Shown piece by piece: positions 1 to 46,724 of a DNA stretch of 46,724 nucleotides. A program made the position numbers and the translations under genes. Location: positions 1-46,724 of the IMG/VR virus record IMGVR_UViG_3300009597_000008; one strand, 5' to 3'. The notes below the pieces were generated by a model. The model was given only the letters and a program-made list of their open reading frames with translations, ran no database searches and was not told the origin of the DNA. The stretch comes from a virus. Positions within the stretch are counted from its first letter, which is position 1. The number at the start of each line of letters is the position of its first letter.

Positions 1-123
1 GTCCAAAGAGCTGGTGGAACTGACCGACCTCGAGGCCGTCCGTAAGGTAGCCGCCGTTCTGGGCGATGTTGTTCGCGACGACCGCGCGGATCCGCTTCCG
101 GCTCCCCGTCTCGACGTCCGTGA
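1..123. repeat. Terminal direct repeat, left copy (circular overlap)
   Basis: These 123 bases are identical to 46602-46724. The tail gene on the minus strand reads in frame through the junction when the two copies are merged, so this is best read as the overlap of a circular assembly. The unique genome length is then 46,601 bp. A true short terminal repeat cannot be excluded from sequence alone. Confidence 0.95.
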
Positions 124-703
124 GTTTCGACCCCTTGGTCGCGGTCGCGGGGTACGTGAAGACAGCCCCGGACTTCCCTTTGGCGCGAAAGCCCCCGTCC
201 TTCTGGGTGCCGCCGTAGAGTCCGGGTAGGAAGCCCGCGCCGTTGAAGGCGCGATCCTTCTGGACGGGGGCACCGATCTTCTCGATCTCGACGACCCAGT
301 CCTTGTCCTTCCGGTAGCCGTAGCACATGAACTTCTTTTGGTTGACGACGATGTCGGAGCGCTCGCCTCGCGTCCACGAGCCGTTCTCGTGGTCGGCGAT
401 GCCGCGGGCCGCCCACACCTTGTCCTTCCCCCCGTGGTCGAGGAAAACCCAGTTATCCGGCTCGAGGAAGCCGTTCGAGAACGCCGTACCGTCGAAGCCG
501 TACGCCGCGAGCGGGATGTTCGTCTTCTTGTCGATCGACGCGATCGCGACGCCGCGTGCCCCGTGGTAGCTCCTGCCAAGCTTGGCCAGCCGGTCGTTCG
601 TGGTCGGCTGCCCGGAGCAGTCCCAGAACGGAAGGTTGAGAAGGGCCAGCCCCCCGACGAAGGGATCGACCAGCCCGCCGCCAGGGGCTTGGACTCTGCT
701 CAT
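1..703 (-). CDS. Tail protein, N-terminal part of a junction-spanning gene
   Basis: This is the 5' portion of a gene that starts with ATG at 703 and continues through base 1 into 46601 and on to the stop at 45493. The full protein is 603 aa. The start overlaps the stop of the upstream 856-aa tail gene in an ATGA junction. The N-terminal ~235 residues are rich in Gly, Trp and Lys with no motif I can name. Position after the hub-like gene and before a fibre gene suggests a distal tail or baseplate part. The role is inferred from context only; the coding call is firm because the frame is open across the junction. Confidence 0.85.
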   Translation of the reverse strand, partial: MSRVQAPGGGLVDPFVGGLALLNLPFWDCSGQPTTNDRLAKLGRSYHGARGVAIASIDKKTNIPLAAYGFDGTAFSNGFLEPDNWVFLDHGGKDKVWAARGIADHENGSWTRGERSDIVVNQKKFMCYGYRKDKDWVVEIEKIGAPVQKDRAFNGAGFLPGLYGGTQKDGGFRAKGKSGAVFTYPATATKGSKLTDVETGSRKRIRAVVANNIAQNGGYLTDGLEVGQFHQLFG

Positions 704-3270
704 GTGCCCTCGACCTGCTTGGCCGCCGTGCGAGCCGGCCCGTCCTTGTCCAACAGCTTCGTCGTCTGAGCACGACCGGCCGGACCAGCCCACATCGGCG
801 AATGCGTCGCGACGTACGTGAAGGCGGTGCCTCCCTCCGGAGCCTTGGCCGGCCAGACGTACTGCACGGAGTTCACGCCGCGCTCGAGGACACACGGCTC
901 GAAGCCGTCGAGCTGGTTGACATGGCCGTCGAGGACGTCGGGGCCCTCGAGGATCGGCGCCGCCTTCTTTCGTGCCTGGTCGATGCAGTCCTGGAGGTTC
1001 ATGGGCTCGCCGTTGCCGCTGATGTACATCACTAGATCAGGGTCGCGGATCGGCTGCGCCTTGACCGCCGTGGGACGGTTCGCGCCCGCCCGTTCATAGG
1101 AGGCGCGGCCGTCCTTGCTGAAGATGATCGACGTGAAGTCGGAGGTTGCGTTGTCGTACACGGGGTGACCGAACGTGACGTGGACCGCACCGCCACCGAG
1201 GACCGTGAGCTGATCTCGATCGTAGACGACAGGCAGGTCGACGGTGCAGCAGACGTCCTTCGTGAAAGTCAGGATGCCGGTCGACGTCTCCAGGCTGTAT
1301 GCCGTCGAGGGGATCACCCCGTAAGGCAGCTGCCCGACCCCCTTCAGTCCACCGGTCACGGCCAGACGGATAAGGTCCTCGCCCCTCTGGGCCTCCAGGC
1401 GCTTGATCATCTCCTCGGAGTGCAGCTTGAAGCGTTCAGCCACCTCGAGCTGGATCTTCAGCCCGACCTCCAAGGCCTCCCTGGAGTGTCGGATCTTGGT
1501 GGCCCTGGCGAGAAGGTCTCGGCTGATCTTCCGATGATGCGCACCCTGACCGAGCGGATCGCCGACCACGCCCAGGAACGAGGTGGACAGGCGGGACATC
1601 AGGCCGGACTCGACGAACTCGGCCACGGCCGCCAGCCGGTCGGCTTGCAGGTTGTCCTCGTTCAGCAGCCTGATCCTGGACCGGATGAGGTTGATCGAGA
1701 GGTTGTGGTCGTTCAGGCAGATCCGCCAGCCGTTGATCACCCCGTCGTAGGCCTTCACGATCTGCGCGACGTCGGTAAAGATCGCCTCGCCCAGCATCGT
1801 GCCGCGGACTACAGGAGGCGCGAGGACGATCTTCCCCTGGTCGCCCTTGATCCTGCGCGCGCCCGGGACTGCCTCGCCGACTTGAGACTCCAAGAGCGGG
1901 ACGTTTCCGAGCGGCAGGAATGAGTGCGTCCGGACGCCCGCTTCGGTGAAGTACGGGGCCCCATTGCTATTCGTGGGGGCGTTGTCGAAGAGACCGATGG
2001 GCGCGTACATCCGGTAGGCCTGCTCTCGCATGATCTGGCGGCGGCCGAAGTGGAGCTCGTCCTCCTGGCGGCCGACCTTGAAACCACGAATTCCGCGACC
2101 GGTCCGGATGATCGTCTCGAGCACGTTGTCCGGCAGGTCCTCCTGGATCGGCGCCGGCGGCACGTCGTGGAAGTACTTTCCCGGAGTCTTGGCGGCCTGC
2201 CGGTTGACCCTGAAGATGTCATAGCCGTCCCACACTTTGGCGATGTCGTCCAGCATGTAGTACCGGCCGTCGAGGTCCCTGAACACCGCGACGTACCCGA
2301 GGGTTTCCTGCCGGATCAGGCGGCCTCCGATGACTTGCACGCACCCCGGTGAGTCGATGCGATTCACGGCCTTCTTCTCGTACGCAATGTGGTCGGCCTT
2401 CTTCTTCTTGTTGATCGTTGGCGCGACCTCGCCGGGCTCGAGGAAGTTCTCGTCGTTCCGCCGGCAGACGAGGTACGTCCCGTTCGGCTGCAACTTCGCG
2501 ACGAGGCCGTAGTTGTCGAGGACTCCCTGGAGGACCGTGGCGGCGTTCGATCCGATGTGGTCGATCTCCTCGGGCTCCGGGAGACTCTTGGGCAGGCTCG
2601 GAGGCATGAAGGTCACCGACGGGCCCCCGGGCAGCTGCGAGAAGAGGTACTGGATCACGTCCTTGAACGGCCAGGGCTCGCCCTCGAATTCTTCCCGCGT
2701 GCCGGTCGAGCCGCGCCCCAGGATCCGCCCCGGCTTCTTGACCGTCTTCGGGTCGTAATTCCCGTTCTCGAGACGGCAGTTGATGCGACCGATGATGAAG
2801 CCGTACCGACCGTAGAACTGCCGGATGTCGCAGAGGTCGATCCGGATCTCGCCTTCCTTGTGCTCGAGGACCTTGGCGAGGTTCTCCGACACCTCCTCGG
2901 CGTTCAGGACGAAGATCTCGTCGTATATGACCGTCCGAGTCGTCCCATCGTCCCACTTGGTCACCAGGATGAGCTGGCCGGAGATACCAAGTCCTGAGGT
3001 CGGGGTCTTGACCGGCTTGTGCTCCGCGCGCGAGCCGGGGCGCTTCCCGAACAGCTCCCACCAGTCGGAGATAACGAGTCCCCCCGGGATGTCGGCGCCG
3101 CCGTCGTCACCCGTCCAAGGAACGAGGGGTGAACGGAGCGCCAGGTTCTTCACGACCGAGTAGTCGATCACGACGGACCCGATCTCAGGCGACAGGCCGT
3201 CCGAGCGCTTCCAGACCACGCTCTTGACGGGGTATCCCTGGTAGGTCGCCGAGTTGATCGCCTTGCTCAT
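700..3270 (-). CDS. Tail hub/baseplate-like protein (856 aa)
   Basis: A large protein immediately before the fibre genes, where siphoviruses encode the tail-tip hub. I see no enzyme motif. The N-terminal half is beta-rich with many Tyr and Gly residues, and the region around residues 500-600 looks helical and charged. The ATG at 3270 overlaps the stop of the 342-aa gene by four bases (ATGA), which fixes the start. The hub or tail-tip role is inferred from size and order. It could instead be a minor tail protein carrying receptor-binding modules. Confidence 0.75.
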   Translation of the reverse strand: MSKAINSATYQGYPVKSVVWKRSDGLSPEIGSVVIDYSVVKNLALRSPLVPWTGDDGGADIPGGLVISDWWELFGKRPGSRAEHKPVKTPTSGLGISGQLILVTKWDDGTTRTVIYDEIFVLNAEEVSENLAKVLEHKEGEIRIDLCDIRQFYGRYGFIIGRINCRLENGNYDPKTVKKPGRILGRGSTGTREEFEGEPWPFKDVIQYLFSQLPGGPSVTFMPPSLPKSLPEPEEIDHIGSNAATVLQGVLDNYGLVAKLQPNGTYLVCRRNDENFLEPGEVAPTINKKKKADHIAYEKKAVNRIDSPGCVQVIGGRLIRQETLGYVAVFRDLDGRYYMLDDIAKVWDGYDIFRVNRQAAKTPGKYFHDVPPAPIQEDLPDNVLETIIRTGRGIRGFKVGRQEDELHFGRRQIMREQAYRMYAPIGLFDNAPTNSNGAPYFTEAGVRTHSFLPLGNVPLLESQVGEAVPGARRIKGDQGKIVLAPPVVRGTMLGEAIFTDVAQIVKAYDGVINGWRICLNDHNLSINLIRSRIRLLNEDNLQADRLAAVAEFVESGLMSRLSTSFLGVVGDPLGQGAHHRKISRDLLARATKIRHSREALEVGLKIQLEVAERFKLHSEEMIKRLEAQRGEDLIRLAVTGGLKGVGQLPYGVIPSTAYSLETSTGILTFTKDVCCTVDLPVVYDRDQLTVLGGGAVHVTFGHPVYDNATSDFTSIIFSKDGRASYERAGANRPTAVKAQPIRDPDLVMYISGNGEPMNLQDCIDQARKKAAPILEGPDVLDGHVNQLDGFEPCVLERGVNSVQYVWPAKAPEGGTAFTYVATHSPMWAGPAGRAQTTKLLDKDGPARTAAKQVEGT

Positions 3271-4295
3271 CTGTTGGCCATGGCTCCGTCAGCCGGCGGC
3301 TTCTCCTCGGTCTTTGTCCCGACGTGGTCGGAGTGGTTGGGGGCCGGCAGGTTCTTTCCGGTGTTGATGTAGATCTCGCAGAACTTGAGACCCACGATCC
3401 CGAGTCGCGCGTCTTCCTCGCTCATCACGAGCGGGAACTGCCCTTTAGGCTCCAGGCCCTCCTGCCGCGTGATGTCCTTGGTTTCCTTCCAGTGCGGCGC
3501 GGGCGCCGTGATGTTCTCCGTCTTCAGCCCGCGCTTGATGCCGTCGACGCGGATGATCTGAGCGTCCCGTCGCGCAAGGTGCAGGATGGGCTTCACTCGC
3601 TCGCCGGCCTGCGGGCTGATCTCCCACCAGTCCTTGCCGCCGACGATCAGGAAGTCCTCGGTGACGGCGCTGCGGTGAGTCGGTTCCCACGACCAGGTGG
3701 CCGCGAACGTGGGATCGGGATCGAAGCTGATCTGCTCCACCTGACGGACCGCGCCCTTGGGCTTGAACCGCATCACGCCCGCGCGGGCCTTCGAGATCGT
3801 TGAAGCCTTCCCGACGGCGCGCCAGATCTTCAACGTGACCTTGCCGCTCTCGTCCGTGGTCGTGGTCAGCTCGGTCCGGAGGTCGTGCAGGCCCGCGAAG
3901 TTCCCGCCGGCGAGCCGGACGAAGATGTCCATCCGGTAGACCCAGCGTGCGCCGGCGTTCCCGTCAGCCTCCTCGGTCTCGAAGTTCAGGATGGTGGGGC
4001 CGGCCACCGACGAGGACGGCGTCCACACGAACTTCTCGACGCCGTCGAGCTTGAATCTGAACGTGGCCGGCTGGAGCTGCAGCCGCGCGAGCTCCTGCAT
4101 GACCTTCAGTTCGTCGGCCACCGCGCTCGGGGGGGACTTCACGACCTGGGCGCGGAGCTCGAGGTAGACGTCGGTATACTCCACGACGCCGGCGGCCGTG
4201 ACTTGCCGGTTCATCCGGATGTTGAACATGTGGTTGGACTCGAGCGTCTTCGTGCCGCTCGACTGCTCGATCTCGATGGTCCAGCGAGCTGCCAT
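3267..4295 (-). CDS. Distal-tail-like structural protein (342 aa)
   Basis: The protein sits between the tape-measure candidate and the 856-aa hub-like protein, the usual place of the distal tail protein. It is predicted beta-rich with many short Trp- and Val-containing strands, and its last ~30 residues are Pro- and Lys-rich and probably disordered. The start ATG at 4295 shares one base with the upstream stop (TGATG). I recognise no family motif, so the function is positional. Confidence 0.7.
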   Translation of the reverse strand: MAARWTIEIEQSSGTKTLESNHMFNIRMNRQVTAAGVVEYTDVYLELRAQVVKSPPSAVADELKVMQELARLQLQPATFRFKLDGVEKFVWTPSSSVAGPTILNFETEEADGNAGARWVYRMDIFVRLAGGNFAGLHDLRTELTTTTDESGKVTLKIWRAVGKASTISKARAGVMRFKPKGAVRQVEQISFDPDPTFAATWSWEPTHRSAVTEDFLIVGGKDWWEISPQAGERVKPILHLARRDAQIIRVDGIKRGLKTENITAPAPHWKETKDITRQEGLEPKGQFPLVMSEEDARLGIVGLKFCEIYINTGKNLPAPNHSDHVGTKTEEKPPADGAMANR

Positions 4296-5125
4296 CAGTT
4301 CCCCAGGAGGTTGGAGGCCTCGAACTGGTCTTCACGACGTCGGAGATCCTGCGCCCCTACGATCACGCGCCGGACGTCCTCGTCGAATTTGTGCTTGAGA
4401 TCCAGTAGGGCGCCCGCGAGCCTTACTTCAGAGGCGGAGAGGAGGTCACGGATCTCCTTCCGGCTTTCGGCGATCGCCTTCCGGACTTCCTCGATCTGCT
4501 TGTCCTTGTCGGCCATCGACTTCACGAGCTCGGACAGGGTCGAGGTTATGAATCCCCCCACCGCTCCCGGGAGCCCGCCGAAGGCGCCGCCAGACACTGT
4601 CGAAAGCGTGATCCTCGAGAAGGCCCCGAGTGCACCCTCGTCGTCAGACGCGGGCATGACGAGCGAACTACCGAAGCCGGCCGCGATGCCAGCGCCAAAA
4701 CCTCTGAGGAGGCGCCTCGAGGACGTGACGGCGCCGCGCCTGGCCCCGCGGATCATTCCAGACTCGGTGAAGAAGCCGTCCGCCGTTTGCTGCCGGTTCT
4801 CGCGCACCGACTGCGCCAGGGAGTCCCGCCGACGCATGCGTTCCTCGGCCGCGCGAACCGCCGACCCGATCTCCTCGGCCTCGAAGCGGATCCGGTTCTT
4901 CTCGCGGATCATCGCCAGCTCGCGGGCCGCCTCCCGATCGCGGGAGATCTCCTTCGCCACCTCGCGCGCGAACCTGGTCTGCCGGTCCCCCGCGTAGTCC
5001 GACACGGACTGGCCGGGGCCCCAGGTCAGCTGGCCGGACCGGCTGATGGGCGAGCTCGGTGTGGACGCCAAGGCGGCGCCGCCGTCGAGCTTGACCGTCA
5101 GCTGGCTTTTGACTTCACCCGCCAT
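4295..5125 (-). CDS. Putative short tape-measure-like protein (276 aa)
   Basis: The architecture is: a flexible N-terminus (residues 1-45), a charged helical segment rich in Arg and Glu (about 45-115), a Gly/Ala-rich hydrophobic stretch (about 130-200), and a second charged coiled-coil-like segment (about 205-265). Charged helices flanking a hydrophobic middle, located after the tail-tube and chaperone-like genes and before the distal tail gene, match a tape measure. At 276 aa it is far shorter than usual (commonly over 600 aa). No other gene in the genome is a better candidate. RBS is GGAG 8 bases before ATG. Confidence 0.55.
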   Translation of the reverse strand: MAGEVKSQLTVKLDGGAALASTPSSPISRSGQLTWGPGQSVSDYAGDRQTRFAREVAKEISRDREAARELAMIREKNRIRFEAEEIGSAVRAAEERMRRRDSLAQSVRENRQQTADGFFTESGMIRGARRGAVTSSRRLLRGFGAGIAAGFGSSLVMPASDDEGALGAFSRITLSTVSGGAFGGLPGAVGGFITSTLSELVKSMADKDKQIEEVRKAIAESRKEIRDLLSASEVRLAGALLDLKHKFDEDVRRVIVGAQDLRRREDQFEASNLLGN

Positions 5126-5140
5126 GGGTTACTCCGCCGT

Positions 5141-5671
5141 TCAGGGGACCGTCTGGGTCTCGGGGGTGAGTCCGACCACCGGCGCTGCCGGCACCTCTTC
5201 GGACTCTTTATTGGGCGGTTCGCTCGCCGGTGGTTCCGTGGTTTTCGGCGGCGCCGGTGGATCGGTTTCTTTGGATTGCGGCGACCTCAGGGCCCGCTCG
5301 GCCGCCTCGTACGCGAACTTCGTGAGCACGTTCACGTACATGCCGAACTCGCGATCGATGTCCGCGGGCTCGAACATGAGGGCGATGCCGCGCGCCGCCA
5401 TGAGCTGCTCGTCCAGCGCGAGCTTCCATTCGTCCCTCAGGTCCTTCACTCGCTGGAGGGCACCGCGGTAGTCCGCCTGACCGGACTCGAAGCAGTCGTT
5501 CGCGCGCTTGAAGACCTGGCTGATCTCCTCGGCCACGTGGAGATCCCCGACGAGCCGGGTGATCTCCTCGGGATCCATCGGGATGAGGCGGAAGACCTTC
5601 GGGCCGTCGTCCGTGAGGTCGACCGTGACCTCCCGGTCCTTCGTCCACCGCCACGCGGGTCTCTTTTCCAT
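5141..5671 (-). CDS. Tail assembly chaperone-like protein (176 aa)
   Basis: Residues 1-125 look like a compact mostly helical domain; residues 126-176 are a Pro/Glu/Thr-rich disordered tail. Location directly upstream of the tape-measure candidate is where tail assembly chaperones (lambda G/GT type) lie. I found no convincing slippery heptamer that would give a frameshifted longer product, and the next gene begins after a 15-base gap. ATG at 5671 has a good AGGGGGA site. Function is inferred from position. Confidence 0.6.
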   Translation of the reverse strand: MEKRPAWRWTKDREVTVDLTDDGPKVFRLIPMDPEEITRLVGDLHVAEEISQVFKRANDCFESGQADYRGALQRVKDLRDEWKLALDEQLMAARGIALMFEPADIDREFGMYVNVLTKFAYEAAERALRSPQSKETDPPAPPKTTEPPASEPPNKESEEVPAAPVVGLTPETQTVP

Positions 5672-5695
5672 TTGTCCCCCTGATTCCTTGGTTTC

Positions 5696-6976
5696 CTACA
5701 CCGCCGCGTACGCGAAGTCGGGCGCGAGCGTGTCCGGGATCGTCTGACTCGGGTTCGTCGCCACGTTGAGCGACGCGCGCCAAACCTTCGCGATCTTGGT
5801 CGACATCACGCCCGCCTCGTCGTTCGTGATCGTCTTCGTCCACACGTCTCCCTCGCGCGGGACCTTCTGGTCGAACTTGATGTCGTTGTCCTCGTTTCCG
5901 ACCGACCCGAGCGCCGAGTGGGCGGCCGCGCGGTCAAACGTGAACGTGAAGTCGGAGACAGGCCCCGGGATGTTCACGACCTCCGAGCCGGAGATCGACT
6001 TGATGGGCTTGGAGCCGATGAAGTTCTCGGCCAGCGAGAGGTTCGCGCCGCGGAAGAGCTCGACCGTGAAGATGCCGTTCACGGTGTCGGACACCGTCAC
6101 GCGCTTGATGCGCATGTAGATGATGCCGTGGTCGGAGTCGTTGCCGCTCGGGTTGGTCCACGCGAAGCCGGAGATGATGTTGCCGCCGTCCCCGCTCTCG
6201 ACGAACGGACCGTACCGAAGCTGGAGCGTCACCCCCAGCGGACCGTCCTCGTAGTCCACGCCCGCGGCGGCCTCGCCCGTGACGAGGACGGTGTTGTCCC
6301 CCTCGATCGTCTCTTCGCCCGTCGGCAGCTTGTTGGTGAGGCGATTCTCGATGGAGAACACGGTGCGGCCGATCTCCTCGTTTGTGCAGTGGAGGACGAG
6401 GATGCCGTTCAGCGCGTGCGAGCGGCCGCCTCCGACCGTCTGCTCGGTGAGGACGCCACGATTGCCCGACGGCTGGGCCGTCAAGGCGCCGAGAACGACG
6501 CCGTTCGTCCGGATGCTCTCGCTGGCGGCCACCATGAACCGCTCGAGGTTCCCCAGGACCCCGCCCCGGCGGGTGACCGTCGTCTGGCCAGTCAGGCCGC
6601 GGAGGGCATCGTCGTACTCGTAGACGATGGCCCGCTCCTGGGAGATCGTCCCCTCGTCGAGGTCCATCCTCTTCCCGAGAAACGGGATGACGATGCCGTC
6701 GAGGGCCGACTCCTTCCAGCGGTTGTGGGTCGCTTCGTAGTCCGCCTCGTGCCCCTCTTCCAGAAAGGCCTTGGAGGCCGTCTCAGCCGCGTCCGGATCC
6801 TGGGACGCATTCGAGAAGATGTTGTTCAGGACCGACTTGAAGAACGGGTTGCCTGAGCCGGGCCAGCTGGCGTTGATTCGCCGGCAGTACTCCCACATCC
6901 GCCGCGCGCCCTCCCCAATCGAGAGCATGTTGCCCAGGATCAGGAAGTCCCCGGTGTCCGAGTAGTCGGGTGCCAT
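5696..6976 (-). CDS. Tail structural protein, unknown (426 aa)
   Basis: An unrecognised protein between the tail-tube candidate and the chaperone-like gene. The N-terminal ~140 residues are helical and charged; the rest is beta-rich with many Gly, Val and Thr residues, as in tube or sheath-like structural proteins. It could be a second tail-tube or tail-decorating protein, since it has roughly the same layout of strands as the neighbour and lies in the same unit. No enzyme motif is visible. Confidence 0.65.
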   Translation of the reverse strand: MAPDYSDTGDFLILGNMLSIGEGARRMWEYCRRINASWPGSGNPFFKSVLNNIFSNASQDPDAAETASKAFLEEGHEADYEATHNRWKESALDGIVIPFLGKRMDLDEGTISQERAIVYEYDDALRGLTGQTTVTRRGGVLGNLERFMVAASESIRTNGVVLGALTAQPSGNRGVLTEQTVGGGRSHALNGILVLHCTNEEIGRTVFSIENRLTNKLPTGEETIEGDNTVLVTGEAAAGVDYEDGPLGVTLQLRYGPFVESGDGGNIISGFAWTNPSGNDSDHGIIYMRIKRVTVSDTVNGIFTVELFRGANLSLAENFIGSKPIKSISGSEVVNIPGPVSDFTFTFDRAAAHSALGSVGNEDNDIKFDQKVPREGDVWTKTITNDEAGVMSTKIAKVWRASLNVATNPSQTIPDTLAPDFAYAAV

Positions 6977-6988
6977 GGTCGTTTCCCC

Positions 6989-7951
6989 TTACGTGATCGA
7001 GATCGTCGCCAGCTCGCCGGCGTCCAAGTGCGCCCGGCCGTCGGCGACGATCTCGCGCATGTCCTTGCCGTCGTGTCCCAGCTCTTCGAACTCGAAGTCG
7101 AGGTTGTTGAAGGTGACGGTCAGCGTCTTGGCCGGCGACTGCGCGAAGGCCGTGAACCGGAACTGCCGCATGGTCCCCGCGCGCGCGTCGGTGATGAGCG
7201 CCCACGTCTCGTCCGAGACCTCGGCGCGCACATGGACACGGACGTCCGTGGGTCCGGCCTTGACGACCGAGTAAAGGAGGTCCGCGTAGTCCCACTCGTG
7301 GGCCGCCGGCCGCTGGTTGAGCGTGATCTCGAGCTCGCGGATCCGGAGCGACACGTTAAGCCCTGCCGGATCGCGGACGAACGCCGCGGCGTTCACGGTC
7401 ACCGGATTCCGCTCCGGCGACCAGCTGGCTGGGAATGTCAGGCCGCCGCTGCCCTTCGCGTCCGGCAGGATCCTGCGCCCCATGTAGGTCGCGATCGCGA
7501 CCAGATACCCGCGTGGGAACTCCGCGCGCAGGACCAGCCGGGGCACCCAAGCGTCCTGGATCCGGACGACCTGGCCCACGTTACCGGCGGCAGCCCATTC
7601 GACCCACGCGAGCGTCAGCCACTCGTTGATCTGTGATGCCAGCGTGTACGCGCTGCCGACCTTCGGCCCCCAGTTGGACCGCAGGAGGAGGTCGAGCGCG
7701 TCCGGAGTCACGGCGGACACGATGCGCCCCAAGGGCCTGTCGCCGATGTTCGTCCGCTCCTCTGGCGCGGGCCCGACCGTCTCCGCCATCCAGGTGTCGT
7801 CCGTCTTCTTGGGCGACACGGGCATCTCCGTCGAATGCGTCCAGAAGACCGGACTCGAGGCGAACGCAGTCTGGGGCGTGCCGAGGGCAGCCTGCACGGC
7901 CGCCAGGAGGGCCACCTGCCGGCCGGTTCGGAGGTTCGTGGCGGTGACCAT
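6989..7951 (-). CDS. Tail tube (major tail) protein candidate (320 aa)
   Basis: Length, beta-rich composition and location after the tail-completion genes fit a major tail protein. The N-terminus has the Thr/Gly-Arg-Gln-Val pattern often seen at the start of tube proteins, and the C-terminal third has regular alternation of polar and hydrophobic residues. The start ATG shares one base with the preceding stop (TAATG). Family membership was not tested, so the assignment rests on order and composition. Confidence 0.65.
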   Translation of the reverse strand: MVTATNLRTGRQVALLAAVQAALGTPQTAFASSPVFWTHSTEMPVSPKKTDDTWMAETVGPAPEERTNIGDRPLGRIVSAVTPDALDLLLRSNWGPKVGSAYTLASQINEWLTLAWVEWAAAGNVGQVVRIQDAWVPRLVLRAEFPRGYLVAIATYMGRRILPDAKGSGGLTFPASWSPERNPVTVNAAAFVRDPAGLNVSLRIRELEITLNQRPAAHEWDYADLLYSVVKAGPTDVRVHVRAEVSDETWALITDARAGTMRQFRFTAFAQSPAKTLTVTFNNLDFEFEELGHDGKDMREIVADGRAHLDAGELATISIT

Positions 7952-8604
7952 TAGATCCCGCCCTCGGTATCAGGCCGGCGGTTGATGCGCAGCATGAACG
8001 GCAGCACTAGATTTGGGTCGGCCTCCACGCCCCCCGACGAAGGCACGGTGCCGTCGCCCTGGTCCCAGTACTCGATCCAGCCGTAGTAGGTCCCATCGGG
8101 CCAGTGGCTCTCGTACTGCGTGATCAGGAATGCGAGCTCGCCTTCCGAGAGATCGAACGCCTGCCAGGTGAAGGGAATGCCTAACGAGGCCTGCCCCAGC
8201 GGATCCCAGTTCGTCGGCGGCGTCGTGGCGCTGTAGCTGTAGATGGACGGCCACGCGTTGGAGTACCAGTACCACCACGGCTGGCTGTCCTGATACAGGA
8301 TCCCGCCGGACACTTGGAAGCGAGTACCTGAAGGGTCCTGATAGGCGACCCCGAGCCGCGACGCGTTGTCCGGATACGGCGGGATGACCTTGCGAATCAT
8401 CGCGAACGCGATCGGGTCGCGTAGCTTGCGTTTCACCGTCAGCCGCATCGTGGGCTGGTAGACCTGCGGTCCGGACGTCACCGCCACACCGATCAGGTTC
8501 ACCGGCAGGTTGCGGTTCGACTCGTCCTGGAAGGCCGGCAGCCGGAAGAGGAGCATCTGCTCCGTGCGCTGCGTGATCTCCTTGGTTTCGAGCGAGGTGA
8601 CCAT
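7951..8604 (-). CDS. Unknown tail-region protein (217 aa)
   Basis: A Tyr/Trp/Pro-rich protein with a cluster of aromatic residues at about 105-145, where tryptophan and tyrosine make up a large share of the sequence. It lies between tail-completion genes and the tail-tube candidate. One-base start/stop overlaps on both sides (TAATG) indicate translational coupling. I do not recognise the family; a structural or stopper-like role is possible. Confidence 0.6.
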   Translation of the reverse strand: MVTSLETKEITQRTEQMLLFRLPAFQDESNRNLPVNLIGVAVTSGPQVYQPTMRLTVKRKLRDPIAFAMIRKVIPPYPDNASRLGVAYQDPSGTRFQVSGGILYQDSQPWWYWYSNAWPSIYSYSATTPPTNWDPLGQASLGIPFTWQAFDLSEGELAFLITQYESHWPDGTYYGWIEYWDQGDGTVPSSGGVEADPNLVLPFMLRINRRPDTEGGI

Positions 8605-9089
8605 TACGCGTACCTCCTCGCTTCGATCGAGAGGCCGAGGACAGCCTCGTAGACCATCTGGCCGGCGGTGCGCGCGCGATCGCGGATCTGGCGGGGATAG
8701 GGCCCCTCCATGCTCACGCTCGTGGGCGTGAAGAGTGAGACCCCGAAGACCGCCGGGTTGTCGGCCAGGGCGTCCACGACGGCCCGCGCCTTTATGCGGG
8801 CTTCCTTCTGCCAGTCCGCGTTGTTCGTCCGGATCGACCAGTAGCGGATCGCGATCTGGTAGACGTCGTAGCCCTCACCGACGCCCTTGCCCTCGAACGG
8901 CGCCGTGGGGACGTTGAAGATGACCCAGAGGTCCATCGAGGCCGCGAGGTAGTTGTTCACCTTCAGCCACTCGACGTCGTCCTCGAGCGTGTGATCGCGC
9001 TTGAGGACCGTGCCGATCGAGCCGATCGCGCTGACAACGCCGTGGACGGCGTCGATCGCGGTCTCGAGGCTGGGGACGGCTGCGACCAC
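8604..9089 (-). CDS. Tail terminator/completion-like protein (161 aa)
   Basis: The size, the mixed alpha/beta pattern and the position just before the tail-tube region fit tail terminator or neck proteins (lambda U or gp17-like). The stop shares a base with the next start. No diagnostic motif is visible; this is a positional call. Confidence 0.55.
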   Translation of the reverse strand: MVAAVPSLETAIDAVHGVVSAIGSIGTVLKRDHTLEDDVEWLKVNNYLAASMDLWVIFNVPTAPFEGKGVGEGYDVYQIAIRYWSIRTNNADWQKEARIKARAVVDALADNPAVFGVSLFTPTSVSMEGPYPRQIRDRARTAGQMVYEAVLGLSIEARRYA

Positions 9090-9572
9090 CTAGATCTCCT
9101 TCGTGGCGAACGAATTCGCCAACTCCGTCCGGTAGAGGATCGAGCAGGACACGACTCCCGTCTGGGGGGCGTCCGGATCCTCGATCTCATGCTTCATCGA
9201 GCCCGAGATCCACGAGCGGCGCGCGAGGAAGACGCCGCCGCCGGCATCCCACCGCTCGTTCGACATGACCAGGTCCTGGACGTCCGCCATGAGGTCGCTG
9301 AGCGCCTCGTCCGTGGCGTCCGGCGTCACGGCGCAGATGAGCTCGAGGATCATCTCCACTTCCTGCGCGTCGCGGATGAGCGGGTCCTTCTTGGAGTCGA
9401 TGTGCCGGATCTGGACGCCTGGCACCTCGCTTGGCTTGAACTCCATGACCGGCTTTTCCTGGCTCGCACGGGTGACCGTCACGACTGTGACCTCGTCTCC
9501 GGCCCCGACGGCGATCGCCGAGAGCTCGGCATCGAGCAGGTCGAGGATCCGTTCCTCGATCGAGGTGGCCAT
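9090..9572 (-). CDS. Tail completion-like protein (160 aa)
   Basis: The reading frame stays open well upstream, but ATG at 9572 is chosen because it shares a base with the stop of the 185-aa gene (TGATG), the pattern used throughout this operon. The protein starts with a short amphipathic helix and continues as mixed alpha/beta, as in small neck and tail-terminator proteins. Its partner downstream (8604-9089) is the same size, so the two may share the connector and terminator roles. Confidence 0.6.
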   Translation of the reverse strand: MATSIEERILDLLDAELSAIAVGAGDEVTVVTVTRASQEKPVMEFKPSEVPGVQIRHIDSKKDPLIRDAQEVEMILELICAVTPDATDEALSDLMADVQDLVMSNERWDAGGGVFLARRSWISGSMKHEIEDPDAPQTGVVSCSILYRTELANSFATKEI

Positions 9573-10129
9573 CAGGCGACCCTCCCGCCGAACTGCGCGG
9601 CGATCCGGGCGACGCCCGTGCGGATCTCGTCGATGAGCCTGGCGTACTCCTCGGCCGTGACGCGGGCGAACTGGAACCGACCGCTCGCCTCGTGGATGCC
9701 CAGGTAGAAGGCATCGCCGCCGCCGGCCTTCGAGCTGAGGGTGAAGACGCCGCGGAACTTGCTGGCGGTGGTGCCCGGCGAGGTGACCGTCATGCGAACG
9801 CTCTTCTGGCTCTTCCCCGTCTTCCTCCGGAGGCCCGCGGAGAGCGGCAGCTTGATCCACCGCGCGCCGCCGCTCTTTCCCTTCTGATGCGTGGGGTAGT
9901 TCGCGGACAGGCGCTCGCGGATGACGCGGTCCCTGAGTACCGGCGAGGCGCGGCGCAGAACGCCGTTGATGAAGAGTCCGACCTGCTCGGCGAACCGACG
10001 CTCGACGGCGGCAGGATCCCAGTCGCGGCGGCGGCCGATCCCGTACGAACCCGCGAGGTCCGGACGGACCGGTCCGGTGGGGAATCGGAACTTCCGATCC
10101 AGGAGTCTGCTGAACGCCGCGTCGGCCAT
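9572..10129 (-). CDS. HK97 gp10-like / minor tail protein (185 aa)
   Basis: Basic, with many Arg and Lys. A segment around residues 75-110 rich in Arg, Lys and Ser resembles the basic core of HK97 gp10 or lambda Z-type proteins that join head and tail. It follows the capsid and connector genes and precedes two tail-completion genes, the order expected for that family. The family assignment is by general resemblance rather than a firm motif. Confidence 0.6.
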   Translation of the reverse strand: MADAAFSRLLDRKFRFPTGPVRPDLAGSYGIGRRRDWDPAAVERRFAEQVGLFINGVLRRASPVLRDRVIRERLSANYPTHQKGKSGGARWIKLPLSAGLRRKTGKSQKSVRMTVTSPGTTASKFRGVFTLSSKAGGGDAFYLGIHEASGRFQFARVTAEEYARLIDEIRTGVARIAAQFGGRVA

Positions 10130-10160
10130 GCCTGGTCTCCCTGGTCCGCCCTTGGATCGG

Positions 10161-10478
10161 CTACTTCGAGGACTTGGACTTCTTGGCCGCCTCTTCCGCA
10201 GCGGCCGCCGCTTCCTTCGCCAGGGCTTCGGCCTCCTCGACGTCCTTCAGGGCGTCGTCAGCGCGCTTGCGCGCGGCGTCGGCGACCTCCTGGGCCTTCT
10301 CCGCCTCGACCAGGAACCCGGCGGCTGCGTACCTGGCCGCGGCAACGCTCTTGTCTCCCAGCGCGCACTTCGCGCCCGGCTTCCGGAGGTCGTTGAACTC
10401 GCGCCGGACTTTCTCGAACTCCGCGCGCGCGAGATCGACCTTCGACGTGGACGCGGTCTTCGACTTGGGGCTGGCCAC
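10161..10478 (-). CDS. Ala/Lys-rich coiled-coil protein (105 aa)
   Basis: GTG start at 10478 with AAGGAGA six to seven bases upstream. The protein is dominated by Ala, Lys and Glu, with a long helix from about residue 15 to the end. It resembles the adjacent 89-aa protein in composition and layout, suggesting tandem duplication. It lies where head-tail connectors are normally coded. No function can be assigned. Confidence 0.65.
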   Translation of the reverse strand: MASPKSKTASTSKVDLARAEFEKVRREFNDLRKPGAKCALGDKSVAAARYAAAGFLVEAEKAQEVADAARKRADDALKDVEEAEALAKEAAAAAEEAAKKSKSSK

Positions 10479-10521
10479 GGGCGTCTCCTTCAGATGCGTC
10501 TTCCGACTTCGTCGCCGACCT

Positions 10522-10791
10522 CTACTGGACCGCGCCCTGGGCGAGCTCGCGGGCCGCGTCCGCCTGCTTGCGGGCGGCGACGGCCTTCTCCTCGGCCTCC
10601 TCGGCGTCGACGAGACGCTGGGCGGCGGTGAGGTTCGCGCGGGCGCGCCGACGGCGCTTGGCGTCCCCCTCCGTCTCGGCCGCGACCATCTCGCGCTCGG
10701 CCGCGCCCTGGGCGTCGCGAGCCAGCTCGAGCTTGGACTTCACGATCTCCAGCTTGGTTGGCTTCCGGGTTCCGGTGTTCTTCCTGGCCAC
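10522..10791 (-). CDS. Ala/Arg-rich coiled-coil protein (89 aa)
   Basis: GTG at 10791 is preferred over an earlier in-frame start because AAGGAGG lies five bases before it. The basic N-terminus is followed by an Ala/Glu/Lys/Arg helix. It looks like a shorter paralogue of the downstream 105-aa protein. Located directly after the major capsid gene; a scaffold, connector or DNA-binding role is possible but unsupported. Confidence 0.65.
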   Translation of the reverse strand: MARKNTGTRKPTKLEIVKSKLELARDAQGAAEREMVAAETEGDAKRRRRARANLTAAQRLVDAEEAEEKAVAARKQADAARELAQGAVQ

Positions 10792-10926
10792 GCGGGCCTC
10801 CTTCCTAGTTGGTCCTGATCTCAATCCGCCCTCCGGACTCCCTCGGGAGCCCGGGGGGCGGCCCCCGCCTCAGGGAGGGGACGGGGACCGCCGGTGCGTC
10901 GGGTTAGGACGCGCGAGTCGTCAGGA

Positions 10927-11886
10927 CTAGGCCTTGACGTCCATCAGGTGGCCGAAGTTCTTGTCGAGCAGGAGCTCGTCCACGTGATGGCGGAACCGGA
11001 AGACCTCCGAACGGCTCTGGTTCTCCGGGTACGACTCGGCCATGACCTCGTTCGGGCTGTCCGGCACCCACAGCATCGTCCGGCCGAGGCAGGGGGTGTT
11101 CATCGGCGAGCCCTTGTCGGCGATGACGGCCAGCATGGCGTACGTGTCGCCCCAGATGTCGGCGACGACCGCGGCCTGGCCCTCGATCGCGCTGTTGCGG
11201 ACGGCGCCGCCGATGATGATCCGCTGCAGGCCGAGGATGCCCGGGAGGGCGGCCTTCAGGAGATCGAGCGTGATGATCGGCGTGGCGGGCAGCTGCGCGC
11301 GGATGCCCGTGTTCTTGAGAAGCCCCGGCACGAGACCGGCGCCGATGATGAGCGCGCCGGCCTTGCGACCGCAGTTCTTGCGAACCACTTCCGTCTTGTC
11401 GACGATCTGGCCGATGATGTCGGTCCCGACCGTCGTCCACGGGTTGGCGGAGAAGTCCGTGAAGTACGCGGCGCCCGTGAAGAGCGCCGTGTCCTGGACC
11501 GCCGCCGCGACGCGCTTCTCGTGGCGCCGCATGAGGATCTCGGCCCCGACCTTGGTCGCGACGTCGTCGGCGTCGAAGTCGTTCATGTAGAGCGACTTCT
11601 CGGACGCGTCGATCGGGACCTCGATGCCGTGCTCCTTGCAGGCGAAGGATTTGTCCTTGGCCCCGAAGTCCGCGCGGTTGTAGGTCGAGCCCTTCGCGCG
11701 CGCCGTCTCGACGTCCTGCAGCAGCGTCTCCCGCGTGATCGCGGAGAAGTCGCCGGACTTGTGCTTGACGCGCGCGGTCGGGAACACCTCGAGTCCGACG
11801 AACTCCGAGGCGTCCGCCACGTGCTCCATGAAGGCGACGCCGAGCTCTTCGCGCGGCGCGCCATAGGTCGCGTAGTTCACGGCCAT
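10927..11886 (-). CDS. Major capsid protein (319 aa)
   Basis: Forms the icosahedral shell. Length, the position just after the small decoration protein, and the sequence pattern (helical N-arm, alternating strands in the middle, long Ile/Ala-rich segment at about 200-260) fit an HK97-fold capsid protein of the type coupled with lambda-like decoration proteins. ATG at 11886 follows AAGGAAA. The spacing to the decoration gene, about 70 bases, is typical for highly expressed capsid genes. Confidence 0.85.
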   Translation of the reverse strand: MAVNYATYGAPREELGVAFMEHVADASEFVGLEVFPTARVKHKSGDFSAITRETLLQDVETARAKGSTYNRADFGAKDKSFACKEHGIEVPIDASEKSLYMNDFDADDVATKVGAEILMRRHEKRVAAAVQDTALFTGAAYFTDFSANPWTTVGTDIIGQIVDKTEVVRKNCGRKAGALIIGAGLVPGLLKNTGIRAQLPATPIITLDLLKAALPGILGLQRIIIGGAVRNSAIEGQAAVVADIWGDTYAMLAVIADKGSPMNTPCLGRTMLWVPDSPNEVMAESYPENQSRSEVFRFRHHVDELLLDKNFGHLMDVKA

Positions 11887-11953
11887 TGCTATTTTCCTTT
11901 TCGAGTTTTCCTATCTCGGTCCGTCTCTCCCCAGGTCACTTCCGGAGCACCAC

Positions 11954-12331
11954 CTACAGGGTGATGGCCGACGTGTTCATGACGGCGACTTCGATGATGT
12001 CGTTGTCCGCCGTCGACGCCTCGACCGCCATGCCTTCCAGGCAGTTGGTGTTCGTGACGTTGACCTTGCCGGCGGCGCCGCCGTAGACGAGCGCGCCCTT
12101 GGCGATGGCGACCGCGGCCTTCATCTTCACGGTGCCGCCGCGGTTGAGGAGGTACGCGGACAGGGGCTGCCCGACGGTGACGTTGTCGAGCGCGATGCCG
12201 ATGCCCTTGCCGCCGGCGCCGGCGCCCGCCTGGGCCCAGTCGCCGTTCGCGTCGATCTTGACCCGCTCGTACCGGCCGATGGTGCCGGCCGCCTTCAGGG
12301 TCTTCGTGGGTCCTTCGTTGTACACGGCCAT
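11954..12331 (-). CDS. Head decoration (capsid cement) protein (125 aa)
   Basis: A small Gly/Ala/Val-rich beta protein immediately upstream of the capsid gene. It resembles the DUF2190/gpD-like cement proteins that stabilise the expanded capsid: an N-terminal extended arm, a Gly/Ala-rich turn near residues 35-45, then short strands and a central run of Lys and Ala. ATG at 12331 has AAGGAGA upstream. Confidence 0.8.
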   Translation of the reverse strand: MAVYNEGPTKTLKAAGTIGRYERVKIDANGDWAQAGAGAGGKGIGIALDNVTVGQPLSAYLLNRGGTVKMKAAVAIAKGALVYGGAAGKVNVTNTNCLEGMAVEASTADNDIIEVAVMNTSAITL

Positions 12332-12373
12332 GACCTCATCTCCTTCGGTTGGTGGTTGTTTGAAACCGGTCCG

Positions 12374-13789
12374 TTACGACACGCCCGCGGCGCGCTTGCG
12401 GGCTTCGTGCTCCGGCGCCCGCGCGATCTGCGCCTGCCGGTAGCGGTCGTACAGACCCGGGTCCTTCGTCGCGACGGCCGACATGGCCGCCCGCATCGTG
12501 CCCCCGTTCTCCTTCACGTGCGCGCGCGCCGCGCTCATGAAGTCGGCGTTGCCGGCCGTCGCAGGATCCCCGCCCGCACGGATGGGGTCCTCGCCCACGG
12601 GCGGCACGACGCCGCTCTTGAGCTTCGCGTTCTCCGTCTGGAGCGCCGCGTTCTCGGCGATCACGACGTCGGCGAACGATGCCCGCGCCTCGGCGAGCGT
12701 CGCGCCCTTCTCGATCTGCTCCGCCGCGAAGCCCGGGTGCTTCGGGAATGCCGCCCGGATGTCCTTCGCACGCTGCCGCTCTCCGGCCAGCGCCTCGTCC
12801 GCGCCCTTCTTGCTGGCGGCGGCGAGCTCCTTCTCGTCCATGGCCATGCTGCCTCCCATGTGGGGGGTTTCTTTCGCCGCCGCCGGACCACCCGGCGACG
12901 CTGTTCCACTGTTCACGATGCCGTCGATGAGCCCGAGGCCGACCGCCTCCTCGGCGCGCCAGACCCGGCCGGACAACCACTCGTCCAGGTCCTCCGGCTT
13001 CCGCCCGCGGCCGCGCGCGACGTCCGCGCGGAAGGCGCCGGCGATGCCGTCGATCAGCTCCTGCATGGGCTTCAGCTGGTCCTGGGTGACGTGGGTCCCG
13101 AGGACGCCCGTGCCCTTGTGAGGCCCGCTCTTCACGAGGTTGACCTTGATCCCGAGCTTGTCCTCGAGGAGCTTCGAGTAGTCCCAGACCGCCAGGTACG
13201 CCCCGATGGACCCGACGCTCGCGTTGGGATTCGCCGTGACCCGGTCCGCCTGGGACGCGATCCAGTAGGCGGCGGAGGCTCCGACATCCTCGATATGGGC
13301 GGTGACCTTCTTCGTTTTCGCCGCCGCGTGCACGGCGTCCGCCAGCTCCTTCAGGCCGGAGATCATTCCGCCGGGGCTCTCGACCTCGAGGTGAATGGCG
13401 GTGACCTTGGGATTGCCCATGGCCTGGGCGAGGTCCGCGCCGAGTTCGTCGTAACCCGTGACCTCGTCCTCGAACCACCGGATCCACGACGGCACGGACT
13501 TAAGCAGGACGCCGAAGACATGGATGTGCGCGACGTCGCCGACGATCTGAATGGGCTTCGCGCGCGGGGGTGCCTGTGCGGCCATGAGGGCCTTGATCTT
13601 GGCGGGCGGATCGGGGAAGTCCTTCATCGCGGCCGCCGGCGCCGACGAGGAGAGGAGTTCGGCCGCGCGCTGCGTGATCGACGTATAGAGCTGGTCCTGG
13701 GAGGCGACCGTCATCCGGCGCAGGAACGCCTCGAGCTCCTCCTGCTTCATCGCCCAGGGCTCGCGCTCGAACTCGGTCAGGATTCCCAT
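12374..13789 (-). CDS. S49 (SppA/ClpP-type) prohead protease fused to scaffold-like domain (471 aa)
   Basis: A serine peptidase of family S49, matching lambda gpC. Hydrophobic strands and a Ser-Pro-Gly-Gly turn lie at about 132-141, the nucleophile is probably Ser172 in a Gly-Ala-Ser-Ala-Ala context, and the general-base lysine is probably Lys220 or Lys225. From about residue 300 the chain becomes Ala/Glu/Lys-rich and helical, as in Nu3-type scaffolds encoded in the same frame. It matures the prohead during assembly. The RBS (GAGGAG) lies inside the end of the preceding 48-aa gene. Confidence 0.9.
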   Translation of the reverse strand: MGILTEFEREPWAMKQEELEAFLRRMTVASQDQLYTSITQRAAELLSSSAPAAAMKDFPDPPAKIKALMAAQAPPRAKPIQIVGDVAHIHVFGVLLKSVPSWIRWFEDEVTGYDELGADLAQAMGNPKVTAIHLEVESPGGMISGLKELADAVHAAAKTKKVTAHIEDVGASAAYWIASQADRVTANPNASVGSIGAYLAVWDYSKLLEDKLGIKVNLVKSGPHKGTGVLGTHVTQDQLKPMQELIDGIAGAFRADVARGRGRKPEDLDEWLSGRVWRAEEAVGLGLIDGIVNSGTASPGGPAAAKETPHMGGSMAMDEKELAAASKKGADEALAGERQRAKDIRAAFPKHPGFAAEQIEKGATLAEARASFADVVIAENAALQTENAKLKSGVVPPVGEDPIRAGGDPATAGNADFMSAARAHVKENGGTMRAAMSAVATKDPGLYDRYRQAQIARAPEHEARKRAAGVS

Positions 13790-13792
13790 CGT

Positions 13793-13939
13793 TCAGCTCC
13801 TCAGGTTCTCGGCCATCCACCAGATCGCGGCCGCCGTGATCCCCACCACCAGGAGCACCAGTCGAATCGTCGAAGCCCTCTGTTGCCGCCGCAGGGTGCG
13901 GTAGCGGGTCTCGACGTCCCCTTGGTGCCTCTTAGTCAT
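13793..13939 (-). CDS. Small single-pass membrane protein (48 aa)
   Basis: A complete frame from ATG at 13939 to TGA at 13793, three bases from each neighbour. A basic N-terminus (residues 1-25) is followed by one hydrophobic helix at about 26-41. Such small proteins in phages are often holins or spanin parts, and the gene follows a lipoprotein, but it is embedded in the head module. Lysis function is possible, not shown. Confidence 0.7.
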   Translation of the reverse strand: MTKRHQGDVETRYRTLRRQQRASTIRLVLLVVGITAAAIWWMAENLRS

Positions 13940-13942
13940 GCC

Positions 13943-14440
13943 TCAAGGCGTCGGCGCCGAAGGAGGCGGCGGCTCGATCAGGGCCGCGACCGCGGGCCTC
14001 GACATCCCGTCCTTCACGAACTCGCCCACCGCGGGCGTCAAGAGCGCGCCGTCCAGGAGCGCCAGCACCGAGGGATCGATGTGCCAGAGGTTCGCCCCCG
14101 TCCCACCGGTGAGAAGCGCCGCGATGACTGGAAAGAGCCACTTCCGCTCGGCGAAGATCTTCGTGATGGGATTGAGGTCGGCGGCTGCCGCGTGTCCGCC
14201 TTCGGCGATCGCCTGCTGCTTCACCTTGCCGGCGAAGAAGCCGCCCACGAGGGTCAGGAGTGCGCCTGCGCCGGCCACGATGCCCCCGATGGGCCCCGGC
14301 AGGGCCGGCGCGATGACGTTGGTGAGCGCCGCCCCGCCCTTCTGGATCGGGTTCTCTCCGTTCTTGTCCGGCGCCGTGAGGAAACACCCCCCCAACCCCA
14401 GGGCCAGGATGACGATGAATGCCGCGCTGAAAGTTCGCAT
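13943..14440 (-). CDS. Lipoprotein with membrane segments (165 aa)
   Basis: The N-terminus is a type II signal peptide: a charged start, a hydrophobic core and a lipobox ending Leu-Gly-Gly-Cys at about residue 19. Gly/Ala-rich hydrophobic stretches follow at about 45-70 and again near 105-120, and the C-terminus is Pro-rich. Lipoproteins in phages can serve as outer spanins, as exclusion proteins or as membrane anchors. RBS AGGAGA precedes ATG at 14440. The next gene is a 48-aa membrane protein, so the pair could be a lysis or membrane-targeting unit. Family unknown. Confidence 0.7.
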   Translation of the reverse strand: MRTFSAAFIVILALGLGGCFLTAPDKNGENPIQKGGAALTNVIAPALPGPIGGIVAGAGALLTLVGGFFAGKVKQQAIAEGGHAAAADLNPITKIFAERKWLFPVIAALLTGGTGANLWHIDPSVLALLDGALLTPAVGEFVKDGMSRPAVAALIEPPPPSAPTP

Positions 14441-14449
14441 TGGTCTCTC

Positions 14450-17400
14450 CTAGAAGAAGTCCGATCCATCCGACATCGCAGCCTCGAGAAGTTCGTCGCG
14501 ACTCTCCGCGACCGCATGCTGAAGTGATAGATCCCGGTTCGCCTTCTCTTCGTCGATCCCCAGATAGGCGTTCCTCGCATCCAGCCCCTGGGACATCCGC
14601 GCATTGGCTGAAGCCGAAACGAGCAGGTGGGCCGCCGCGGCCGTCGAGAAGGACCCGAGGTCGGCCATGGCGCCCATTCGCACGCCGTGCGAAACGCCAG
14701 CATCGGCCGAGCCGCCGATCGAGGACAGCGAGCCCGTGGCGCTGAGGCTGACGAGCCGCGCGACCCGCAGCTTGGGTTCCGGCTTCTTGACCTGTTTCTG
14801 CTTGAGCGCCTTCTCAAGCAGCTCCCGCCAGTTGCTGGCGAGGCCTCCGCCGGTACGCGGCGCGGCCTGGGTTCCACCGACGATCGTCGTCTGCCCGTGG
14901 GCCTCCGCGGACTCGATGCCCGTCGGCGAGATGACCTGCGGCGCCGGAAGGGAGACCGTGGTCGAGCCGTGCTGCTCGTCCGACGCGATCCCGCCCGGCC
15001 GAACCTGCTGAGCGAGACTCTCCTGGCCGTGGGCCTCGGCGCTGGCGATCCCGCCGGGGATGACCGTCTGCGGAGCGCCCGCGACCGAGATCGTCGTGCT
15101 TCCGTGGGCCTCGGCACTCGCCGCGGGGTCCGGACGCACCTGGAGATTGACCTGGGGCGACCCGTGGGCCTCCTGTGACGCGATGCCGGCGGGAGCGATC
15201 GTGCCCTCGGCGGCTTCCACGCTGACGGTGGTGTTGCCGTGGGCCTCCCCCGAGGCGACGCCGGACGGGATGATCTGGAGGTTGAGCTTCAGGCTGCCGT
15301 GGGCCTCCTGGGAGGGAACGCCGCCGCCGTCAAGGAGTTCAGGGACCCCGTTGCGCTCGAAGGCGCCTAGGTCGTACGCAGAACCCACGGGGCGGAAAGC
15401 GCCGTTGAAGTCCTTCCGGACCTCCTCGTAAGTTCCGCCGTCGTCGATGGCCACCGAGCCGCCGGCGAGCGTGAAGTCGTCGTTTGGGGCGTCGGTGAAA
15501 CCCGGGGTCGTCGTGTGGAGATTGTTGTCGTTGACGAAGCCCGTGCTTCCGGTGCCCTCGAGGAAGGCTTCGTCTCCGACTCCATCGGCGTAGGAGAGGT
15601 TGTTGACGAGCACGCAGTTCGTGCAGTCGCCCGAGAAGAAGGCGACCATCTTGTAGAACCCGCTCGGGGCGGTCGCCCCCACGTACCCTGTGTTGTTGCC
15701 GAAGAAGACATCGTCGGGAGCAGGCTCGGCGCCTCGACGAGCGATGATCAGCGCCTTGAAGTCGTTGGACAGTCCGCTGCCGTAGGACCCGTCTCCCACG
15801 AAGACGCAGTTCCGAATGGCCACCTTTCGAGCGGAAACGTAGACCGCGGTCTGCTGGACAGGTCCCCCCTCAAACCAATCCGCTTCGACAAAGATGTTCT
15901 CGACCCGCTCGTCCACTTCTGAATTCTGCGGGCGGATGTCCAGCGAGACCGAAGCGCCGCTCCAACGGTTCCGGTAGAAGCTGACGAACATCGTCTTTGG
16001 AACAGCGGAGCTGTTGTCCTGGCTGTGAAGCTTGAGGCCCGTGTTGACGGAGTCGCCCTCCATCTCGCAGTGAGCCACCACCCCCTGGTGCCAGGCTCCA
16101 CTTCGAAGCAGATGCTGGGTTCCCGGGGAGTGAAAGTGGGATCCGAGGAAAGCAACGCGCCTTCCATCCAGGATGGTGTTGTACTGGCCCACGTCGTGGA
16201 TCGTTCCGCCCACGAAGAAGATCGCATCGGGAAGGACGTCGTTCGTGTCGAAGGTCCCGTCCAGGCCGGAGTCCCAATTGTGGACGTCGCAGTCCAGGAA
16301 GAGGGCGTTGGTCCTCGCCGCCGGGTCGGAGGGGAAGTGGAGACCGACCTCGTCGTCGAAGCCGTCGAGCTCGATGCTGATGAGCCTGAAGTCGTCGCAA
16401 TCGACACGAACCGGCCGGACTCCGCCAGCCGTGTTGTTCCAGCGAGGACGCGCGCCCGTACCGTAAGCGCCGAGGGTTACGTTGTCTTCGTCCCACGTCC
16501 AGGTGGAATTCGCGGTGTAGACGTCGCCACGCTTGAAGAGGTAGCGGGTGTCGGCGGCGAGGTTGTCCTGGACCTTCTGGATCGTGGCCCAGGGAGAGCC
16601 CGTCGAGAGGCCGTCGTTGGAGTCGTTCCCGTCAGTCGTGGAGATGTACCTGGTGCTTCCGGAAAACGCCGAAACAGTGACGGTCTGGGCATACCTGCGG
16701 ACGACCCCTCGCTCGTCTCGCATCGTCAGGATGGCGATGTAGGTCCCGGGATTCTCGTACACGTGCGCGGCCGTCGGACCCACGTGGTAGTTCTTGCTCC
16801 ACCCATTGCTCCAATTGCCCGAGCTGGGGTCCCCGAAGTCCCACTCGCAGTGGATCTTCCGCCACGGGACGCCGCTGGGAGGCTGCCTGACTCCGCTCGT
16901 GTAGGAAGGCGAAGGGGTGTCGCAGGCAGAGAACAGGACTCCGTACGGCGCCTCTCCCGAGGTCCTGTGCGCGAACGTGGCCGCCTCGGTCCCGAAGAAG
17001 ATCTCCTGGAGAATCTTCGGCGACCCGTGAGCCTCCAAGGAGGAGATCGCGCCTGGCAAGACGCTCAAGCCGGAACTGACCGACACCGACGTGGATCCGT
17101 GGGCCTCGCTGGAGGACGCGCTCCCCGGCGCGACGCTCTGGTTGACCTTGGTCGAGCCGTGGGCCTCCCCCGAGGCGACGCCGGTGACGGACAGACGCCC
17201 GTCGTCCATGACCTGGAATGCGATCACGCCGCAGGGATCGTTGGTCGTGGCCACGGAGCCACCCGAGACGGTGCCTGGGTCGGATGTGGGGGTGCAAGTC
17301 TGGATCTGAAGCATCAAGCCGGGCGTGAGGTTCGCCGTAAACTCGGCGACGGCCTCGACCCAGTTTCCACCGGATTCGCCCGTGGCGTCGCCTGCGGTGT

Positions 17401-17854
17401 TGTTGTCGTTCTGCCCCACGAGGGCGACGGCCAACGATCCGGCTTTCGTGGTCTGGACCGTCGGCATCTGCGGATCGGTGGCGTGGCTCAGGAAGGCGAA
17501 ATTCCGGACGTTGTCCTTGATCGTGGCGCCCACGTAACCGCTGAAGGAGTAGATCCGGGCCGCGCGCTGCGTAGTGACCGCGGGGTTCCCGAATGCCACA
17601 GCCGCGCCGTCTTCCGAGCCGTCGGCGATCCTGCCGAACACCCACATGCGGGCGATGGTGGACTCGATCACGTGCGGGCCGGACAGGAGCTCCCACCCCG
17701 ACGGCGTGCTGGGGGCGGTGGCGGTCCCCTCCCAGAAGACATGACCAATCAGGATGTCGTTCGCATCCACCGTCGCGGGGCAGAGAGGAGACAGAGCCGC
17801 CCCGCTGGTCTCGGTGGCGACCCCGGATCCTGAACCCTTGAACGCGACTGACAT
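14450..17854 (-). CDS. Large adhesin/depolymerase-like tail protein with EAHG repeats, PKD and beta-helix (1134 aa)
   Basis: Domain order from the sequence: an N-terminal Ala/Gly/Thr-rich beta domain (about 1-220); three copies of a short repeat centred on Glu-Ala-His-Gly (225-280); a PKD-like domain with Trp-Asp-Phe-Gly-Asp and a Val-Tyr-Glu-Asn-Pro-Gly-Thr-Tyr strand (290-385); a right-handed beta-helix, pectate-lyase-like (392-825); seven more EAHG repeats (848-991); and a helical C-terminal tail. Beta-helix proteins in phages usually bind or cleave surface polysaccharide. Catalytic residues cannot be chosen by eye. Its placement between portal and protease is unusual. Confidence 0.85.
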   Translation of the reverse strand: MSVAFKGSGSGVATETSGAALSPLCPATVDANDILIGHVFWEGTATAPSTPSGWELLSGPHVIESTIARMWVFGRIADGSEDGAAVAFGNPAVTTQRAARIYSFSGYVGATIKDNVRNFAFLSHATDPQMPTVQTTKAGSLAVALVGQNDNNTAGDATGESGGNWVEAVAEFTANLTPGLMLQIQTCTPTSDPGTVSGGSVATTNDPCGVIAFQVMDDGRLSVTGVASGEAHGSTKVNQSVAPGSASSSEAHGSTSVSVSSGLSVLPGAISSLEAHGSPKILQEIFFGTEAATFAHRTSGEAPYGVLFSACDTPSPSYTSGVRQPPSGVPWRKIHCEWDFGDPSSGNWSNGWSKNYHVGPTAAHVYENPGTYIAILTMRDERGVVRRYAQTVTVSAFSGSTRYISTTDGNDSNDGLSTGSPWATIQKVQDNLAADTRYLFKRGDVYTANSTWTWDEDNVTLGAYGTGARPRWNNTAGGVRPVRVDCDDFRLISIELDGFDDEVGLHFPSDPAARTNALFLDCDVHNWDSGLDGTFDTNDVLPDAIFFVGGTIHDVGQYNTILDGRRVAFLGSHFHSPGTQHLLRSGAWHQGVVAHCEMEGDSVNTGLKLHSQDNSSAVPKTMFVSFYRNRWSGASVSLDIRPQNSEVDERVENIFVEADWFEGGPVQQTAVYVSARKVAIRNCVFVGDGSYGSGLSNDFKALIIARRGAEPAPDDVFFGNNTGYVGATAPSGFYKMVAFFSGDCTNCVLVNNLSYADGVGDEAFLEGTGSTGFVNDNNLHTTTPGFTDAPNDDFTLAGGSVAIDDGGTYEEVRKDFNGAFRPVGSAYDLGAFERNGVPELLDGGGVPSQEAHGSLKLNLQIIPSGVASGEAHGNTTVSVEAAEGTIAPAGIASQEAHGSPQVNLQVRPDPAASAEAHGSTTISVAGAPQTVIPGGIASAEAHGQESLAQQVRPGGIASDEQHGSTTVSLPAPQVISPTGIESAEAHGQTTIVGGTQAAPRTGGGLASNWRELLEKALKQKQVKKPEPKLRVARLVSLSATGSLSSIGGSADAGVSHGVRMGAMADLGSFSTAAAAHLLVSASANARMSQGLDARNAYLGIDEEKANRDLSLQHAVAESRDELLEAAMSDGSDFF

Positions 17855-17857
17855 GGA

Positions 17858-18187
17858 CTAGCCCTGGTTAACCTTTGGAGGTGGAGCGAATCCACCGACC
17901 ACGACCGTCTGGGGGACCTTCCCCGACGGCGGCTTGTAGACGTACCCCTGGGGAACCGACAACTGCTGGAGGGACAGCACGCCCGACACGCGGCCGCCCG
18001 CCTCGAGGACCTCGAGAGTGGCCTTGCGGGGGCTCACGCGCGGATCCGCTGGCGTTTCGATCCGGCGACCGCGGTGCTTCAGGCAGTACTGCGCGAGAAG
18101 CAGGAGGGCGTCCGCCTCGTCTCCCACGAACGTGTCGGGGAGGACGAACGTCAGCTTCTCGATCCTGAAGACCTTCGGGTGAGCCAT
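17858..18187 (-). CDS. Hypothetical protein (109 aa)
   Basis: Starts at ATG 18187 and ends three bases before the start of the 1134-aa adhesin. An N-terminal mixed alpha/beta part is followed by a Val/Gly/Pro-rich C-terminus. Co-transcribed with adhesin and Gp80-like genes, so it may help fold or attach those proteins. No family recognised. Confidence 0.6.
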   Translation of the reverse strand: MAHPKVFRIEKLTFVLPDTFVGDEADALLLLAQYCLKHRGRRIETPADPRVSPRKATLEVLEAGGRVSGVLSLQQLSVPQGYVYKPPSGKVPQTVVVGGFAPPPKVNQG

Positions 18188-18195
18188 GACTAGTG

Positions 18196-18456
18196 CTAGC
18201 GCGTACGATGCGCCTCCATGCTCTTGATCCCCTTCGGCCGGATGACCTGCCCGCTCGGCTTCGGAGCCGCCGCGGCGAGCTGGTCCTTCTCCGGATGCTT
18301 GAGCCAGTCGGCGACGCGCGCCCGCCGCTCCGCGAGAGTGGCGAGCTTGAGGGACACGTCGTCGCCCTTCTTGGCCCGCTTCTTCAGCTCCTTGATGCGG
18401 GCGTCGAGCACGGCCAGCTTCGACTTCAGGACTTCGGATCGGTTCTCTGTCTGCAC
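18196..18456 (-). CDS. Small basic coiled-coil protein (86 aa)
   Basis: GTG at 18456 is chosen because AGGAGA lies six bases upstream; an earlier in-frame start has no such site. Residues 5-55 form a heptad-like Lys/Leu/Arg helix, and the C-terminus is Pro/Ala/Lys-rich. Function unknown; a structural or chaperone role in the accessory structural unit is possible. Confidence 0.6.
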   Translation of the reverse strand: MQTENRSEVLKSKLAVLDARIKELKKRAKKGDDVSLKLATLAERRARVADWLKHPEKDQLAAAAPKPSGQVIRPKGIKSMEAHRTR

Positions 18457-18464
18457 TGGATCTC

Positions 18465-18872
18465 CTACAGCTTGAAGATCTTGTTCGCCCCGCTGTCCCA
18501 CTGGACCGTGATGTCCGCGCCGTTCGGGGTCGTGGGAAAACCGGTCCCCGTGTCGTGGTTGAAGATGAGCCTGCTCGTCGACTCCGTGCCGGTGTGCTTG
18601 TAGCCGGTGATCGACTCGAACTGGTCCCCGCTCACCGCCGTGAGCACCACGTCGTTGGCGTCAGCCACGCCGTCCGTCACTGTCTTGCCGGCGAGGGAAC
18701 TCGACACGGCCACGCGGGCGCCCGCGACGACGTCGTCCAGGTTGTCGTCGGTCGCGAGGTTGGGCGCGTCGTCGTCCTCGTCCAGCAGGATGATCCGGAT
18801 GTCGTCGGTGTCCCAGTCGATGGATCCGTCCAGGAACCCCTGGCGACCTTTGTCGTACAGCGCGTTGGCCAT
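18465..18872 (-). CDS. Conserved phage structural protein, hypothetical (135 aa)
   Basis: Resembles a widespread phage family of about 130 residues that begins Met-Ala-Asn-Ala-Leu-Tyr-Asp and ends with an Asp-x-Gly-Ala-Asn-Lys-Ile-Phe-Lys-Leu strand. Both ends are present here, so it appears full length. The family is usually found among virion genes; its exact role is not established to my knowledge. RBS GGAGGG before ATG at 18872. Confidence 0.8.
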   Translation of the reverse strand: MANALYDKGRQGFLDGSIDWDTDDIRIILLDEDDDAPNLATDDNLDDVVAGARVAVSSSLAGKTVTDGVADANDVVLTAVSGDQFESITGYKHTGTESTSRLIFNHDTGTGFPTTPNGADITVQWDSGANKIFKL

Positions 18873-18884
18873 CGAACCCTCCAG

Positions 18885-19289
18885 TTATTCGCCGGTTCCG
18901 ATCAGGTACTGAATTCGAAGGTCGCCCTTCTCGAAATAGAGCTTGTCGTCCTCTCTCACGACCCTCTCTCGTTTGAGGCGCGCCGCGAAGATCGCGGTCC
19001 CACCGACGCGGCCGTCGAAGACCACGAAGTGCGTGACCTGGCCCCAGTCACCGCGCGCACGTGGGTATTCGCGGTACTCGGTGTTGACCACGAATCGCCC
19101 GAGCCCGTCTTTCGCCGGCTCGGAGAACGCCATGGGGATCCGCTCGTAGCCCTCGGCGGAGATCTCGGCCCCTTCGTTGTCCGGGTGGCCGTTGAAGAGC
19201 GCGACGAAGACTGCCGCCGGAGCCGGCGCGGGAACGCCGCGGAAGAAGTGGTTCAGGACTGCGAAGTCCAGGTAGTCCGCGAGTGCCAT
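18885..19289 (-). CDS. Gp80-like phage structural protein (134 aa)
   Basis: Pattern matches the family of ~130-aa virion-associated proteins that start Met-Ala-x-x-Asp-Tyr-Leu, contain a Val-Ala-Leu-Phe strand near residue 30, an Ala-Glu-Gly-Tyr turn, and an Asp-Trp-Gly-x-Val-Thr-His-Phe segment at about 80-90. These proteins often accompany tail fibres. Located directly after the portal gene, two bases from its stop. Confidence 0.75.
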   Translation of the reverse strand: MALADYLDFAVLNHFFRGVPAPAPAAVFVALFNGHPDNEGAEISAEGYERIPMAFSEPAKDGLGRFVVNTEYREYPRARGDWGQVTHFVVFDGRVGGTAIFAARLKRERVVREDDKLYFEKGDLRIQYLIGTGE

Positions 19290-19291
19290 GC

Positions 19292-21064
19292 TTAGGCGAC
19301 CTCCGTCTCAGGCGGGTACTCGAACGTCTGCTCGATGTCTTCCGCCTTGCCGTCCGCGCCGCGAGACTTGATCTTCGTGGTGCGCCTGATGGGCGCCGGG
19401 GTGGGCTTCACCGTGAGGTTGACGATCGGCTGGATGACCGTGCCGCGCGCCGCCTTCTTGGGCGCCTTCTTCGCGGGCTTCTTCTCTTCCTTCTCCGCGC
19501 CCGCATCAACCTCGGCCTCCGCTCCATTGACCTCGGCTTCCGGATCCCCGCCGCCGTTGACCGACGCGGAGCGGCCGGCGAAGTACTTCCAGTCCACGCG
19601 CACCCCGGTCTCGGCCTCGATCTCGTCCGAGATGCGGATGGCGTCGACCGTCTCCTGCTTGAGCTCGGCAACGATCTCGTCTCGGTCCTGATCGCGCGAC
19701 TTCAGGACCTGGGCGTGCGTGGCGTACCCGCGGTCGACCATCTCGCCCCAGGCCTTCGTCTCCTGCAGCTGATCTATCCACGGGAAGGTCGGCTTGATCC
19801 ACGCGTGCTTGAGGGTGAGCGCCGGATCCGCGGGGGCCGTGAGCTTTCCCGACCGGATCCCCTCTTCGATGCACCACCGGTACAGGCCCCGGTAGACGCG
19901 ACGCTCGAGGAGCTGCTGCCAGCCGATGAACGTCTGGAACGCCTGCTGGAGGACCGCCCGGGTCTGCGAGTAGTTGGACTTCGTCCAGTCGAGGGACGTG
20001 ATCTCGAGGGGGATCCCCAGCGGCAGCCCCAGCAGCCGGAGGAACATCGTGATCGACGCCGGGAAGTTCGCGCCCGGGATGTTGCGGTCGACGCCCCGCA
20101 CCTCCTCGTCGACTTCGCCGTAGAAGGCCGTGCCTTCGGCCCAGTCCTGGACGCGCGTCGTGACGTCCGGCGCGTCGCTGCCTTCCTTGGCCGGATCCTC
20201 CTGCGACGTCTGGAGTCCCGTAGCGCCGCCGTCCTTCTTGTTGATGATGAGCGACAGGCGGGCGAGCTGCTGCCACGCAAGCGCCTCGGCGTCGAGCACG
20301 CAGTTGATTCGGTGCATCACCGCGAACGCGGCTTGCATCGGAGGCACGCCGCGCTTCGAGCTCGGGCGGTCTGTGTGAACCGGGAAGAGGAAGTTCTCCC
20401 GACGCACCAGGCGGGCAGCCGAGGCCTGGATGTGGCCCATCTCGGAGTACGGGGCCACCCAGTAGCCGGTGATGACGCCGTTCTCGTCGCGCTCGAGGCC
20501 GTCCGTCTGGAGGGACTTCCCGCGGATCTGCTCGCTCTCGACGAGCTGGATCTTCCCCAGCTTCGTCCGCATGATCCCCGTGTCGCCTTGGGACAAGACC
20601 TCCTTCGCCACCTGCAGCTCGACTTGGTGGCCGGACAGGAGCCCGCTGACCTCGGGTTCCTCCCAGTACTCCTTCCAGTAGGCCTCGTACGCCGCGTCGA
20701 GGTCCTTCTCCCCTGTCTTTGCCTGCAGCACGAAACCGGTCCCGACGATGTAGCCGGCCGCGCGATCGCGCATGCCCTGGAAGAGCGGATTGTCGCGGCT
20801 GAACTCTCGCGCCATGTTCGCGAGCTGGTCGCGATTGAAGCGCAGGTGCAGGTCTCCCGATCCACCGTGGGAGAAGCGCCCGTCGGAGGCCGCGACGCTG
20901 ACGGAGTGAAACCCGAGCTGGGTGAAAACGCCCCGCTGGCCTCCCTTGTCGATCGACAGCGGGACCGACCGGTTGAACTTGGCGGGACGCAGCGCCTGCG
21001 GCCGGTCCTTGATGGGCTTGGCGCCGGCGGGGGGACGATTCTTACGGGAGGCCTTCGCGCTCAT
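19292..21064 (-). CDS. Portal protein, lambda type (590 aa)
   Basis: Dodecameric portal at the packaging vertex. Sequence resembles the lambda gpB portal family: near residue 60 a segment Arg-Asp-Asn-Pro-Leu-Phe followed by Gly-Met-Arg-Asp-Arg-Ala, typical of the N-terminal clip region, and a long helical middle. The last ~100 residues are Lys/Ala/Pro-rich and probably disordered. ATG at 21064, giving an ATGA overlap with the upstream gene, is preferred to a start three codons earlier. Confidence 0.9.
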   Translation of the reverse strand: MSAKASRKNRPPAGAKPIKDRPQALRPAKFNRSVPLSIDKGGQRGVFTQLGFHSVSVAASDGRFSHGGSGDLHLRFNRDQLANMAREFSRDNPLFQGMRDRAAGYIVGTGFVLQAKTGEKDLDAAYEAYWKEYWEEPEVSGLLSGHQVELQVAKEVLSQGDTGIMRTKLGKIQLVESEQIRGKSLQTDGLERDENGVITGYWVAPYSEMGHIQASAARLVRRENFLFPVHTDRPSSKRGVPPMQAAFAVMHRINCVLDAEALAWQQLARLSLIINKKDGGATGLQTSQEDPAKEGSDAPDVTTRVQDWAEGTAFYGEVDEEVRGVDRNIPGANFPASITMFLRLLGLPLGIPLEITSLDWTKSNYSQTRAVLQQAFQTFIGWQQLLERRVYRGLYRWCIEEGIRSGKLTAPADPALTLKHAWIKPTFPWIDQLQETKAWGEMVDRGYATHAQVLKSRDQDRDEIVAELKQETVDAIRISDEIEAETGVRVDWKYFAGRSASVNGGGDPEAEVNGAEAEVDAGAEKEEKKPAKKAPKKAARGTVIQPIVNLTVKPTPAPIRRTTKIKSRGADGKAEDIEQTFEYPPETEVA

Positions 21065-21399
21065 CGCGGGCACCTCCCGCGGACGAACGTCGCCTGGCGT
21101 GGCGTGGCCGAGTCGGCGATCGGCAGCGACTTCGCCTCGTCCAGGAGCTCGGTGATCTCCCTGAGATACTGTTCACCGTTCCGCTGGTGCGACTTGCCTT
21201 GGACGGCGTATCCGCCGGCGAGTACGTATTCGGTGACTTCGGTGTGGTGGGCGGCGAGGCTGGTGAGATAGGCCGACGTGCCCTTCGCCAGGGTCTTCCA
21301 CGCGAGCTGTGTGAATCCTGGAGCGGCCAACTCCCTCCGCGCTTTCTCCGGAATGCGCGCGGATCGCGGTGGGAGTAGGATCCGGTCGACTACTCCCAC
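21061..21399 (-). CDS. gpW-like head-tail joining protein candidate (112 aa)
   Basis: Lies exactly where lambda W sits, between large terminase and portal. The C-terminal half has a Gly-Gly-Tyr turn followed by a charged helix (about 63-90), loosely like gpW. GTG at 21399 has GAAGGA five bases upstream, and both the ribosome site and the start are inside strong inverted repeats (see 21368-21428). A TTG start about 23 codons later is possible, since GGAGGGAG precedes it but too closely. Assignment is positional. Confidence 0.5.
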   Translation of the reverse strand: MGVVDRILLPPRSARIPEKARRELAAPGFTQLAWKTLAKGTSAYLTSLAAHHTEVTEYVLAGGYAVQGKSHQRNGEQYLREITELLDEAKSLPIADSATPRQATFVRGRCPR

Positions 21400-21428
21400 C
21401 GGATCCTTCGCAGGGGAGCTACCCCTGC
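21368..21428 (-). promoter_or_regulatory. Leader with mutually exclusive hairpins over a start codon
   Basis: Three perfect inverted repeats lie in 61 bases: 21410-21416 with 21422-21428 (7 bp, 5-nt loop); 21377-21386 with 21398-21407 (10 bp); and 21368-21378 with 21390-21400 (11 bp). The last two share bases and cannot form together. The 10-bp stem covers the Shine-Dalgarno AAGGA and the GTG start at 21399; the 11-bp stem covers the start but leaves AAGGA free. This arrangement suggests translational control of the gene opening the portal/head operon. The function is inferred; the pairing is visible. Confidence 0.6.
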
Positions 21429-21444
21429 TACGCGCGAAGATTGA

Positions 21445-21474
21445 GTCTTAGGTGATTCCGGGACCGCGCGTCAA
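21445..21474 (-). promoter_or_regulatory. Candidate sigma-70-type promoter for the head operon
   Basis: On the minus strand TTGACG (21469-21474) is followed after 18 bases by TAAGAC (21445-21450). The -35 box is a near-perfect match and the -10 is weak. It lies in the only sizeable gap of the packaging/head operon and would place the transcript start near 21438, just ahead of the hairpin leader. Confidence 0.45.
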
Positions 21475-21482
21475 TAGGCTCG

Positions 21483-21497
21483 TTTTGCCCGGCAAAA
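21483..21497. promoter_or_regulatory. Operator-like palindrome TTTTGCC-C-GGCAAAA
   Basis: A perfect 7-bp inverted repeat around a single base, immediately upstream of the candidate promoter at 21445-21474, in an AT-richer patch of an otherwise GC-rich genome. Its size and place suit a dimeric activator or repressor. No other copy was spotted. Confidence 0.45.
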
Positions 21498-21505
21498 TAA
21501 TTTCG

Positions 21506-21525
21506 AGCGCCGCAGAGGGAGCGCT
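21506..21525 (-). terminator. Possible weak terminator after the zinc-ribbon gene
   Basis: Minus-strand AGCGC and GCGCT arms pair across a 10-base loop a few bases after the stop at 21530, followed by a mixed A/T run rather than a clean U tract. This may be a partial terminator between terminase and portal operons, but the support is thin. Confidence 0.25.
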
Positions 21526-21529
21526 ATTT

Positions 21530-21790
21530 TCAGATCGCCTGCCCGGTGACCTTGTACGCGTGCCTGCAGATCGGCTGTCGGCAGCGCCGGTACTGGATCG
21601 GGCCCACCACCGAAAGACACTCGGTGTTGACCTGGTAGCACCGCGGGCAGCGCGACTTGTTCGGGAACGCGTACTCGACCTTCGGCGGCGGCGGTGCCGG
21701 AGCTGGCGCCGATTCGATGGTCGCCTTGAGCGGCCGCGCCACCCGCGTCCGCAGATTCCCTTCCAGCTTCGCCCCTGACTTCTTCGCCAT
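21530..21790 (-). CDS. Small zinc-ribbon protein (86 aa)
   Basis: A Pro/Ala-rich linker (residues 25-40) precedes a Cys-Pro-x-Cys pair near residue 48 and a second Cys/Cys-His group near 70-76, a zinc-ribbon arrangement. Position directly after the large terminase recalls small Com-like or zinc-finger proteins beside terminases in other phages. RBS GAGGGGG before ATG. Likely nucleic-acid or terminase-associated, unproven. Confidence 0.7.
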   Translation of the reverse strand: MAKKSGAKLEGNLRTRVARPLKATIESAPAPAPPPPKVEYAFPNKSRCPRCYQVNTECLSVVGPIQYRRCRQPICRHAYKVTGQAI

Positions 21791-21805
21791 CGTTTCCCCC
21801 TCGAA

Positions 21806-23821
21806 TTAGAATTTGGACCGAACTCTTTTCAGCCTGGAGACGTCGAGCTGGGCGTCGGACGGACGCCCCGTCGGCCGCCGCACCGGCACGATTGCGGGCC
21901 GGACGATCTTCACGCCCTCGATGTCGGCACCGCAGCACGCCATCGCCGCACCGTCCAGCCAGTGGTTCTGCGAGTGCTTCTGCACCCACACGACCTTCGA
22001 GTCGTGGCCGGCCACGGCCTTCATCGCCCGCTCCTCGGCCACGAGCTGGCGCGCGAGATACCGGAGCTCCTTGTCCTTGATCTCGCCCTCGGGAATCGTG
22101 ATCGATCCTGCGCCGCCGATGCCCGCGTGCAGGCCGTCGTGGATGCGAGCCTTCCAGTAGTCGGAGTGGTGCATGATGAGCCGCACCCCCGCGGGCTGCT
22201 TCACGGACCTCCACTCCTGGTCGACGACCTTCCCCTTGTTCGGCTCCTGCGCCTGCTGCCCCGTCCACTTCGTGTCCTTGTTGGATCCGCAGCCCTTGGC
22301 CGCCAGATACCGGGGCTCGCCGCTCTCGAGGACGAACGCGTAGACGACGTCGGATTCGTAGCCGGCATCGACGAGGACCTTCTCCGGCTGGCGCCCCGGG
22401 GCCGGGCCGAGCGGGTGATCCGCGCCGCGCGCGCCCCACCCCGGCTTGATCACGCGGTCGCGCAGATCTCGGAGCGCCGCCAGCACGTGGGCCCGGTTCT
22501 TCACGCCGTCGGGGTTGTTGACCGTCATCCCGTCCCAGTCGACGATGTGCCCTCGACCGTCTCGGAACCAGGCCATGAGGACGTACCAGATCACGTACGA
22601 GCCGACGTCGACGCCCATTGTGAGCCGCACGGTCTCCGGGGGAATGAACTTCCGCGCCCAGCCCTCGACCCTCTTCGCGAGCACCGCCTGGACGTCCGGA
22701 CGGTTCAGGTCCTCGGTCCGGTTTTCCCACGGCTCGGCCCAGTCGAACTGCACGATCGACTTCTCCTCACCCTCGTCCGTCGACTGCGCGGCCTTCCACT
22801 CCGTCGCCGCCAGGCCCGGGATCGACCGCATGGGACTCGCCATCGCGTTCCACCGGAAGCCGTACGTACTCGTCCGTGGGAGCTCGCCGGCGATCGCGCC
22901 GCGGTCGTCGACTGTCTGCCCGCGGGCCACGACGCGCGGCTGCCGCAGGGCCTCGAGGCGCTGGTCTTCGGTCCAGAAGCCACGACACTCCGTGCGCGGG
23001 CACTGGAAGCGCGCCGCGGCCTTGGCGTCGATCTCGTCGACGGCCTCCTGCCAGCCGACGAGGCCTCCGCGCTCTGGCCAGATCCAGACCCGGCAGTGTG
23101 GACACCGGAGCATGACCCGCGAGTCCGTCCCGAACTTCACCACCTCGCGATAGATGCGCCCCTGCGGCGTCGACATCGTGCACTCGCCGTAGAAGCGCGG
23201 GTCGGGGAAGGACTTCGTGCGTGCGATGAGCTGGCTGACCGGGTCCGCCTCCTCCGAGCTGTCACCGGCGACGGCCATCTTGTCGAGCTCGGTGGCGGCC
23301 ACGACGCGCGCCGTGTGGCTCGACCGCTGGGCGTCGCCGCCGCCGCCGCCGATGAACCGCAGCTTGGCCCCGTTCCTGAACCGGATCGCGTCCGGCGTGC
23401 CGCCCTTCGACCCGCTCCCGGCCCCAGGCAGGAGATCCTCGTACCGCGACTTCTCGATCACCGGCAGGATCTTGTCCTTGTAGACGGCCTTGGCCAGTTC
23501 CACGGTCGGGGCGCCGAGGATGACGTCCTCCCCGATCTCGAACAGGTGGTACATCACGGGGATGACGACGAAGTGCAGCGTCTTTCCCGCCTGGGCCGGC
23601 CCGCTCCCGAAGAACGAGCTGAACCGCCCGCCGTCGAACTCCGCGAAGATCTCGGCCGAGAACGGCATGTACTCGCACCGATACCGCTCGCCCTTCGCGG
23701 GCCCGTTGGGCAGGACGATCTCGTCCTCCGCGAACTGGCGCATCGTCCGGTACGGCTGCCGGCTGGCGCCTTCGAACAGCCGCCCGACCGTGCGATCGAC
23801 CGACGACTTGAGGCGGATCAC
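21806..23821 (-). CDS. Terminase large subunit, GpA family (671 aa)
   Basis: ATP-driven DNA packaging motor and nuclease. A Walker A-like segment ending Ala-Gly-Lys-Thr lies at 71-80, a Walker B-like strand with Glu-Leu-Asp at about 172-181, and two Cys-x-x-Cys-type pairs in the middle, as in GpA/TnsA-like terminases. A Val-Asp-Val-Gly segment further on is the expected start of the RNase H-fold nuclease. GTG at 23821 overlaps the small-subunit stop as GTGA; the frame is open further upstream but that sequence is out of register with the neighbour's coding frame. Confidence 0.9.
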   Translation of the reverse strand: MIRLKSSVDRTVGRLFEGASRQPYRTMRQFAEDEIVLPNGPAKGERYRCEYMPFSAEIFAEFDGGRFSSFFGSGPAQAGKTLHFVVIPVMYHLFEIGEDVILGAPTVELAKAVYKDKILPVIEKSRYEDLLPGAGSGSKGGTPDAIRFRNGAKLRFIGGGGGDAQRSSHTARVVAATELDKMAVAGDSSEEADPVSQLIARTKSFPDPRFYGECTMSTPQGRIYREVVKFGTDSRVMLRCPHCRVWIWPERGGLVGWQEAVDEIDAKAAARFQCPRTECRGFWTEDQRLEALRQPRVVARGQTVDDRGAIAGELPRTSTYGFRWNAMASPMRSIPGLAATEWKAAQSTDEGEEKSIVQFDWAEPWENRTEDLNRPDVQAVLAKRVEGWARKFIPPETVRLTMGVDVGSYVIWYVLMAWFRDGRGHIVDWDGMTVNNPDGVKNRAHVLAALRDLRDRVIKPGWGARGADHPLGPAPGRQPEKVLVDAGYESDVVYAFVLESGEPRYLAAKGCGSNKDTKWTGQQAQEPNKGKVVDQEWRSVKQPAGVRLIMHHSDYWKARIHDGLHAGIGGAGSITIPEGEIKDKELRYLARQLVAEERAMKAVAGHDSKVVWVQKHSQNHWLDGAAMACCGADIEGVKIVRPAIVPVRRPTGRPSDAQLDVSRLKRVRSKF

Positions 23822-24321
23822 GCCGGCCTCTCCTGGGGGGGCGGCCGCGATCGCGAGGACGACCGCCGCGACTCCACCGACTTTTCCCACGCGCTCCTCG
23901 CCTTCTCGAAGATCTCGAACACCGCCTTCTCCGCCTCGGGCCCGAACCGCTTCCCGACGAGCCTGGCCCCCTCGAGCATCCGCTTCCCGATCGCCAGGAG
24001 TTCGTCGCCGACCTTCGTCGTGCTGACGAGCAGGCCGTCCGCCACCTCGTTCTTCCGCCGGGCCTCCTTGAGCTTCTCTTCGCGCAGCTGTGCCTCGACC
24101 TGCTTCAGGTCGACGGTCTTCCGCTTCGCCCGCTCTCGATCGAGCAGCCACTTCACGAGCTCGCGCGCGTCGTACGTCCCGTCCGGGTTCCGCGGGGCGT
24201 CGCTGTCCCGGAGGCCCCTGGGCGTCCACCCCGAGAGCCTCGCCGCCGGCTGCTGAAGAAGCTGCTTCAGCGCCGCGAGCTGCGCGGCCGCCTCGTCTCT
24301 GGCGTGTTCGCCACGCACCAT
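23818..24321 (-). CDS. Terminase small subunit-like protein (167 aa)
   Basis: Lies directly before the large terminase and overlaps it by four bases. A short N-terminal helix is followed by a Trp-Leu-Leu-Asp-Arg-Glu-Arg-Ala segment (residues ~60) and a long charged helical region, as in Nu1-type small subunits that dimerise by coiled coil. No clear winged helix could be confirmed by eye. Start ATG at 24321 overlaps the upstream stop as ATGA. Confidence 0.7.
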   Translation of the reverse strand: MVRGEHARDEAAAQLAALKQLLQQPAARLSGWTPRGLRDSDAPRNPDGTYDARELVKWLLDRERAKRKTVDLKQVEAQLREEKLKEARRKNEVADGLLVSTTKVGDELLAIGKRMLEGARLVGKRFGPEAEKAVFEIFEKARSAWEKSVESRRSSSRSRPPPQERPA

Positions 24322-24566
24322 CAGGCCACGCCGCCTTTGACATCGGCCGCGAACTGGTCGAGCTCGGCCTTGATCGAGTCCATCGCCTTGAGGTCCTCTT
24401 CGGTGGGCTCGTGGTCCGGCTCGAACATGTTCAGCAGGCCGCACAAGAGAGCCTGCGCCCCGGCGTAGAAGGCCCGACGCGTCTCGATCCGCTGCACCTC
24501 TCCCGCATCGGCCGGCAGGACCCGCTTCTCGAAGTCCTGCCACTGGTCGGCCAGCTTGAAGGTCAT
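24321..24566 (-). CDS. Hypothetical protein preceding terminase (81 aa)
   Basis: Acidic, mostly helical. ATG at 24566 is preferred to a start ten codons earlier because a GGAGGGG stretch lies just upstream of it. First gene of the packaging unit after a 137-base gap, and it ends in an ATGA overlap with the small-subunit gene. Function unknown. Confidence 0.65.
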   Translation of the reverse strand: MTFKLADQWQDFEKRVLPADAGEVQRIETRRAFYAGAQALLCGLLNMFEPDHEPTEEDLKAMDSIKAELDQFAADVKGGVA

Positions 24567-24703
24567 GTCCGCCCCCCTCCGAGAGCGCTCACGCATGCGA
24601 GCGCGTTCTTATCGACACCCCGTGTACCGGCATATTCCGCCTCCGCGCGATCGCGCCTCGAACGGCCTGGGGTGAGGAACGGGTAGCGCAGGTCGCGCGG
24701 GCG

Positions 24704-25546
24704 TCAAAGTCCAGATATCACGGGGGCCCCATCGACGCCTCGGGCGCCGGAAGGACCCAAGCCTTTTTTCAGGCCAGCCCCTGAGCCCCTCGGCATGCCC
24801 ACGCCACGAGGCGCGCAGCTCGCGACACTCATGATGGGCATCGAGGAGATCGTGGCTTGTAGGCCATCCTGGGTGGCCGAGTACGAAGGCCCAGGAAGGC
24901 CGATCTCCACAGGGCCATGCAGCTGGTCCACGCACAGATCGGAGATCGAGGCGCTACGTGGCTGCTGCGAAGCCCCCCTAGTGAGGCGCCACATACACAA
25001 GAACCCGAAGCACAGGCCAAGGACGACGAGCGCGATCGAGAACGTGAACGCCCAGCATCCGCCCATCTCGTTGCCGTACGAGCATGGCACTCCGTCGCTC
25101 GGGATAGGCGTCGCGGGTGGACGGTCGTCCTTCAAGCGGGCACCTCCACTGGGCTCCTGCAGCGGATCGGTGGTCATGGGGATCGAAGGCGGTGTAGCCC
25201 GCGTCCGAGGCATCACGCTGAGGTCGACGTAAGCGCCAGTCCAGGACTTCAGGTGGAGAACGAAACACCGGCGGCCATGAGGCTTCTCGCTCTTGTCCTC
25301 GGCGTGTCCATCGGCGCGCTCCATCGTGAACGCTGATCCCTCCATCACGTCGAGAATGCGAGCGACCAGATCCTCCGGCGACGTCGCCTCGTTGGTCCAC
25401 GGAATGGCCACCAGATCCAAGTCACGTCCGAGCGTCCCGTGGAGCGCGAGCGCGTACCCGCACTCATGGGCACGGGCCGCCATGAACGGGTAGATCACTG
25501 CGTACATGGGCCCATTGAGCGGCTTGGGTTTGAAGTTCTCGGTCAT
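24704..25546 (-). CDS. Nucleotidyltransferase-like protein with membrane-containing C-terminal extension (280 aa)
   Basis: Residues 1-115 resemble a common small phage protein whose Gly-Arg-Asp-Leu-Asp-Leu-Val turn (about 38-44) looks like the metal-binding loop of minimal nucleotidyltransferases. The usual family ends around residue 120. Here a Pro-rich linker follows, then one transmembrane helix at about 170-190, then a low-complexity Gly/Ser tail. The two halves look like separate genes fused, possibly by a frameshift or lost stop. ATG at 25546 forms an ATGA overlap with its upstream neighbour. Confidence 0.65.
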   Translation of the reverse strand: MTENFKPKPLNGPMYAVIYPFMAARAHECGYALALHGTLGRDLDLVAIPWTNEATSPEDLVARILDVMEGSAFTMERADGHAEDKSEKPHGRRCFVLHLKSWTGAYVDLSVMPRTRATPPSIPMTTDPLQEPSGGARLKDDRPPATPIPSDGVPCSYGNEMGGCWAFTFSIALVVLGLCFGFLCMWRLTRGASQQPRSASISDLCVDQLHGPVEIGLPGPSYSATQDGLQATISSMPIMSVASCAPRGVGMPRGSGAGLKKGLGPSGARGVDGAPVISGL

Positions 25547-26007
25547 GGAGCCTCCACCGTCAGGGTCGCCCTGGACTTCGTCTCGTACGTGTAGCACCGC
25601 ACGCTCACCCCCTGAGGCGCCGTCTGCCCGATGCGGCGCAGGCAACTCGTGAGCAGCAGGGACTCGCCTCGCCAGTTCTTCCGATCCGTCTGAGGCGCTT
25701 TGAGGACCTCGTGGACGCCCCGGCCATCGGCGTACAGGAGGCCCCAGCCTGGCCGCACTTCCTCGACCTCGATGAGCCCCGCGGGTGTCAGGTAGTACCG
25801 CCAGTCGCCCATCCGGACAGCCGGCTTGTGCTTGTCAGCCTGGTAGTCCGCTCGGCTGGCCTTGCACTCCACGAGCGTCGTGAAGGTCCCTTGGAAGCCC
25901 AAGGCATCCGGCTCCTCGGTGGCGCCGCTCGCCATCTCGGTGATCACCACCGGATGCCGGTTGGTCAGCCACTTGGCGGCCGCCTTCACGAGGTCAGCGT
26001 GGTTCAC
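25543..26007 (-). CDS. PD-(D/E)XK-like nuclease (154 aa)
   Basis: Contains Glu-Glu-Pro-Asp-Ala near 31-35 and a strand ending Glu-Cys-Lys near 46-48, the two acidic residues and lysine expected of the PD-(D/E)XK nuclease core. A Trp-Arg-Tyr-Tyr-Leu segment and a Gly-Trp-Gly-Leu-Leu-Tyr strand follow, as in phage and MmcB-like members. GTG start at 26007 overlaps the previous stop (GTGA). Probably acts in recombination, repair or host DNA degradation. Confidence 0.7.
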   Translation of the reverse strand: MNHADLVKAAAKWLTNRHPVVITEMASGATEEPDALGFQGTFTTLVECKASRADYQADKHKPAVRMGDWRYYLTPAGLIEVEEVRPGWGLLYADGRGVHEVLKAPQTDRKNWRGESLLLTSCLRRIGQTAPQGVSVRCYTYETKSRATLTVEAP

Positions 26008-26330
26008 GCGGGGATCTCCACGCCTAACGCCTTGAGGGCCACCAAGCAGATCACGTGCGGCAGGAGGATCGGGCCGTGATGGTCCATCTTGATCTCTGGG
26101 TCGATCATGTGCAGCGACTCACGCTCCCGCATGTTCAGGATCACCCGGGACGCCGGCTCGATCTCGGTTGAATAATGCGGGACGAACCAATAATCGCGCT
26201 CAGGCCGTGATGGGTCGTGCCCGTACAGGCACTCGAAGTTCTGTTTCACGCCACCCGTACTGACCGCACAGCCGGTCCACCCGAAGACCTTCTCGGCCAC
26301 CAGCGCGTCCAGCTCCCGCCCTGCCTTCAT
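26004..26330 (-). CDS. Phage ABA-sandwich-like protein (108 aa)
   Basis: The N-terminus (Glu-Leu-Asp-Ala-Leu-Val-Ala-Glu-Lys-Val-Phe-Gly-Trp) is the signature opening of a widespread small phage family with an alpha-beta-alpha sandwich and no settled function. The start is fixed by the ATGA overlap with the preceding zinc-binding gene. Part of the early operon. Confidence 0.75.
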   Translation of the reverse strand: MKAGRELDALVAEKVFGWTGCAVSTGGVKQNFECLYGHDPSRPERDYWFVPHYSTEIEPASRVILNMRERESLHMIDPEIKMDHHGPILLPHVICLVALKALGVEIPA

Positions 26331-26551
26331 GATTCGCCCCTTTCCCCTGCGGCACGTTCCGCGTGATCCGGCTTCCGCACGGCCCCCGGTGCCACGATCG
26401 TGCACACTGGGCAGGCGACCATCGCCGGATGCGTTTCCCCGTTGTGTATCGTCTTGCCCTCGACCATCCGCTTCCCGCGGCAGGTCCTGCAGTACGGCCT
26501 GGGCTTCCCCTCGAGAGCCTTCAAAGCCGTCCTGGTCCTTCTGCTCCTCAT
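26327..26551 (-). CDS. Small zinc-binding protein (74 aa)
   Basis: Two Cys-x-x-Cys pairs, about 25 residues apart, near residues 20-23 and 46-49, with a basic N-terminus: a zinc-ribbon layout. The start at 26551 is chosen as the first ATG after the wing-helix gene stop at 26572. Nucleic-acid binding is plausible. Confidence 0.6.
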   Translation of the reverse strand: MRSRRTRTALKALEGKPRPYCRTCRGKRMVEGKTIHNGETHPAMVACPVCTIVAPGAVRKPDHAERAAGERGES

Positions 26552-26571
26552 GCCCTGTCCCCTCAACGGCG

Positions 26572-27177
26572 TTAGGCCGGTAGTCCGGCTCTGGCGATCA
26601 GCTGCTGCCTCAGCTCGGGATCCAAGGGCAGGCCGAGCTTTTCGATCCCCTGGAGGCAATCGCGCGCCCGCTCCGGACTGAGCGCGGCGATGTCGGTTAA
26701 GCCGGACGGCAGCGACTCACGCTGCGGTCCGGCGTTACCCTTGGTTCTTCTTCCTCTTCTTGATCTTCTTAACTCGTTCCCGGTCGCTTCCCGGCCTCTT
26801 CCCGGTCCCATAGCGTCCGGCCTCCCGGTCGGCTTGGCCCGACCCTGCCAAGTGTCGAACTTGCAGATGGTTACAAGCACACACCCCCTCTCAGTCGCTT
26901 CCCGGATCATTTCGAGTCTGACGAGGGTTTTGAGGAAGGTGTCGGTTTTGGCCCAGCTCCACCCCCAGTCCTTCCGGAGCTGGTTGCGGGTCGTAACGTG
27001 CTGGCCGCGCTCGAGGATGAAGGCCTGCTGCTGGTAGACCCTGTCCTCCCGCGCGTGCGCCGCCCAGGAGATGAGGTACTCCCAGGCGTGCCATCGGTCG
27101 AACGGCTTCATGTTCCACAGCCAATGCTGGCGGGATCGACGCCAGATCTTGTACCAGCCCCTGATTTCGTTCGGCAT
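26572..27177 (-). CDS. Replication-type winged-helix protein (201 aa)
   Basis: The first 110 residues carry the pattern of phage replisome-organiser or DnaD-like N-terminal domains: aromatic-rich helices (Trp-Tyr-Lys-x-Trp), an Ile-Leu-Glu-Arg-Gly-Gln hairpin, then a recognition helix near 70-95. The C-terminal half is Arg/Gly-rich and then helical. Such proteins usually bind the origin and load a helicase. RBS GAGGGGG precedes ATG at 27177. No DnaB-type helicase or polymerase was recognised, so replication probably uses host enzymes. Confidence 0.65.
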   Translation of the reverse strand: MPNEIRGWYKIWRRSRQHWLWNMKPFDRWHAWEYLISWAAHAREDRVYQQQAFILERGQHVTTRNQLRKDWGWSWAKTDTFLKTLVRLEMIREATERGCVLVTICKFDTWQGRAKPTGRPDAMGPGRGREATGNELRRSRRGRRTKGNAGPQRESLPSGLTDIAALSPERARDCLQGIEKLGLPLDPELRQQLIARAGLPA

Positions 27178-27190
27178 CGTGTTGGCCCCC

Positions 27191-27706
27191 TCAGTCCAAA
27201 CTCCAAACCCTGTTCGCGGCCCACACCCCAGCGGTGCAGGCATCCGCCTCGTCCTCCGTGGGTTCCCTTTTGAGGTTCAGCAGCAGCTTCACGGCCCGCT
27301 GCACCCTCACCTTCGCGTCCTTCCGCTTGTCCCCCCAGCGCGCGGCACCCACGGACTTGCGGGCCTCACTGGGGTCGACCAGACGCGCACGGCCGCCGGC
27401 GCGCTGCACGGCGCGCAGCACCGCCCCCCTGGCCATGGCGATCGTCAAGGCCGCCCGCGGGTTCTGCCCCACGTACCCGTTCTCGACGCCCGTGAGCTTC
27501 ACCCCAGGCGGCAGCCATTCCTCGACGCTGGAGCCCACGAAAGCGATCCGCTCCTCGATCGTCTCCCCCACGATGCGCCAGCTCCGCATCTCCACAAGCT
27601 GCAGCGCCTGCCCGCGGACGGCGATGATTGCTCCACCGATGATCCTCGTGCCGGGGTCTATGCCCCCCACGAGGGTCCAGTCGGCGAACTCGCGCCTGAT
27701 GAGCAT
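27191..27706 (-). CDS. RuvC-like Holliday-junction resolvase (171 aa)
   Basis: RNase H-fold nuclease. Catalytic acids are visible in the expected order: Asp17 in Gly-Ile-Asp-Pro-Gly, Glu75 in Val-Glu-Asn-Gly-Tyr, and the Glu-Asp-Glu-Ala-Asp cluster at 151-155. Length matches RuvC. It likely resolves branched DNA before packaging or after recombination. Confidence 0.85.
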   Translation of the reverse strand: MLIRREFADWTLVGGIDPGTRIIGGAIIAVRGQALQLVEMRSWRIVGETIEERIAFVGSSVEEWLPPGVKLTGVENGYVGQNPRAALTIAMARGAVLRAVQRAGGRARLVDPSEARKSVGAARWGDKRKDAKVRVQRAVKLLLNLKREPTEDEADACTAGVWAANRVWSLD

Positions 27707-27736
27707 CCGCGTTCACCCGCCCCTCTCCCCTGACCT

Positions 27737-28102
27737 CTAACCTTCCTTCGCGACCTTGATCGACCGCCCCAGAAGAAGATCAATCACCGGCCTCGCGCAC
27801 TCGATGCACCGGCCGAATTCCACCCCGCGGCGGAACACGATCAACACCGGCAGTTCCAACCGCGCGCCGGCGTCGTCACCGTGGATGGCCCCCAGGCTCA
27901 TGCTCATCACAGGGTTCTCCCAAGCGTTGATGAACAGGAAGATGATCCGGTCGTCCCAGTCGTCGGCGATCGCCCTCAGGCGCCAGCGCCAGAGGCCTTC
28001 GCGAGATCGGTCGGGACCGCCGAAGAACACGATGGCCACGGGCGAGCTCGCGCACTCGATGACCTTGTCGAGCTGCTGGTCCGTCACTGTCGGGATGTGC
28101 AT
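27737..28102 (-). CDS. Thioredoxin-fold-like protein without CxxC (121 aa)
   Basis: Strand/helix order and a Val-Ala-Ile-Val-Phe-Phe strand near residue 25 recall a thioredoxin fold, followed by a hydrophobic strand Ile-Ile-Phe-Leu-Phe-Ile and a Pro-Val-Leu-Ile-Val-Phe strand near 85. The redox CxxC site is absent; only isolated Cys are present. ATG at 28102 shares a base with the preceding stop. Function unknown. Confidence 0.5.
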   Translation of the reverse strand: MHIPTVTDQQLDKVIECASSPVAIVFFGGPDRSREGLWRWRLRAIADDWDDRIIFLFINAWENPVMSMSLGAIHGDDAGARLELPVLIVFRRGVEFGRCIECARPVIDLLLGRSIKVAKEG

Positions 28103-28251
28103 CAGCGCCCCCCTCGCTTGAGGAAGCCCTTCGGTACGGGATAGCGCTTGAACATGGTCTTCCTCGATCGTGTCGTGCATCGCCGGACAGAACACTTGCG
28201 GGAGTGCCGGTTCTGCGGCTCCGTCCCGCACGAGCAACCACGGATCGTCAT
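28102..28251 (-). CDS. Small Cys- and Arg-rich protein (49 aa)
   Basis: Contains four Cys in the first 25 residues and a very basic C-terminus. The ATG overlaps the upstream stop as ATGA and the stop overlaps the next start as TGATG, so it is translated as part of the chain. May be a tiny zinc finger. Confidence 0.6.
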   Translation of the reverse strand: MTIRGCSCGTEPQNRHSRKCSVRRCTTRSRKTMFKRYPVPKGFLKRGGR

Positions 28252-28505
28252 GACCCAGCCCCCATGTTCGGCAGTAGCGCGATCCGCCGGCGGCGCAGGG
28301 CGTTCGCGTGGTTCATGCTCACGACCCACTTGTCGCTCCACGGCGTCAGCCTCCTCAGGCGCGCGTCCACGTCCTTCTCCTGACGGACCAGCTCCCCGTC
28401 TAGAAGGCGGCTGTTGTGCGCCAGCGTCTCGCGCTCGCGCCTCTTGAAGTCCTCGTCGAGGTTCTTGTCGCGCCACTCGGACCTCGGGAGGGGCCTCCTC
28501 AGCAC
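28248..28505 (-). CDS. Hypothetical charged protein (85 aa)
   Basis: Highly charged, Arg/Asp/Glu-rich, helical over residues 10-60. GTG at 28505 overlaps the deformylase stop by seven bases. No family recognised; may be a small regulatory or nucleic-acid-binding protein. Confidence 0.6.
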   Translation of the reverse strand: MLRRPLPRSEWRDKNLDEDFKRRERETLAHNSRLLDGELVRQEKDVDARLRRLTPWSDKWVVSMNHANALRRRRIALLPNMGAGS

Positions 28506-28990
28506 GCCGCCCCCTTCGTGAGCTTGTCGAGGCAGAGCTCGCCCTTCAGGTGGTCGAACTCGTGCTGCACCGCCTGGGCGCCAAGGCCCTCGAACACCTC
28601 GTCAACCGCCCCGTGGGGGCTCATTGCCTTAAGCCGCACCTTCGGATAGCGCAGGACCTGCCCCCAGACCTTCGGCAGCGACAGGCAGCCTTCCTTCTTC
28701 AGCTCGGGCTCACCAAGGAGCTCGAGGATCTCGGGGTTCCAGAAGACGCGCCTCGAGGACGTCTTGTGCTCGGCGATGTCGACGTCCATGATGAAGAGGC
28801 GCACGTTCCAACCGACTTGCGGAGCGGCCAGCCCGACCCCCTGGGTCCACGCCCCGCCGTGCATGACCTTCCACATGAGCCGCACCCAGGGCTCCAGCTC
28901 GTCCCACGTCTCGGTCACGTCCTGATTGGGGGCGCGCAGCCGCGGATCAGGCTCGAGGACGATGCGCTTGATCTTCAGTGGTAGGGTCAT
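28499..28990 (-). CDS. def: Peptide deformylase
   Basis: Removes the formyl group from N-terminal methionine of new proteins. All three family motifs are intact: Gly-Val-Gly-Leu-Ala-Ala-Pro-Gln (51-58), Glu-Gly-Cys-Leu-Ser (100-104) and His-Glu-Phe-Asp-His (143-147); the metal ligands are Cys102, His143 and His147. At 163 aa it is full length, so likely active. Phage deformylases are known in other phages; here it sits in the early operon. ATG at 28990 overlaps the regulator stop. Confidence 0.9.
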   Translation of the reverse strand: MTLPLKIKRIVLEPDPRLRAPNQDVTETWDELEPWVRLMWKVMHGGAWTQGVGLAAPQVGWNVRLFIMDVDIAEHKTSSRRVFWNPEILELLGEPELKKEGCLSLPKVWGQVLRYPKVRLKAMSPHGAVDEVFEGLGAQAVQHEFDHLKGELCLDKLTKGAAC

Positions 28991-29556
28991 TTGGTTACCC
29001 CTCTCTGTTTCTGCGCCCAAGCCTCGGCGAGTACCTTCTTGGCGTGCGCCGTATAGCTTCTGACCGCGGACGGCGTAACGCCCATCTGGGCCGCGATCGC
29101 GGCGTCCGGCATCCGGATTCCGTTCAGGCCGACCTTGAGAGCGAAACCCTGAAGTTGACGAGGCGTGAGCAAGCGCGGAGCGGCCTTGACCAGCCAGTCC
29201 CACTCGATGCCCTGGTCGACGTCGGTTGTCCGATCAGGCGCGGGTAGGGCCCTGAGCGCGATTTCGGACTCCAGCGACATAGCCGTGAATTCCCGCTCGA
29301 CGAACACCTCGCGCTGGACGCCCTCGATCATCGACAGCCACGGAGGGCACAGGACCTCGGGCGCGACTCCGAAAAAGGCGGCCAGGCGGGCGAGCGTGCG
29401 ATTGCCTGGGTTGACCCTGTGCAGGCACTCGAGGTGCGTGATTGACACGGCACCGACGCCGATCTTCTCCCCCAGCTGCTTCTGGCTCAGCCCAAGGGCC
29501 AGCCGCCGCGAACGGATCTCGGCGTTGTAGATTGACTGACGAAGACCGAGTTTCAT
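28987..29556 (-). CDS. XRE-type regulator with second C-terminal HTH (189 aa)
   Basis: Residues about 15-68 form a Cro/CI-type helix-turn-helix (Ser-Gln-Lys-Gln-Leu-Gly then a recognition helix and a Leu-Ala-x-Phe-Phe-Gly end). The C-terminal 60 residues resemble a sigma-70 region 4 or LuxR-like HTH (Leu-Thr-Pro-Arg-Gln ... Ile-Ala-Ala-Gln-Met-Gly-Val ... Val-Arg-Ser-Tyr). Two unrelated DNA-binding modules in one protein suggest a dual regulator. It lies inside the early operon rather than beside an operator. ATG at 29556 overlaps the upstream stop. Confidence 0.75.
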   Translation of the reverse strand: MKLGLRQSIYNAEIRSRRLALGLSQKQLGEKIGVGAVSITHLECLHRVNPGNRTLARLAAFFGVAPEVLCPPWLSMIEGVQREVFVEREFTAMSLESEIALRALPAPDRTTDVDQGIEWDWLVKAAPRLLTPRQLQGFALKVGLNGIRMPDAAIAAQMGVTPSAVRSYTAHAKKVLAEAWAQKQRGVTK

Positions 29557-29954
29557 CGCGGACACCCCCCGACGGAGTGGATCCCCAGCAGCTCGCGCTC
29601 CGCCGCCGTCGTCGGCCGCCTGAGCTGGAGCGTGTAATCGGTCTTGTCCTCGAGGTTCTGGCTCGCATCCCCCACGCCCTGGAGCGCTTCGAGCATCATG
29701 GACAGCACCAGACCCTTCTCCGCCGGCCGCCAGTGCCTGACCGGGATGGGTCCGAAGTTGCGCCGGAGGCTTCCGGACACGTGCCACAGCGGGACCCCGC
29801 TGAAGAACTGCGCTCACTCGAGCCCCACGTTGAGCGTGACCCCGACTGTCACTAGGTTTCCCCCGAATCGATGGCTGAGGAAGTACCGGACGTCCGCGCA
29901 CTCCATCGCCTCGCGGCACGGGCTGTCGAAGGCCGTCTGCTGCTGGGGGTTCAT
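29553..29954 (-). pseudogene. Gene split by one in-frame TGA (would encode ~133 residues)
   Basis: From ATG at 29954, which overlaps the previous gene's stop as ATGA, 46 codons run to TGA at 29814-29816. The same frame then stays open for 86 codons to 29553, where it overlaps the next gene's start as ATGA. Sequence on both sides is protein-like with no shift of frame. A Trp codon would need only one base change. Many neighbours end in TGA, so genome-wide recoding is not indicated. Possibilities: a nonsense mutation, a base error, readthrough, or two small genes. Function unknown. Confidence 0.7.
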
Positions 29955-30817
29955 CGTGGGAACTCCCTGACCCGCAGGTCCGCGGGCCACTCGGACATGT
30001 CGCCGCCCTTGCGGTCCGTCATCGGTAGGTAGTAGTTCGGATGGCCGTTGTATGGATCAGGGCCGAGTTGCTTCACGAAGCACGCGACGCCGGCGGCCCT
30101 GCACTGCGCGATCGTAGACCGCGCCCAGGCGACGTCGAACGGCCGCGCGTGCGGACCGGACTCGCCACCGACGATGATCCAGCGGATCCCGTAGTCGCGG
30201 TGCATCCAGTACTTCCAGTCGTCCCACTCGGCCTTGTTGGGCATCCAGCGGGACATGTCGGGCCACTGGCCGATCTCGGCAGGCTTGAAGTCCACGGGCC
30301 CAAGCGCCGGCTCGTAGCTCACGAAACGGACAGCGGCAGGCGTCGTTAAGAGAACCGGGATCCTCTCGTCAGCCGTCTTCTGGTCCTCGACGGAGACGCC
30401 GAGCCAGACGTTGAGGAGTGGCTCACCCCAAGCCCGGCAGAATTCGAGCATCCGTCCCGGCCGCTTGGTCAGGACGAGGAACTGATGCTGGCGGGCCTGA
30501 CGCATGACCTGGAAGACGGGCGCGATGTCCTCGGTGAAGAGCAACTCCTCGTGGAAGATGTCGCTCATCGAGTTCACGAAGACCCGTCGCGGCTTCCGCC
30601 AGTGCAAGGGGTCCTTCAGGCGGTCGGTAATGAGGGCCACGTTCCCCGTCCACCGCGCAGGCAGGCTGGTGGCGAACCCGTGGTAGGGGAGACCAGGCTT
30701 GGAGAACCGCGCGGCGACCGCCTCGGCGTAGCAGTTGCGGCAGCCCTCTGAGACGCGAGTGCAGCCACGGACGGGGTTCCAGACCGCGTCCGCCCATTCG
30801 ATGTTCGTGGCGGTCAC
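29951..30817 (-). CDS. Gp37/Gp68-like (DUF5131) phage protein (288 aa)
   Basis: The N-terminus has the typical Ile-Glu-Trp-Ala-Asp opening and Cys residues in a Gly-Cys-Thr-x5-Cys-x-x-Cys-Tyr-Ala group (residues 18-31), followed by the family's Leu-Thr-Lys-Arg-Pro and Glu-Pro-Ala-Leu-Gly strands. The Cys cluster suggests metal or iron-sulphur binding, as in radical-SAM-like enzymes, but function is not established. GTG at 30817 overlaps the ASCH-like gene stop (GTGA), suggesting joint action. Confidence 0.85.
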   Translation of the reverse strand: MTATNIEWADAVWNPVRGCTRVSEGCRNCYAEAVAARFSKPGLPYHGFATSLPARWTGNVALITDRLKDPLHWRKPRRVFVNSMSDIFHEELLFTEDIAPVFQVMRQARQHQFLVLTKRPGRMLEFCRAWGEPLLNVWLGVSVEDQKTADERIPVLLTTPAAVRFVSYEPALGPVDFKPAEIGQWPDMSRWMPNKAEWDDWKYWMHRDYGIRWIIVGGESGPHARPFDVAWARSTIAQCRAAGVACFVKQLGPDPYNGHPNYYLPMTDRKGGDMSEWPADLRVREFPR

Positions 30818-31449
30818 GGCACCCTCCGGAACTCGATGACCTTGACCTCGGGGTTCTTGTCCCAGCCGTAGCCGCGGTCGGCGTTCAGCTTGTCCCAGCC
30901 GGACGCGAAGAGAGCGCGGGCGATGACTTCGGCGGTCCAGTTGGAGTTCTGACGATCAGTCTTGGGCAGGTAGTTGATCGGCGCGTACTTGCTGCTGATG
31001 TCGATGAGGTAGGTTCCGCGCTCGGAGACGGGGATCGTGACACCCTCGCGCTTGAATTCCTCGGTCCGGATTCCCTGAAGGCGCTCGACGCGGTGCGCCG
31101 TGACCTCGAGGACCAGGCGGCAGGCGGCGCGAGGCATGTGAATGGAAGGCTTCCAACCACTTGCTGGCTCGTCGCTGTTCTTTCTCGGGATGGGATCGCC
31201 GGAGCCGTCGCACCTGTAAACCGGACCGTGGCCGTCCGCCTTGTATAGCCACTCTCCGCTGTCCATCTCCTTGCAGAAGTTCTCGCGGACCCACAGACGG
31301 TCCCCGACCTGGAGGTTCTTCCACCGCGACACAGGCACGCGGCGGGTCACCGTCTTGATGCCCTTGAGGCAGGACAGCACGAGCGGACCACTCATGAGGA
31401 TCGGCACCTCGCGGACCCCCGTTGTGGTAGTGGGCGCAGGCGTGCTCAT
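30814..31449 (-). CDS. ASCH-like protein (211 aa)
   Basis: Resembles phage ASCH/PUA-related proteins: a Leu-x-Gly-x-Lys-Thr-Val-Thr-Arg-Arg core near 29-38 and a Gly-Asp-Arg-Leu-Trp-Val-Arg-Glu strand near 49-56. Such domains bind RNA or modified bases. It is paired by overlap with the Gp37/Gp68-like gene. ATG at 31449 overlaps the HD-hydrolase stop (ATGA). Confidence 0.75.
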   Translation of the reverse strand: MSTPAPTTTTGVREVPILMSGPLVLSCLKGIKTVTRRVPVSRWKNLQVGDRLWVRENFCKEMDSGEWLYKADGHGPVYRCDGSGDPIPRKNSDEPASGWKPSIHMPRAACRLVLEVTAHRVERLQGIRTEEFKREGVTIPVSERGTYLIDISSKYAPINYLPKTDRQNSNWTAEVIARALFASGWDKLNADRGYGWDKNPEVKVIEFRRVP

Positions 31450-32003
31450 TTGCCCCCCAGACCACGGAAGGTGTCCAGGAACTGCCGGCGGGCGGTCTCG
31501 GGCTCGAACGCCGCGTGCACGAGCGACTTCGCGGTCGGCGTGGGCCAGCGGGACGAGATGCCCCATTCCCCGATCCGGCCGCGCATGAACCGCTGGGCCT
31601 CGAGGGCGAGAGCCATGTTGTCGGCCAGCTTGATTTCCTTGGGCATCGGCCACGCGAGATCGAAGCGGTCGGCGACCGCCCGCATGATCCGCTCCTCGAT
31701 CGCGTGGTAGTCGGGGAGCCAGCGCTTGAGGGGCCGGCTGATGTCGTGGATGTACGCCTCGGACGCGTCGTGCAGGAGCCCCCACTTGGACATCCCCGCG
31801 CCGCCCGAGACGATCACGGACACGATCACCGAGTGCTGGGCGACCGAGTAGAACTCGGAGGTCTGGGCCGCGAAACGGCAGACCTGCGACAGCGCGTGGG
31901 CGATGTCGAGGATGTAGATGTCCTCGGCGCGGGGCTCCATGAAGTTGAAGTCCCGCCCCGACTGCAGGCGGATGATCGGATCGACAGGTTCGACGGCGGT
32001 CAC
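31446..32003 (-). CDS. HD-domain phosphohydrolase, YfbR-like (185 aa)
   Basis: A His-Asp pair in Leu-Leu-His-Asp-Ala-Ser-Glu-Ala-Tyr (about residues 75-83) plus an upstream His in Ser-Val-Ala-Gln-His-Ser-Val give the metal site of YfbR-type nucleotidases. Likely trims dNMPs or related nucleotides during phage DNA synthesis. GTG at 32003 with AAGGGGG upstream and GTGA overlap. Confidence 0.8.
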   Translation of the reverse strand: MTAVEPVDPIIRLQSGRDFNFMEPRAEDIYILDIAHALSQVCRFAAQTSEFYSVAQHSVIVSVIVSGGAGMSKWGLLHDASEAYIHDISRPLKRWLPDYHAIEERIMRAVADRFDLAWPMPKEIKLADNMALALEAQRFMRGRIGEWGISSRWPTPTAKSLVHAAFEPETARRQFLDTFRGLGGK

Positions 32004-32206
32004 TTGGCCCCCTTGGTGCGCGTCAGATAGCAGCCGTATCCCACGCTGGAGGCGAAGTACGCGAGGTCCACGTCCTTCAGCAATTCGGCCTCGCTCTTGA
32101 CGAGCAGGCACGCGCGCGCCCATTCGACCTGCTCCTTGGAGACCCTGCTTCCACTGAAAGCCCACTGGTCGTCCGGATCCCGCTTGGTTTTCGCCTTGGT
32201 TCTCAT
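32000..32206 (-). CDS. Hypothetical protein (68 aa)
   Basis: A short basic N-terminus and an acidic helical middle. Overlaps both neighbours by four bases (ATGA and GTGA), so it is clearly part of the operon. No family recognised. Confidence 0.6.
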   Translation of the reverse strand: MRTKAKTKRDPDDQWAFSGSRVSKEQVEWARACLLVKSEAELLKDVDLAYFASSVGYGCYLTRTKGAK

Positions 32207-34338
32207 GCCCCCTCCAGAAGCGGCTTGACCAACGCCTTCGCGATGTTGACCTCGACGGCGTTGCCGATCTGCCGCGTGACCTCTTCGGTGTTGCCGGTGA
32301 AGTGGTACTTCTCGAACCCCATGGCACGTGCGAGCTCGTGGGTCTTGAACATCCGGAAGCGGATGTCGATGCCGATCTGGGTGACTACGGGTTCCACGAG
32401 CCCGAAGCGGTCCTTGCAGGTGACCGTCGGGCACGGCTCGGAGACGCTCGCGACGTTCTTCTCAGGCTCGCCGTAGAACTTGGCGATGGACGGCTCGACC
32501 AACGCGTGGCCGTTCTTGGTCGTCGCGACCTTCAGTGGGTCGTCGACAGACTGCGTACGGCCGGCCTCGCTCCCCGTGTGGTTGACCTGCACGACGACCG
32601 GAGAGGCGAGCGCGAACCGGTTGGAGCACGGTTGAGTCGGAAGCGGAGCCTCGATTGAAGTGCAGCGCCGCGCGTCGCCGCCGCCGTGCGTCGGCTGCAC
32701 GATCACGGGCACCGCGAGTGCGAAGCGATCCGACCCCATGACGGTCGGAAGCGGCGCCGACACCGGCTTGCCGTTCGGAATGTTCGCCCCGCCTGGCGTG
32801 ATGATGATCGGCTCGACGATGACGCGGTGGTTCCGCGCCAGCACGGTGGCCAGAGGGTCGTCCACGCCCTGCGGTCCGCCCTGGCCCGTAGGCCCGCCGG
32901 CCCCGACGATGAAGGGCTGGGTGACGCCGAATTTGGGAGATGCCGGCGCCGTGGGAAGAGGCGCGTCGACGTCGTGCGTTCGGCCCTCCTGCCCCGGGCG
33001 CTCTCCATAGAACGGAACGATGAACGCCTTGGGGTCAACGATGGCCACGCCCCTGCTCGTGGTTGTCAGCGTCGGGATCGGCTCGTCGGTCCCCCTTGGA
33101 CGGTTCGTCGTGTTCTGAGGGAGGATGAACGCCTGGGCGTCCACGAGCGCCGGCGTGTGCGTCGGCATCACCGTCCGGAGCGGCTTGTCCACCGGATCCG
33201 CGCCGTTGAGGTCGAACTGACGCCCGGGAAGCATGAACGCCGCAGGCTCGCACACCCCCATGGAACCGCCCTTGGCGGTCGTGACCGTCGGCAGAGGGTT
33301 GGAGATCGGGCGGATGTGCGTGGCGCCGTTCTTGGAGTGCTCCATCTCGACGACGAACGCCTGTGGATCCACGAGCGCGACGTGGCCGCCGCCGGCGACG
33401 ATGGTCGGCACTGGCTGGCTTACTGGCTTCGCGACGTTGTTGTTGTTCAGGATGGCCATGAACGCCTCGGCCGTGCCGTTCGCGAGGCTGATCTCGACCG
33501 GCGCGCCATGGGCCTTGCCCCCCATGTAGGCGTCGAGGGCCGATACGAAGAGCGGCGCGAGCGGCCCGCCGTAGCGGAGGAGGCCCGCGCGGATCCGCAT
33601 GAGGGTCGTCTGGGCCAGCGACTTCTTGCGGGTGAAGATGGACTGGCCTTCGATGGACCAGTCGATGATCTCTCTAGCCGCGCGCCACGGCTTGAGGTCC
33701 CGGAAGATCCCGCCATCCTTGAGCGCGTCCCTCGAGTGCGTCTGGGACGGCCAGCGGATTGCGCGCGTCCCCTTGCGGGCGAGGATGAAGAGGCGACGGC
33801 GGGAGGTGGCCGCCCCGTAGTCGGCCGCGTTCAGCACCCGGTACTCGACCCGGTAGTTCATGGCCTCGAGGGCCTGGACGAACGCGAAGAAGATCGAGCC
33901 CTTCTTGGACTTCAGCGGCCGGTTGTCCTCCCCGAGCGGCCCCCAGCCCCTGAATTCCGGCACGTTCTCGATCAGCACGTTCCGGACGTGCAGCTTCTCG
34001 CACCACTCGAGGACCCGCCAGGCGCTGGCGCGCTTCTGGTCGTTGATCGGCTTGCCGCCGCGGGCGGTCGAGTGCCAGATGCACTCGGGTGAGGCGACGA
34101 GGAGGTCGAGCTTCCCCCCCGGCACGACCAGCCGCGGGTCGACGGCCTCGACGTTCGCGCACATGTGGCGCGCCCACGGGTGGTTCTTGGTGTGCGTCGC
34201 GATCGCGGTCTGCCAGTGGTTGATGGCCAGAAGCTCGACCGCGACGTCGAGCTCGCGGCACGCAAGCGCCACGCCGGTGGACGTCCCTCCGGCCCCGCAG
34301 AAGAGGTCGGCGACTTGAAGCTTGCGGGCGGCACCCAT
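32203..34338 (-). CDS. C5-cytosine DNA methyltransferase with ten-repeat insert (711 aa)
   Basis: Motif I is Asp-Leu-Phe-Cys-Gly-Ala-Gly-Gly (11-18). The nucleophile region reads Ser-Pro-Glu-Cys (83-86), one residue longer than the usual Pro-Cys; Glu-Asn-Val (124-126) is motif VI, and Ser-Arg-Arg-Arg-Leu (near 179-183) is motif VIII. Residues 303-655 are ten copies of a ~35-residue unit with a Val-Asp-x-Pro-Leu-Pro-Thr start and Leu-Val-Glu-Pro end, in the target-recognition position. The C-terminal Gln-Ile-Gly-Asn-Ala-Val closes the core. ATG shares a base with the upstream stop. Probably protects phage DNA from restriction. Confidence 0.85.
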   Translation of the reverse strand: MGAARKLQVADLFCGAGGTSTGVALACRELDVAVELLAINHWQTAIATHTKNHPWARHMCANVEAVDPRLVVPGGKLDLLVASPECIWHSTARGGKPINDQKRASAWRVLEWCEKLHVRNVLIENVPEFRGWGPLGEDNRPLKSKKGSIFFAFVQALEAMNYRVEYRVLNAADYGAATSRRRLFILARKGTRAIRWPSQTHSRDALKDGGIFRDLKPWRAAREIIDWSIEGQSIFTRKKSLAQTTLMRIRAGLLRYGGPLAPLFVSALDAYMGGKAHGAPVEISLANGTAEAFMAILNNNNVAKPVSQPVPTIVAGGGHVALVDPQAFVVEMEHSKNGATHIRPISNPLPTVTTAKGGSMGVCEPAAFMLPGRQFDLNGADPVDKPLRTVMPTHTPALVDAQAFILPQNTTNRPRGTDEPIPTLTTTSRGVAIVDPKAFIVPFYGERPGQEGRTHDVDAPLPTAPASPKFGVTQPFIVGAGGPTGQGGPQGVDDPLATVLARNHRVIVEPIIITPGGANIPNGKPVSAPLPTVMGSDRFALAVPVIVQPTHGGGDARRCTSIEAPLPTQPCSNRFALASPVVVQVNHTGSEAGRTQSVDDPLKVATTKNGHALVEPSIAKFYGEPEKNVASVSEPCPTVTCKDRFGLVEPVVTQIGIDIRFRMFKTHELARAMGFEKYHFTGNTEEVTRQIGNAVEVNIAKALVKPLLEGA

Positions 34339-35312
34339 TACGCGATCTCCTCCGATGATCCGGTCTCTTCGAAAACGATCTCGTTCGTCTCGGCGTGCTG
34401 GAGCGCCGACTGGACGTTGAGCTTGGCCTGACGGAAGTAGGTGGGCTTGAGCTCGACTCCGACGCCGCGGCGGCCCAGGCGCAGCGCGCCGTACACTTCG
34501 CTGCCTACGCCCATGAACGGCGTGAGCACTGTCTCCCCAGGATTCGACCACAGGATCACACAGCGCTCGATGACGTCGAGCTGCAGCGGGCAGACGTGCT
34601 TCTCCTCGTCCTTGTCCTTCGCCGCGCGGTACGGAAGGACGCGGCCGGACCGGACGTCGTCCCAGAAGCTCGAGGCGTACTGCTGCCAGATCCAGTGGGA
34701 CAGCTTGTTGGTCTTGGGCTCAGACCAGTTGCGGTACTTCTTCTCGAGCTCCGGAGGCACCTGCTGGGATCCCGCGTAGGCCGAAAGGCCTTGGGGATGC
34801 GCGATTGGGGTGGGGTTCGTCCCCTCGCGCCTGAACGCCAGAACGTAGTCCGCCCCCGCCCCGTGGCAGAAGCTGGAGTCCTTGACGATCTGCCGGTGGG
34901 TGAGCCCCAGGGCGCGCGTCCGGAGTGCGACCCGCAGCGGTTCCTTCCAGATCGCGTGGCGGTCGTGGTACTTCCAGCCGAGGCGCTCGTGGAGGCGGAT
35001 GATGTCGCCCGGGAAGTCGCGCATCCACCCGATCTCGCGCTTGAGGTCCATGCAGTGGACGACCGTGATGCGCCCGGGCACCGTCACGCGCGCGATCTCC
35101 CGCACGACGAACTCGTAGTGCGCGAGGAACTCGTCGTAGTTCCTGCAGTTCGACAGGTCGCGGTCGTTGGACGAGTAGCTGTAGAGGTCCGCGAACGGCG
35201 GCGAATACACGGAGAGGTGGATCGACTCCGGCTTGAGGCCGGAGAGGACCTCCACCGCGTCGCCGTTGTAGATGGCGTAGCGGTCCGTGATCTCGTTCTG
35301 GATCAGAGCCAC
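34338..35312 (-). CDS. N4-cytosine or N6-adenine DNA methyltransferase, beta class (324 aa)
   Basis: Order of motifs is beta-type: catalytic Ser-Pro-Pro-Phe at 37-40 comes before the SAM-binding Phe-Met-Gly-Val-Gly-Ser at 266-271. The Ser-Pro-Pro form is more common in N4-cytosine enzymes, so that is favoured. GTG at 35312 has GGAGG seven bases upstream and overlaps the helicase stop by ten bases. Likely restriction evasion together with the neighbouring C5 enzyme. Confidence 0.85.
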   Translation of the reverse strand: MALIQNEITDRYAIYNGDAVEVLSGLKPESIHLSVYSPPFADLYSYSSNDRDLSNCRNYDEFLAHYEFVVREIARVTVPGRITVVHCMDLKREIGWMRDFPGDIIRLHERLGWKYHDRHAIWKEPLRVALRTRALGLTHRQIVKDSSFCHGAGADYVLAFRREGTNPTPIAHPQGLSAYAGSQQVPPELEKKYRNWSEPKTNKLSHWIWQQYASSFWDDVRSGRVLPYRAAKDKDEEKHVCPLQLDVIERCVILWSNPGETVLTPFMGVGSEVYGALRLGRRGVGVELKPTYFRQAKLNVQSALQHAETNEIVFEETGSSEEIA

Positions 35313-36670
35313 GACGGGACCTCCACGCGGGCTTCGGAGTGCTGATGGCGGCGCATCTCGAGGGCCGACCCCATGTGTTGGACCAGGCGGTCGAACATGA
35401 GTTCCGCCGCGGCCGCCTTGCGTTGCAGGTTCTTGAGGACGCCCATCTCGCCCTCGGTGGTGACGACGTCGACGTGCACGGCCTTCTTCTGGCCAAAGCG
35501 CCAGCAGCGGCGGACCCCCTGATAGAACTGCTCGAATGAATGCGACGGGAAGAACGTCATGCGCGAGCAGTGCTGCCAGTTGAGGCCGAAGGCCCCGATG
35601 CGCGGCTTTGTGATGAGCACCCTGAAGTCGCCGTTCGAGAACCCAAGGAAGGCGGCTTCCTTGTCGTCGTCCGTCTCGCCCCCGTGGACTTGGCGCGCGC
35701 CCTTGATCAGCTCCTCGAGGCGATCGCCTTCGTCGTTGAGGTGGCACCACACGACCGCCGGTTCCTTGCCGGACACCAACTCCGCGACCTTCCTGCACCG
35801 CTCCTCGAGCGTGGCCCGGCGCTCGTCGCGCTGCTCGGCAAGCGTCGTGGCCGGCCGATTCCACAGCTCGCCGCACTCGCGCCCCGCCTTCACGATGTGC
35901 TCCGTCGTCTCGAGCGGCGGAAGGACGAACGCCCCGTCGTCGAACCCGAGGTCGGACGGGCGCCGGATCGCGCGCGCCCACGAACAGACCCACCGCCAGA
36001 ACGATTCCTCGGCGTGCGGCTTGAGCGCGAACTTCTGGCTGTTCCAGAAGTCGCCGTACTTGTCGGCCGCGTGGAGCGTGTCCTGGAGGCTCCTGAAGAA
36101 CGTGCCGAGCATGTCCATCCGGCCCATCTCACCGAGGGCCTCGGAGGACGTGCCGAGCTCGACGTAGTCGTTTGGAGCCGCCGTCGCGGTGCAGAGCAGG
36201 CGGTACGGGATCTTGAGCATGAACTGGGTGACCGCCCGCTGGCGCTTGCCGGTGAAGTGCTTGATGGCGCTCGACTCGTCGAGAACGACGCCCGCGAAGT
36301 CGTCGGGGTTGAAGAGGTGGAGCTTCTCGTAGTTCGTGACGACGACGGATTCCGAAAGCTCACGCCCCGCGCGGATCCCGAACTTCGCCGCCTCGCGGAG
36401 CGTCTGAGCCGACACCGCCAGCGGGGTAATGATGAGGACGCGGCCGCCGGTCTTCCGCACAACGTTCTCGGCGTACACCAACTGCATGGGCGTCTTCCCC
36501 ATGCCGCAGTCGGCGAAGATCGCGGCCTTGCCGCGACGGATCGCCCAGTCAACAAGCGTGCGCTGGAAGTCGAAAAGGAACCCTGGAGTCCACAGCGGGA
36601 CGAATCCGCTGTCACCCCTCAGCTGTGACTTGCGATCAAGAAAATCCGCGTACGCCGCCACTCTCTCCAC
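35303..36670 (-). CDS. SF2 helicase, phage SNF2-like (455 aa)
   Basis: Walker A is Cys-Gly-Met-Gly-Lys-Thr (55-60), motif II is Asp-Glu-Ser-Ser (131-134), with a Thr-Ala-Thr motif III near 165 and a C-terminal RecA-like half carrying a Ser-x-Gln-x-x-Gln-Gly-x-x-Arg-x-x-Arg-like segment. Typical of phage SF2 helicases next to methylases. GTG start at 36670. Probably unwinds or remodels DNA during phage replication. Confidence 0.85.
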   Translation of the reverse strand: MERVAAYADFLDRKSQLRGDSGFVPLWTPGFLFDFQRTLVDWAIRRGKAAIFADCGMGKTPMQLVYAENVVRKTGGRVLIITPLAVSAQTLREAAKFGIRAGRELSESVVVTNYEKLHLFNPDDFAGVVLDESSAIKHFTGKRQRAVTQFMLKIPYRLLCTATAAPNDYVELGTSSEALGEMGRMDMLGTFFRSLQDTLHAADKYGDFWNSQKFALKPHAEESFWRWVCSWARAIRRPSDLGFDDGAFVLPPLETTEHIVKAGRECGELWNRPATTLAEQRDERRATLEERCRKVAELVSGKEPAVVWCHLNDEGDRLEELIKGARQVHGGETDDDKEAAFLGFSNGDFRVLITKPRIGAFGLNWQHCSRMTFFPSHSFEQFYQGVRRCWRFGQKKAVHVDVVTTEGEMGVLKNLQRKAAAAELMFDRLVQHMGSALEMRRHQHSEARVEVPSWL

Positions 36671-36710
36671 GCTGCCCCCTGATGCGTCGATCCAGAACCG
36701 AACACGCCCT

Positions 36711-37118
36711 TTACTTCTCGGACTCGATCGGCCCCGGCCACCAAGTCATCGCCGTCGACCCCATGACCGTGCATTCCCGCTGCTCGCCGTTCCGGACCAG
36801 GCCGGCGGCCCTCAGCTCAGGCAGGCGACGGGACGGCACGTGGCGCTCGAAGCCGATGGATTCCGCGATCTCGGCTGCCGTTTGCCCCCCGTGCCTCTGC
36901 ACTTCCTCCAGACAGGCGCGCCGCTGCCTGGACGCGCGCCCCGACCGCTCGACGGCGCCAGCGGCCTTTAAGCTCGTCGCGGGATCCGTGGCGCGCGCGG
37001 CCGCCTTGGGAGGGCAGGCGTGCAGCTCGCCGACGAAGACAGGATCGGCGCACCGGACACACGTTCCGGTCCTGCGCCGCTCCGTCGTCTGGCTGCCGCC
37101 GTCTTTGAACAGGTCCAC
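36711..37118 (-). CDS. Winged-helix DNA-binding protein with N-terminal Cys pair (135 aa)
   Basis: The N-terminus has a Cys-x-x-Cys pair near residues 20-23 and a further Cys. Residues 66-125 form a winged helix: a helix, Thr-Ala-Ala-Glu-Ile-Ala-Glu, a recognition helix (Arg-His-Val-Pro-Ser-Arg-Arg-Leu), then a strand pair. GTG at 37118 has AGAGGGG upstream. Placed before the helicase/methylase cluster; could regulate it or serve in replication. Confidence 0.75.
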   Translation of the reverse strand: MDLFKDGGSQTTERRRTGTCVRCADPVFVGELHACPPKAAARATDPATSLKAAGAVERSGRASRQRRACLEEVQRHGGQTAAEIAESIGFERHVPSRRLPELRAAGLVRNGEQRECTVMGSTAMTWWPGPIESEK

Positions 37119-37375
37119 GTTCGCCCCTCTACCTCCAATTAGTCGGGAGCCGCGCCCTACTCGCGGCCCCGCGTTTCCCCCTGACCGATCTCCAAGGCCC
37201 CCGATCCCTCCAAGGCCATCCGGCCGTCACGCGGGGAACTCAGCCTCCAGCACCGTGCGCACGGCGAGGATTTCGCCGCCAAGTCCCCCGCGGGACGGCC
37301 ATGCGTCGTCAACCGCCCCGCTTTTCTGTCGATCCGTGGTTGGGCTACTTCATTCGCACCCCCCCTCCATCGGAA

Positions 37376-37609
37376 CTATCCGATTCGCCTCTGAGAAAGC
37401 TGGTTGTCGGCTGACGGCGTCGCGCCGGTGGGCGTCCGCCCCGTGCCGCTGCAGATCACGCACGCGTGGTTGCCCCCACACCCGGGCTGGCAATCGGCGT
37501 CGCAGCCGTGGAAGCCGATGCCCTGGCAGGCGTCGCAGGTGTCGGGTGACTGGTCGGCCGCTGCCGACGCGCCCCGATAGCTCAGGAGGTAGGTTCTTGG
37601 TTCACGCAC
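37376..37609 (-). CDS. DnaJ-type zinc-finger peptide (77 aa)
   Basis: Two Cys-x-x-Cys-x-Gly-x-Gly units (near residues 26-32 and 51-57), with additional Cys between them, copying the DnaJ central zinc region without a J domain. GTG at 37609 follows AAGGGGG and overlaps the previous stop by eight bases. The downstream 257 bases to the next gene have no convincing frame. Confidence 0.6.
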   Translation of the reverse strand: MREPRTYLLSYRGASAAADQSPDTCDACQGIGFHGCDADCQPGCGGNHACVICSGTGRTPTGATPSADNQLSQRRIG

Positions 37610-37742
37610 GCCGCACCCCCTTGGCCGCGCCGTCGAAGAACTCCGAGACCAGCGTCACGACGATCACGAGGGCGATGACGAAGACCGCCACCGGCCAGAG
37701 GAAGAGGATGGCGATGTCGAGAATGCGGGAGGTCATGCTCAC
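37602..37742 (-). CDS. Small membrane protein (46 aa)
   Basis: One hydrophobic helix spans about residues 8-33. GTG at 37742 is preferred over ATG two codons later because GGAGG lies seven bases upstream and GTGA overlaps the previous stop. Early-operon membrane peptides can affect host membrane or superinfection; nothing more specific is visible. Confidence 0.6.
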   Translation of the reverse strand: MSMTSRILDIAILFLWPVAVFVIALVIVVTLVSEFFDGAAKGVRRA

Positions 37743-38185
37743 GAGCGCACCTCCGCATTCCTGATTGCCTCGAGGCCGGTCCCGACCAGCCTGAAACCCC
37801 ACGGGTCGTCCTTCGCCCAGTGCCGCCTGAACTCCTCGAGGGTTTCGCCGGGGAACCGGTAGGAGAAGAAGGACACCTTCGACTGCGCGGCGATGATCCT
37901 CCGGATCGCCGTGACCAGGCGGCGGTTTGCGTCCTTCAGATCCTGAGCCTCGAGTCGGTGAGGACACCCCCGCCTGAGGAGCTTTTGGACCCGAAGGGTG
38001 GGCAGGGCCTGCACGAACCGGTCGATGCGGGCCCGAGAAGTGGTATGGGGACCGCCCGCCTGGGTGCTGATCGGGGCCCCGCACGGGTCCGACCCAGACG
38101 GACGGTCTTTGAGCGCGCTTGGAGAGAGTGTGGAAGGCTGGTCTACTTCCGGACGAGGACGACTACCGTGCCCCTGATCCGCCAC
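37739..38185 (-). CDS. Hypothetical protein, first gene of early operon (148 aa)
   Basis: The C-terminal ~95 residues look like a real helical domain (Arg/Leu-rich, then Glu-Glu-Phe-Arg-Arg-His-Trp). The first ~50 residues are Pro/Ser-rich and may be untranslated, so the start is uncertain. GTG at 38185 is preceded by AAAGG held in a GC hairpin (38185-38191 with 38197-38203). The neighbour's start overlaps its stop. Confidence 0.45.
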   Translation of the reverse strand: MADQGHGSRPRPEVDQPSTLSPSALKDRPSGSDPCGAPISTQAGGPHTTSRARIDRFVQALPTLRVQKLLRRGCPHRLEAQDLKDANRRLVTAIRRIIAAQSKVSFFSYRFPGETLEEFRRHWAKDDPWGFRLVGTGLEAIRNAEVRS

Positions 38186-38212
38186 GGCCGGCCTTTCCGG
38201 CCGACCACCTCG

Positions 38213-38306
38213 TCACTTCCAGCATATGGGCCGTGAGGGACTTGAACCCCCGACCTTCTGCGTGTCGAGCAGACGCTCTACAAAACTCGGAAGCGTCCGG
38301 AAGTGA
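38213..38306. repeat. Inverted repeat TCACTTCC flanking the tRNA fragment
   Basis: TCACTTCC at 38213-38220 and its complement GGAAGTGA at 38299-38306 bracket the putative attP core almost symmetrically. They could be integrase arm-type sites, though 8 bp is short enough to arise by chance. Confidence 0.3.
38227..38281 (-). other. attP: Putative attP core: 3' part of a tRNA gene (Val-type)
   Basis: Read on the minus strand, these 55 bases have the second half of a tRNA: end of the D arm, an anticodon stem-loop with GAC (Val), a T arm with the GGTTCAAGTCC-type loop, and an acceptor arm ending GGCCC plus discriminator A. The 5' half is missing and flanking sequence is not tRNA-like. This is the standard form of an attP that rebuilds a host tRNA on integration. 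Base 33 is C, where tRNAs almost always have U. Confidence 0.75.
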
Positions 38307-38735
38307 GAAGCAGCCGACCTTGGAAGAAACGAACCCCGTGTCGCGTGCCGTTCCCGTTAGAGGCGCTGGTGTAGTGAGCATCAGAACCTGGAAGGGAAGC
38401 GGCGCGCGTCGCGAGGTTCGAAGGTTTCAATCTGATGCTCACTGGGGTTAAGACGTACCACACGATCAGAACGTTTCAAAGAGAATTATTTTTCGAACGG
38501 CGCGATTACCGTCCGACTTCCGAACATTCCAAATCGTCCATATAGAGTAAGGGGTCCAGGTGCGATGTAGGGTGCGAGTTTTTTTCCGAATTCCGGCCGC
38601 AGAACAGTCCAGGCGTCGAACTAGGGGCCGCTGAATCGGGGCCCCGCGCTTCTTTGAGCGGAAGCCGCGGGGTGCGACGTGTAGGGCGACGTCGGTGAGA
38701 GGGGGCCAGAGCATCCCGCGCCTTGGAGGCGCGGC
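38282..38735. other. Non-coding region between attP core and integrase
   Basis: No supported gene in about 450 bases. It holds the 13-bp inverted repeat at 38373-38443, an AT-richer patch at about 38460-38600 with short A/T runs that could carry the integrase promoter, and GC-rich sequence with the integrase ribosome site (GGAGG) at the end. Confidence 0.5.
38373..38443. repeat. 13-bp perfect inverted repeat, possible recombinase arm sites
   Basis: AGTGAGCATCAGA (38373-38385) and its exact complement (38431-38443), 45 bases apart, between the putative attP core and integrase. Inner arms GAACCT/AGGTTC extend the symmetry. Fits arm-type binding sites for integrase or an accessory factor. Confidence 0.5.
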
Positions 38736-39683
38736 GTGGATCAGGGGCCCCGATTGCACTCTGCACCAGCGCCTGCGCCTGCCAGCGTCCATCATCGGAC
38801 GGACGAGTGGTTCACCTTCCTCCTGAACCACGGCCGCACCGAGATCACCAAGTGGACGTACGAGAACAACCTCAGGTGGTTCGGCGAGTGGCTCGTGGCG
38901 CGCGAGATCCCGTGGGAGGCCGTCACCAAGGATACGATCGAGAACTGGATCTCCGACATGCGGGCGGCCGGCCGCCACCCCAAGTCCATCCGCTCGCGCG
39001 TCTCGACCGTCTGCTGCTACTTCGCCTGGCTGGCGGCGTACGACCACATCGGCAAGAACCCCCTTGCTGGCCTGCCGGCGGTGCGGGTCCCCAAGTCGCT
39101 GCCACTCGTGCACTCGAAGTCGGTCGTCGACCAGCTGCTCGAGGCGGCGATCACCATCCGTGAGAAGGTCGTCCTCGAGGTGCTGTACGCGGCGGGCACG
39201 CGCCGTCAGGGCCTCCTCGACATCAAGATCGAGGACGTCGACCTGAGGGGCCGCACGATCCGGATCCACCACAAGGGTGGGAAGGAGCGGCTGGTCGTGA
39301 TCGGTCCCCACGCGGTGCTGGCGATCCTCCGGTGGCTCCCGCAGCGCGCGGCCATCGCGCGGAACTTCCCCAAGGACGAGGGCTGGCTCTTTGTCGGCCG
39401 CCAGGGGAAGCTCAGCGGCCAGCGGATCCTCGACATCGTCCACGTGGTCGCGAAGCGCGCGGGTATCCCGCGGGCCCACTGCCACTCGCTCCGGCACAGC
39501 TGCGCGACCCACATGCATGACGGCGGCGCCGACCTCAAGACGATCCAGGAGCAGCTCGGCCACGACAACCTGAACACGACCCAGAAGTACCTGCACCTGT
39601 CCGTCGAGCAGCGGAAGGAGATTTACGACCGGACGCACCCGAGGGGTGGGCCTATTCCGCCACATGGGGAAACGGCTGAATAA
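38736..39683 (+). CDS. int: Tyrosine recombinase (integrase, 315 aa)
   Basis: Catalyses site-specific integration and excision. The SAM-like core-binding domain is at about 22-110 and the catalytic domain from about 125. The complete active site is visible: Arg156, Lys180 or Lys183, His250 and Arg253 (His-x-x-Arg), His276, and nucleophile Tyr285. It resembles XerC/D-like phage integrases. GTG at 38736 follows GGAGG by seven bases. Rightward, against the main transcription direction, with the attP candidate upstream. Confidence 0.9.
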   Translation: MDQGPRLHSAPAPAPASVHHRTDEWFTFLLNHGRTEITKWTYENNLRWFGEWLVAREIPWEAVTKDTIENWISDMRAAGRHPKSIRSRVSTVCCYFAWLAAYDHIGKNPLAGLPAVRVPKSLPLVHSKSVVDQLLEAAITIREKVVLEVLYAAGTRRQGLLDIKIEDVDLRGRTIRIHHKGGKERLVVIGPHAVLAILRWLPQRAAIARNFPKDEGWLFVGRQGKLSGQRILDIVHVVAKRAGIPRAHCHSLRHSCATHMHDGGADLKTIQEQLGHDNLNTTQKYLHLSVEQRKEIYDRTHPRGGPIPPHGETAE

Positions 39684-39789
39684 TATGGGGACGACTCGCT
39701 TGACTCCGATGGGTCAGGTGACCTGAAATATACGTACGAGGGGGGAGTGAGATTGGGACGCAAGCCTGGAGACGAAAGGGAAACAGACC

Positions 39790-40056
39790 ATGGTGTATCC
39801 GATGGGCCCCAAGCCGAACGGCTTCGAGTTCGGTGAGTGGGCGACCGCGCAGGGATTTCCGGTCAAACTGAAGAGCTCGGCCCACGAACCGACCGTGCTG
39901 TATTACGAGCACGTCTTTCCAGACGGCGCAATCAGCCGCGTGACGCTACCGCCGGACGGTTTCCTCCCCGAGGCGCTCCTGTCGTGGGAGGAAGTGCGCT
40001 TCCTTTGCGATCGCCTGGGGATTCCGCGCTCGGTGTTCGCGTTGACCGTGGAGTAG
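39790..40056 (+). CDS. Hypothetical protein next to integrase (88 aa)
   Basis: A small acidic protein with mixed alpha/beta pattern. ATG at 39790 follows GAAAGG. It may be co-transcribed with the integrase and ends three bases from the convergent gene. It lacks an obvious excisionase HTH. Confidence 0.6.
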   Translation: MVYPMGPKPNGFEFGEWATAQGFPVKLKSSAHEPTVLYYEHVFPDGAISRVTLPPDGFLPEALLSWEEVRFLCDRLGIPRSVFALTVE

Positions 40057-40059
40057 GAA

Positions 40060-40440
40060 TCACGCGCACGCGATGTTGAGCTGGCGAGGCGAGACGCAGT
40101 CCGGCGGCTGGCGCTTCGATTCGATCAGCCGCATGAAGGCCTCGGGCACCCAGTGCGGCACGTAGTCATCCCAGTTCCGCACCTTGATCCCCTCGGGATT
40201 CCGGCTGACCCGCTCCCATTCGTTGACGATGTACTGGGGTGGGTCCACGAATCTCGGCCGCTCGTTGTGCTCCAGCGCCACCAAGACCGTGCCGTAGAAC
40301 ACGTGGCCGAAGGCGGTCGGGAGGTCTTCAAAGCGCTTCGCCTGGGTGACCATGTCGAAATCGACGCAACGTGCAACCCAGCAGTCGGCGTCGGTGTCGT
40401 GGTGTACGAGTAGTCGCAGGGTTCGGGGGACCGCGATCAA
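40060..40440 (-). CDS. HicB-fold-like hypothetical protein (126 aa)
   Basis: TTG at 40440 is chosen for the strong AAGGAGG four bases upstream. The N-terminal ~60 residues (a strand, Asp-Cys-Trp-Val-Ala-Arg-Cys, then Leu-Ala/Phe helix) loosely resemble the HicB/DUF1902 beta-alpha fold. No partner toxin gene is adjacent, so a toxin-antitoxin role is not supported. Confidence 0.55.
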   Translation of the reverse strand: MIAVPRTLRLLVHHDTDADCWVARCVDFDMVTQAKRFEDLPTAFGHVFYGTVLVALEHNERPRFVDPPQYIVNEWERVSRNPEGIKVRNWDDYVPHWVPEAFMRLIESKRQPPDCVSPRQLNIACA

Positions 40441-40551
40441 AGGTCCTCCTTGGTCGTGTGCCCCGGATTCTGACAATGTGCCGGGGCGGTTGTCAACATC
40501 CCACCATGGGAACGTCGGCCTAATCGCGGGGTTTCTTGAGCGTCCCCGGCC

Positions 40552-40737
40552 CTACGCGCCGAGGGCCTGGGCCTTCCACCCGTTGACCACGGGCGCCCAG
40601 CAGCAGCGCCGGCAGTGGTCCATCTTGTCGACCCCCCCGCCCTTGAACTTGCAGCGGCCGAGCACGACGCGGCGGCCGCACGCGGGGCACTTCCCGATCT
40701 GGTGGCTGGTCTTCGTCGTCTTCTTGGGCGTCTTCAT
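40552..40737 (-). CDS. Small zinc-ribbon protein (61 aa)
   Basis: Basic, with Cys-Pro-Ala-Cys near residue 18 and His-Cys-Arg-Arg-Cys-Cys near residue 43: a compact zinc ribbon. ATG overlaps the SSB-like stop (ATGA), so it is coupled with it; may help in DNA binding. Confidence 0.65.
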   Translation of the reverse strand: MKTPKKTTKTSHQIGKCPACGRRVVLGRCKFKGGGVDKMDHCRRCCWAPVVNGWKAQALGA

Positions 40738-41180
40738 TTCAATTCCCCCCGCGACTTGAGGACTTCCTCGAGGAGCTGCGCGATCATGAGCGACGTGCTC
40801 CACTTCCGCTCGGCCGCCAGGCGCGCGATCGCGTCGGCGATGGCGGGCGAGATGGATGTCGGGAGAGTGTCCTTGGCCCCGAGGAACTGAACACGGTCGG
40901 CCGTGACCGTCAGCCCCGCGCTGGTCGACTTGAGCGACCCCACCACGAGGACGCAGCGGCCGCGCTTCAGGAACTGGGCGCAGAGTTCCGCCAGCCGACG
41001 CCAGACCTCGACCGTGACGACGGACCGGGTGACCGTCCCTTCCGGCTTGGCCGTGTCCTTCACCTGCCGATTTACCGCCAGCCGCAGCTTCAGGAAGGGG
41101 ATCCCGCCCGGGTTCGTGTACACCAGCTTGGGGTTGCTCCGGAGCCGCCCCACCACAATCGCCATTGAGTAATCGTTCAC
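40734..41180 (-). CDS. ssb: SSB-like single-stranded DNA-binding protein with RHH-like C-terminus (148 aa)
   Basis: Residues 6-102 match the OB-fold of bacterial SSB: strand near 15-22, Pro-Phe-Leu-Lys-Leu-Arg-Leu-Ala-Val, a central Thr-Val-Glu-Val-Trp-Arg-Arg-Leu, and a Lys-Arg-Gly-Arg loop before the last strands. The usual disordered acidic tail is missing; residues 110-145 instead look like a helix pair of the ribbon-helix-helix type. GTG at 41180 has AGGAGG seven bases upstream. Confidence 0.8.
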   Translation of the reverse strand: MNDYSMAIVVGRLRSNPKLVYTNPGGIPFLKLRLAVNRQVKDTAKPEGTVTRSVVTVEVWRRLAELCAQFLKRGRCVLVVGSLKSTSAGLTVTADRVQFLGAKDTLPTSISPAIADAIARLAAERKWSTSLMIAQLLEEVLKSRGELK

Positions 41181-41239
41181 CGTCTCGCCTCCTATTGGGT
41201 TGCCTTGATCTCGTGTCGACCCCCGAAGGGGCGAGGGGC

Positions 41240-41656
41240 TCAGGCGAGCCCCTGCTCCTTCAGGATTTCGCGGATTCGGATCGGTGTCCGGTCGCTCAGG
41301 ATCGCCCCGTGCTGCATGCGCTTCAGGGGCTCGTCGGGCATCAGCTCCCGAACGTGGAGAAAGCCGGAGTCGAGGAGCATGGTCAGCTCGACCGTCGACC
41401 GGATCTGGGCCGCGTCGTACTTCACGTAGCAGGGCTTGTAGATCGCCGGGTGTTCCCCGCCCTTGAACGTGCAGCTCAGGTCCGCCGTCTCGTCCTTCTG
41501 GAGCGACGTCAGGTGGACTAGAGCGATTTCCGCCGCGTTCTTTTGGGGATCGCTGATGATGATCATCAGGTGCGACGTGATCCGTCCGCTGTACTGCTGG
41601 GGAAAGAACGTGGTCCCCATTCCCATCCGCCACATCTCGCGCTTGTCGTGTCTCAT
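41240..41656 (-). CDS. Hypothetical protein (138 aa)
   Basis: Contains His-Leu-Met-Ile-Ile-Ile-Ser-Asp-Pro (about 29-37) and Gly-Glu-His-Pro-Ala-Ile followed by a Cys-Tyr-Val-Lys-Tyr strand, a pattern I recall from small bacterial proteins of uncertain role; a toxin has been suggested for some, but I cannot confirm it. No Shine-Dalgarno is seen before ATG 41656; a later Met is possible. Its upstream side is the divergent control region. Confidence 0.55.
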   Translation of the reverse strand: MRHDKREMWRMGMGTTFFPQQYSGRITSHLMIIISDPQKNAAEIALVHLTSLQKDETADLSCTFKGGEHPAIYKPCYVKYDAAQIRSTVELTMLLDSGFLHVRELMPDEPLKRMQHGAILSDRTPIRIREILKEQGLA

Positions 41657-41923
41657 GCACTTGAGACTGCGGGGATGTCTGATTGTTACAGGATAATCCC
41701 GAATAATTACGAGTTGCTGGAATCGGAATCTGGCGGCGATTTATCTGTAACAATTCGCTGGCAGGGCTGTCATAAGACTAAGGAGACCAGACGACTTTTC
41801 GGGCCCCGGGTATGGGGCTGGTTTTGCAGACGCGTGCAATCCGGTGACGATTTCTTCGGAGATTCGCCCGAGGTTGTACATTAGGAGAACTGGAGAGGGG
41901 GCTGCCGTTCAGGGAGGTGGCCC
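41657..41923. promoter_or_regulatory. Divergent intergenic control region
   Basis: About 270 bases between a leftward and a rightward gene, markedly AT-richer than the genome around 41,680-41,760. It carries the 10-bp inverted repeat at 41682-41754. The rightward gene has AGGGAGG before its start. Likely back-to-back promoters and operator; exact -35/-10 boxes are not clear enough to place. Confidence 0.5.
41682..41754. repeat. 10-bp inverted repeat, operator-like
   Basis: ATTGTTACAG (41682-41691) and its exact complement (41745-41754), 53 bases apart, in the AT-rich divergent region. Could be two half-sites or two operator copies in opposite orientation for a regulator controlling both directions. 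Confidence 0.5.
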
Positions 41924-42529
41924 GTGTCCGAGACGAAGAAGCCGAAGATCAACGTTCCGGCTGCCCTTTCGATCTTCCAAGAGCCCATCGACGACCTGAA
42001 GGCGGGGGACAAGCTCAATGCCCTGATCAGGCAGCACGTCTTCAGCTACAAGGTGAAGCCCGCCATCGACACTTCCAGCCAGGCGGAGACCCTCCAGCAC
42101 GCGCTGGACATGGCCGGCGGGTTAGGCGACCTGCCCCGCTTTACAGACTCCCCAAGCGGCGGGATGCAGCTCTTCGGAGAGCTCCAAAGCCAAGGCCGGA
42201 AGGTGACGCTCCAGTTCAGCGGCAAGCGTTGGTCTTGCTGGATCCTGTCCGAGCCCCTCTCGATGAAGCCGGATGCCGACGCGTCGTCGATGCTGGTCGC
42301 CCTCGGGCGCGCGGCCCTCAAGGCCGCCATCGGCCACGAGGTCTACGAGATCCCCGCCTCACGTACGCGCGAGTGGAAGGCGTGGATGCGGGAGGAGATC
42401 GGGAAGGTTCGGGATAACCCGCCATCGACGAAGGTCCGCACTCGCAAGGCAGCGGCCGTTAAGAGTCACGTTGAGAAACTGAAAAAGGTCCAGAGCGAAC
42501 ACGCGCGCGCCCTGAAGCTGGAGGAATGA
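41924..42529 (+). CDS. Hypothetical protein (201 aa)
   Basis: GTG at 41924 follows AGGGAGG with a good gap. Residues 30-130 look mixed alpha/beta with Trp and Gly turns; the C-terminal 60 residues are Lys/Arg-rich and helical. It is the first gene of the only rightward unit outside the integrase region. A lysogeny-expressed or superinfection role is possible, but it has no HTH I can recognise. Confidence 0.65.
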   Translation: MSETKKPKINVPAALSIFQEPIDDLKAGDKLNALIRQHVFSYKVKPAIDTSSQAETLQHALDMAGGLGDLPRFTDSPSGGMQLFGELQSQGRKVTLQFSGKRWSCWILSEPLSMKPDADASSMLVALGRAALKAAIGHEVYEIPASRTREWKAWMREEIGKVRDNPPSTKVRTRKAAAVKSHVEKLKKVQSEHARALKLEE

Positions 42530-42795
42530 TGCAGCAGGACAGCGGGATCCCCGGTGGGCGACGCCTAGCCGTGCAGCTCCACAACAGGAAGCATCCGCCT
42601 CCTGTTGGCGCCATCATCGTCGCCTGTTTTGTCGTTCTTGCGATAGGTATTGGGGCCTGGATGTGGAAGGGTGATCATGACCGTCGAGAGAAGGCCGAAG
42701 CCGACCGGAAGTACGAACAAGACATGAAGCGGGATCTAGAGCTGCGGTATGAGATCGAGAAAGAGAAGGGGAACCGCGAACGAGGATCTCGCTAA
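42526..42795 (+). CDS. Single-pass membrane protein with charged tail (89 aa)
   Basis: One strong transmembrane helix at about 27-47, then a long Lys/Glu/Arg-rich cytoplasm- or periplasm-facing helix. Begins inside the previous stop (ATGA) with GGAGG upstream. Could be a small inner-membrane protein for superinfection exclusion or a spanin-like component. Confidence 0.65.
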   Translation: MMQQDSGIPGGRRLAVQLHNRKHPPPVGAIIVACFVVLAIGIGAWMWKGDHDRREKAEADRKYEQDMKRDLELRYEIEKEKGNRERGSR

Positions 42796-42816
42796 CCGGC
42801 AATCGCTAGGACCCCA

Positions 42817-43014
42817 TCACGGGTGGCTTGGGCAGTTCGGATTGTGGAGCAGGGTCGGGGGCGGCGGGGCCTCGACCATGATGCACAGGCATCGCGGCGG
42901 CTTCGGGACGTGCTGGTCGTCGGTCATGACGCACGAAGGGTGCCGGACGACCACGTGCGCGTGATCCCCCGTGTGGATCGTGCACCAGGTGCAAAGCGTG
43001 CAAGTCTGGCCCAT
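42817..43014 (-). CDS. Small Cys/His/Pro-rich peptide (65 aa)
   Basis: Contains Cys-x-x-Cys-x-x-Cys at residues 5-11 and further Cys and His residues, so probably zinc-binding. AGGGGGA lies about seven bases before ATG at 43014, which is one base after the previous stop. Converges with the rightward gene ending at 42795. Confidence 0.55.
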   Translation of the reverse strand: MGQTCTLCTWCTIHTGDHAHVVVRHPSCVMTDDQHVPKPPRCLCIMVEAPPPPTLLHNPNCPSHP

Positions 43015-43015
43015 T

Positions 43016-43372
43016 TCAATTCCCCCTAACTGCTTGGATGATCTGAAGGATGACGCCGAAGAGGCCGAGGACCAGGCCGGTGATGGCCGTGATTAGAAGC
43101 GGCAGGCTCTGGATCTTCGCGACCCTCACGTTGGTTCTACTTCCACTCTGGACCGGCGGCGTTTCACGGACCTGCATGGGGGGCGGGGTCTTCGACCCAT
43201 CGATGTAGCCCTCCATCTTCGACACGCGCTGGCCGAGATCTCCGATCGCCTTGAAGGCGTGGTCCTGCCGCTTCCGAATCTCCCTCCCCTGCTGCCTGAG
43301 CTCACGGCCGATATCGCGAAGCCCGTCCTTGATTTCGGCGAGGAGGGGGTCAACTTCTTCGTGTTCAACCAC
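43016..43372 (-). CDS. Coiled-coil protein with C-terminal TM helix, holin-like candidate (118 aa)
   Basis: N-terminal charged coiled coil (about 1-60), a Pro/Ser/Gln linker, and one TM helix at about 92-112. The layout resembles XhlA-type haemolysin/holin helpers. GTG at 43372 overlaps the receiver gene stop by eight bases. It is the best lysis candidate in this genome, but topology is the only evidence. Confidence 0.5.
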   Translation of the reverse strand: MVEHEEVDPLLAEIKDGLRDIGRELRQQGREIRKRQDHAFKAIGDLGQRVSKMEGYIDGSKTPPPMQVRETPPVQSGSRTNVRVAKIQSLPLLITAITGLVLGLFGVILQIIQAVRGN

Positions 43373-43841
43373 CCGCGCCCTCCGGTTTGCCCCTCAACTC
43401 TCGGAGCTCCCGGTTCAACTGCCTGATCTGATCGCGCACCTCGGTCAGACCGCGGGTTCGCTCCGTCTCCAGCCGTTTCACCTTGAAGCTGGCCGCGGCC
43501 CCTTCCACGGCACGCTTCAGGCTCCAGTGGTCGTCGACATCCCCCTTTGTAAGCACGTCGAAAACGCCCAGGTCCAACAACCGTTGCCGGATCCGGTCGT
43601 CGACGTAGCCCGAGTACGCAATGATCGGCGCCGCGAACATCTCCTGTAGGTAGCGGATCGTCCGCTCCCACGGGTGCTTCGGCCCGAGGTCGAGGTCGAC
43701 GACAATCGCCTCGTGGCCGTTCGAGTCCATCAGATCCTTGGCCCCGTCGGGGGTGGCTGAGACGTCGACACGCCACTCCGGATACCGGAGCTGCATGAGA
43801 CGCTGCTGGTCGGCGTCGTCCTCGACGTACATGATCTTCAA
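43365..43841 (-). CDS. Response-regulator receiver protein with coiled-coil tail (158 aa)
   Basis: The CheY-like phospho-acceptor site is complete: acidic pair Asp8-Asp9, acceptor Asp49 in Val-Val-Asp-Leu-Asp-Leu, Ser77 in Ala-Tyr-Ser-Gly, and Lys99 in Leu-Thr-Lys-Gly. Residues 120-158 form a Glu/Arg-rich coiled coil instead of a DNA-binding output. TTG at 43841 is preferred (GGAAGG about eight bases upstream); ATG at 43832 is an alternative. It follows the fibre gene after a 112-base gap and overlaps the holin-like gene. A regulator of host signalling or of lysis is inferred. Confidence 0.75.
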   Translation of the reverse strand: MKIMYVEDDADQQRLMQLRYPEWRVDVSATPDGAKDLMDSNGHEAIVVDLDLGPKHPWERTIRYLQEMFAAPIIAYSGYVDDRIRQRLLDLGVFDVLTKGDVDDHWSLKRAVEGAAASFKVKRLETERTRGLTEVRDQIRQLNRELRELRGKPEGAGG

Positions 43842-43953
43842 GTCCCGCCTTCCGCCTTTCTTGCCCGTTTGCCGATGATTCCTGTGCTCACGCGGGGCCC
43901 GAGTAGCCGTCGTGTGGATGCCCGTCCTCCGGCGGCGAAAGGGCCTCGCCCTA

Positions 43954-45492
43954 CTACGGAACCCGCGCTCCCATCCGGAACGTGTCCACGCGGATGTCCC
44001 TCGAGGTCGTGCCGGCTTCCTTCTCGATCTTGATGCCGCGACCGAAGACGCGGCCGGCGCCCGTCGGGATGTTGGTCGTCTCGGTTCCAATCGACACGCC
44101 GTCCACGAAGTACTCGGCCGTCGTGCCGTCGCACCGGACGGACAAGACGTGCCAGCCGGTCGCGACCGGGACGGAAGACGCATTCTGGGTGTGCGTGCTG
44201 TTCGATGACGCTCCGCGGATCCAGTTCGCGCTCACGTCTCGGTCGTAGTGGAGGTACACGCCGTCGACCGGATCCCCCGCCCCAGCGTGATCAATGAACC
44301 CCGCCCAGAGCTCGTAGTCCTGTGACCCATCAGCCAGGGTCGGAATGTTGACGAGCCACGAGCACCAGAACTCCTGGTCGGATCCGAAGAGCCCTGGCGT
44401 GAAGTCGCCCTGGAGCGTCGCCCGCCCCGTGCTGTCGGTGCCGGTGACGAGCTGCACCACGCCGTAGTGTCCCGGCATCTCGACCTGGAAGTTCACCCCG
44501 GCGCCTGCCCCGGAGACGGTGGTCGCCCAGTCGAGGACGAATCGCCCCGCGGCCGTGCCGTCGAGCGGATCCGAGATCTCCCACTCGTCGGCGTGCGTCC
44601 AGACCTTCGCCTGCTTCACCGAGTCGGGCTTGAGCGCGGCGGTGATCCGCGGGGTTGGGTCGTCGTAGCCGAACAGGACCTCGTCGTCCGGGTCGTCGTC
44701 GAGGATGTTGCCGACCGCGTCCTGCGCCTGCTCGTCGGTGTAGCTCGCCACGGCCGTGAACTGCGTGAAGGTCAGCCCCGTCGAGCCGAGCGTGATCGCG
44801 TCGTTCGTGATCAGCACCCAGCCCGTGTCACCGTTGGCCGTCCCCTCGGACACGAACGTGAACATCCCCGCCGTCACCTCGGCCGAGACATCGGCATCGG
44901 TGGACCGAGACCAGGCCCCGGCGGCCGCCACGTAGATGCCGTTCTCAGACGGTGTCGACTGATTCTTCACCAGGACGCGATCGCCGGCGATGACAGACAC
45001 GCCGTCGATCGTCTGGGGTGCGGATAGCGTGATGTTCCCCGTCGTGGCGGCCCGCACAGAGGCCTTGAGGTCCAGCCCCGCGGCCACGGCGTCGACGTAC
45101 GACGTGGTGGCCACGCTGGCTCCGTCGCTCAGGTCCGCGACGGCGAGCTGCTCGATCGAGGCCTTCGAGATGTGGCGGCCCTCGACCAGCCCCGTCGAGG
45201 TTGCGCGGATCAGGCCGTCGATCGTGCGCAGGACTCTGTCCGCGACCGGGGTCCCGTCCTGGTCGTCGAGCTGGACGTCCTTGAACCGGTTGAGGAGCGT
45301 GAAGACGTTCGCCTGCTCCTGCAGCGCGAACTTCCGGACGGTCGCCCCACGCTTCTCGAACCATCCGTCGTCGTGAGGGTACAACCTCGCCCACCCGGAG
45401 GCCGAGCGAGACAGATGCTCGTCGTTCAGCTCCCAGTGGGCGCCGAAGCCGCGATGTCCCTCGCGCGCTCCCGAGAAGTACTGGTCGAGCAC
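43954..45492 (-). CDS. Tail fibre with LamG-like C-terminus (512 aa)
   Basis: Residues ~145-250 match a fibre module widespread in phages (Ala-Thr-Thr-Gly-Asn-Ile-Thr-Leu-Ser, then Val-Leu-Val-Lys-Asn-Gln and Asn-Gly-Ile-Tyr). The last ~200 residues resemble a concanavalin/LamG-like carbohydrate-binding jelly roll (Trp-His-Val-Leu-Ser-Val-Arg ... Tyr-Phe-Val-Asp-Gly). Probably contacts the host surface. GTG at 45492 directly follows the preceding stop (TAAGTG). Confidence 0.85.
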   Translation of the reverse strand: MLDQYFSGAREGHRGFGAHWELNDEHLSRSASGWARLYPHDDGWFEKRGATVRKFALQEQANVFTLLNRFKDVQLDDQDGTPVADRVLRTIDGLIRATSTGLVEGRHISKASIEQLAVADLSDGASVATTSYVDAVAAGLDLKASVRAATTGNITLSAPQTIDGVSVIAGDRVLVKNQSTPSENGIYVAAAGAWSRSTDADVSAEVTAGMFTFVSEGTANGDTGWVLITNDAITLGSTGLTFTQFTAVASYTDEQAQDAVGNILDDDPDDEVLFGYDDPTPRITAALKPDSVKQAKVWTHADEWEISDPLDGTAAGRFVLDWATTVSGAGAGVNFQVEMPGHYGVVQLVTGTDSTGRATLQGDFTPGLFGSDQEFWCSWLVNIPTLADGSQDYELWAGFIDHAGAGDPVDGVYLHYDRDVSANWIRGASSNSTHTQNASSVPVATGWHVLSVRCDGTTAEYFVDGVSIGTETTNIPTGAGRVFGRGIKIEKEAGTTSRDIRVDTFRMGARVP

Positions 45493-46724
45493 TTAGGCGA
45501 CCCTCCTGGACTTCGTGCGGCTGCTCGCCGCCGGCGCGTAGGAGTGCTGGAGGTTTCCGACGACACGGAAGGTTTCGGCCGACGAGTCGTCGGACCGGCG
45601 CATGAACCGGTAGTGGATCCGGCCGCCGCCGCCATTCGAGCGCAGGCGCACGGGCGGGATCTCGAAGACCATCTTCTTCACTTGGTCCACGCTCGAGGGG
45701 TTGTCCCCCGGAGTCAGCGTCTTCGTCATCTCGATCCAGGTATCGCCGGCGACCTCTCCAGGGCCACTGACCACTTTGTAGAAAAGCCGGAAGTCCATCT
45801 GATCGCCGCCGGCGATGTTCACGGGGAGCTGGTATGGCACCTCGACGAAGAACCGCATGTCGGTGTAGGTCGAGGGAATGACCGCTGTGTCGAAGGCCAC
45901 GGTCAGCTTTCCGGACTTGAACTCGTAGACCGCCCCGGCCTTGCCGATCACGACGCTGGGCGGGACCCACTCCCCTGCGTCCGCGGATCCCCCCGTGTGC
46001 GCCGGCGGGAGGACGCCCGAGGTCGAATAACTCGGGGTGATCGTGTCGTAGTGCGGCTGCACCTCGCACATCGGAGGCGTGCCTGTCGGGCGCGGGATGT
46101 AGACGACGGGCCGCAGGCCGTCCGGCGCCTCCGGCGTGGGAAGCCTCGGCTGATCGTTCGACTGGTCCTCGGCGGGAACGTACTGCGGTCCGCGCGGGGA
46201 AGGAGGTCCGAGCCAGAAGTGGCCGTAGTAGGGATCATCCGAACGCACGGGGTTCGAGTCTTCGATGGCCAAGTGGGCCGCCCTGCCACCGATGTCGAAC
46301 CAGACGTTGCCCCGCAGGGCCGCCATCCGGACCTTGACCATGCAGTCGGAGTCCTTGCCGCCGGACTTCCGGATCGGCTGGGACCCGTTCTGCATCGTGC
46401 CGGCGACCGTCTCGTGGACCGGCTTGTTCTCGCGGCCCGCGACGGTCTCGCCCCCGGGCCGGTACGCGGATCCGGTCGGTCCGCCGGCGGGACGGTAGGC
46501 GCTGCCGGTGACGCCCCCCGCGGGCCTATACGCGCTCCCGGTGTGGGTCGCGACGTCCTGGAACTTGGGCGACGGCGGCGGCGACTCGGGGACCGGCATG
46601 AGTCCAAAGAGCTGGTGGAACTGACCGACCTCGAGGCCGTCCGTAAGGTAGCCGCCGTTCTGGGCGATGTTGTTCGCGACGACCGCGCGGATCCGCTTCC
46701 GGCTCCCCGTCTCGACGTCCGTGA
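45493..46724 (-). CDS. Tail protein, C-terminal part of the junction-spanning gene
   Basis: The frame is open to the right edge and continues at base 703 after joining at 46601/1; the in-frame Met at 46599 is not the true start. Near the seam the protein has three tandem Thr-Gly-Ser-Ala-Tyr-Arg-Pro units (46450-46542), then a Pro-rich linker (about 46060-46230) and a beta-rich C-terminal domain. The whole 603-aa protein is a tail-tip or baseplate component by position. Confidence 0.85.
   Translation of the reverse strand, partial: TDVETGSRKRIRAVVANNIAQNGGYLTDGLEVGQFHQLFGLMPVPESPPPSPKFQDVATHTGSAYRPAGGVTGSAYRPAGGPTGSAYRPGGETVAGRENKPVHETVAGTMQNGSQPIRKSGGKDSDCMVKVRMAALRGNVWFDIGGRAAHLAIEDSNPVRSDDPYYGHFWLGPPSPRGPQYVPAEDQSNDQPRLPTPEAPDGLRPVVYIPRPTGTPPMCEVQPHYDTITPSYSTSGVLPPAHTGGSADAGEWVPPSVVIGKAGAVYEFKSGKLTVAFDTAVIPSTYTDMRFFVEVPYQLPVNIAGGDQMDFRLFYKVVSGPGEVAGDTWIEMTKTLTPGDNPSSVDQVKKMVFEIPPVRLRSNGGGGRIHYRFMRRSDDSSAETFRVVGNLQHSYAPAASSRTKSRRVA
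46450..46542 (-). repeat. Three tandem TGSAYRP coding repeats
   Basis: Three ~33-base units in the tail protein encode Thr-Gly-Ser-Ala-Tyr-Arg-Pro-x-Gly-Gly with some synonymous divergence, so they are constrained at protein level. A flexible linker between domains is likely. Confidence 0.6.
46602..46724. repeat. Terminal direct repeat, right copy (circular overlap)
   Basis: Identical to bases 1-123. See the left copy for the argument that this marks circular closure. Confidence 0.95.

Follow-up and report, generated by a model that had tools for sequence, protein, structure and literature searches.

What is the function of the overlapping inverted repeats that lie in front of the portal gene of the virus recorded in IMG/VR as IMGVR_UViG_3300009597_000008? 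The whole stretch of DNA analysed, called the window here, comprises 46,724 bases (positions 1 to 46,724 of that record) with a G+C content of 66%. Its minus strand carries the packaging and head genes in the order GpA-type terminase, a small zinc-ribbon-like gene, the leader containing the repeats, another small gene and a lambda-family portal gene. The portal protein gene (19292-21073, minus strand) was assigned by a profile match (PF05136, E 5.2e-42), and the small gene preceding it (21061-21330, minus strand) encodes 89 amino acids from a TTG start deduced from homologues. The original prediction described this small gene as gpW-like and the repeats at its head as an RNA switch. Comparison with the Pfam and PHROGs profiles gave no match of its product to the gpW family or to any other; the label reflects only the position and size of the gene.

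The inverted repeats themselves are real and well above chance expectation. The perfect 10-bp repeat (21377-21386 / 21398-21407) shares bases, as described, with a second perfect repeat which had been reported as 11 bp and actually spans 12 bp (21367-21378 / 21390-21401), and the third, 7-bp hairpin was found at 21410-21416 / 21422-21428. The minimum free energy (MFE) of a 106-nt minus-strand segment is −58.8 kcal/mol (z −5.9; 0 of 200 shuffles), and a 58-nt fold of the leader (z −6.8 against shuffles) ranks approximately tenth lowest in energy among 15,556 stretches of that length. The 106-nt fold joins all three hairpins into one structure, in which helix P1 closes a junction of P2, the 7-bp hairpin, and a long P3. 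The two alternatives of the original prediction correspond to the long P3 and to a shorter hairpin formed by the 5' strand of P3 with the apical region of P3. Three nearly identical contigs (99.6-99.98%) recovered from other metagenomes carry the leader unchanged, so it is not an assembly error; these contigs contained no variation in which covariation could be sought.

The mechanism first proposed for the repeats, in which one hairpin hides both AAGGA and a GTG start codon at 21399 and the other leaves AAGGA free, was not supported. If one bulged base is allowed, the 12-bp hairpin lengthens to 17 bp (GGATC...GATCC) and covers GGA of AAGGA, so that AAGGA is not freed by the long hairpin either. 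Moreover, the true start is probably TTG 21330 (minus strand), approximately 30 nt 3' of the folded core. In the relative L011, whose terminase and portal proteins are 52% and 47% identical to those of the window, the small-gene homologue starts with TTG and aligns to this codon; the corresponding TTG of L032 is preceded, 9 nt upstream, by an in-frame stop. On these two grounds GTG 21399 was rejected as a start, and the covered GTG is very probably unused. With TTG as the start, the ribosome-binding region would be placed at about 21328-21345, also some 30 nt 3' of the core. Judged by the homologues, translation most likely begins downstream of both stems, the outcome which the original prediction itself had regarded as speaking against it.

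A promoter and a palindrome had also been noted upstream. The palindrome TTTTGCC-C-GGCAAAA is present at 21483-21497, upstream of the promoter-like site, and is a possible operator. The promoter-like pair read from the sequence, TTGACG (21474-21469) and TAAGAC (21450-21445) separated by 18 nt (21445-21474, minus strand), is present as well, but its −10 element is poor and the pair was not listed by a consensus promoter scan of the window. In L011, L025, L032, L040, L086 and L146 the junction is preceded by a TTGACA-like element. Unlike palindromes occupy the same position in relatives, TTTACGGATCCGTAAA in L011 (L011:3111-3126) and TTTCACGGATCCGTGAAA in L039. Such varied palindromes just 5' of the promoter region occur in many relatives, including L011, L039, L040, L041, L048 and L050, and resemble the operators of diverging repressors.

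Scans with portal and terminase sequences, together with alignments, provided more than a hundred diverged loci. In IMG/VR phages of the clade in which the small gene usually starts with xAWTYSDW or a similar sequence, the motif GCGYAG (UCGUAG in L011) was found 99-112 nt 5' of the start codon, followed by the same fold. The repeats thus appear to belong to a leader RNA of about 115 nt, which is predicted to fold as a three-way junction of P1, P2 and a P3 of about 20 bp. In the window the core spans 21357-21433 (minus strand) and consists of P1 (21433-21430 / 21360-21357), J12 (A, 21429), P2 (21428-21422 / 21416-21410, loop UAGCU), J23 (GAA, 21409-21407) and P3 (21406-21361). Ten members were compared (the window, L011, L025, L032, L039, L040, L077/L085, L082, L086 and L146). 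The MFE fold of the core was identical in all ten: P1 with at least 4 pairs, J12 = A, P2 with 5-7 pairs, J23 = G-N-N and P3 with about 20 pairs, the P3 sequences being mostly unrelated between members.

The check by covariation across related phages, suggested with the original prediction, gave abundant compensatory changes. In an alignment of nine members (A9), 13 of 22 pairs were changed on both sides and 90% of the cells were paired; none of 500 shuffles matched this signal and slid registers had nothing comparable, although register 0 has an advantage here, the structure having been derived from the folds of the members themselves. Support independent of the supplied structure is provided by the covariance model (CM), which found L025, outside the training set (30.3 bits, E 5e-4), and also L217 (63.1 bits). 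The match of the window (54.6 bits, E 1.1e-9) was that of a sequence used to build the model. Since G-U pairs number 25 on the coding strand and 7 on the reverse strand, the conserved form is more readily explained as gene-strand RNA than as a palindrome in the DNA. A DNA-level element (an operator array, a cruciform, or a packaging or recombination site) that only mimics RNA hairpins is accordingly very improbable: near-palindromic repeats could fold in either strand and a palindrome lies nearby, but such an element would explain neither the excess of G-U pairs nor the nearly fixed distance to the start codon, and a DNA-binding site would need the sequence conservation which P3 lacks.

No Rfam covariance model matched the leader. 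The GAA junction raised the possibility of a hammerhead-like core, which was rejected by eye since the CUGAUGA strand is missing, and a CM match in L189 was discarded because it lies antisense within an apparent sugar-nucleotide dehydratase gene. The P2 loops hold a self-complementary 4-base word, AGCU in the window (21417-21421), L039 and L025 and GAUC in the others, which could permit loop-loop dimers.

The leader RNA can be divided into four segments (all on the minus strand) with alternative pairing partners. Segment 1 (21393-21409; J23 and the outer 5' strand of P3) could pair with segment 2 (21376-21389; the apical A' region) in the 10-bp alternative hairpin, or with segment 3 (21361-21380; the 3' strand of P3) in the long hairpin. 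Segment 3 could also pair with segment 4 (21328-21356), the ribosome-binding region with GGAGG at 21338-21334 and the start TTG at 21330-21328. As a potential contained in its sequence, the window has the 1:2, 1:3, 3:4 layout of a four-segment attenuator. The contact which replaces AAGGA/GTG would be made by segment 3 (21361-21380) with the actual ribosome-binding region: 21327-21341 is complementary to 21365-21379 at 13 of 15 bases (87% over 15 nt).

Segments 1 and 2 were complementary in all ten members. Dinucleotide shuffles gave combined p-values of 2.4e-8 for 1:2 and 5.5e-8 for 3:4 pairing over the ten; these values are not fully independent, as the members are related, and that for 3:4 was obtained with narrower limits of segment 4, chosen after a first, wider test had given p 0.012. 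In the window alone, p was 0.027 (1:2), 0.0075 (3:4) and 0.001 (P3). These segment duplex tests replaced an ungapped-stem scan which left the window and L039 unscored, at least in the window because the bulge splits P3. The 3:4 statistics were weak in L082, L085 and L086, and segment 4 visibly repeats part of the segment 1 sequence in L039, L146 and L040. In L217, found later, the junction is kept and the extra pairings are not significant (p 0.43 for 1:2, 0.20 for 3:4), partly because its segments consist nearly entirely of G and C. A second hairpin hiding the ribosome-binding site, P4 (p 0.025), is suggestive and too weak to claim.

We consider it rather likely, from these sequence comparisons, that the leader is a cis-acting RNA which regulates the operon of the small gene and the portal gene by exchange between competing folds. 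The element is probably an uncatalogued RNA switch which sets the timing or amount of head protein. The RNA switch of the original prediction thus stands in its mutually exclusive hairpins, found in 10 of 10 members with unrelated sequences, and falls in its AAGGA/GTG mechanism. The leader would be made by minus-strand transcription from the promoter just upstream. Segment 1 could pair either with segment 2 in the short hairpin, the earliest to be complete during transcription, or with segment 3 in the long P3, which would be complete approximately 12-18 nt later and be followed by P1; segment 3 could otherwise pair with segment 4, the Shine-Dalgarno and start region. The long P3 together with P1 would sequester segment 3 and favour translation, whereas the combination of 1:2 and 3:4 would hide the ribosome-binding region. 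The conserved P2 tip and junction may be the sensor at which a protein or a small molecule biases the choice, and the folds are supposed to exchange in the cell.

When the members inspected were folded stepwise, about 70-76 nt sufficed for the 1:2 hairpin, about 82-88 nt for the long P3 and about 94 nt for P1. In most members the predicted energy of the 1:3 fold was well below that of the alternative, by several kcal/mol, a gap which is exaggerated, since A' is cut by the limits set for the segments. The 1:2 hairpin may therefore be only transient. The constrained ON and OFF energies are not quantitative since the segment bounds overlap, and the modelled ON state did not clearly free the ribosome-binding region. 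As far as such rough energies indicate, the long P3 is in most cases the more stable, as would be expected if expression were the default and the block transient or induced.

The same predicted ground state would be expected of a static 5' structure, in which the junction would serve to protect the late mRNA or to insulate its translation, the alternative pairings being non-regulatory folding intermediates. Stabilising 5' hairpins are frequent in late phage mRNAs, and a G+C-rich hairpin followed by a U run, sought as an intrinsic terminator, was found in 0 of 11 junction leaders, that of the window included. We nevertheless regard a static structure as unlikely, since it does not account for the complementarity of segments 2 and 4 being kept while their sequences change completely, for the conservation of J23 and the P2 tip though unpaired, or for sister clades retaining the same logic with terminators.

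Of 63 further leaders which precede this type of gene in those sister clades, 42 had a hairpin resembling an intrinsic terminator 5' of the start codon, compared with 6.2 expected from mononucleotide shuffles under a generous hairpin definition. The triple 1:2/1:3/3:4 was individually significant in L047, L058, L108, L112, L113, L119, L124, L129, L135 and L138. In about ten such leaders the 5' arm pairs either with a near partner, giving the terminator-like hairpin, or with a far partner, which pairs in turn with a segment adjoining the start codon; four-segment logic thus occurs in two leader types of related phages. Control in the sister phages is probably exerted at transcription termination, because the same leader position carries the intrinsic-terminator-like hairpins. 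Hairpins of this type lie in the last ~110 nt before the small gene in L041, L047, L048, L084, L092, L112, L129 and others, and many have competing helices which reach the start codon.

Terminator-like hairpins adjoin the element in these relatives and in other phages with the P2 core, and the element lies directly 3' of a promoter-like site. Both features would also suit a nascent-RNA antitermination element which stays on the polymerase through the terminators of the late operon, like HK022 putRNA, a known RNA-only antiterminator (PMC9378689). That RNA is likewise a phage cis-RNA near a promoter, and terminator read-through is a possible role for the leader, but the gene context differs. Antitermination appears still less probable than a static structure, since the junction leaders themselves have no terminator and the complementarity to the ribosome-binding region would be left unexplained.

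A pattern scan for the P2 core detected it in IMG/VR contigs unrelated at the portal. There it is followed by an SU10-like portal gene in L194 and L214 (weak profile matches, E about 1e-7), a major capsid gene in L211 (PF05065, E 3.5e-54) or an HNH gene in L200, and L191 encodes a protein similar to the SU10-like portal of L194 and L214. An alternative hairpin that shows compensated changes overlaps a terminator arm in L191, L194 and L214. A terminator-like hairpin adjoins the core, which precedes SU10-like portal or major capsid genes, at L191:883-946, L194:1589-1654, L214:5693-5727, L211:2890-2983 (minus strand) and L216:400-444 (minus strand), and in L191 and L214 a start codon lies within a stretch complementary to the leader. 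The CM also matched before an excisionase-like gene of a Planctomycetota-phylum genome (L188:1501-1583, minus strand, 55.8 bits) and in L220, L221, L222 (minus strand) and L223 (plus strand) of the same phylum (34.6-47.7 bits; genes without a family match). A loose core pattern occurred in 7 of 392 genomes and in none with the reversed control. The genomes are taken as Planctomycetota because the search was centred on that of L064, a Pirellulaceae MAG. The isolated phages and plasmids searched gave no convincing copy of the P2 core.

These matches, few and partly weak, tentatively suggest, at somewhat less than even chances, that leader RNAs of this kind form a widespread, so far uncatalogued phage family, in which a conserved sensor (J12 A, P2 tip GG-CUGAUCC-CC, J23 GAR) is coupled to interchangeable platforms, terminator or RBS-hiding, through which structural genes would answer a common signal. 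The family would precede portal or major-capsid genes in several unrelated phage lineages and other genes in Planctomycetota genomes. The window has the loop UAGCU, as in L039 and L025, in place of the CUGAUCC tip, near variants of which occur in L011, L040 and L032 and which is present in the other members of the portal clade; the window is therefore linked to the wider set only via its portal-clade relatives.

By analogy, the leader is best described as a new RNA family whose regulation would follow a known principle, that of a four-segment attenuator or a riboswitch platform. With trp-type attenuators it shares the competing 1:2, 1:3 and 3:4 helices; what the last helix would hide is a terminator-like or start region in the sister clades and the ribosome-binding region in the junction clade. 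Unlike those attenuators, the junction leader has no visible leader peptide, carries an upstream three-way junction with conserved unpaired letters, belongs to a phage head operon and is absent from Rfam. Three-way-junction riboswitches similarly combine conserved junction and loop letters with variable helices and have a P1 strand near the expression platform, and the SU10-type portal leaders L191, L194 and L214 show a riboswitch-like succession of P1, alternative hairpin and terminator. In contrast to riboswitches, the leader lacks an Rfam match, and its assignment to a riboswitch class would require a ligand. Phages are also known to carry structured cis-RNAs such as manA, wcaG and c4 (PMC2864571) and those of the human-microbiome set (PMC8040213); the main texts of these studies do not mention portal or terminase genes. 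The searchable text of the structured-RNA literature gave no portal- or terminase-linked motif, and the wider literature no closer system.

Beyond a few models, little is known of how tailed phages keep their portal protein scarce and time the expression of head genes. A competing-fold RNA at the head of a portal operon, with terminator-like hairpins at this place in sister phages, brings portal control within reach of direct tests. Should several lineages share the P2 sensor, the ligand or protein that acts on it would be a point of common control over the late genes of environmental phages.

Some further features were observed. In the Pirellulaceae MAG, the large terminase gene (L064:3838-6051) reads in one frame, which one stop codon interrupts near query residue 258; this represents either a broken prophage gene or a read-through stop. 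The window's most stable local hairpin (10823-10890, minus strand; −43.9 kcal/mol per 58 nt) has no U run and sits just after the gene at 10927-11886. The region 14450-17854 (minus strand) encodes a 1134-aa protein with many spaced repeats of the EAHGS...V type in both of its ends.
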